Position numbers and translations under genes: made by a program
Notes under the pieces: model-generated
Databases searched by the model: none
What the model was told of the DNA's origin: nothing
The model's input: only the letters and a program-made list of their open reading frames with translations
Shown here: positions 1 through 38,027 of the stretch, one piece after another
How the letters are laid out: each line of letters starts with the position of its first letter
Numbering within the stretch: the stretch's first letter is position 1
Assembly: GCA_022574255.1 (NCBI GenBank)
Contig: JACZSK010000016.1
Location: 1 to 38,027 of the forward strand
Reading direction: 5' to 3'
From: Pseudomonadota bacterium
GTDB lineage: Bacteria; Pseudomonadota; Alphaproteobacteria; Sphingomonadales; SMXR01
Length of the DNA stretch: 38,027 bases

Positions 1-226
1 ACTCTGCAAGAACCCAATCTCAGACCTCAGCGTGAGAGCTCGCTCCTAATAAGATACTGCTGAGGCACTCTGCAAGGAACCAATCTCAGACCTCAGCGTG
101 AGAGCTCGGTCCTAAAAAGAGACTGCTGAGGCACTCTGCAAGGAACCAATCTCAGACCTCAGCGTGAGAGCTCGGTCCTAAAAAGAGACTGCTGAGGCGC
201 TCCGCACGAACCAATCTCTGACCTCA
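1..226. repeat. 66-bp tandem repeat, three units plus a partial fourth
   Basis: Units at 1-66, 67-132 and 133-198 are nearly identical, and a degraded fourth begins at 199 and fades out by about 226. Units 2 and 3 look identical; unit 1 differs at a handful of positions. Each unit holds short inverted segments (CTCA-GCG-TGAG, and CCTCAG facing CTGAGG), so each could form a small hairpin. The array runs off the left edge, so its true copy number is unknown. There are no spacers, which excludes CRISPR. No coding function is credible. Confidence 0.95.
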
Positions 227-269
227 CCCCGGCTCCGCCCCCTCTCCCCAGCCCCGGCTCCGCCCCCTC
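227..269. repeat. C-rich 18-bp direct repeat
   Basis: The 18-base segment CCCCGGCTCCGCCCCCTC occurs at 227-244 and again at 252-269, followed by a partial CCCCGGCCCC. It abuts the degraded end of the 66-bp array. From 270 to 377 I see no gene or clear promoter; a GGAG lies about 20 bases before the next start codon, too far for a normal ribosome site. Confidence 0.8.
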
Positions 270-377
270 TGCTCTGCCCTGCCCCGGCCCCACTCGCCCG
301 GGCACTGGACTAATCCTGCAATAGGCCCGATAACCGGGCGGACAAAAACCGCCGGAGTTAGCTGGGTTACGCGTGCG

Positions 378-1616
378 ATGCAAGACAGTCGAGAGAGCCA
401 ATCCGTCATCATTCTGGGCGCCGGGCATGCGGGAGGCACCGCCGCGGCGGCGCTGCGCCAGGCAGGATTCGAAGGCACCATAACCCTGATCGGGAAAGAG
501 CCGCTGGCCCCTTATCAGCGCCCTCCCCTTTCCAAGGAATGGCTGAAGGGCGAGACCGACGCCGCAAGGCTGCGGCTGAAGGGCGAGAATTTCTACGCCG
601 ACGCAGGCATTGACCTGCGGCTGGGGGCGCGGGCAACCGAAATCGACCGCGCGGGCAAGACCGTTCAGATTTCTAATGGCGAGACGCTGAACTACGGAGC
701 GCTGATCATCGCCACCGGCTCGCGCCCGCGCAAACTGAACCTGCCCGGTGCCGACCTTGCAGGACTGCTGACGCTGCGCAGCATGGCCGACGCCGAGGCG
801 CTCAAGTCTGTGCTGGCGGCGGGCAAATCGCTCGCCATTGTCGGCGGCGGCTATATCGGGCTTGAGGTGGCCGCTTCCGCCCGGGCGCTGGGGGTTCAAG
901 TCACCGTGATCGAACAGGAAGACCGGCTGCTGGCCCGCGTCGCCTCCGGGCCGGTGTCCGCTTTCGCCCTTGGGATGCACCAAGGGAACGGCGTCAGGGT
1001 TCTGCTGTCATCAGGTGTAACCGGCTTTAAAGGCAGCAATGGCCGGGTCTCGGCGGTGCGGCTTGCGGGCGGCGAGAGTGTTTCCGGCGACGCCGTGCTG
1101 ATCGGCATCGGTGCGGTGCCAAATGATGAAATAGCCCAGGCCGCTGGGCTGAGATGCGATGGCGGCATTATGGTTGATATCGCGGCGCGCAGCTCCGACC
1201 CGGATATTTACGCCATAGGCGATGTGACCAAACGCCCCCTGCCCCTTTACGACAGGATGTTTCGCCTGGAAAGCGTGCCCAACGCGGTTGAGCAGGCACG
1301 CCAGGCCGCCGCGGCCATTGCCGGCGCGCCGGCGCCCAAAGAGGAAGTCCCCTGGTTCTGGTCAAATCAATATGACTGCAAGCTGCAGATCGCCGGGCTG
1401 CCCTTTGATCGCGACCGCATCATCACCCGCGGCGACCCCGCGGACGGGAAATTCTCCGTCTTTCACCTGAAGGGCGATCTTATCCAGACCGTTGAGGCAG
1501 TCAGCGCCCCGGCGGATTTCATGGCCGGCAAAAGAATGATCGCCAACCGCACGAAGATAGACCCCGTCAGACTTGCCGACTCCGCCGTGCCCATAAAGGA
1601 AGTTGCCGCCGAATAA
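378..1616 (+). CDS. FAD-dependent ferredoxin/rubredoxin reductase-type flavoprotein
   Basis: 412 aa, matching putidaredoxin reductase, rhodocoxin reductase and related enzymes that pass electrons from NAD(P)H to a small iron-sulfur partner. Seen: an N-terminal FAD-binding glycine motif (ILGAGHAGG, residues about 12-20), the family PYQRPPLSK motif near residue 45, a second Rossmann motif for the nicotinamide cofactor (IVGGGYIGLEVAA, near residue 155), the YAIGDV motif around residue 280 that contacts FAD, and a C-terminal reductase domain. No signal peptide, so cytoplasmic. No ferredoxin or P450 gene lies beside it in the window, so its redox partner is unknown. The exact substrate is not determined. 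Confidence 0.9.
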   Translation: MQDSRESQSVIILGAGHAGGTAAAALRQAGFEGTITLIGKEPLAPYQRPPLSKEWLKGETDAARLRLKGENFYADAGIDLRLGARATEIDRAGKTVQISNGETLNYGALIIATGSRPRKLNLPGADLAGLLTLRSMADAEALKSVLAAGKSLAIVGGGYIGLEVAASARALGVQVTVIEQEDRLLARVASGPVSAFALGMHQGNGVRVLLSSGVTGFKGSNGRVSAVRLAGGESVSGDAVLIGIGAVPNDEIAQAAGLRCDGGIMVDIAARSSDPDIYAIGDVTKRPLPLYDRMFRLESVPNAVEQARQAAAAIAGAPAPKEEVPWFWSNQYDCKLQIAGLPFDRDRIITRGDPADGKFSVFHLKGDLIQTVEAVSAPADFMAGKRMIANRTKIDPVRLADSAVPIKEVAAE

Positions 1617-1740
1617 CGGCTTTTCCGATATTCCAGATTGAAATTTGTGTATAACAGCCACGGGCAGGTGCAGGTGCAGGCGAAACAGACCACAAAATCA
1701 ACAGGTCCCGTTCACCACATATACAGCGAGGCACAAGGCA

Positions 1741-3945
1741 ATGAACAACCCTATATTGGTGGGCGTTTCCGCCCTTTTGATTTCCATGACATCTGCTTGC
1801 GACACCGCACCGACGCCGGATAACGGCGCCGGGACAGACACAGAAACAACTGCTGAAACCGCGGCCATGAATGAAACACCGACCGAGACCGCAAACCCGC
1901 TGCTGGCAGACTTTGCCGGTCCTTACGGCGGCGTGCCCGCATTCGACAAGATGGACCTGGCGGCGGTGAAGCCGGCGCTTGAAGAGGGCATGGCACTTAC
2001 CCTGACCGAGATAGACGAGATTGCCGGCAACCCCGAGCCGCCCACATTCGAGAACGTGATTGTGGCGATGGAGCGCACCAGCAGCGCCCTGAACAATGCG
2101 TTCGTGTATTGGGGGCTATGGAGCCGCAGTCTCTCGTCGCCGGAATTCCGCGAAATCCAGGGCGAAATGGCGCCGAGACTGTCTGAATTCAATTCGAAAA
2201 TAACCCAGAACGCGGCCCTGTTCGCGCGCGTCCGCGCGGTTTATGAGGGCGACGAGATGGCGATGCTGCGCCCCGACCAACAGCGCCTGGTGGGGTTGGT
2301 CTATGACGGCTTTGCCCGCAATGGCGCGACCCTGGAGGGCGACGCCAAGGCGCGCTATGCGGAAATAAACCAGCGTCTGGCGGCACTGCATACCGACTTC
2401 GGCAACAATGTGCTGGCCGACGAAGAAGGCTACGTTACCTACATTACCCGGGATCAACTGGACGGACTGCCGGCCTCCTTCGTTCAGGCCGCTGCCGCCG
2501 CGGCTAAAGAGCGCGATCACGAAGGCGAATATGCCATCACCAACACCCGCTCATCGATGGCGCCTTTTCTTACCTATTCCACCGAGCGCGACCTGCGTGA
2601 GGCGGTCTGGCGTACTTATTACAATCGCGGCGACAACGGCGACGAGCATGACAATAACGCCATCGTCGCGGAAATCCTGAACCTGCGCAACGAGCGTGTG
2701 CAACTGCTTGGGTATGATAATTATGCCGCGTGGCGGCTGGAAAACCGCATGGCGAGAACGCCGGCGCGTGCCTACGGGCTTATGCAAGCCGTGTGGCCGG
2801 CGGCGCTGGCCCGCGTGAAGGAAGAAGTGGCCGACATGCAGGCCATTGCCGACGCTGGGGACGCAAGTATCACCATCGCGCCGTGGGATTACCGCCATTA
2901 CGCCGAGAAAGTCCGCCAAGCGAAATATGATCTCGATTCCGACGAGGTGAAGCAATATCTGCAACTCGACAAGCTGCGCGAGGCGATGTTCTTCGTCGCC
3001 GGCGAATTATTCGGTTTCGACTTCGCGCCGGTGCCGGAAGGCGCGGTGAGCGTATTTCACCCCGACGTAAAAGTCTGGGAAGTCACCGACCGGGCGTCAG
3101 GCGATCATATCGGCCTGTGGTATCTGGACCCCTACGCCCGCAAGGGCAAACGGTCCGGCGCCTGGGCGGTCAGCTATCGCAGCCATGAAACCTATGACGG
3201 AAAGCAGACTGTTCTCTCGTCCAACAATTCGAACTTTATCAAGCCGGCGCCGGGCGAAGCCGTGCTCATTTCATGGGACGACGCCAGCACTTTTTTCCAT
3301 GAGTTCGGCCATGCCCTGCATGCGCTGTCCTCCAACGTCGCCTATCCAACCCTGAATGGCGGCGTCCGCGACTATACCGAGTTCCAGTCGCAGTTGCTGG
3401 AGCACTGGCTGTCAACCGACGCGGTCATCAACCAGTTCCTGGTGCATCACGAAACGGGCGAACCCATGCCCGCCGCACTGGTCGCCAAGATCAAGAAAGC
3501 CGCGACCTTCAACCAGGGCTTCTCGACCACCGAGTATCTGGCCTCGGCGCTGATGGACATGGCCTATCACACCATGGACCCGGCGGGCCTGGACATCGAC
3601 GCCTTCGAGCGCGCCAAGCTGGCCGAGCTGAACATGCCGGATGAAATTCCCATGCGCCACCGCACGCCCCACTTCGGCCATGCCTTTTCGGGCGAGGGAT
3701 ATTCGGCGGGATATTACAGCTATATGTGGGCCGACGTGCTGACCGCCGATGCGGCGGAAGCCTTCGCAGCAGCGCCCGGCGGATTCTACGATAAGGAACT
3801 GGCGGCGAAGCTGGTCAAGCATCTGTTCGCGCCGAGAAACTCGGTCGACCCGGCGGAAGCCTACCGCGCCTTCAGGGGCCGCGACGCCGATATCAGCGCG
3901 CTCCTTCGCGATCGGGGTTTTCCGGTTCCGGACGCAACCGAATAG
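1741..3945 (+). CDS. dcp: M3-family peptidyl-dipeptidase, predicted lipoprotein
   Basis: 734 aa zinc metallopeptidase of the M3 (thimet/Dcp) family, which cleaves dipeptides from the C terminus of oligopeptides. The zinc motif HEFGHALH is clear at roughly residues 520-527, with the downstream glutamate helix expected about 25 residues later. The start at 1741 is chosen over an upstream in-frame ATG at 1645 because it gives a lipoprotein signal (LLISMTSAC, lipobox Cys at about residue 20) and has AAGG just upstream. A low-complexity Thr/Glu/Ala linker follows the Cys, typical of an exported tethered protein. E. coli Dcp (about 680 aa) is not a lipoprotein, so this one probably acts in the periplasm. 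Monocistronic as far as can be seen. Confidence 0.92.
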   Translation: MNNPILVGVSALLISMTSACDTAPTPDNGAGTDTETTAETAAMNETPTETANPLLADFAGPYGGVPAFDKMDLAAVKPALEEGMALTLTEIDEIAGNPEPPTFENVIVAMERTSSALNNAFVYWGLWSRSLSSPEFREIQGEMAPRLSEFNSKITQNAALFARVRAVYEGDEMAMLRPDQQRLVGLVYDGFARNGATLEGDAKARYAEINQRLAALHTDFGNNVLADEEGYVTYITRDQLDGLPASFVQAAAAAAKERDHEGEYAITNTRSSMAPFLTYSTERDLREAVWRTYYNRGDNGDEHDNNAIVAEILNLRNERVQLLGYDNYAAWRLENRMARTPARAYGLMQAVWPAALARVKEEVADMQAIADAGDASITIAPWDYRHYAEKVRQAKYDLDSDEVKQYLQLDKLREAMFFVAGELFGFDFAPVPEGAVSVFHPDVKVWEVTDRASGDHIGLWYLDPYARKGKRSGAWAVSYRSHETYDGKQTVLSSNNSNFIKPAPGEAVLISWDDASTFFHEFGHALHALSSNVAYPTLNGGVRDYTEFQSQLLEHWLSTDAVINQFLVHHETGEPMPAALVAKIKKAATFNQGFSTTEYLASALMDMAYHTMDPAGLDIDAFERAKLAELNMPDEIPMRHRTPHFGHAFSGEGYSAGYYSYMWADVLTADAAEAFAAAPGGFYDKELAAKLVKHLFAPRNSVDPAEAYRAFRGRDADISALLRDRGFPVPDATE

Positions 3946-3959
3946 GCAAAAATATTCTT

Positions 3960-3997
3960 GAGATCGGGGGGCGGGATTTCCCGCTCCCCGGTATCTC
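3960..3997. terminator. Intergenic hairpin between convergent genes
   Basis: An 11-bp stem (3965-3975 with 3980-3990, one G-U pair) closes a 4-base loop, and a further 5-bp stem (3960-3964 with 3993-3997) extends it. Read leftward it is followed about 10 bases later by a T-rich stretch ending in TTTTT, so it best serves the leftward aminotransferase gene, though it lies where both convergent genes end. Confidence 0.55.
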
Positions 3998-4013
3998 CGC
4001 ACTGAACGAAATA

Positions 4014-5258
4014 TCAGGCAATAATACCCTCCAGCGCATCCAGGGCCCGATCAATCTCGGCCTCTGCATTGTAATGGGCAATGCCAATCCTCACGACGCC
4101 CTCATCTTCCGGAATGCCGAGTTGGCGAACTATCTCCGGCGCGTAATTATGTCCGCTCCAAACAAATATATTCCGATCCGCCAGACGCTCGGCAATCTCT
4201 GCAGGCTTTCGTTGATCACAAGTGAAGGCAACCGTGGGAACGCGGTGACCCATCCGGTCGGGATTGGTAATTCCGTGAATGGTTACGCCCGGTATGCTTT
4301 GAAGCCCTGAAATCAATCGTGTAACCAGCAGCGTTTCATGGGCCTGCGCCATCGCAAAACTCGCCGCTATCTGCGCACGCCTGCCACCGCCTTCGCCAGC
4401 CTCGGCGCCCAGCCAGGCAAAATAATCCACCGTTGCCGCAAGTCCCGCCTGCAGTTCAATCTGGGGGGTTCCGGTTTCGAACTTGGTAGGAAGTTCGTCA
4501 GAGACGCAACGACACTGATAGGCATGCAGATCTTGCAGCAATTCCCGCCGACCCCATAGCAGGCCCATGTGGGGTCCGAAAAACTTGTAGGACGAGCAGG
4601 TGAGAAAATCACAGCCCAGATTCTGAACGTCGATCAGCCCGTGCGGGGCAAACTGGACCGCATCCACATAAACCAGGGCCCCCGCCTGTTTAGACCGCTC
4701 GGTCAGCGCCTTTAAATCGTTTATCGAGCCGGTCAGGTTGCTGGCATAATTGAGCGCCACCAAGCGCGTGCGATCGCTCAGCAATTCCTCCAGCGCCGCG
4801 GGCTCCAACTGCCAACTCTCGGGATCGAATCGCAGCCAGCGGATGATGAGCTGTTTTTCCTCCGCCATTTCAAGCCAGGGCGCGATATCACCTTCGTGAT
4901 CCATTCGCGTCAGCACAATTTCATCTCCGGGCGCGAAATCCTTGCAGATGCTGCGCGACAATTGAAAAGTCAGCGATGTCATGTTCGCCCCGATTATGAT
5001 CTCGTCAGCCCCGCTGGCTCCAACAAAATCTGCAGTGGCCTCATGTCCCAGCTGCACTACTTCGCCCGCGCGTTGGCTGCTGGCGAAGAAGCCACCCAGA
5101 TTTGCGTTTGACTGAATCAGGCAAGAGGCGACCGCGTCGGCCACCGTTTGCGGCACCTGAGTGCCGGCGGGGTTGTCCAGGTAAATGCGCGCCTTCCCGG
5201 CGTCTTCAATGGCAAGGGCCGGAAAACGCTCACGCACAAGATCAATTGGGAAAATCAT
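4014..5258 (-). CDS. Cysteine-desulfurase-like class V aminotransferase (VC1184-type)
   Basis: 414 aa PLP enzyme of the class V aminotransferase family. The PLP-binding lysine lies in SSYKFFGPHMG (about residues 222-232). The motif DHEGDIAPW and the YKFFGPH form, instead of the HK motif of IscS/NifS, place it in the VC1184-like 'cysteine desulfurase family' subgroup, whose real substrate is generally not established. A good ribosome site (AAGGAG, 11 bases upstream) supports the ATG at 5258. It lies just beyond the end of the hdrB gene (204-bp gap), so a link to sulfur chemistry is attractive but unproven. Nothing recognisable lies in the 5259-5461 gap. Confidence 0.85.
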   Translation of the reverse strand: MIFPIDLVRERFPALAIEDAGKARIYLDNPAGTQVPQTVADAVASCLIQSNANLGGFFASSQRAGEVVQLGHEATADFVGASGADEIIIGANMTSLTFQLSRSICKDFAPGDEIVLTRMDHEGDIAPWLEMAEEKQLIIRWLRFDPESWQLEPAALEELLSDRTRLVALNYASNLTGSINDLKALTERSKQAGALVYVDAVQFAPHGLIDVQNLGCDFLTCSSYKFFGPHMGLLWGRRELLQDLHAYQCRCVSDELPTKFETGTPQIELQAGLAATVDYFAWLGAEAGEGGGRRAQIAASFAMAQAHETLLVTRLISGLQSIPGVTIHGITNPDRMGHRVPTVAFTCDQRKPAEIAERLADRNIFVWSGHNYAPEIVRQLGIPEDEGVVRIGIAHYNAEAEIDRALDALEGIIA

Positions 5259-5461
5259 CTTTTGTTATCTCCTTGCGCAAGGCAGCATTTGTTGCGCGTC
5301 GCCATCCATGGGAAGTGATTGCGCCGACAGTCCGGATTATTTCTGTGCTCGTCAAGCTGCTTGGCTGGACCGTAAAGCAGCGCCATAGAGTAAGCATCGT
5401 GGCGCATCCGATGCCAGCCTCTTCGTTTGTTCCTGTGGCGTTGAGTTAGTAGGACGCGCCC

Positions 5462-6370
5462 CTATTTCTTGGCCAGCTTTTCCAGCTTTCTGGCGCGGAT
5501 GGTATTGCGCTTGAGGGCCGCGTCCTTGTCGGGGTCCATGCCAAAGGCCACCGCCATCAGCTGGCTGTAGAAAATGACCGGGATGTTGAACTTGGTGCCG
5601 AATTTCTTGTTGATGGCATCCTGATACATCTCGACGTTGGTCTGGCACAGCGGGCAAGGGGTGGTAATCACATCCGCTTCGGCATCCTCGGCGGCCTGCA
5701 GGATATCGCGGATCAGGTGCAGCGTGCGGTCGGGGCTCATCACCGCCACCGAGCCGCCGCAGCAGGAGGTCTTGAGATTGAAATCCACCGCCTCGGCACC
5801 GCAGGCCTCGGTAAAATCATTGAGAAAATCCGGGTCTTCATAGGTGTCGTAATTGCCGCCGCCATCGGTGCTGGAAAAGGGCCGCACCGTCTGGCAACCG
5901 ACGTAACCCGCCACCTTCAGGCCGGTCAGCGGATTGGTGACCTGTTCCCTGATCTTGTCCATCCCCACGTCGTTGACGATCACCTCGCACATATGCCGGA
6001 CCTGCAGGTCGTCGTCATAGGAAAGGTCGGCCGCCGAAAGCGCGTCGTTGACCTGGCGGCGCAGCTTGACGTCGCTCTTGATCTTTTCGTTGCCCGCATG
6101 GGTGTTCAGATAGCAAGCGGCGCAGCCGGTGACCACGTCCTGCTTGCCCTGTTGCTGGGCCTTGGCCAGATTGCGCCCGGTCAGCGCCGTGTTGGGCAGC
6201 GACCCGCCGCCAATATGGCCCACCGAGGCGCCGCAGCAGTTCCAGTCGTCCAGCTCTTCAAGCTCGATGCCGATTTTGGGCGCGATGGCGCGCAAGCTCT
6301 CGTCCAGATGTTTGGCGCTGCCCTGCGAAGAACAGCCCGGGTAATAGCTGAATTTCATTTTAGAGCTCAT
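5462..6370 (-). CDS. hdrB: Heterodisulfide reductase subunit B-like protein (QmoC-replacing)
   Basis: 302 aa, two CCG domains. The first has GCSS near the N terminus, NCCGAS about 37 residues later, then CAAC; the second has GYVGC, SCCGGS and CPLC. These bind the unusual non-cubane [4Fe-4S] clusters of HdrB. It is the last gene of qmoA-qmoB-hdrC-hdrB and overlaps hdrC by 11 bases. The ATG at 6370 has GAGG 6 bases upstream; an internal ATG at 6358 is the alternative. In many organisms Qmo ends with the membrane protein QmoC; some lineages (Gram-positive sulfate reducers, some sulfur oxidisers) instead carry soluble HdrC and HdrB, as here. No membrane segment is seen. Confidence 0.9.
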   Translation of the reverse strand: MSSKMKFSYYPGCSSQGSAKHLDESLRAIAPKIGIELEELDDWNCCGASVGHIGGGSLPNTALTGRNLAKAQQQGKQDVVTGCAACYLNTHAGNEKIKSDVKLRRQVNDALSAADLSYDDDLQVRHMCEVIVNDVGMDKIREQVTNPLTGLKVAGYVGCQTVRPFSSTDGGGNYDTYEDPDFLNDFTEACGAEAVDFNLKTSCCGGSVAVMSPDRTLHLIRDILQAAEDAEADVITTPCPLCQTNVEMYQDAINKKFGTKFNIPVIFYSQLMAVAFGMDPDKDAALKRNTIRARKLEKLAKK

Positions 6371-6974
6371 CGTTGGCCTCTTCAGCTTCAATCTCCGCGG
6401 CGCGCGCCAGGATGGCGGTCAGGCCTTTTATGTCTTTGATCTTGTGCGGCATGCCCAGATGCATGCGGCCGGTCCTGACCATGCCCAGAGCAATTTTCAG
6501 ATTTGCCAGCCCGCGCCTGATGCCCTCAAGGAAGCCCAGCGAGAAATAATATCTCGCCGTCACCAGGCGTTCGTCGGTGCGCCCGAAGGCGCTGGTGCTC
6601 CACCAGAATGATTTGGCGAAAAGCGCGTTTTCTTTTTTGTCGGCGTAACCGAATTCCACCGCCTTGGCGGCCAGATCCTGAATAATGGAAGTGACCGGGA
6701 TGCCGCGCGGGCAACGCACTGTGCAACGATAGCAGGAGGTGCAGTTCCACAGGGTGTTGGAAGACAGCACCTCGTCTTTCATGCCCGCCCGGATCATGGC
6801 GATAATTTTCCGCGGCCCATGATCCATCTGGGTGCCGATGGGGCATGACCCCGAGCAGGCGCCGCACTGCATGCACAGGGAAAGCTTGTCGCCGCCCTCG
6901 ACATTATCGCGCACCCAGCGCGCAAAGCCCAGGTCATAGCGGTTTTCAGCGGTCTCTGGTAAAGCTGCCGTCAT
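6360..6974 (-). CDS. hdrC: Heterodisulfide reductase subunit C-like ferredoxin protein
   Basis: 204 aa with two [4Fe-4S] binding motifs: CMQCGACSGSCP (about residues 34-45) and CTSCYRCTVRCP (about 78-89). This is the HdrC pattern: an electron wire between the flavoprotein QmoB/HdrA and the catalytic-type HdrB. Only 3 bases separate it from qmoB, and it overlaps hdrB, so the four genes are co-transcribed and probably form one complex. No transmembrane region follows the ferredoxin part, unlike QmoC, where HdrC-like and cytochrome-b-like parts are fused. Confidence 0.92.
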   Translation of the reverse strand: MTAALPETAENRYDLGFARWVRDNVEGGDKLSLCMQCGACSGSCPIGTQMDHGPRKIIAMIRAGMKDEVLSSNTLWNCTSCYRCTVRCPRGIPVTSIIQDLAAKAVEFGYADKKENALFAKSFWWSTSAFGRTDERLVTARYYFSLGFLEGIRRGLANLKIALGMVRTGRMHLGMPHKIKDIKGLTAILARAAEIEAEEANDEL

Positions 6975-6977
6975 CGC

Positions 6978-9308
6978 CTAAAATCCCTTGAAGGGGTTGT
7001 AGCCGATCGCCTTGATCTCGTCGGCATAGTCATTGAGCAGGGCGGTGACGCGCGCCGAGTCGGCGATTGAGACCTCCTCGGTCCTCACCCTTTCCTTCTC
7101 CAGCATCATGCTCTCCAGCGTCGCGCCGACGCTTTCCATGCGCTCCTGGGCAATGGCGCTGCCCTTGACGAAATGGCACTGGTAGTCGTCGCCCGACTTG
7201 CAGCCGAGCAGCATGATGCCGTCATAGCCGGATTCGAGCGCCGTGGAGACCCATGTGGCGCTGACCGAACCCAGACAGCGCACCGGCAATATCCGCACAT
7301 AGGGGGTCAGCTGGTGGCGGTTGATCCCCGCCATGTCCAGCGCCGGATAGGCGTCGTTCTCACAGGCGAAGACAAGAATACGTGGCTTCTCAGCGAACTC
7401 GTCGGGCACGTCCACCGCCTTGATCATGTCGGTGATCATCGAAATATTGTAGTTCTTGAAATTGATGGTGCGCACCGGGCAGGCCCCCATGCAGGTGCCG
7501 CAGCGGCGGCAGCGCGTCGGGTTCAGCACCGGGTAGCCGTCTTCCATCTCATCGATGGCGCCGAACGGGCACTCCACCGTGCAGCGCCGGCATTTGGTGC
7601 AGATATCCAGCCCGAATTCGGGATAGGACAGATCACCAACACGGGGATGCACGGACACCGCCTTGTCGGCGGCGCGCATCGCCTGAAAGGCTTTGAGCAC
7701 AGCGCCCTGCGCGTCTTGCCGCGCCTCGGCGACCGACATTGCCCGGCGCACCGGCCCGCAGGTGTATATGCCCGTGCGCCGCGTCTCGTAGGGGAAACAG
7801 ATGAAGTGCGAATCCGCATAGCCATTGGCCAGCACCGGCAGATGCGGCCCCTGGCGGTATTGCAGGTTCAAAATCGGCCCGCCCGGCATGGCAGCCTCGC
7901 CATTTGCGCCGTCTTGGTCAGCCTCTTCCGAAGTGTCGGGCGCGGGGGCCTCTTCGGCTTTCTCTTCACCATCCCCGGCCTTCGCCGCGGCAAGCAGCGC
8001 CGCCAGCGGATTAACGTCATCCACCAGTTGATCGGCGCCCTTCGCGGCGGGCTCAAGGTCGACATTCGTGGAATTCGGCACCATGCCGGTGGACAGCACC
8101 ACCATGTCAAAGCCGGACATGGGCACGTCTTCGCCGATCAGCCTGTCTTCCAGCGTGATCGTCAGGTCGGCGCCCACCGACTTGACGACGCCATTCTGGA
8201 AGATGATGCCCGCCTCCTGGGCCTGGCGGTAAAACTCTTCCGCCATGCCGTGGGCACGCAAATCCTCGTGCATCACATAAATCATGGCCTCGGGCACAGC
8301 TTCCAGAAGCTGCAATGCCTGCTTGATGACAATGCGGTCGCTGAGGCCCGACGAATAGGGCATGCGGTCGCTGTCGCCGGAAATTATGAAGGCCACAGTG
8401 TTCAGCGCGTCGCCATTCGACTTGCGCTTCATCTCGCCGCTGGAGAGAATCTCTTCAAACTCGATATCGCTGACCACGTCGGGTGAGGCGCCATAGCCCA
8501 GGCCTTCCAGCAGCGAAGGGTCGTAGGGGCGCCAGCCGGTTGCAACTACAATGGCGCCAACGCTTTGCGACTGGTTCTTGCCGTTTTGGGTGAGCGTTAC
8601 GTCAAAGGCGCCGGGGCCGCCCGCCGTGCTGGTGACCAGGGTATTGGTCATGACGGTGATCGCCTTGTCGCCCTCAACAGCTGCGATCAGGTCGGCAATA
8701 TCGTTGGGCTGGGGGTCGCGGTAAGGCGGGCGCTCGGGCAGCAGCCTGCTCCATTTCCGCGTCCAGCCGCCGAGCGTATCGGTTTTCTCGACCAGGATCA
8801 CCTCGGCGCCGGTATGTGCGGCTTCCAGCGCCGCGGTCAGGCCGGTTACGCCGCCGCCGACCACCAGCAGCAGCGCGCCGGCGACTTCGGCCTCGGCATG
8901 GGGCTCGGGGGGCGAGAACTGCCCTGCCTGGGCCACCGCGATACGCAACTGGTCGGCGGCCAGCATGTTGGTGTCTTCCTCGCCGGGGGGGTGGCTCCAG
9001 ATCACTTGTTCGCGCATATTGGCGCGAATGATCTGGGCGCCGGGGAAGTTGAACCGGTCGGTCATCACGCGCGGCGAGCAGGCGGCGATAAGCACCTGGT
9101 TCACGTCGCCGTTTTTTACGTCCGCGGCAATCTCGGCGACGCCTTCGGCGCTGCAATAGGCGGCATGGCGCTTGCAGTGCGGCGTCTTCAGGTCGCCCGT
9201 AGCTAAAGCTTCCAGCGCGTCCACGTCAATGGCGTCAGCGATGCCGCAGCCCTCGCAGAGGTAAATGCCGGATTTCTTTTCAATCACCATGGTTCCACCG
9301 TCCGGCAT
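6978..9308 (-). CDS. qmoB: Quinone-interacting oxidoreductase subunit B (HdrA-like plus MvhD domain)
   Basis: 776 aa. N-terminal HdrA-type region (Cys-containing start LCEGCG, then HCKRHAAYC and ACSPR motifs), FAD-binding motif VVGGGVTGLTAALEA at about residue 155, two ferredoxin motifs (CTKCRRCTVECP and CRRCGTCMGACP, about residues 565-620), and a C-terminal MvhD/FlpD-like domain (ILVFACEND through PVRCLGS and LLGCKSGDDYQC). This order is that of QmoB. A Glu/Ala-rich acidic insertion at about residues 450-485 interrupts the flavin part and looks like a flexible loop. The start at 9308 lies 3 bases after qmoA; an in-frame ATG at 9290 is possible. Expected role: electron transfer between AprBA and the quinone pool or another acceptor, at the cytoplasmic side of the membrane. 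Confidence 0.9.
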   Translation of the reverse strand: MPDGGTMVIEKKSGIYLCEGCGIADAIDVDALEALATGDLKTPHCKRHAAYCSAEGVAEIAADVKNGDVNQVLIAACSPRVMTDRFNFPGAQIIRANMREQVIWSHPPGEEDTNMLAADQLRIAVAQAGQFSPPEPHAEAEVAGALLLVVGGGVTGLTAALEAAHTGAEVILVEKTDTLGGWTRKWSRLLPERPPYRDPQPNDIADLIAAVEGDKAITVMTNTLVTSTAGGPGAFDVTLTQNGKNQSQSVGAIVVATGWRPYDPSLLEGLGYGASPDVVSDIEFEEILSSGEMKRKSNGDALNTVAFIISGDSDRMPYSSGLSDRIVIKQALQLLEAVPEAMIYVMHEDLRAHGMAEEFYRQAQEAGIIFQNGVVKSVGADLTITLEDRLIGEDVPMSGFDMVVLSTGMVPNSTNVDLEPAAKGADQLVDDVNPLAALLAAAKAGDGEEKAEEAPAPDTSEEADQDGANGEAAMPGGPILNLQYRQGPHLPVLANGYADSHFICFPYETRRTGIYTCGPVRRAMSVAEARQDAQGAVLKAFQAMRAADKAVSVHPRVGDLSYPEFGLDICTKCRRCTVECPFGAIDEMEDGYPVLNPTRCRRCGTCMGACPVRTINFKNYNISMITDMIKAVDVPDEFAEKPRILVFACENDAYPALDMAGINRHQLTPYVRILPVRCLGSVSATWVSTALESGYDGIMLLGCKSGDDYQCHFVKGSAIAQERMESVGATLESMMLEKERVRTEEVSIADSARVTALLNDYADEIKAIGYNPFKGF

Positions 9309-9311
9309 CGC

Positions 9312-10583
9312 TCAACCCGCCCTTACTGCTTGAATGGCCTTCAGCGCCGCGGCGGTTGCCGATTGCGTGGACAGCGCCACGTCGAATGGCCCGCCGGCCA
9401 CGCCTGCCGAAAATTGCCCGCCGTCATTTCCTACGGCGGGAATGAGAAAGCCATGCTCGTCCTGCTCCACATCAACCGGCTGGTCAGCGCCCGGCGCCCG
9501 GCTGGGCTCCATTCCCGTGGCCAGCACCACCAGGTCATAGGGTCTTTGGTATATTTCGCGTTCGATGATCTGCTCGCCACAGACCAGGGGCCGGCCATCC
9601 TCGCCGACCACAATATGACCGGGCTTTGATTTGATGAAATTGATGCCCGGATCATTTCGCACGCGCTCGTAAAAGGATGACATTTTGTCGTGGGCGCGGA
9701 TGTCGATGTAATAGATATCGACTTCGGCATCCGGGTATTGCTCGCGCACATAGGCGGCGTGTTTCAGCGAGGCCAGGCAGCAAATCATTGAGCAATAGGG
9801 CAGATGATTGACGTCGCGGGAGCCCGCGCACTGGATCATCGCCACCCTCTTGGCCGGCTCGCCGTCCGATGGCCGGATGATCTTGCCATCGGTGGGGCCA
9901 TCGTGTGCCGCCAGCCGCTCCATCTCAACATTGGTGATGATATCGGGGCTGGAATCGTAGCCGTATACATCCAGCTTCGAGGCATCATAGGGCCGCCAGC
10001 CCGTGGCCCAGATGATGGCGCCGGCATTCAGATCAAAGGTCTCTTCCTGCTGGTCCAGTTCAACCGCGTTATATTTGCAGGATTCTTTTATCTTGTCGGC
10101 CTCGGGCGTGCCGATCACTTCGGGGGAGATGATATAACGCATGGGAAAAGCATGCTCGTGAGGCAGGTAAGCCACCTTCACCTTGTCCATCCCGTAATTG
10201 AAGGAATTGTCGATCTCGGTCTCCGCTGCTTGAGCGCAGGCCCCGCAGGCGGTGCAGTTGGCATTTACAAAACGCGGCGTTTTCCTGACGGTCAGCAGGT
10301 AGTCGCCGCGCACGCCCGTGACCCCCTGCACTTCCGACATGGTCATCAGCTTGATGCGCGGGTTTTTCTTGATCCGCTGATAATTGATTTCCAGCCCGCA
10401 GGTGGGGTGGCAAAGCTTGGGGAAATAGCGGTTCAGACGCGTCACGCGACCGCCCAGCGACGGCCCCTTTTCCAGCAGCACCACGTCATAACCCATTTCG
10501 GCGGCTTCCAGCGCTGCGGTGATGCCCGCGATGCCGCCGCCGACGACCGCTATGGTCTGGCTTTTGGGTGCCCCGTCCGTCAT
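9312..10583 (-). CDS. qmoA: Quinone-interacting oxidoreductase subunit A (HdrA-like)
   Basis: 423 aa flavoprotein: FAD motif AVVGGGIAGITAALEAAE near the N terminus, CHPTCGLEIN, a partial ferredoxin motif CTACGAC, CAGSRD, the cysteine-rich PYCSMICCLASLKHA, and a final ATGMEPSR flavin-contact segment. This fits QmoA, the HdrA paralogue without extra ferredoxin domains. The ATG at 10583 begins where family similarity begins; a longer open frame to 10922 runs antisense into sat and is not credible. First gene of the leftward operon, with 187 bp to the divergent sat start. Confidence 0.92.
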   Translation of the reverse strand: MTDGAPKSQTIAVVGGGIAGITAALEAAEMGYDVVLLEKGPSLGGRVTRLNRYFPKLCHPTCGLEINYQRIKKNPRIKLMTMSEVQGVTGVRGDYLLTVRKTPRFVNANCTACGACAQAAETEIDNSFNYGMDKVKVAYLPHEHAFPMRYIISPEVIGTPEADKIKESCKYNAVELDQQEETFDLNAGAIIWATGWRPYDASKLDVYGYDSSPDIITNVEMERLAAHDGPTDGKIIRPSDGEPAKRVAMIQCAGSRDVNHLPYCSMICCLASLKHAAYVREQYPDAEVDIYYIDIRAHDKMSSFYERVRNDPGINFIKSKPGHIVVGEDGRPLVCGEQIIEREIYQRPYDLVVLATGMEPSRAPGADQPVDVEQDEHGFLIPAVGNDGGQFSAGVAGGPFDVALSTQSATAAALKAIQAVRAG

Positions 10584-10770
10584 ATAGCCGGTTCCATCCT
10601 TGATCGAATCCCTTATATATATCCGTACCTTCGCCCGTCGAGAAGTCCGTATATCAGTTTTTTCGAATATAAACTGTCCTGTTTCAGAGCGGACTCGCCG
10701 AAAGGGCGATGTGGCGGGAGCGGTAAACCGGTCGTACGCCGGTAAAGTAGTCAAAAACAAAGGGAAAATA
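10584..10770. promoter_or_regulatory. Divergent control region between qmoA and sat
   Basis: 187 bp with two AT-rich patches (around 10609-10622 and 10650-10672) in otherwise GC-rich DNA, which is where promoters for both directions are expected. A small hairpin (TCGCC-GAAA-GGGCGA) lies near 10692-10706. I cannot assign confident -35/-10 boxes or an operator. AGGG at about 10761-10764 is the likely sat ribosome site. Confidence 0.4.
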
Positions 10771-11949
10771 ATGTCGAATCTGGTTCCGCCACACGGTTGC
10801 GAAAGCCTTATGCTGCGGCTGTTGCCCGAGACGGAGCGCGCCGACGCTCTCAACCATGCCAAAACGCTGAAGCGGGTGCCCATGACCAGCCGCGAGGTAT
10901 CCGATTTGCTGATGCTGGGCATGGGAGCCTACACGCCGCTTGAGGGCTTCATGGGCGAAGCCGACTGGCGCGGCGTCTGCACGGCCATGGAGCTTTCGTC
11001 CGGCGTCTTCTGGCCCATTCCCATCACGCTCTCCGCCGGACAGGCGTTGGCTGATACCATTGGCATCGGCGAGGAGGTAGCGCTGGTCGATGCCGCGAAC
11101 GACGAAATTCTCGGCGTGCTGACGGTTACCGGGAAATACGGGATCGACAAGGAGCTGGAATGTTCCAGCGTTTATCGCACCACCGACCCGCAGCATCCCG
11201 GCGTCGCCAAGGTTTTGGCGCAGGAAGAAGTAAATCTTTCCGGGCCGGTAGCGGTATTGTCGGAAAGCCATTTCCCCGAGACCTATGCGGAGCTTTATTT
11301 CCGCCCCGAAGAGACCCGCGCCATGTTCGCCGAAAAGGGCTGGTCGACAGTGGCCGCCTTCCAGACCCGCAACCCCATGCATCGCAGCCATGAATACCTG
11401 GCGAAAATTGCCGTCGAAATATGCGACGGACTTTTCATTCACCAGGTGCTGGGCGCCCTGAAGCCGGGCGATATTCCCGCCGATGTGCGCACCGCCGCAA
11501 TCAGCGCCCTGGTTGATAATTATTTCGTGCCGGGGACTGTCATACAGGCCGGCTACCCCATTGAAATGCGCTATGCCGGCCCCCGCGAAGCGTTGCTGCA
11601 TGCGGTGCTGAGGCAAAATTTCGGCTGCTCGCATTTGATTGTCGGGCGCGACCACGCCGGGGTTGGCGATTATTACGGCCCCTTTGACGCTCACCATATT
11701 TTCGACGAAGTACCCGAGAGCAAACTGCGCACAAGGCCGCTGAAGATCGACATTACCTTCTATTGCTATAAATGTGATGGCATGGCGACCGGCCGCACCT
11801 GCCCCCACGGCGAAACCGACCGGCTGCATGTCTCGGGCACGGGCTTGCGAAAAATGTTCGCCGACAAGGAAGCCGTCCCCCCCGAGTTCAGCCGCCCCGA
11901 GGTGCTGGAGGTGCTGCAGGCCTATTACGATAGTTTGCCGGAGGATTAG
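10771..11949 (+). CDS. sat: Dissimilatory-type ATP sulfurylase
   Basis: 392 aa homodimeric-type sulfate adenylyltransferase, which interconverts ATP + sulfate with APS + pyrophosphate. Active-site motifs are intact: [11 protein letters not shown] (about residues 196-206) and [13 protein letters not shown] (about 290-302). The C-terminal C-x-x-C...C-x3-H pattern ([15 protein letters not shown]) is the zinc-site pattern of the dissimilatory Sat family, unlike assimilatory CysDN. Next to aprBA and qmo, it probably makes ATP from APS during sulfur oxidation; the reverse (sulfate reduction) direction cannot be excluded from this window. The TAG stop is formed at the border of the inserted element at 11949. 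Confidence 0.96.
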
Positions 11950-12215
11950 GGTCTGGACTCAATTACCGGTGAGGGCTGTGCCGCAGCCAAAATTGGCCGG
12001 AACAAGGAGAAAGCGGTGAAGAATAGTGATCTATCTGAAACGATTTTGACGCTGTTCCGGTCGATTTTGGCGCGGTCCGGAACGGATTGGCCCGAAAGGC
12101 CCGGGCAAAGGCGTCGAATATCCTCGCCGATACCCCGGCATCGCCTGCGGTATTCTCCTGTTTTCCGGGCCTTTCGGAGCCAACACAGCTCCACCCGGTA
12201 ATTGGGTTCAGACCC
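11949..12215. mobile_element. MITE-like element with long inverted ends and TA duplication
   Basis: 267 bp. The two ends are imperfect inverted repeats over about 60 bases: both start GGGTCTG, share CAATTACCGG and GCTGTG, and stay similar to about position 66. The dinucleotide TA flanks both sides (11947-11948 and 12216-12217), as expected of a 2-bp target duplication. A further internal foldback pairs the region near 12087-12105 with 12160-12178 (CCGAAAGGCCCGG facing CCGGGCCTTTCGG). It encodes no credible protein, so it would depend on a transposase elsewhere. The TA is also part of the sat TAG stop codon; the right end lies just before the ribosome site of the ankyrin gene. Confidence 0.8.
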
Positions 12216-12234
12216 TAGAGGAGGCTTTGGAACC

Positions 12235-12723
12235 TTGGCCAAATCGCACCGTTTTTTCCTCTGCCCGCCCGACGGCGGCGCTCTGATCGGCATAAGCGGC
12301 CTGAAGCCCGCCCGCGAGGCGGCGCAGCGCCTCGGCAACGGCACCATGATTGTCGATACCATGGCGCAAACTTATCGCCCCATGCTGCAGGAATGCCGGG
12401 ACGGCGAGCTGGTCTATGCCGGCTTTGGCGGCTGGGACACAGGCAAGTTCGGAGTGAATCGCGATTTTATTGAAAGCATAAAAAAGGGCAATGTCCTCAT
12501 CACGCGCGCCTTTCTTGCCAAGGGTGCGAACGTGAACGCCGTTGACGGCAACAACGGCCCTGCCCTGCATTGGGCGGTGGGCGGCGGCAAACCCGAAATC
12601 GTGCAATTACTGCTGGATCAGGGAGCGGATATTTCAGCCACCGACGCCTATGGCCAGACGGCGCTGGAACTGGCCAGAAAGAAGGGCCGGCAGGAGATTA
12701 TTGACGTCCTTACGCAGTCGTAA
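12235..12723 (+). CDS. Ankyrin-repeat protein between sat and aprB
   Basis: 162 aa if begun at TTG 12235, which has a strong ribosome site (AGAGGAGG, 12217-12224) 10 bases upstream; an in-frame TTG at 12202 lies inside the mobile element and before that site, so it is unlikely. The C-terminal half has two to three ankyrin repeats (GANVNAVDGNNGPALHWAVG, then GADISATDAYGQTALELARK). The N-terminal half (about residues 1-75, PPDGGALIGISG and GFGGWDTGKFG) I do not recognise. No signal peptide. Ankyrin repeats mediate protein-protein contacts, so a partner in the Sat/Apr/Qmo set is possible, but this is inferred only from position. Confidence 0.8.
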   Translation: MAKSHRFFLCPPDGGALIGISGLKPAREAAQRLGNGTMIVDTMAQTYRPMLQECRDGELVYAGFGGWDTGKFGVNRDFIESIKKGNVLITRAFLAKGANVNAVDGNNGPALHWAVGGGKPEIVQLLLDQGADISATDAYGQTALELARKKGRQEIIDVLTQS

Positions 12724-12823
12724 ATGACAAGCAGACCAACAATTTCGCTTTATATTCGATAATTATGATATACACTTTTGCTGGTTCAGAAAACGCATTC
12801 AAAATGCGACCCGGGGGGAGACG
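12724..12823 (+). promoter_or_regulatory. Probable aprBA promoter region
   Basis: A markedly AT-rich stretch (12745-12780, with overlapping TATAT/ATAATTATGATATAC) interrupts GC-rich DNA just before aprB, the natural place for the promoter. Exact boxes are not assignable. A strong purine tract GGGGGGAG (about 12812-12819) is the aprB ribosome site. Confidence 0.45.
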
Positions 12824-13243
12824 ATGCCAACTTTTGTATATACTGATAAATGCGACGGCTGCAAAGGCGGTGAAGTCACCGCCTGCATGTATATCTGTCC
12901 GCATGACCTGATGAAGCTCGATACAGAGCGGATGAAGGCCTATAATCAGGAGCCGGAGCAGTGCTGGGAATGTCAGTGCTGCGTCAAGGTCTGCCCCAAG
13001 AACGCCATTGAGGTACGGTCCTTCCAGGACTGGGTGCCCATGGGCGGCGCGGTCATACCGCTGCGTACGGACAGCACTATCATGTGGACCATCAAGTTCC
13101 GCGATGGCGAGGTGAAGCGGTTCAAGTTTCCGGTCCGCACCACGCAGGTGGGAACGATCGACCCCTACGGGGGCAAGCCGGAACCCGGCGACATCAGCGG
13201 TCCGAATTTTTTCACTGAAGAGGGAGCGCTTCCGGTCATCTGA
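12824..13243 (+). CDS. aprB: Adenylylsulfate reductase, beta subunit
   Basis: 139 aa. Two [4Fe-4S] clusters are encoded: one by CDGCKGGEVTACMYICP (residues about 10-26, with the family's expanded spacing) and one by CWECQCCVKVCP (about 47-58). The C-terminal tail (WTIKFRDGE onward) is the extension that wraps the alpha subunit. It carries electrons between the FAD of AprA and the Qmo-type partner. aprA follows after 111 bp, a gap with a 5-bp hairpin (13280-13284 with 13291-13295) and an AAGGA ribosome site. Confidence 0.97.
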   Translation: MPTFVYTDKCDGCKGGEVTACMYICPHDLMKLDTERMKAYNQEPEQCWECQCCVKVCPKNAIEVRSFQDWVPMGGAVIPLRTDSTIMWTIKFRDGEVKRFKFPVRTTQVGTIDPYGGKPEPGDISGPNFFTEEGALPVI

Positions 13244-13354
13244 TTGGCTGGAAGCCGGATGTCCGTCTGATTGCACCAAGCCGCCGACAAGCGGCACCCA
13301 AGACAGAATATATCTGCGGTGCGGGATGGCGTTCACGCGTAAAGGATACGAGCT

Positions 13355-15262
13355 ATGAGTGAAGGTACTTTTGTCGACCCCGAGATCGTCGAGTTTGAAA
13401 CCGACATCCTGATTATCGGCGGTGGCATGGCGGCCTGCGGCTGCGCCTACGAGGCCAAGCGCTGGGCCGGCGACGACGTCAAGATCACACTGGTCGACAA
13501 GGCGGCATTGGAGCGCTCCGGCGCGGTGGCCCAGGGCCTGTCCGCCATCAACACCTATATCGGCGAAAACGACATCGAAGATTACGTGCGCATGGTCCAT
13601 GCCGACCTGATGGGCATTACCCGCGATGACCTGGTCTATGACGTGGGCCGGCATGTGGACGGCACGGTGCATCTGTTCGAGGAATGGGGCCTGCCGATCT
13701 GGAAGGACAAGGAATCCGAAGGCGTGCCGCTCGCCGAGGGCGGAAAACCCGTTCGCTCGGGCCGCTGGCAGATCATGATCAACGGCGAAGGGTACAAGAC
13801 CATCGTCGCGGAGGCGGCAAGAAAAGCGATCGGGATGGAAAACATCCTGGAGCGCGTTTTCATCGTCAAGCTGGTGCTCGACAAGAACAACCCCAACCAG
13901 ATTGCCGGCGCCATCGGATTTTCGGTGCGCGAGAACAAGGTTTATGTGTTCAAGGCCAAGGCTATCCTGAATGTCTGCGGCGGAGCGGTGAACATTTTCC
14001 GTCCGCGCTCAGTCGGTGAAGGCATGGGCCGCGCCTGGTATCCGGTATGGAATGCCGGCTCCACCTACGCCATGGCGGCCCAGGTTGGCGCCGAGCTGAC
14101 GATGATGGAAAACCGTTTCGTGCCGGCCCGCTTCAAGGATGGCTACGGCCCGGTCGGCGCCTGGTTCCTGTTGTTCAAGTCAAAGGCGACCAACGGTTAC
14201 GGCGAGGATTACATGGTCAAGAACGCGGACATGCTGAAAGACTACGCGCCCTATGACACCGCCGCTGTTGTGCCAACCTGTCTGCGCAGTCACGCCATGC
14301 TGAAGGAAATGAAGGAAGGCCGTGGCCCCATCTACATGGACACACCAACCGCCATGGCCAAGCTGGCGGAGACCATGACGCCGTCGGAGATCAAGCATCT
14401 CGAGGCCGAGGCCTGGGAGGATTTCCTCGATATGTGCATCGGTCAGGCGGGCGTCTGGGCGGGCCTGAATATTCGCCCCGAGCAGCATAGATCCGAACTG
14501 ATGCCAACCGAACCCTATTTGCTGGGCTCCCATTCGGGCTGCTGCGGCATCTGGGTTTCGGGCCCCGAAGATTTGAACTCACCCGCCGAATGGAAGTGGG
14601 GCTATAACCGCATGACCACGGTCAAGGGCTTGTTCACGGCGGGCGACGGCGTTGGCGCCTCGGGCCATAAATTCTCCTCCGGTTCCCATGCCGAAGGCCG
14701 TATCGCAGGCAAGAACATGGTCAGATATGTGCAGGACCATAAGGATTTACAACCTGTCCTGAAGGAGAACATCGACGATCTGGTTGAAGAAATCTACAAG
14801 CCGGTGCGCACCTATATGGAGCATAAAGACAAGACGACGACGGAGGACGTGAACCCCTATTACATCCTGCCGAAGATGTTCCAGATGCGCCTGCAAAAAA
14901 TCATGGATGAATATGTGGCGGGCGTGTCCACCTATTACCAGACCAACAAGATTTTGCTCGAGGAAGGCCTGAAATATCTGATGATGCTGAAGGAGGACAG
15001 CGAGCATCTGCGTGCCAAGGATCTGCACGAACTGCTCCGCGCCTGGGAAAATAACCACCGCATGTGGACGGCGGAAGCGCATCTCAGGCATATCCTGTTC
15101 CGCGAGGAGACCCGCTATCCGGGCTTCTATTATCGCGCCGACTTCCTCGACCTGGACGAGGAGAATTGGCATTGCTTCGTCAACTCCCGCTACGATCCGG
15201 AGACCGGCGACTGGGACGTGTTCAAGCGCGAGTGGACCGGCATGGTCGATCACGGGCATTGA
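13355..15262 (+). CDS. aprA: Adenylylsulfate reductase, alpha subunit
   Basis: 635 aa flavoprotein of the fumarate reductase/succinate dehydrogenase superfamily that converts APS and sulfite + AMP into each other. The FAD motif IIGGGMAACGCAYEAK is at residues about 20-35, and the typical AprA segments RSGAVAQGLSAIN, NRFVPARFKDGYGPVGAW and GDGVGASGHKFSSGSHAEGR are all present. Full length for the family, no frame breaks. In an aerobic proteobacterium the enzyme would run toward APS formation from sulfite, with Sat then releasing sulfate and ATP; that direction is inferred. Confidence 0.97.
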   Translation: MSEGTFVDPEIVEFETDILIIGGGMAACGCAYEAKRWAGDDVKITLVDKAALERSGAVAQGLSAINTYIGENDIEDYVRMVHADLMGITRDDLVYDVGRHVDGTVHLFEEWGLPIWKDKESEGVPLAEGGKPVRSGRWQIMINGEGYKTIVAEAARKAIGMENILERVFIVKLVLDKNNPNQIAGAIGFSVRENKVYVFKAKAILNVCGGAVNIFRPRSVGEGMGRAWYPVWNAGSTYAMAAQVGAELTMMENRFVPARFKDGYGPVGAWFLLFKSKATNGYGEDYMVKNADMLKDYAPYDTAAVVPTCLRSHAMLKEMKEGRGPIYMDTPTAMAKLAETMTPSEIKHLEAEAWEDFLDMCIGQAGVWAGLNIRPEQHRSELMPTEPYLLGSHSGCCGIWVSGPEDLNSPAEWKWGYNRMTTVKGLFTAGDGVGASGHKFSSGSHAEGRIAGKNMVRYVQDHKDLQPVLKENIDDLVEEIYKPVRTYMEHKDKTTTEDVNPYYILPKMFQMRLQKIMDEYVAGVSTYYQTNKILLEEGLKYLMMLKEDSEHLRAKDLHELLRAWENNHRMWTAEAHLRHILFREETRYPGFYYRADFLDLDEENWHCFVNSRYDPETGDWDVFKREWTGMVDHGH

Positions 15263-15295
15263 TCGGCACGGCTGCGCAACGGCAATAGAGAATTT

Positions 15296-15334
15296 GAGAG
15301 GCGCTTCCGGTTCGGGGAGCGCCTCTCGCCTTTT
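15296..15334 (+). terminator. Terminator after aprBA
   Basis: A perfect 10-bp stem (15296-15305 with 15318-15327: GAGAGGCGCT facing AGCGCCTCTC) can extend 3 bp into the loop and is followed by GCC and TTTT. The T-tract is short, so termination may be partial, letting some transcripts reach the next gene. Confidence 0.65.
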
Positions 15335-15424
15335 GCCGGGCGCGGTTTCAAAAGCATGGTGAAACGGATATAATGCCGCCGCACCGCCAGGCCGGGCAAT
15401 GGCGCGCGAACCAAGAGAGATGGA

Positions 15425-16381
15425 ATGATGCAGGATAATGACGATATCGAAGGCCCCGGCCTGTCGAAGAAAAGCGCTGACGAGGAAATGGCCAACCGGC
15501 TGGACCGTGGTTCAGAAGTCGAAACCACCCTGTTCGAAGGCGTACGCGGGCTGGACGACAAGCCGGTGCAGCCGGTGCGCTACAAAACGACGGACAGCTT
15601 CAAATTCCGCTGCCATAAGGGCGTCTCCTGCTGGAATCTCTGCTGCCATGGCGCCGACGTGACATTGACGCCAATGGATATTCTCACCCTGGCCGAGCAT
15701 TTCGACATGCGCCCCGCCGAGTTTGTCGGCCGTTTTACGGTGCCCGACCTGCATCCCGGCTCTGGCCTGCCGGTGCCCAAGTTGGTAATGACCGGCAAGG
15801 AGGGCAAGGGGCCCTGTGTGTTCCTGGATGATGAAACCGGTTGCACGGTTTATGACTCGCGCCCCGTGACCTGCCGCTACTACCCCCTGGGTCTGGGGGC
15901 CATCAAAATGAAGGGCCACAAAGACCGCCAGGACATGTATTTCATGGTCAAGGAGAGCCATTGCGAAGGCCACAAAGAAGAAAAAGAGCAGACCGTTGGC
16001 GAATTCCGCAAAGAGCAGGGTGTCGAGGATTATGACCAGATCAACCAGGGATGGGTTGATATCCTGATGAAGATGGCTTCCTGGCGTTCGATGGGCGGGC
16101 CCATGGGCAAGGATGTCAGTACCCAGACCAAGAAGATGTTTTACATGATTTCAACCGACATCGATGCCTTCCGCAAATTTGTTTTCGAGAGCAAGTTCCT
16201 CGACACCTACGAGATCGATGACGAACTTGCCGAGGCGATCAAGACAGATGACCAGGCGCTCCTGCAACTGGGTGTTGGCTGGCTTCGGAATGTGATGTTC
16301 AACGAGGCCACCATCGCCATGAAGCAGGATGTGCTGCAGGGCGCGATCAGCGCGGCCCGCACCGAATTTGGCGCCAGCTAG
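15425..16381 (+). CDS. YkgJ-type cysteine-cluster protein
   Basis: 318 aa. Cysteines cluster as CHKGVSCWNLCC (about residues 60-71), then CVFLDDETGC (about 131-140) and CRYYPLG (about 150), the layout of the CxxCxxCC 'zinc- or iron-chelating' family (YkgJ). The rest, including a long C-terminal half with DVSTQTKKMFYMISTD, I do not recognise. No signal peptide or membrane segment. It sits 162 bp after aprA in the same direction, so a role in metal or cluster supply to Apr/Qmo is possible but unproven. Start at 15425 follows a purine-rich GAGAGATGGA; the ATG at 15428 is equally possible. Confidence 0.8.
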   Translation: MMQDNDDIEGPGLSKKSADEEMANRLDRGSEVETTLFEGVRGLDDKPVQPVRYKTTDSFKFRCHKGVSCWNLCCHGADVTLTPMDILTLAEHFDMRPAEFVGRFTVPDLHPGSGLPVPKLVMTGKEGKGPCVFLDDETGCTVYDSRPVTCRYYPLGLGAIKMKGHKDRQDMYFMVKESHCEGHKEEKEQTVGEFRKEQGVEDYDQINQGWVDILMKMASWRSMGGPMGKDVSTQTKKMFYMISTDIDAFRKFVFESKFLDTYEIDDELAEAIKTDDQALLQLGVGWLRNVMFNEATIAMKQDVLQGAISAARTEFGAS

Positions 16382-16408
16382 GCGCGTTTTCCGGGGACAG
16401 GGGCAGAT

Positions 16409-17362
16409 ATGGCGGTCTATACGGAAATCACCGAGCGCCAGCTGGCTGACTTTCTCGTGCATTTCGACCTGCCGCCGCTGCGCCGTTATACCGGCATCGC
16501 CGAGGGCATTGAAAATACCAATTTCCTGCTCGAAACAGAGGACGGGCGATATGTTCTGACGCTGTTCGAGCGGCGCACCCCCGGTGAGGATTTACCGTTC
16601 TTTCGCGATCTGATGGCGCATCTGGCGGCCGGTGGCCTGCCTTGCCCGCTCCCGGTATCCGGCGCTGGCTCCGGAAAGGCGCCAATCGAACTGGCGGGGA
16701 AACCCGCTCTCGTGGTTTCGTTCCTGCCCGGTGCGCAGAATACCAACCCCACGGAAAAAGAGGCTGGTGCGGTCGGAGAAATGCTGGCGCGCCTGCATCG
16801 GACAGCGGCGGATTTCAGCCGTTCGCGCGGCAACAGCATGGGGCCCGCGGCCTGGCGCGAAATGGCCGACAAAATCGCATCCGGGGCCCGGGATGTTGCG
16901 CCTGACCTGCTCGATCTGTTCGCCGCCGAGCTGGATTTTCTTGAAGCCCACTGGCCGCGGGGTTTGCCGTCCGAATTACCAGCGGGCATCATCCACGGCG
17001 ATTTCTTTCCCGATAACCTGCTCTGGGAAGGCGGCGCGATCAGCGGCGTGATCGACTTCTATTTCGCCTGCAAGGAGGTACTGGCCTATGACCTGGCTGT
17101 GACGCTGAACGCCTGGTGCTTTGGCCCCGCCGGGGAATTCGACGAGAACCGCGCCGGAGCAATCGTCGCCGGGTACGAGGCCGTTCGCCCGCTGACCGCG
17201 GAGGAAAAAGCGGCCATGCCCCGGTTCCTGCGCGGTGCGGCGCTGAGGATTCTGCTCAGCCGCACCCACGATCAGCTGTTCGGCGTCGAGGATGCCCTGG
17301 TCACGCCCAAGGACCCGGCGGAATATCTGGGAATTCTCAATTTTCATCGGGGCAGTGAATAA
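16409..17362 (+). CDS. thrB: Homoserine kinase (ThrB, aminoglycoside-phosphotransferase fold)
   Basis: 317 aa. Phosphorylates homoserine for threonine synthesis. The fold is the APH/choline-kinase type used by many alphaproteobacteria rather than the GHMP type of E. coli: GIENTNFLLET near residue 32, catalytic HGDFFPDNLLW (about 195-205) and the metal-binding segment GVIDFYFACKEVLAYDLAV. It is 27 bp downstream of the YkgJ gene. Its substrate is made by the homoserine dehydrogenase fusion encoded at 20085-21977. Confidence 0.93.
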   Translation: MAVYTEITERQLADFLVHFDLPPLRRYTGIAEGIENTNFLLETEDGRYVLTLFERRTPGEDLPFFRDLMAHLAAGGLPCPLPVSGAGSGKAPIELAGKPALVVSFLPGAQNTNPTEKEAGAVGEMLARLHRTAADFSRSRGNSMGPAAWREMADKIASGARDVAPDLLDLFAAELDFLEAHWPRGLPSELPAGIIHGDFFPDNLLWEGGAISGVIDFYFACKEVLAYDLAVTLNAWCFGPAGEFDENRAGAIVAGYEAVRPLTAEEKAAMPRFLRGAALRILLSRTHDQLFGVEDALVTPKDPAEYLGILNFHRGSE

Positions 17363-17432
17363 ACCCAGGCCCGGTAATCCTGACACGCCAGGGCGCTGCA
17401 ACCTTGACCTTTCCCCCGTCTCAAGGCAATAA

Positions 17433-17528
17433 ATGGCGGCTATGAAAAACAAGCTCGCCATTGTCAAAACCGCGATGCCGCACCCGGGAAGCGCGGCGCC
17501 GGATATTGCGGGCAGGATCAACTGTTAG
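17433..17528 (+). CDS. Possible leader peptide of the proBA attenuator
   Basis: 31-codon ORF with AAGG 6 bases before its ATG; the peptide ends in TAMPHPGSAAPDIAGRINC. Three proline codons (codons 16, 18 and 23) lie just before TTGCGGGC at 17506-17513, which is exactly complementary to GCCCGCAA at 17562-17569, the 5' arm of the following terminator. The stop codon is 33 bases before that arm, the same geometry as the threonine and branched-chain leaders in this window. Only three Pro codons, not a run, so this remains tentative. TTGACC at 17404-17409 with AATAAA about 18 bases later could be the promoter. Confidence 0.45.
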   Translation: MAAMKNKLAIVKTAMPHPGSAAPDIAGRINC

Positions 17529-17561
17529 GCCAGAGTTAGTAAACACTCTCACCAAGGTTAA

Positions 17562-17596
17562 GCCCGCAACGACAAGATTCGCTGCGGGATTTTTTT
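17562..17596 (+). terminator. Terminator hairpin upstream of proB (possible attenuator)
   Basis: Stem CCCGCA (17563-17568) with TGCGGG (17583-17588), a 14-base loop, then A and seven T. It could end thrB transcripts, but it lies 200 bp past thrB and only 37 bp before proB. The 5' arm can pair instead with 17506-17513 in the small ORF (8 bp, no mismatch), which would act as an antiterminator. Confidence 0.75.
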
Positions 17597-17632
17597 ACAG
17601 CTCCAGACGGAGTTCAGGGAACGCGGGATTTG

Positions 17633-18799
17633 ATGTCAGACATTTTCGACATAAGCGACAGCAAAAGCATCAGGCGCATCGTTATCAAGATCGGCTCGGC
17701 GCTGCTGGTAAACCCGGAGAGCGGGCGGGTGCGCGATGACTGGTTGAAGGCGCTGGCCGCGGAGGTGGCGCGGCTGATGGCGCGCGGCCAGCAGGTGCTG
17801 ATCGTTTCGTCCGGTGCGGTGGCGCTGGGCGGCCAGCGCCTGGCCCTCGATAACCCGCGCAGCAGCCTGAGCCGCGCTCAGGCCGCCGCCGCGGTGGGGC
17901 AGATTGCGCTGGCCCATGCCTACGAGGAGGCTTTCGCCGGCCAAAAATTGCAGGTGGCGCAGGTTCTTTTGACCATAGGCGATCTGGAAGACCGGCAGCG
18001 TTATCTCAACGCGCGCGCCACGCTGGAAACGCTTTTCGAGTTCGGGGCAGTTGCCCTGATCAATGAAAACGACACCGTCGCCACCAGCGAAATTCGCTTT
18101 GGCGACAACGACCGGCTGGCGGCCCGCGTCGCCCAGCTTGCCGCCGCCGACCTGTTGGTTCTTCTCAGCGATATCGACGGACTTTACACCAGCGACCCGG
18201 CGAAAGACCCGGACGCCATACATATTCCCCTTGTCGAGAACATCACAGCGGAAATCGAAGCCAGCGCCGGACCGTCGGCGAACGCCGGTTTCGGCTCCGG
18301 CGGCATGATTTCCAAGCTGGCGGCGGCGCGCATTGCAACGGAATCCGGCTGTAACGTTATTATCGCCGATGGCCGGGAGGCAGCGCCGATCACCCGCTAC
18401 GAGAAGACCGGCAGGGGCACGCTCTTTCTGCGCCACACCTCGGTGCCCACCGCGCGCAAGGCCTGGCTGAAAACCCTGCAGCTTGCGGCGGGAACGCTCC
18501 GTGTTGATGCCGGGGCCGGGTTGGCGCTCAAAGACGGCAAAAGCCTGCTCGCCGCCGGAATTAGCGGCGCCCAGGGCCCATTTCAGCGCGGTGATTTCGT
18601 TCTCGTGAAAACCGATTCCGGCGAGACGCTGGGTCGTGGCCTGGTGGCCTATACAAGCAGCGAATGCGAGCGCATCATGGGCACCAGGTCGGGCGAGCAC
18701 AGCGCATTGCTGGGCTACCCCGGTCGGGGACCAGTGATCCACCGGGATAATTTTGTGCTGGACGGTTCGGAAGCAGAGAAGACAAGAGAAGAGACATGA
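17633..18799 (+). CDS. proB: Glutamate 5-kinase with PUA domain
   Basis: 388 aa. First step of proline synthesis, glutamate to glutamyl-5-phosphate. Amino-acid-kinase domain from residue 15 ([11 protein letters not shown]), with [27 protein letters not shown] and the [12 protein letters not shown] motif; a PUA domain fills about residues 280-375. ATG 17633 is preferred over the TTG one codon upstream; GGGA precedes it. It overlaps proA by ATGA, so the two are translationally coupled. Confidence 0.95.
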
Positions 18800-20073
18800 G
18801 CGATCAGGATCAGGCGGAAAACGAGCTGAGGGAAAAACTTGAAGCCATCGGCGGCGCCGCCCGGAAAGCCGCTGTCCTGCTTGCCGCCGCCGGCAGCAAG
18901 GCCAAAAACACGGCGTTAAAAGCGGCTGCGGAAGCCATGCGCGCCGGCACCATCGCCATTATTGAGGCCAACGACAAGGATGTGGCGCTGGCCGGGGAAA
19001 AGGGCCTCTCGGCTTCAATGCTTGATCGCCTGCGCCTGGACGCCGAGCGCGTCGAGGCCATCGCCTCGGCAATGGAGGCGGTGGCCGAACAGCCCGACCC
19101 GGTGGGCCGGGTGCTGGATGAACGCGAGCGCCCCAACGGCCTGAAAATATCGCGGGTCGCGGTGCCGCTGGGGGTCATCGGCATCATATACGAGAGCCGC
19201 CCCAATGTGACCGCCGACGCCGGGGCTTTGGCGCTCAAAGCAGGCAACGCGGTGATCCTGCGCGGTGGCTCTGAGAGTTTCTTTTCCAACCGCGCCATCC
19301 ATATCTGCCTCACCGAAGGGCTGACAAGCGCGGGCCTGCCAAAGGGCGCCATACAGCTGATACCGGTGCGCGACCGCGCGGCGGTGGGTTGGATGCTGGG
19401 CGCGGTGGATTTTATCGACGTCATTATTCCCCGCGGCGGGCGCTCACTGATCGAGCGGGTGCAGAACGAGGCCCGCATTCCGGTGCTGGCCCACCGGGAG
19501 GGGCTGTGCCATGTCTATGTGGACGGCGCCGCCGACGCCGAAAAGGCCATTGCCATCGCGGTCAACGCCAAGATGCGCCGCACCAGCGTTTGTGGCGCCA
19601 TGGAGACGCTTCTCATCGACCGCAAGGCCGCCCATATGGTGCCTGACATCTGCAGGGCGCTGGAGGAAGCGGGCTGCGAATTGCGCGGCGATGAAGCGGC
19701 GCAGGCGCTGTTTCCCTCAATGACTGCGGCCAGCGACGAGGACTGGAGCACGGAATATCTTGATGGCATCCTCTCCATAGCCATGGTCGAGGGCGTCGCT
19801 GGCGCCATGCAGCATATCGCCCGCTATGGCTCAAACCATACTGACAGCATTGTCACTGAAGACCTTGATATCGCAGCGCAATTCCTGGCCGAGGTGGACA
19901 GCGCCATTGTCATGCATAATGCCTCGACCCAGTTCGCCGACGGTGGCGAATTTGGCATGGGCGCCGAGATCGGCATTTCCACCGGACGGCTGCACGCCCG
20001 TGGCCCTGTTGGCGTGGAGCAGCTGACAACATACAAATACGTGGTGCGCGGCGACGGCCAGATACGACCGTAA
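18796..20073 (+). CDS. proA: Gamma-glutamyl phosphate reductase
   Basis: 425 aa member of the aldehyde dehydrogenase superfamily; reduces glutamyl-5-phosphate to the semialdehyde using NADPH. Seen: [17 protein letters not shown] (about residues 122-138), [11 protein letters not shown], the catalytic cysteine in [11 protein letters not shown] (about residue 262), [22 protein letters not shown] and the terminal [12 protein letters not shown]. The ATG overlaps the proB stop. It converges on the homoserine dehydrogenase fusion with only 11 bp between the stops; no clear terminator is visible there. Confidence 0.96.
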
Positions 20074-20084
20074 TTCCTGTTGCG

Positions 20085-21977
20085 TCAGGATGCCTCCTCC
20101 TTATCGGCGCGCTGCCGCCAGACCTCGAACAAATCCGCCATCACCGATTCCGCCGTCGGCCAGCGTCCGGCGCCCTTGCCCGACAGAGAGATCACCGCGC
20201 CGGAGGCCATGGTTATCCGGATGCGGTTTTGCTCGGCCACCGCGCCGGCCAGGTAATCATCCGCGTCCAGGGCGCGGAGAGAAACGCTTGCGCGAAGCTC
20301 TTCGTCATCCAGTTCGCAGGTGCTGACCTGCTTGTACAGCTTTCCTTCGCGCAGGGCCTGCTGAACCGCATCGGCGGGCAAATCTCTGAGACTTTGGCAT
20401 TTAACAGTATCTGCGGTCAGCGCGACGCCAAAGGCATGACGGATGATGATGACCAGCTTCTCGGCGGCGTCCAGCCCATCCACATCCGCCGACGGCTCTG
20501 CCTCGGCAAATCCTTTCTCCTGCGCCAGGGCAACCGCCTGGTCCAGGTCGTCGCCCTCCTCCAGGCGCCCGAGCACGAAATTGCAGGTGCCGTTTATCAC
20601 CGCTTCAACTTTTCTTATCTGTCCCAAGGACCGCGCCCGGTCCAGAGATTCCAGCACCGGCAGGCCACCGCCGACCGCCGCGGAATATCTCAGCGAAGCG
20701 CCCGATGCCTGTGACGCGGCTTCCAGAGCCGGCCATTCGCGGGCCACCAGCGACTTGTTGGCGGTGACCACATCAACGCCGCGCAGCAGAGCCGCCTTAA
20801 CCAGGTCACTGGCCTGGTTTACCCCGCCCATGAGTTCGACAACCAGATCGGCGCCGCAGAGCGCAATCGCCGCCGGGTCATCGGTCAGCAAGCCGGGGTC
20901 CGATACCTCGTCGCGGTGTCTGGCGGGGTCGCGCACCAGCACCTTCACCAGCTCGAACAATTCCGGGTATTTCAGCAATTGCCGGTAGACGCCGCCGCCG
21001 ACCGTGCCAAGCCCGAGCAGCGCCACCTTCAGCCGACGCGGCTCGGAAGCCGGCACCGCTTGGTCCTCGAAGGCGCCAATGCGGGTCGATCGGGCGCTGA
21101 CGCAGGCGGCAATCTCGAACGGGCGGCCGGCGCGCCGGGCCACGTCCAGCGCCTTTTCCTGTACAACCTCGCCGCCCACCGCCCGGGCTGTTTCCCAGCC
21201 GGCGCGCAGATATCGCTGTGCCGAGGCGCCATCCTCATTGGGGTCGCTGTCGTAAAGGCCGTCCACATCTTTCAGAAGAATCATGCGCTCGGCGAGCAGC
21301 GCATTCGCCAGGTAGATGGCGGTCAGGTCGGTCCCGCCCCGGCCCAACGCCACAAGATTCCCGTTCTGGTCATGGGCGACAAAGCCAGGCACCACCAGCA
21401 CTTCGTATTTGGTCAATAAATCCAATAGCTTGGGCAAATCCACGCCGGCCAAATCCGCATCCATTGGCCCGCCCCGCGCCAGCAGGTCAATCTCGTGCGG
21501 ATCAACAGCATGGCATTCCACGCCCAGGTTCGAGAGCGCCAGCGAGACCAGCGCCGAAGAGCGGAACTCGCCAATGCGCAGCAGCTTGGGCAAGGCAGGC
21601 GAGTCCGGCTCAAAGAATAAATCATCGCTGATCTTGAGAAGCTCGGAGGTCTCGTTGCCGATCGCGGAGACCACCGCGACCACCTTGTAGCCCTCGCGCA
21701 GCCGCCGGTAAATCTCGTTGCAGGCGACCGAGACATGGTCGACAGACTGCAGAACGGAATGGCCGAACTTCAGCACCGCGACGGGCTGAACCGCGCCCTC
21801 TTCATTCAGATGCGGAAAGCGCAGGCTGCGGCCGCCGAGGCCCTGCCTGTCAAACCCGGCCGCCGGGACTTCCCCGGCCCTGCCAAAATACATATGCGGC
21901 AGTTCCGCATCGGGAAACAACGGCGGCTGGCTATTACCCGCTTGATTTCTGTCTGCCATTTCAAAGGCCGGTTTCAT
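20085..21977 (-). CDS. Aspartokinase-like/homoserine dehydrogenase fusion without ACT domains
   Basis: 630 aa. After a 60-residue N-terminal stretch comes an amino-acid-kinase domain (about 65-320): LKFGHSVLQ where aspartokinases have KFGGTSV, then VSAIGNETSEL, GRGGTDLTAIYLA and DVDGLYDSDP. A homoserine dehydrogenase follows (about 325-625): VALLGLGTVGGGV, ELMGG, TANKSL, AVGGGLPVLE, INGTCNFVLGRLEEG and ADVDGLDAAEKL. E. coli ThrA (about 820 aa) has two ACT domains between these parts; here they are missing, and no C-terminal ACT is present either. Whether the kinase half is active is uncertain because of the KFGHS change. ATG 21977 is chosen for GGAG 9 bases upstream. Control appears to be by attenuation (21995-22220). 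Confidence 0.88.
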   Translation of the reverse strand: MKPAFEMADRNQAGNSQPPLFPDAELPHMYFGRAGEVPAAGFDRQGLGGRSLRFPHLNEEGAVQPVAVLKFGHSVLQSVDHVSVACNEIYRRLREGYKVVAVVSAIGNETSELLKISDDLFFEPDSPALPKLLRIGEFRSSALVSLALSNLGVECHAVDPHEIDLLARGGPMDADLAGVDLPKLLDLLTKYEVLVVPGFVAHDQNGNLVALGRGGTDLTAIYLANALLAERMILLKDVDGLYDSDPNEDGASAQRYLRAGWETARAVGGEVVQEKALDVARRAGRPFEIAACVSARSTRIGAFEDQAVPASEPRRLKVALLGLGTVGGGVYRQLLKYPELFELVKVLVRDPARHRDEVSDPGLLTDDPAAIALCGADLVVELMGGVNQASDLVKAALLRGVDVVTANKSLVAREWPALEAASQASGASLRYSAAVGGGLPVLESLDRARSLGQIRKVEAVINGTCNFVLGRLEEGDDLDQAVALAQEKGFAEAEPSADVDGLDAAEKLVIIIRHAFGVALTADTVKCQSLRDLPADAVQQALREGKLYKQVSTCELDDEELRASVSLRALDADDYLAGAVAEQNRIRITMASGAVISLSGKGAGRWPTAESVMADLFEVWRQRADKEEAS

Positions 21978-21994
21978 TGTCAGTAACTCCAAAT

Positions 21995-22026
21995 AAAAAA
22001 CCCCGCTTCCGGTTCCGGGAGCGAGG
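21995..22026 (-). terminator. Attenuator terminator of the homoserine dehydrogenase leader
   Basis: Read leftward, CCTCGCTCCC (22026-22017) pairs with GGAAGCGGGG (22010-22001) with one mismatch, followed by six U. It lies 18 bases before the structural start codon. Its 5' arm UCGCUCCC can pair alternatively with GGGGGCGA (22077-22070) at the end of the Thr-rich leader ORF, 8 bp with one G-U, which is the expected antiterminator. Confidence 0.88.
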
Positions 22027-22058
22027 TGCTGTAAGCTGATATTCCTGTTTGAATTTCG

Positions 22059-22220
22059 CTAAGCGCCGTTCGCCCCCAACTCCGTGGTTGTGGTCATCGT
22101 GGTGGTAATAATAATGGTCATGATCGAGCTTGGCGCGAGAAGAGCGTGCGCGGAATCGGCGGGGGAATGGCTGGTCGCCATGCTCCGCGATATCATCCCT
22201 GTATGCGTCTTCTTCATCAT
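22059..22220 (-). CDS. Thr/Ile/Met leader peptide of the homoserine dehydrogenase attenuator
   Basis: The ORF ends in MTIIITTTMTTTTELGANGA (22121-22059): 13 consecutive residues from the aspartate family (8 Thr, 3 Ile, 2 Met), much like E. coli ThrL, which ends TTGNGAG. The start is uncertain: ATG at 22220 gives 53 aa, other in-frame ATGs lie at 22217, 22196, 22181 and 22121; none has a strong ribosome site. A ribosome stalled in the tract would free the antiterminator segment 6 bases downstream. The 22221-22429 stretch must hold the promoter or readthrough from metB; I see a TTGACT at 22316-22311 but no matching -10 box, and no other gene. Confidence 0.85.
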   Translation of the reverse strand: MMKKTHTGMISRSMATSHSPADSAHALLAPSSIMTIIITTTMTTTTELGANGA

Positions 22221-22429
22221 CAAAACTCTTGTGCACCGGGTTGGTGCCAACGAACCCCGGGCGGCTTTGCCCGTGAATTGAAGCGGCATGGTGCAGACTC
22301 ATGATGCAACAGTCAATCCGAAAAATTCGTTAACGTCATTCGGCGCAGCAAATTTCCTCTCCGAAACCCGCTGAAAACAGCCATTTTTTATGCAGAAGAA
22401 ATTCTTCATTTTGCGCCTTCCACCCTCCC

Positions 22430-23650
22430 TTAACCACACAGGGCTTGTAATTTCACATCGTCCCGGCCACTTTCGCTGTCGGTTTCCGGGTCAATCCGGA
22501 GCGCGGCCAGACCCCGTTGCAGGTCGGCGATCAAATCGTCAACGCATTCGATTCCCACCGACAGGCGCAGCAAGCCCTCACCGATTCCGGCTTCCTTGCG
22601 GGCCTCGGGATCCATTGCGGCATGGGTCATGGACACGGGATGCGCGATCAGGCTTTCGACCCCGCCCAGTGATTCAGCCAGCGTAAACAGCGACAGGCGG
22701 CTGGTGAAAGCCTTCACCGCGTCCAGCCCGCCGGCCAGCTCGAAGCTGAGCATGGCGCCAAAGCCAGACTGCTGACGGGCGGCAATTTCATGGCCGGGAT
22801 GCGCCTTGAGGCCGGGGAAATAAACCCGCGCAATGGCCGGGGCCGCATCCAGAAAGCTGGCAATAACGCAGGCGCTTTTCTCCTGCTGGCTGAGCCGCGC
22901 ATAGAGAGTCTTCAGGCCGCGCAAGGTCATATAGGCATCGAACGGAGCGCCGGTAACGCCGGTGCAGTTGGCCCACCATTTGAGATGCTCGTGCAACTCC
23001 GCCGTCGCCGCAATCACCGCACCGCCGACCACGTCGGAATGGCCATTGATATATTTGGTCGTCGAATGGATCACCAGATCGGCGCCAAGGGCAATGGGCT
23101 GCTGGCGGGCCGGCGACAGGAAGGTGTTGTCCACCGCAACCAGCGCCCCCGCCTCTTTGGCACGGCGGCAGAGGGGCGCGATATCGACAATACGCATCAG
23201 CGGGTTGGTCGGGGTCTCGACCAGCACCAGTCTGGGATTGCGCGCGAACACAGCCGCCAGTTCCCCGGGGTCGGATTGATCGACAAACACCACATCAAAG
23301 GCGCCCTTCTTGCGCCGCGCTTCCAGCAGGCGGTAGGTGCCGCCATAACAATCCTTGGGCGCGACCACCAGGTCGCCGGGGCCGGCCAGGGTCAGCGCCA
23401 GATCGACCGCCGCCATGCCTGAAGAGGTAATCACGCCGCCGACGCCGCCTTCGAGGTCGGCCAGCGCCTGGCTGAGCAGCGTCCGGGTCGGATTGCCCGA
23501 TCGGGTATAATCGAACTCGGGTGCGGCGCCCGGCTCGGGGAAGCTGAAATTGCTCGACAGGTACAGGGGCGGCATGACCGCGTTATGCGCCGTGTCGGCT
23601 TTGACACCGGCGATTACCGCCAGCGTTTCTCCCTTTAGCTTACCGTTCAT
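22430..23650 (-). CDS. metB: Cystathionine gamma-synthase-type PLP enzyme
   Basis: 406 aa Cys/Met-metabolism PLP enzyme. PLP lysine in HSTTKYINGHSDVVGG (about residues 195-210), and the segments GHEIAARQQSGFGAMLSFEL and SLFTLAESLGGVESLIAHP are close to E. coli MetB. It joins an activated homoserine (from MetX) to cysteine, giving cystathionine, although direct sulfhydrylation (MetZ-like) cannot be excluded by sequence reading alone. Its ATG overlaps the metX stop by 4 bases, so it is under the same SAM-I riboswitch. Confidence 0.88.
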   Translation of the reverse strand: MNGKLKGETLAVIAGVKADTAHNAVMPPLYLSSNFSFPEPGAAPEFDYTRSGNPTRTLLSQALADLEGGVGGVITSSGMAAVDLALTLAGPGDLVVAPKDCYGGTYRLLEARRKKGAFDVVFVDQSDPGELAAVFARNPRLVLVETPTNPLMRIVDIAPLCRRAKEAGALVAVDNTFLSPARQQPIALGADLVIHSTTKYINGHSDVVGGAVIAATAELHEHLKWWANCTGVTGAPFDAYMTLRGLKTLYARLSQQEKSACVIASFLDAAPAIARVYFPGLKAHPGHEIAARQQSGFGAMLSFELAGGLDAVKAFTSRLSLFTLAESLGGVESLIAHPVSMTHAAMDPEARKEAGIGEGLLRLSVGIECVDDLIADLQRGLAALRIDPETDSESGRDDVKLQALCG

Positions 23651-24681
23651 GGGGTCTCTCCTTCACAAAATTCATGCAACAGGGGCGCCAGGATTTTGGT
23701 CTCCAGCAAAAAAGCGTCGTGCCCATAAGTTGATTGCAGTTCCACAAGCTCTGCCGGGCCGGCCAGCGTGGCGACCAGCGCCCGCATATCCCCGAGCGGC
23801 ACAAGCCGGTCGCTCTCGACGCCAATCACCAGGGTCGGCGTGGCAATGCGTCCGGGGTCGACGCGGTGCCGGTCCATGGAATCGGACAGCAGCAGTAGCC
23901 GCTCGACTGGCATTTCGCGGGCGAAATCCTCGCCCCGGGAAATCAGGTATTCGCAGACGTCGTATGGGTCGCCGGCTGAATCGCCTTGGGGAATCGAGGC
24001 AAAGCGCAGCGCAAACTCGTCTTCCGTGCGGTAGGTGGTCATGGCCAACTGGCGGGCAAGGGCAACGCCCTCCTCCGCGCAACCCCTGGCGCTGGCAAAT
24101 TTCAGGATGCGGCGCTGGATGCCGCGGATGGCGGTCGCCATGGGATGGGCGCGGTGCGCCGCCGAGATTACGCAGAGACGCCCCAGCAATTCCGGATATT
24201 CCGCCGCCAGGGCCAGCCCGACCATGCCGCCATACGACGAGCCGACGAAGGCATGCAGCTTCGGTTCGCCAATGAACTCAAGCGCATGAGCCAGCGCACG
24301 CGCCTGGTCGCCCGTGGTAATCGCCGGAATCCCGGTCCCGTCGCCAGGCAGAAAGTCGAAACCCAGAACGCGGAATTTAGAGAGGTCAATGCCGCCAGAA
24401 ATCGCCACCAAGGCTGACCACCAGCCTTTGTTTGAGGCTTCATCCGAAACAAAGCGGTTGGCCGAGATGCCCCCCGACACCGCAACCAGCGGCGCCCCGG
24501 CGGGGCCGGTAATGCGAACAAGAAATTCAGCGCCGTCCAGCGTCGCGCCGCAATCCAGCTCGAACCCTGCCGGTTCGGACCCGTTAAACAGCGGCACGGC
24601 AATATCCTGACCCGTCCAGCGATCTGGAACCGGCGACGCCACCCGAATTTTCTGTTCCGCTAAGCCTGCAACACCTGGCAT
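23647..24681 (-). CDS. metX: Homoserine O-acyltransferase, MetX family
   Basis: 344 aa alpha/beta-hydrolase-fold enzyme that acylates homoserine for methionine synthesis. Nucleophile serine in VGSSYGGMVGLALA (about residue 141), and YGHDAFLLE near the C terminus supplies the catalytic histidine; an Asp in IGVESDRLVP completes the triad. Proteobacterial MetX proteins may use acetyl- or succinyl-CoA; I cannot tell which. ATG 24681 has GGAG 7 bases upstream, better than the GTG at 24696. First gene of the metX-metB unit. Confidence 0.9.
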   Translation of the reverse strand: MPGVAGLAEQKIRVASPVPDRWTGQDIAVPLFNGSEPAGFELDCGATLDGAEFLVRITGPAGAPLVAVSGGISANRFVSDEASNKGWWSALVAISGGIDLSKFRVLGFDFLPGDGTGIPAITTGDQARALAHALEFIGEPKLHAFVGSSYGGMVGLALAAEYPELLGRLCVISAAHRAHPMATAIRGIQRRILKFASARGCAEEGVALARQLAMTTYRTEDEFALRFASIPQGDSAGDPYDVCEYLISRGEDFAREMPVERLLLLSDSMDRHRVDPGRIATPTLVIGVESDRLVPLGDMRALVATLAGPAELVELQSTYGHDAFLLETKILAPLLHEFCEGETP

Positions 24682-24693
24682 GTCGATTCTCCA

Positions 24694-24718
24694 CAAAAAA
24701 AGCGCCTCAAAAAGCGCT
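24694..24718 (-). terminator. Terminator of the SAM-I expression platform
   Basis: Leftward: AGCGC (24718-24714), an 8-base loop, GCGCT (24705-24701), then seven U, 13-20 bases before the metX ATG. Its 5' side overlaps a GATGAG (24722-24717) that duplicates the 3' strand of the aptamer's P1 helix. The P1 5' strand CTCATCAA could pair here over 8 bases when SAM is absent, disrupting the terminator. Confidence 0.8.
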
Positions 24719-24768
24719 CATCAAAAAACTTGCGGAGATGCACAGCGTGCGACAAAGTTTGTCGCCAC

Positions 24769-24890
24769 CTCATCTGTCAGTGGGCGTAAACGCCCCCGCA
24801 GGAATTGGCACCGTAACAAATAATCGCGTTGCGATTACCTGCAGGTTGCCCCGGCTTCTAAGGGCCTGTCCCTCAGCCGGTCTTGATGAG
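24769..24890 (-). promoter_or_regulatory. SAM-I (S-box) riboswitch aptamer
   Basis: The 122-nt leftward segment has the S-box core in order: P1 5' strand CTCATCAAGA, the GAGGGACAGGCCC block, GAAGCCGGGGCAACC, GGTGCCAATTCCTGC, and P1 3' strand GATGAG, with the expected variable helices between (for example GGGGGCGTTTACGCCC-type P4). Binding of S-adenosylmethionine should stabilise P1 and let the terminator at 24694-24718 form, shutting off metX-metB. A hairpin GCGACAAA-C-TTTGTCGC (24765-24749) separates aptamer and terminator. Confidence 0.95.
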
Positions 24891-24897
24891 TGATTTC

Positions 24898-24927
24898 CCA
24901 ATACGCTGAAGAATACCGTGCCGTCAA
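24898..24927 (-). promoter_or_regulatory. Possible promoter for the metX riboswitch transcript
   Basis: TTGACG (24927-24922) and TATTGG (24903-24898) are 18 bases apart and would start transcription near 24891, directly at the aptamer's first base. The -35 box is good and the -10 box is weak; position relative to the aptamer is the main support. Confidence 0.4.
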
Positions 24928-24983
24928 CTTTATTTTTGAAATTTTCCTTTACTTCTTTTTAACGTTCAGCAATATAAATGCTT

Positions 24984-25026
24984 AGTACCGCAAGAAACTT
25001 ACGTTTCTGGGGCGGCACTTTTTTTT
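24984..25026 (+). terminator. Strong rightward terminator-like hairpin ahead of the ilv leader
   Basis: Outer stem AGTACCGC (24984-24991) with GCGGCACT (25012-25019), one mismatch; inner stem AGAAAC (24993-24998) with GTTTCT (25003-25008); then an eight-T run. It lies 33 bases upstream of the leader ORF and no gene precedes it in this direction; a 16-codon ORF through it (24978-25028) is probably chance. After it, TTTTTTTTAGCCTA repeats (25019-25045), and AGGCTAAAAAA at 25219-25229 is complementary to both copies. Confidence 0.6.
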
Positions 25027-25058
25027 AGCCTATTTTTTTTAGCCTGATGAGACAAGTA

Positions 25059-25220
25059 ATGACCGCAATGAATCAAATGATGCTGCAGAGCATTTCACAG
25101 ACCGCCAGCCCGGCTTCGGGCCTGGTGTCTGATTCGTCGCGCGCGCTTCTCTCGCTTCTTATTCTAGTAACCATTCTTGTATCGATTCTTGGGATCACCC
25201 AGAACGGAGGAAGCACTTAG
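25059..25220 (+). CDS. Branched-chain amino acid leader peptide (ilv/leu attenuator)
   Basis: 53 aa ORF. Residues 30-46, LLSLLILVTILVSILGI, contain 7 Leu, 4 Ile and 2 Val. The codons used there (CTT, CTA, ATT, GTA) are uncommon in the surrounding GC-rich genes, typical of attenuation control codons. The ribosome site is weak (GAG about 8 bases upstream). GAGGAAGC at 25207-25214, near the stop codon, is perfectly complementary to GCTTCCTC at 25259-25266 in the terminator's 5' arm, so stalling at the Leu/Ile/Val codons should favour antitermination. It is directly upstream of the ilvD-to-leuB operon. Confidence 0.93.
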   Translation: MTAMNQMMLQSISQTASPASGLVSDSSRALLSLLILVTILVSILGITQNGGST

Positions 25221-25254
25221 GCTAAAAAAGAACATAGCCACGGCAACGACAACG

Positions 25255-25287
25255 CCCTGCTTCCTCAGACCGGAAGCGGGGTTTTTT
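25255..25287 (+). terminator. Attenuator terminator of the ilv-leu operon
   Basis: CCCTGCTTCC (25255-25264) pairs over 10 bp with GGAAGCGGGG (25272-25281, one U-G), loop of 7, followed by six T and a further TTTTT. It lies 34 bases after the leader stop and 50 before ilvD. A 23-base segment here (25269-25291) is identical to that of the homoserine dehydrogenase attenuator (21991-22013 on the other strand). Confidence 0.93.
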
Positions 25288-25337
25288 ATTTTTAACGGAC
25301 CAGTTGAGCAACCAAGGCAGAAAACGAACCGAAGAGC

Positions 25338-27050
25338 ATGACCGAGCAGAAGAAAAACAGCGACCAGATTACCCGCGGACCGGCGCGCGCACCGGCCCGG
25401 GCAATGCTGCGCGCCACCGGCATGACCGACGCGGACTTCGCCAAGCCGATGGTCGCCGTGGTCAACAGCTATTCGTCGGTGACGCCCTGCAACATGCATC
25501 TGAGGGAACTGGCCGGACCGGTCAGCGAAGGCGTGCGCAAAGCCGGCGGCGTGCCTATCGATTTCAACACCATCGTGGTATCCGACGGCATCACCATGGG
25601 AACCGAGGGCATGCGCGCTTCGCTGGTGTCGCGTGAGACCATCACCGATTCAATCGAGCTGGCGGTCGGCGGCCATGCGCTGGATGCCGCGATCATCCTG
25701 GTCGGCTGCGACAAAACCATCCCCGCGGCGGCAATGGCCTTGGCGCGGCTGAATATTCCCGGCCTGATTCTCTATGGAGGGTCGATCATGCCGGGCCGCC
25801 ACAAGGGCAAAGCGATCACCATCCAGGACGTGTTCGAGGCGGTGGGCGCCTGTGCCGCCGGCCGGATCAGCGAAGAGGAACTGGGCGAAGTCGAGCGCGC
25901 CGCCTGCCCCGGCGCCGGGGCCTGCGGTGGCCAGTTTACCGCCAACACCATGGCCATGGCGCTGACCTTCATGGGGCTTTCGCCGATGGGCGCCAACGAT
26001 ATACCAGCGGTGCATCCAGACAAGTTCGCCGCCGCCGAGCGCTGCGGGAAACTGGTCATGGATCTGGTCAAATCCGGCACCCGCGCCCGCGAGTTTATCA
26101 CCACGAATTCCTTGCGCAATGCGGCAACCGCCGTGGCCGCCACCGCCGGATCAACCAACGCGGTCCTGCATCTGCTGGCCATCGCCCGCGAAGCCGGACG
26201 CGATTTTTCCATCGACGAGTTCGACGCCGCCTCTCGCAACACACCGGTAATTGCCGATCTGAAGCCCGCCGGCCGCTATACCGCCGCCGAGCTGTTCGAG
26301 GCAGGCGGCACAGCATTGGTGGGAAAAACCCTGATGGATGCCGGACTGATTTCTGACGGGCCGACGGTCTCTGGCCGCAGCCTGTTTGACGAACTTGCCG
26401 AGGCCGTCGAGCGCCCGGGGCAGGATGCCGTTCTCTCTGTGGGCAATCCTGTTCAGGCGCGCGGCGGCTTTGGCATTCTCTATGGCTCGCTGGCTCCCGG
26501 CGGCTGCGTCGCCAAGCTGGCGGGCCATAACCGCCTGACCTTCGAGGGTCCGGCGCGAGTTTTCAATTCCGAGGAGGAGACATTCGCCGCTGTTGAAAAT
26601 GGCGCCATTCAAGCCGGTGACGTTATCGTCATTCGCGGCGAAGGCCCCAAGGGCGGCCCGGGCATGCGCGAAATGCTGGCGGTGACCGCCGCCCTGGTCG
26701 GTCGCGGCCTCGGCGATTCAGTGGCCCTGGTCACCGACGGGCGCTTTTCCGGCGCCACCCACGGCCTGATGATCGGGCATGTCACGCCCGAGTCCGCCTG
26801 TGGCGGACCCATATCCAAGGTCGCCGACGGCGACCCCATCCGTATCGATGTCGATGCCCGCAGAATAGACGTGCTGGCCGATATCGATGCCAGACAGCCG
26901 CACCCGCATCCCCCCTTTGCGGGTGCGGCCACCGGTGTTCTGGCCAAATACGCCCAGCTCGTTTCATCGGCCTCGGAAGGCGCGATCACGCGCGCGACCG
27001 GCCCCGACAGCACCCAATCGAACGCCCAGCAGGAAAGGATAGTTCCTTGA
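25338..27050 (+). CDS. ilvD: Dihydroxy-acid dehydratase
   Basis: 570 aa iron-sulfur enzyme that dehydrates dihydroxy-isovalerate and dihydroxy-methylvalerate, the third shared step of valine and isoleucine synthesis. Cluster cysteines are seen in PCNMHL (about residue 50), GCDKTIPAA (about 120) and [16 protein letters not shown] (about 190-205). Other family segments: [17 protein letters not shown] near the C terminus. First structural gene of a nine-gene operon, behind the Leu/Ile/Val leader. Its TGA stop overlaps the TTG start of ilvC. Confidence 0.96.
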
Positions 27051-28054
27051 AACTATACACTGAAGACGACGTTAACCGGGAGTCTCTGAAAGGCCAGACC
27101 ATCGCCATTGTGGGCTATGGCAGCCAGGGCCGCGCCCACGCGCACAATCTGCGCGACAGCGGGCATAGGGTAATCGTCGGCGCCCGCGAGGAGGGCAAAA
27201 GCTCGGTGGTGGCGGCCAAGGAAGGCTTTGATGTATTCTCGCCCGCCGAGGCTGCGGAGAAAGCCGACTTCATCGCCATCCTGACCCCCGACATGGCGCA
27301 GCAGGATCTGTTCAACGACCATATCCGGGAAGGTCTGAAAGACGGCAACACCATCATGTTCGCGCATGGTTTTTCCATCCTCTATGACCGCGTCACGCCA
27401 CCGGAAAATGTCGATGTGGTGCTGATTGCGCCCAAGGGGCCCGGGGCGCTGGTGCGGCGCGAATATGAGCGCGGCCGCGGCGTGCCCTGCCTGGTGGCGG
27501 TAGAGCAGGATGCCTCGGGCGGCGCCATGGACCGTGCCGTTGCCTACGCCGACGCACTGGGCGCCACCCAGGGCGGAATTATCGAGACCACCTTCCGGGA
27601 AGAGACAGAGACCGACCTGTTCGGTGAGCAGGCGGTGCTGTGCGGCGGCCTGAGTGAGCTGATCGTCCAGGGTTTCGAGACCCTGGTGGAGGCCGGTTAT
27701 CAGCCCGAAATCGCCTATTTCGAATGTATGCACGAAGTGAAGCTGATCGTCGATCTGCTGCATGAGGGCGGGTTGAAAAAAATGTACGAATTCGTCAGCG
27801 AGACCGCCAAATACGGCGATTTCGTCAGCGGCCCAAGGGTCATCAACGGCGAGACCCGCGAGCGCATGCGCGAGGTATTGAAAGACATCCAGAGCGGCGC
27901 ATTCGCCCGCGAATGGGTGCTGGAAAACCAGGCCGGCCTGCCGGTCTACAAGGCCATCGAGAGAAAAGACCTGGAGCAGGATATCGAGAAGGTTGGCGCC
28001 AAGCTGCGCGCCCGCATGCCCTGGCTGAACCGGGAACAGTCGAATTTCGCCTGA
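27047..28054 (+). CDS. ilvC: Ketol-acid reductoisomerase, class I
   Basis: 335 aa, the usual class I length. NADPH-binding [17 protein letters not shown] near the N terminus (about residues 24-40); the C-terminal knotted domain has the metal-binding acidic residues in [15 protein letters not shown] (about 187-201) and [13 protein letters not shown] (about 225-237). The start is TTG at 27047 inside the ilvD stop (TTGA overlap), preceded by AAGGAT; it gives the standard family N terminus (MKLYTEDDV). Converts acetolactate and acetohydroxybutyrate to the dihydroxy acids used by IlvD. Confidence 0.96.
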
Positions 28055-28069
28055 GCGGCGAGCGAGAAA

Positions 28070-29803
28070 ATGGAAGAGAGAGTGGAAGCAAGTAGCGGCA
28101 TATTACAGGAAGCTCCGGCCCAGCCCGAGCAAAAGACGGCGACCGCCGCCGCGTTGATGATCCGCGCGCTGGAGCGCCAGGGCGTGGAGTATATTTTCGG
28201 CTACCCCGGCGGCGCCGTTATGCCGGTGTATGACGCCCTCACTGATTCGCCGATCCGCCATATCCTGGCCCGCCACGAACAGGGCGCCGGCTTTGCCGCT
28301 GAAGGTTACGCGCGGGTCACCGGCAAGGTTGGCGTTTGCCTGGTCACCTCGGGGCCGGGCCTGACCAACCTGTTGACCGGCATTGCCGACGCCTACGCCG
28401 ATTCGGTACCCATGGTCGCTATTGTCGGCCAGGTGCCAGAAGCCCTGATGGGCACCGATGCCTTCCAGGAAGTCGACAGCTTCGGCATCACCATGCCCGT
28501 GGTCAAGCACAGCATGATCGCCCGCGACCCGGCAAAGCTGCCGGCGCTGGTGACCGAAGCTATGCATATTGCCGCCTCGGGCCGGCCCGGCCCGGTGTTG
28601 ATCGAACTGCCCAAGGATGTTGGCGCCGCCACAGTGAGCGAGAGCGACGATTGGCCGGCCCCCCCCGCAGCGCCGGTCGCCGACCCGCGCGCCAAGCTGG
28701 ACCTTGCCGAGGCGATGATCCGCAACGCTTCGAAGCCGTTGTTTTATGTCGGCGGCGGGGCAGCGATCTCGCGCGCTTCCGAGGCCGTGCGAAACATCGT
28801 GGAGCGCACCGGCATCCCGGTGGTCGCGACACTGAAAGGCCTCGGCGTGCTGCCCACCGACCATCCGAATTTCATCGGCATGCTGGGCATGCACGGACGC
28901 AAGGCCGCCAATTACGCGGTGCAGGCCTGTGATCTGCTGATCGCCGTGGGTGCGCGCTTCGACGACCGGGTGACCGGCAAGGTCGATACCTTCGCCCCCG
29001 GCGCGCGGGTCATCCATATGGATGCGGACGCTGCCGAGATCAGCAAGATACGCACCGCCGACCTGGGCCTGTCGGGGCTGCTGCCCGCCAACCTGGAAGC
29101 GATCAATCCCGGGCCGCTGGACATCGAACCCTGGATCTGGCGCGTCGACAGCCTCAAGGAGAAGCATCATCGCAGTTACGATGCGCCGGGCGATGGCATC
29201 TATGCGCCGCGCCTGCTGCGCGACCTGTCGGTGGCCGCCGGCGACAGCATGATCATGACCACCGACGTCGGCCAGCACCAGATGTGGGTGGCCCAGCATT
29301 GCCGCTTCATCCGCCCCGAAGCGCATCTGACCAGCGGCGGCCTGGGCGCCATGGGCTTTGGCATACCCGCCGGTATCGGCGCCATTCTGGCCGAGCCCGA
29401 TGCCTGTGTAATCACCGTTACCGGCGACGGGTCTATCATGATGAACATTCAGGAGCTGGCGACCATAAACCGCTACGGCCTGAACCTGAAGATCCTGCTG
29501 CTGGACAATTCCTGCCTGGGAATGGTGCGCCAGTGGCAGACTATTTTCTACGACGGCAACCACAGCGAGGTTGATCTGTCGGACAATCCTGATTTCGCCG
29601 CCATTGCCCGCGCCTTTGGCCTGGAGGCCTTCACCATAGAGAGGGCCACAGAAGTGCCGGGCGCAATTGAGCGGCTGCTGAATACGCCAGGCGCTGTCCT
29701 GATGCATGTAAAAATTGACCCACGCGAAAACGTTTGGCCAATGGTGCCGCCCGGCGTCGCCATATCCAACATGATGGAGGAAGAACCATGTCCTACAACC
29801 TGA
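28070..29803 (+). CDS. ilvB: Acetolactate synthase, large catalytic subunit
   Basis: 577 aa thiamine-diphosphate enzyme. The catalytic glutamate is in ARHEQGAGFAAEGYAR (about residue 68), the ThDP/Mg motif starts GDGSIMMNIQEL (about residue 453) and the FAD-binding middle domain is complete. Condenses pyruvate with pyruvate or 2-ketobutyrate, the committed step of branched-chain synthesis. 15 bp after ilvC; its last 16 bases overlap the small-subunit gene, supporting coupled production of the two subunits. Confidence 0.96.
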   Translation: MEERVEASSGILQEAPAQPEQKTATAAALMIRALERQGVEYIFGYPGGAVMPVYDALTDSPIRHILARHEQGAGFAAEGYARVTGKVGVCLVTSGPGLTNLLTGIADAYADSVPMVAIVGQVPEALMGTDAFQEVDSFGITMPVVKHSMIARDPAKLPALVTEAMHIAASGRPGPVLIELPKDVGAATVSESDDWPAPPAAPVADPRAKLDLAEAMIRNASKPLFYVGGGAAISRASEAVRNIVERTGIPVVATLKGLGVLPTDHPNFIGMLGMHGRKAANYAVQACDLLIAVGARFDDRVTGKVDTFAPGARVIHMDADAAEISKIRTADLGLSGLLPANLEAINPGPLDIEPWIWRVDSLKEKHHRSYDAPGDGIYAPRLLRDLSVAAGDSMIMTTDVGQHQMWVAQHCRFIRPEAHLTSGGLGAMGFGIPAGIGAILAEPDACVITVTGDGSIMMNIQELATINRYGLNLKILLLDNSCLGMVRQWQTIFYDGNHSEVDLSDNPDFAAIARAFGLEAFTIERATEVPGAIERLLNTPGAVLMHVKIDPRENVWPMVPPGVAISNMMEEEPCPTT

Positions 29804-30147
29804 ATATCACCATAGACCAGACCCAGGGGGGACTCCTGCGCACAATCGGCCTTATCGAGCGCCGCGGTTTTTCCATTCTTTCCGTCAACCTTCCGGGAGG
29901 CGCAGGCAGCACGCAGGAGCTTAGCGTGCGGGTGAAGGCGATTGACGCCAATCGCTCGATTGAAGTCCTTGCCCGCCAGATTGAGCGGCTGGAAACCGTC
30001 CGCAGGGTGGAAATGACCAGCGCCCAGGGCACTGCCCAGGCGGACAGCCAGATCAACAGCAGGAAACCCGGCAGGGCCATGAGCATGGCGCGCGCCGTGG
30101 CTTCCATGGCCCCCCGCCGGCCCGTATTCGAGGATGTAGCAACATGA
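29788..30147 (+). CDS. ilvN: Acetolactate synthase small subunit, short ACT type
   Basis: 119 aa with one ACT domain in the first 75 residues (LNITIDQTQGGLLRTIGLIERRGFSILSV, split here for description: strand, helix, strand). The second domain of the usual 160-170 aa IlvH is absent; the tail (about residues 78-119) is Ser/Ala/Arg-rich and looks unstructured. Size resembles E. coli IlvM. GGAGGAAG stands 5 bases before the ATG. It should bind and regulate IlvB; whether it gives valine feedback is uncertain. Its stop overlaps the next start by ATGA. Confidence 0.85.
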   Translation: MSYNLNITIDQTQGGLLRTIGLIERRGFSILSVNLPGGAGSTQELSVRVKAIDANRSIEVLARQIERLETVRRVEMTSAQGTAQADSQINSRKPGRAMSMARAVASMAPRRPVFEDVAT

Positions 30148-31400
30148 CCCGCATGAATGGAAATGGCCAGGAAGCCGAACCGGCAGACAACCGGGTAAGC
30201 GTATTCGACACCAGCCTGAGGGACGGCGAGCAGTCGCCGGGCTTCAGCATGACCACCAGCCAGAAAGTGCGCATGGCGCGGGCTCTCAGCGCCCTGAAGG
30301 TGGATGTGCTGGAGGCGGGATTTGCCGCTTCGTCGCCCGGCGATTTCGAATCCATACGGCAAATTGCGATTGAAGCCACCGACGCCGGGGCCCCGGTCAT
30401 TTGCAGCCTGGCAAGGGCAACCGAAGCCGATATCGAAGCGGCGGGCGAGGCACTGGCCCCGGCTGCAAAGAAGCGAATTCACGTTTTTCTGGCGACCAGC
30501 CCCATTCACCGCAAGGCCAAGTTGAAAATGACCCGCGGCGAGGTGCTGAAAGCCACCGTTGAGGGCGTGGCCATGGCCCGCAGCATAACCAACGACGTTC
30601 AGTTCAGCCCCGAGGACGCGGGCCGAACCGAGATGGATTTTCTGGTTGAAGTTGTGGGCAGCGCCATCGCCGCCGGCGCCACCACCATCAATCTGCCCGA
30701 CACGGTTGGTTACCTGACGCCCGAAGAAATGGCGGAAATGATATCCGAAGTGCGCACCCGCGTGCCCAACATCAACCAGGCGCGTATCAGCGTGCATTGC
30801 CACAATGATCTGGGCCTGGCGGTGGCCAATACTCTGGCGGCGCTTGGCGCCGGCGCCCGGCAGGTGGAATGTACCATCAACGGCATAGGCGAGCGCGCCG
30901 GCAACGCGGCCCTGGAGGAGATTGTCATGGCCCTGCACACCCGCCCCGAAGCCTTCGGGCTGGAGACCGGCATCGATACGCGGCAGCTCTATCCGGCGAG
31001 CAGGCTGCTGGCGGAACTGACCGGCAACCCGGTGCCGCGCAACAAGGCGCTCGTCGGGCGCAACGCCTTTGCCCATGAGGCGGGCATTCACCAGCACGGC
31101 GTGCTGCAGGATGCAGCCACTTACGAGATCATGCAGCCGCGGGATGTCGGCGTGCCCGAGAGCCGCCTGGTGCTGGGCAAGCACAGTGGCCGTCATGCCC
31201 TGTCAGCGCGGCTGGCGGCGCTGGGTCACAGCCCCATCGACGACGAGTTCGAGCGCCTGTTCGCCGATTTCAAGATCATGGCGGACAGGAAACAGGAAAT
31301 CACCGATTCCGATCTGGAGAGCCTGGTGCAGGAAATTATCTGCCCGGCCAACCGGGCCCGGGACCATGTATCAGGCTCGATCCGCGCGATTTACCGGTGA
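30144..31400 (+). CDS. leuA: 2-isopropylmalate synthase lacking the C-terminal regulatory domain
   Basis: 418 aa. TIM-barrel catalytic domain with FDTSLRDGEQSPGFSM (metal-binding Asp and Arg), LPDTVGYLTPEEM, VHCHNDLGLAVANT (His-x-His metal ligands) and the GIHQHGVLQ/GKHSGRHAL segments that distinguish IPM synthase from homocitrate or citramalate synthases. Typical proteobacterial LeuA is about 510-570 aa with a leucine-binding C-terminal domain; this one ends soon after ITDSDLESLVQEI, and ilvE starts 39 bp later, leaving no room for a frameshifted remnant. Leucine feedback is therefore probably lost at the protein level. Citramalate synthase activity cannot be fully excluded. Confidence 0.88.
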   Translation: MTRMNGNGQEAEPADNRVSVFDTSLRDGEQSPGFSMTTSQKVRMARALSALKVDVLEAGFAASSPGDFESIRQIAIEATDAGAPVICSLARATEADIEAAGEALAPAAKKRIHVFLATSPIHRKAKLKMTRGEVLKATVEGVAMARSITNDVQFSPEDAGRTEMDFLVEVVGSAIAAGATTINLPDTVGYLTPEEMAEMISEVRTRVPNINQARISVHCHNDLGLAVANTLAALGAGARQVECTINGIGERAGNAALEEIVMALHTRPEAFGLETGIDTRQLYPASRLLAELTGNPVPRNKALVGRNAFAHEAGIHQHGVLQDAATYEIMQPRDVGVPESRLVLGKHSGRHALSARLAALGHSPIDDEFERLFADFKIMADRKQEITDSDLESLVQEIICPANRARDHVSGSIRAIYR

Positions 31401-31439
31401 GGCCCGGCAACTCCTGAGTAACAAGTTTGAGGAAAAAGA

Positions 31440-32441
31440 ATGCCCATCAAAGAGAGCAGCGTCATCTGGAAGAACGGCGAATTCCTGCCCTGGCACCAGG
31501 CGACGACACATGTGTTGTCCCATGGCCTGCATTATGGCACCGGCATTTTCGAGGGCATTCGCGTTTACGATACTCCCGGCGGCCCCAGGGGCTTCCGGTT
31601 GACCGACCATATGGAGCGTATGCAGGATTCGGCGCGCATCTATCAAATGCCCATGCCCTACAGTGCCGAGGAAATGGTGCGGGCCAGTCATGAACTGATC
31701 AGGCTGAACGGGCTGACCAGCGCCTATATTCGCCCCATCGCCTATTTCGGCTATGGCAGCATCGGCGTGGTGCCGGAAGAGGAGACTCCGCTGGATGTGG
31801 TGATCGCCGCCTTCGAGTGGGGCGCCTATCTGGGCGACGATGGCCAGCAGGAGGGCGTTGATGTCTGTGTCTCCTCATGGAACCGCGTGGCGCCCAACAC
31901 CATCCCCGCCGGGGCCAAGGCCACCGGCAATTATCTTTCCGGCTATCTCATCAGCCGCGAGGCCAAGAGCCGCGGCTTCCGCGAAGGCATTGCGCTGGGC
32001 GTTGACGGACGGCTGAGCGAGGGCGCCGGCGAGAATGTCTTTCTTGTGCATAGGGGCAAAATCCTCACGCCGCCCGCTTCCTCGTCGGTTTTACTGGGCA
32101 TTACGCGGGACTCTGTGGTGACATTAGCCAGCGACCTGGGTTATGAAGTGGTGGAGCAACCAATACCCAGAGAAATGCTTTATGTGGCAGACGAAATGTT
32201 CCTGACCGGAACCGCGGCCGAAATCACAGCCGTTCGCTCGGTTGACGGCGTGGCCTTGCGCGCCGGAGCGCCGGGGCCGGTGACCCGCCGGTTAAGCGAG
32301 GCCTTTTTTGGCCTGTTCGACGGGCGGACAGAAGATCGCCGGGGCTGGCTGGAACCCATCGAACCTGCTGAAAGCAAAATCGCGCCCACTGGTGCGACCG
32401 GTACGATGGAGATACGCAATGGCGCCGCGGTCACTGTTTGA
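31440..32441 (+). CDS. ilvE: Branched-chain amino acid aminotransferase
   Basis: 333 aa class IV PLP aminotransferase. Early [16 protein letters not shown] (about residues 28-43), PLP lysine in [12 protein letters not shown] (about 155-166), and [13 protein letters not shown] plus [10 protein letters not shown] later in the chain are standard for IlvE. The last 25 or so residues after GWLEPIEP are not conserved. Final transamination giving Val, Leu and Ile. Overlaps leuC by 23 bases. GAGGAAAAAG precedes the ATG. Confidence 0.95.
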
Positions 32442-33828
32442 CAAGGTATGGGAAAACCATCAGGTGGTCCCGGAGACCGCCGACCATCCGGCGGTGCTCT
32501 ACATTGATCTGCATCTGATACATGAGGTCACCACGCCTCAGGCTTTCGACGTGCTGCGCGCCCGCGGCCTGGCGGTGCGCCGGACCGACCGCATCTTCGC
32601 AACCATAGACCATTCGACGCCAACCGGCGCGCCGGGCGCCGACGGCTCTCGCCCCTATGGCTCGGACGCCAATCGTCATCAGGTCGAGGAAATGGAGAAA
32701 AATTGCCGGGAGCACGGGATTGAGCTGCACGGCTGGGACAGCCCGTTGCGCGGCATTGTCCATGTGGCTGGCCCGGAATCCGGTCGCGTGCACCCCGGCA
32801 TGACCATTGTTTGTGGTGACAGCCACACCGCCACCCATGGCGCCTTCGGGGCGCTGGCCTTTGGTATCGGCACCACCGAGGTCGGCCATGTGCTGGCCAG
32901 CCAGTGCCTGCTGCAGCGGAGACCCAAACGCATGGCGGTGACGATAGACGGCGCGCTGGCCCCGGGCGTATCCGCCAAGGACATGATTCTCGCGATCATC
33001 GCCAAGACCGGCATCCACGGCGGCGTCGGGCATGTCATCGAATACCGCGGAGAGGCGGTGCGCGCGCTGACCATGGAAAGCCGCATGACCCTGTGCAATA
33101 TGTCGATCGAGGCAGGGGCGCGGGCCGGCATGGTTGCCCCTGATGACGTGACCATTTCCTGGTTGCGCCCGCATATGAGCGATATGCCGGAAGCGGATTT
33201 CAAGCGTCGCGCCGAGGCCTGGCTGCAATTGAAAGGCGATGACGGCGCAGTCTTCGAAAAAGAAGTGATTATCGACGCCGGCGCAATCGCCCCCATGGTT
33301 ACCTGGGGGACCAATCCCGGAACAGCAATTGGCGTTGATCAGCCGGTGCCGGCCGCGGATAACGACGACGACCGCCAGGCGCTCGAATATATGGGCATCG
33401 AGGCGGGCAAACCCCTCCTGGGCCTGCCGGTAAAGACTGTTTTCATCGGCAGCTGCACCAACGGCCGCCTTCCCGACCTGGAGCAGGTTGCTGCGGTACT
33501 GAAAGGCCGCTCGGTTCATCCCGGCCTGCGCATGCTGGTCGTTCCGGGGTCGGAACAAACCAAGCGCGACGCCGAGGCCATGGGTCTGGATAAAATCTTC
33601 ATGGAGGCCGGCGCCGAATGGCGCGAGGCCGGTTGCTCCATGTGCCTGTCCATGAACGGCGATATAGCGCCACGCGGCGAAGTCATCGTCTCGACCAGTA
33701 ACCGCAATTTCGTCGGCCGCCAGGGGCCTGGCGCGCGCACCATACTGGCCAGCCCGGCCACCGCGGCGGCGGCGGCGGTAACCGGGTGTGTCACCGACCC
33801 GCGCAGGCTGATGGGGGACAGCCAATGA
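32419..33828 (+). CDS. leuC: 3-isopropylmalate dehydratase, large subunit
   Basis: 469 aa aconitase-family protein. Start at 32419 ([14 protein letters not shown]) matches the family's standard N terminus, so the longer open frame from 32308 is not used. [4Fe-4S] ligands: CTNGRLPDL (about residue 347) and GCSMCLSMN (about 407-415). Also [13 protein letters not shown] and [21 protein letters not shown]. Isomerises 2- to 3-isopropylmalate together with LeuD, whose start overlaps its stop (ATGA). Confidence 0.96.
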
Positions 33829-34412
33829 CCGGGAAAACGAAGGGCTTTGAATGTACCCGCGCGACCATGGTGGTGTTGACCCAGAACAATATTGATACCG
33901 ACCAGATTATTCCCGCCCGGTACCTGACAACCACCGTACGCGAGGGGATGGGTGAGTTGTTGTTTTATGACTGGCGACGCGACGGCGAGGGGAATTTGCG
34001 CGATGACTGCCCGCTGAACACACCCGAGGCGGCGCGCGCCGGCGTATTAGTGGCGGGCAGCAATTTCGGGTGCGGATCAAGCCGCGAACATGCGCCGTGG
34101 GCGCTCGGTGATTTCGGATTCAAGGCCATTCTGAGCACTGATTTCGCCGATATTTTTCGCGCCAACTGCCTGAAAAACGGGCTGCTGCCGGTGGCCATAA
34201 GCGCTGAAGTCTATGAGTGCCTGGTGGCCAATCCAGACGCCCGCATCACCATCGATCTGGAGAAACAGGAACTGCGCTATGGCAATGATGGCATGTGCGC
34301 GTTCAAAATCGATTCCTTTTCCCGCCAGTGCATGCTGGAGGGAATTGATGAGCTGGACTTCCTGCTCAGCCACCAGGACGCAATAGACGCCTTTGAGGCC
34401 GGACAGCCGTGA
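33825..34412 (+). CDS. leuD: 3-isopropylmalate dehydratase, small subunit
   Basis: 195 aa. Family motifs [14 protein letters not shown] near the N terminus and [17 protein letters not shown] (about residues 79-95). Standard length. Its ATG is within the leuC stop, and its TGA overlaps the GTG start of leuB, so leuC-D-B are tightly coupled. Forms the swivelling domain of the isomerase. Confidence 0.96.
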
Positions 34413-35467
34413 AGGCAACCATCGCCTACCTGCCCGGCGACGGCATAGGTCCCGAGGTTGGCGGCATGGCCATGGCAATTCTTGACGCCGTGGCGGCGCG
34501 CTTCGGCCACGAGTTCCATATCAACGAATGCCTGGTGGGCGGAGCGGCAATAGATGCTACTGGTGATCCACTGCCCCCGCAGACCAGAAGCACTTGCGAG
34601 GCCGCCGATGCGATCTTTCTCGGCGCCGTCGGCGGGCCAAAGTGGGACGGCGACGGGCCACGGCCCGAGAGCGGCCTGCTGGCGCTGCGCAAGCTGCTGG
34701 GCCTTTACGCCAACATTCGCCCGGTGCGCCCGCATCCCAGGGCCGCCGCCGCATCGCCCATAAAGCCGGAAATCCTCAAGGGCGTGGATATGGTGGTTGT
34801 GCGTGAGCTGACCGGCGGCATTTATTTTGGCAAGAAGAGCCGCGAGACAGACAGCGCCACCGACGTTTGCACCTACACGCGAACAGAGATCGAGCGCGTG
34901 GTGCGCCGCGCCGGGAAGTTGGCTCAAGGCCGACGCGGCAAGATAACCTCCGTGGACAAGGCCAATGTGCTGGAGACCAGCCGGCTGTGGCGCGAGGTGA
35001 CCACCCGGGTGATAACGGAAGAATTTCCGGCGCTGGAACTGGAGCATATTCTGGTCGATGCCGCCGCCATGTATCTGCTGTCACGGCCAGCGGAATTTGA
35101 TGTCATCGTCACCGAGAATATGTTCGGCGATATCCTGACCGACGAAGCCTCGATGCTGGCCGGATCGATGGGGCTCTTGCCTTCCGCTTCGCTGGGCGAC
35201 GGACCACGCGGCCTTTACGAACCGATCCACGGCTCGGCGCCCGATATCGCGGGCAAATCCCTGGCAAACCCGATGGCCTCGATACTCAGTGGGGCAATGC
35301 TCCTCCGACTGTCGCTGGGACTCAATACGGAGGCAGAAGCCATAGAAAACAGTATCGACTCGATACTCTCGGAAGGCTACCGGACCGACGATATCGCATC
35401 GAATGGCGAACGACCGCTCACGACCAGCCAGGTGGGCGACATGATTGCCGGACTGGTCATGGGTTAA
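34409..35467 (+). CDS. leuB: 3-isopropylmalate dehydrogenase
   Basis: 352 aa. GTG start at 34409 in a GTGA overlap with leuD gives the usual N terminus ([17 protein letters not shown]). Substrate and cofactor motifs: [70 protein letters not shown] and [13 protein letters not shown]. Oxidatively decarboxylates 3-isopropylmalate to the keto acid for IlvE. Last gene of the operon; no asd follows, as it does in some relatives. Confidence 0.96.
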
Positions 35468-35502
35468 GACCGGCTTCGGCGCTGCATGCGAAAGCCCCGG
35501 TC
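35468..35502. terminator. Hairpin between convergent leuB and DUF3179 gene
   Basis: GACCGG (35468-35473) pairs with CCGGTC (35497-35502), and an inner CTTCG/CGAAAG stem extends it, starting at the base after the leuB stop. There is no T-run on either side, so it is a weak intrinsic terminator or a 3'-end stabilising hairpin. Confidence 0.4.
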
Positions 35503-36757
35503 AATCCAGTTCGTCGGAACTGTCACCCCATATCGCGGTGTGCGGATTAAAGTCCCGCCACGCCCAGTCGTACGCCGAAACGTACGGTGCGCGCTGCAAC
35601 AACGTCCCTCTGAGCGGGCCATCTGTGGCAATTCCCCTCTCGATATCCCACGTTGAGCCCGTCTCCACGTCTCTGATATCACGTGTGCCGGCCAGTTCGA
35701 CAGAATCGGTTAACTCGAAAGTCAAAACATCCGGCAGATCTCCCGGCCCGCTGAGTCCCCGCCTCGGCGACCTGAGAAAGACGTGTATAACGCGGGTTTC
35801 TTTGTCGGTGAACAGTACGACCGGAAAATCCCCGACCGAGCCGTTGACAACCCCTTCGTTGGCAGCTGAAGCGAAATAAAAGCCGGTCGCGGCCTCGCCG
35901 ATCGAAACGCCGATCACGAACCGGTCAATCGCAATCCGGCCGCGATACTTGAGATCAGCTCGTTCGTCGACGAGCACTTTCGTACCTGGATGCCTATCGA
36001 GCCAGGTGCGCCAGGGAACGAGCTCGTAGGGCAACAGTGTCAGGCGGGTGCCGGTCAACTCGCCACGAACGGCCGCCCCCCAAGGTTGCGACCAGACGCT
36101 CTCGGTCTCCCAGTCCCACCAGGTCATCGCGTTCATAAACAGCAGCCCTTCGTTTCCAAACGTATGGGCCACTCCCTCGATTCGCCGGTCATGCACGAGA
36201 CCGGTGTAGCAAATCGGTCACCAGGTGACCAGCACCGGCGTGCCGCCGACCCTGTCGTTGACCATTTCGCGTATCCGCATCATGCCCACCGGGTAGGCCC
36301 GGGCGTCTCCGTCGATCTCGAGCCCCATGACAAGCTCTTCCGGGTTCAACGCGACTTCGCCCGGAGAGACGAATTTTGGCGAGTAAACAGGATTGATGGC
36401 GTCGCGGGGGATTCTTTCTTCATCGGAAAAAGCAAACCCGCCAAGCGGATTGACCTCGGGTTCGAGTACGCGGAGCTCAGGGTCGGGGTTTATTCGAGCA
36501 AAAGCGGCGACGTCGAATTCCGGAACCTGTAGTACATCCGCCACTTGAGTTGCACCCGTCAGCTGGATTCCATTCGAAATCGGGGCTTCGCCCAATTTCT
36601 GGGTCTCATCGGGCAAATTTGAACCTATTTCTTTGCCGTTCTCCGGCACCGGCAAGTTGGGCGAGCAGGCGGCAACAGCTCCAAAAAGCAGTGTTATCGC
36701 GCCGAGAGTAATCGCCCGGTTGAATAGTGCCGGCCACCGCAGGTTGAGTTCTCCCAT
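35501..36757 (-). CDS. DUF3179-family lipoprotein with in-frame TGA, candidate selenoprotein
   Basis: 418 codons with one internal TGA (36220-36218, codon 180); the frame is otherwise open on both sides. The ATG at 36757 gives a lipoprotein signal (LLFGAVAAC, Cys about residue 31). The downstream half has DUF3179 hallmarks as I know the family: LVHDRR, FGNEGLLF, ETESVWSQPWG and GTRLTLLP. In typical members the TGA position is the first Cys of a (T)W/Y-CPLC motif; here the reading is VTW-TGA-PICYTG, so Sec insertion would give UPIC, a UxxC redox motif. A SECIS-like hairpin follows directly (36178-36216). The enzymatic role of DUF3179 is unknown; the protein would be lipid-anchored outside the cytoplasm. 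Alternatives: a pseudogene by Cys-to-stop mutation, or a sequencing error (TGC/TGT read as TGA). Confidence 0.75.
36178..36216 (-). promoter_or_regulatory. SECIS-like hairpin immediately after the in-frame TGA
   Basis: Starting 2 nt after TGA in the leftward direction: a 5-bp lower stem (CGATT with AATCG), an asymmetric internal loop, a 6-bp upper stem (CCGGTC with GACCGG) and an apical loop UCGUGCAU containing G-U. The apical loop begins 20 nt after the UGA, within the range (about 16-37 nt) described for bacterial SECIS elements. If U and A at the loop ends also pair, the loop becomes CGUGC with G in its first two positions, as the bacterial model asks. Confidence 0.6.
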
Positions 36758-36831
36758 GCTGATTCGATGCGGACGACACAAGATTCGTTGCTATGCCCGG
36801 CAGTTTGCGTGGACAGCGGTCTGCCGTTCCA

Positions 36832-38027
36832 CTAGCCGCCGTCGGGATGCTTCCCCGCGAAATCCTCGGTGGGATCGATTTCATGGGCGGCCAGGAAATC
36901 GGGATCCAGGTTGACGCCCAGCCCCGGTCGGTCGGAGACATAAAGATCACCATCCCGGATGTCGAGCGGGTGGTCGATCATCATGTCGTAGCCCGAAAGG
37001 TCGTAACGTGTGGTCTCCAGTTTGTAGAAGTTGGGCACGCCCATCATTACGTGCGCCCCGGCGATCACGTTGATCGGACCCGATGCGTCGTGCGGCGAGA
37101 TCGGCACGTAGTACGCCTCGGCCATCGAGGCGACTCGTTTGGCCTCGGAGATTCCGCCGACCCAGCAGATGTCGAACATGCAAACGTCCATCGCCCTGCG
37201 ATCGAGCATCTCGCGGAAGTGCCAGCGGGTGGCTACCATCTCGCTTGCAGTGACGGGGTGGTCTACGTGGCGCCGAAAATCGGCCAGGGCGTCGATGTTG
37301 TCCATCCGGACCGGGTCTTCGAACCACATCGGGTTGAACGGGGCGACCTTTCTGGCGATCTGGATTGCTGTCGGCAAGTTCCAGATCGAGTGCATCTCCA
37401 GGGCCACGTCCATCTTGTCACCCACCGCGGCCCGGATTTTCCGGAACGGCTCGGCGCCTTCGTCAAGTTGCTCGGGGGTCAGGTGCTGGCCGTTGTTCTC
37501 TTCTGCGAACTGGTCGAACGGCCAGATCTTCATGGCGGTGATGCCCTCTTCGAGAAGCTCCTCGGCGAGCGCGCCGGCGTCGGTCAGGAAGGCGTGCATG
37601 TCTTCGAGCGGTCCGCCCTGCTCCGGATTCAAATACGCCCGCCGGTTCATTCCGGGGGCGGCGCGGCCGTACGTGTTGCCTGCGCATGTGTTGTAGACGC
37701 GGATGCGATCGCGGGTGAGGCCGCCGAGGACCTGGTACAGCGGTGCGCCTATTCGGCGGGCGTAGAGGTCCCAGAGGGCCATATCGACCGCGGAGAGCGC
37801 CCGCATCTCCGTGCCGCGCGAACGGTTGGTGATTCCGAGCCGGTTGATCTCACGCCAGTGCCGGTCGAGCTTGTTCGGGTCCTTGCCGAGCAGGTAGGAG
37901 GCGATGTCGTTGTGGATGAACGCCTCGACCGACTCGGGTCCGAAGAAGGTCTCGCCGTGTCCGGTGACACCGTCGTCGGACGTTATGTTGACCCATATAA
38001 GCCTCGGATAGAGAGGGTGGATCAGAG
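36832..38027 (-). CDS. Enolase-superfamily enzyme (mandelate racemase/muconate lactonizing type), 5' end missing
   Basis: The frame is open from the right edge to the TAG at 36832, so at least 397 codons are present and the start lies outside the window; the ATG at 37806 is internal (the preceding residues NRSRGTE continue the family pattern). Seen: DDGVTGHGET (N-terminal capping domain), RALSAVDMALWDL, TAMKIWPFD (catalytic-strand Lys), metal ligands in ALEMHSIWN, WFEDPV and TASEMVATR, and SPHDASGP for the C-terminal His. These enzymes abstract a proton alpha to a carboxylate, mostly in sugar-acid dehydration or racemisation; the substrate cannot be named. The 36758-36831 gap before the DUF3179 gene is 74 bp, so the two may be co-transcribed. 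Confidence 0.88.
   Translation of the reverse strand, partial: LIHPLYPRLIWVNITSDDGVTGHGETFFGPESVEAFIHNDIASYLLGKDPNKLDRHWREINRLGITNRSRGTEMRALSAVDMALWDLYARRIGAPLYQVLGGLTRDRIRVYNTCAGNTYGRAAPGMNRRAYLNPEQGGPLEDMHAFLTDAGALAEELLEEGITAMKIWPFDQFAEENNGQHLTPEQLDEGAEPFRKIRAAVGDKMDVALEMHSIWNLPTAIQIARKVAPFNPMWFEDPVRMDNIDALADFRRHVDHPVTASEMVATRWHFREMLDRRAMDVCMFDICWVGGISEAKRVASMAEAYYVPISPHDASGPINVIAGAHVMMGVPNFYKLETTRYDLSGYDMMIDHPLDIRDGDLYVSDRPGLGVNLDPDFLAAHEIDPTEDFAGKHPDGG

Follow-up and report, generated by a model that had tools for sequence, protein, structure and literature searches.

A DUF3179 gene with an in-frame UGA at the contig end

The window, by which we mean the whole 38,027-nucleotide stretch analyzed here (contig C12), belongs to a MAG of 192 contigs and 3.07 Mb that is 94.6% complete (G000, referred to below as the host). 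Its right end carries a leuB gene, a DUF3179 lipoprotein gene and a gene of the mandelate racemase/enolase superfamily (MR), with the following features:

34409..35467, plus strand: mosaic leuB, host-like to about 35.2 kb and Chloroflexota-like from there on
35190..35240: point where host DNA gives way to Chloroflexota-like DNA, at a conserved LeuB block
35501..36757, minus strand: DUF3179 lipoprotein open reading frame of 418 codons with an in-frame UGA, from ATG to TGA (terminal stop TGA at 35501-35503)
36185..36204, minus strand: bSECIS-like hairpin CCGGUC-UCGUGCAU-GACCGG, its loop with an invariant GU; codons 185-191 are synonymously constrained
36209..36211, minus strand: codon of C183, the second UxxC Cys, which does not vary among 25 aligned proteins
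36218..36220, minus strand: in-frame UGA, codon 180, predicted selenocysteine (Sec), the U of UPIC
36665..36667, minus strand: putative lipobox Cys, residue 31, of a predicted lipoprotein signal peptide, as read from the translation
36832..38025, minus strand: MR gene running off the contig end, Chloroflexota-like in sequence and codon usage

Within the 418 codons of the DUF3179 open reading frame there was a single internal stop, the TGA of codon 180 (36220..36218), which gives VTW-U-PIC. The Pfam DUF3179 profile (PF11376) matched on both sides of this codon, in two stretches (197.6 bits, E 4e-58, cut-off 27), and the lipobox LLFGAVAAC was readable in the translation; the coordinates and reading frame that the first-pass annotation had given for the gene were correct. 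A search of the gene's own genome returned an N-terminal half of DUF3179 with one TGA and a C-terminal half with none. We take the product to be an exported lipoprotein with a putative Sec180-x-x-Cys183 redox pair. An AlphaFold model of the protein had a mean pLDDT of 79.9, and a Foldseek search of the PDB with this model gave nothing at E ≤ 0.001, the best match being a Rieske dioxygenase at E 0.05, which we treated as no result; a sequence search of the PDB likewise found no relative.

Conservation of the UGA among Chloroflexota relatives

A contig scan for relatives of the DUF3179 protein yielded 20 loci in named genomes, all of them MAGs of Chloroflexota or its subgroups, with best-segment identities of 42–70% to the window protein. 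At codon 180, where the first-pass annotation had proposed a comparison of homologues, every one of the 20 carried TGA, and the in-frame UGA is thus not a chance occurrence. Across an alignment of 25 proteins, the column holding U or C was invariant, as was the second Cys. Two of the loci contained three tandem DUF3179 genes each (L059 at 1806-5197 and L061 at 2787-6162), a UGA gene and two whose equivalent codon specifies Cys; these Cys paralogues (TWCPIC, SWCPVC) used TGC or TGT at the codon of the UGA. Homologues from the host's own order also had Cys at this redox position, so that the position was kept as either UGA or Cys.

In a phylogenetic tree, the window protein and that of MAG B50T3L14 (L054) grouped together at 100/99 within the Chloroflexota clade, and the window branch was shorter than that of L054 (0.14 and 0.21, respectively), which gives no sign of decay in the window gene. 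Between the window gene and this nearest relative, dN/dS was 0.41 before the UGA and 0.17 after it, demonstrating purifying selection on the part of the gene downstream of the UGA.

These data bear on the possibility that the UGA is an ordinary nonsense mutation, a sequencing error or the mark of a pseudogene. A single third-position change, TGC to TGA, would be enough to create it, and the host has DUF3179 paralogues of the Cys type that are intact and free of stops. Such an origin would nonetheless have to accommodate a UGA common to all 20 relatives, which come from different MAGs, the synonymous sites frozen behind it (see below) and the purifying selection downstream, and we regard it as scarcely credible.

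A constrained hairpin downstream of the UGA

Each of the six pairs of the predicted hairpin was kept in at least 17 of 20 distinct sequences. No pair in these 20 sequences had changed on both sides, and there were no compensatory base changes; in the absence of covariation, it is the synonymous constraint that supports an RNA element. Among 80 conserved degenerate codons, mean codon diversity was 0.20 at the six in 185-191 vs 0.57 elsewhere (P = 3e-5), with GGT, GTG, CAT and CGG chosen in codons 185-191; in the rest of the gene, GGC and CGC are often preferred. Four Cys paralogues had other codons at 185-191 and lacked the bSECIS-like hairpin. The MFE z-score of the hairpin was modest, an alternative pairing was found in three of the relatives (L067, L069 and L070), and one Cys paralogue of L061 also folded well.

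The bacterial SECIS model described in PMC13188914 calls for 16–37 nt between the UGA and the apical loop, a G in the first two loop positions and an MFE of at most −7.5. The window hairpin agreed with it in spacing and in energy (−11.7), while having a G in the first two loop positions requires an inner U-A pair to close the loop. Judged by sequence and predicted folding, the synonymous constraint and the hairpin are compatible with a bacterial SECIS as modeled there.

Selenocysteine machinery in the relatives and in the host

Of the 20 genomes of the Chloroflexota relatives, 16 had SelA (TIGR00474) scoring over the cut-off, with SelA split over two contigs in one of the 16, and one of the remaining four genomes held an N-terminal piece below the cut-off. 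At the selA loci of these genomes we found no tRNA-Sec, and no SelB among the neighboring ORFs tested; in the Chloroflexota loci examined, selA did not lie beside selB or selC. The first-pass annotation had proposed Sec for the first Cys of a CPxC motif, and this proposal is borne out by the UGA in 20 of 20 relatives, the Cys of the tandem paralogues at two loci, the constrained bSECIS-like element and the presence of SelA in most of the relatives' genomes. Since the shared UGA, SelA in 16 of 20 genomes and the synonymous freeze in the hairpin point the same way, the Sec reading is well supported, and the UGA at codon 180 most likely encodes selenocysteine.

The assembly to which the window belongs gave another picture from that of its relatives. 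SelA had no match in G000, and SelB and SelD had matches below the cut-off only, those of SelB being, to judge by their lengths, probably EF-Tu and other translation GTPases. The sole match to tRNA-Sec over the threshold in G000 was a tRNA-Ser. A list of tRNA matches held 44 entries, and at the eight loci matching tRNA-Sec, ARAGORN assigned Ser, Trp, Leu, Tyr and Gly, with no anticodon tca; judged by these eight loci, a suppressor tRNA that reads UGA through a UCA anticodon is improbable. Among 60 genomes of the same order, many of them near 100% complete, none had SelA over the cut-off. The first-pass annotation had held that a genome without this machinery would refute its proposal, and SelA, SelB, SelD and tRNA-Sec were indeed not found in the genome under which the contig is filed. 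As set out below, however, this absence is best explained by a contig end made of foreign Chloroflexota DNA rather than by a mutational UGA.

Could the host itself make Sec, with its sel genes hidden in the ~5% that the MAG lacks and the DUF3179 gene working there? The incomplete assembly in 192 contigs leaves some room for this, but selA, selB, selD and tRNA-Sec would all need to be missing, although selA was not next to selB or selC in the Chloroflexota loci examined, and the same-order genomes speak against it as well. We consider this explanation very improbable.

A change of origin inside leuB

Comparison of LeuB along its length located a switch at about 35.2 kb. Protein identity to a Chloroflexota genome (G061) rose from about 0.5–0.7 before the break to 0.87–1.0 beyond it, and identity to a genome of the host's order (G012) dropped to 0.13–0.5. 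The last 83 codons of leuB were 87% identical in nucleotides to the Chloroflexota locus L175/G061, and the nucleotide match between the window and L175 ran unbroken from 35213 to 36773 at 77%, resuming in the MR gene at 81%. The gene order leuB-DUF3179-MR was common to the window and L175, and MR adjoined DUF3179 in both L054 and L175. Codon usage changed within leuB too, with per-codon values of +0.084 in the 5′ part (LeuC, +0.080) and −0.111 in the 3′ part; among host ORFs, DUF3179 ranked at the 3% quantile and the MR gene at the 1% quantile. The break falls in a homologous conserved block and preserves the LeuB frame. About 1.1 of the 3.07 Mb of G000 contigs was searched for the 3′ end of the host's own leuB, with chance matches only.

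The remainder of the contig and its genome showed other affinities. IF-2 of G000, whose N-terminus has what we take to be an alphaproteobacterial look, was 60–67% identical to that of its own family vs 43–46% to Chloroflexota genomes, and by this comparison the host is not a member of Chloroflexota. ProB, MetY and IlvC of C12 were nearest to the host's family or order, and the tetranucleotide profile of C12 was closer to other G000 contigs (0.63–0.68 against 0.646) than to Chloroflexota loci (0.16–0.55). A MITE-like repeat of about 275–300 bp with inverted ends (TAGGGTCTG...CAGACCCTA) lies at 11944-12218 of the window, and at least four further G000 contigs, among them the one with the IF-2 gene, have copies or part-copies of it that are 82–93% identical. 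Mis-binning of the whole contig was rejected, as composition, the common repeat and most of the genes tested belong to the host. By these sequence comparisons, C12 right of about 35.2 kb (the leuB tail, DUF3179 and MR) is of Chloroflexota-like origin, and the part to the left is that of the host.

Elsewhere in the window, a SAM-I (S-box) riboswitch (24767-24892, minus strand, 79.8 bits) lies directly upstream of genes for a MetX-like alpha/beta hydrolase and a MetY-like Cys/Met PLP enzyme. An HdrA2-like protein at 6978-10922 is divided, naturally or through a frame problem, between two adjacent ORFs, of which 9312-10922 corresponds to the front and 6978-9308 to the rear part of the profile. 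Relatives of the window LeuB were not found at full length in seven genomes of the host's family (G001-G007, one of them 99% complete), and these organisms are possible leucine auxotrophs.

Discussion

The first-pass annotation had presented the gene as a candidate new selenoprotein, and as to its newness this has to be revised. DUF3179 is catalogued as a selenoprotein family with the motif UxxC/T (PMC9312934, PMC13188914), and the former review attributes the DUF3179 selenoproteins to Zhang and Gladyshev 2007 (its reference 63), on the Olavius algarvensis symbiont. At NCBI, WP_338918211.1 from Salinirubellus, for example, is named "DUF3179 domain-containing (seleno)protein", which indicates that NCBI already counts selenoproteins in this family; that protein is haloarchaeal and was 28.6% identical to the window protein over 62% of its length. 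The window gene has the Pfam family and the UxxC pattern of the catalogued selenoproteins, unlike which it is a member of a Chloroflexota clade, and our searches of the two reviews gave no mention of Chloroflexi. DUF3179 proteins of the Cys type, from the host and from its order, share the domain, with CPxC instead of UPxC where the motif was read; they were 27–41% identical, had no internal stops and fell mostly in a separate clade (100/98). From its sequence, the window gene is a further instance of the known DUF3179 UxxC selenoprotein family, although how far the family extends in Chloroflexota, like the tandem Sec and Cys copies, may be less well recorded.

How, then, does such a gene come to lie in a genome of this kind? 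We think it quite probable that a Chloroflexota DUF3179 selenoprotein gene of the known type was brought into the host contig by an assembly join inside leuB. Its owner would be a relative of MAG B50T3L14 within Chloroflexota, and would read the UGA as Sec through SelB and tRNA-Sec, with the downstream hairpin acting as the SECIS. The last ~2.8 kb of C12, from ~35.2 kb on, would have been joined during assembly, in the conserved part of leuB, to a contig of an unrelated bacterium that lacks Sec. A chimeric assembly of this kind explains why the origin switches within a conserved block and why the contig ends 2.8 kb further on, as well as the unchanged codon usage, the lack of decay and the absent Sec machinery, and is the likeliest cause of the foreign contig end, which would make the join artificial. 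It counts against a chimera that no 3′ end of the host's leuB turned up on another contig in the roughly 1.1 Mb searched, and that misassembly is rarer than mis-binning according to the authors of GUNC (PMC8201837).

Alternatively, Chloroflexota DNA carrying the selenoprotein gene could have recombined recently into leuB of the Sec-less host, an event that we consider possible yet unlikely. The UGA would then be a plain stop in the host and the gene a stranded, non-functional passenger yielding a 179-residue stub. Horizontal transfer agrees with the host DNA left of 35.2 kb, with an in-frame break placed within a conserved, homologous stretch of LeuB, with the lack of SelA in the host and of any SelA over the cut-off in 60 same-order genomes, and with the failure to find a full LeuB in G001-G007, since leucine genes could accordingly have been gained. 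On the other hand, the foreign segment still has Chloroflexota codon usage, stands at a contig end and is undecayed, and the transfer must have been very recent and across phyla, leaving a mosaic LeuB. Transfer thus accounts for the same facts as a chimera, but with more coincidences than an assembly join requires. That a selenoprotein gene moved across phyla into a Sec-incapable host through recombination in leuB, and is either seen prior to its decay or read through by other means, is to our minds rather doubtful; if true, the locus would capture in nature a selenoprotein gene left stranded.

If the contig end does stem from an assembly join, as we favor, the locus illustrates that a foreign contig end fused to the host's DNA can account for a UGA-containing gene in a genome lacking Sec machinery, and checks of origin at the contig level should precede claims of new recoding. 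For the family itself, Chloroflexota would add a broad branch to a little-noted group of selenoproteins of unknown function, and the occurrence of Sec and Cys copies together in single genomes would aid tests of why Sec is kept.
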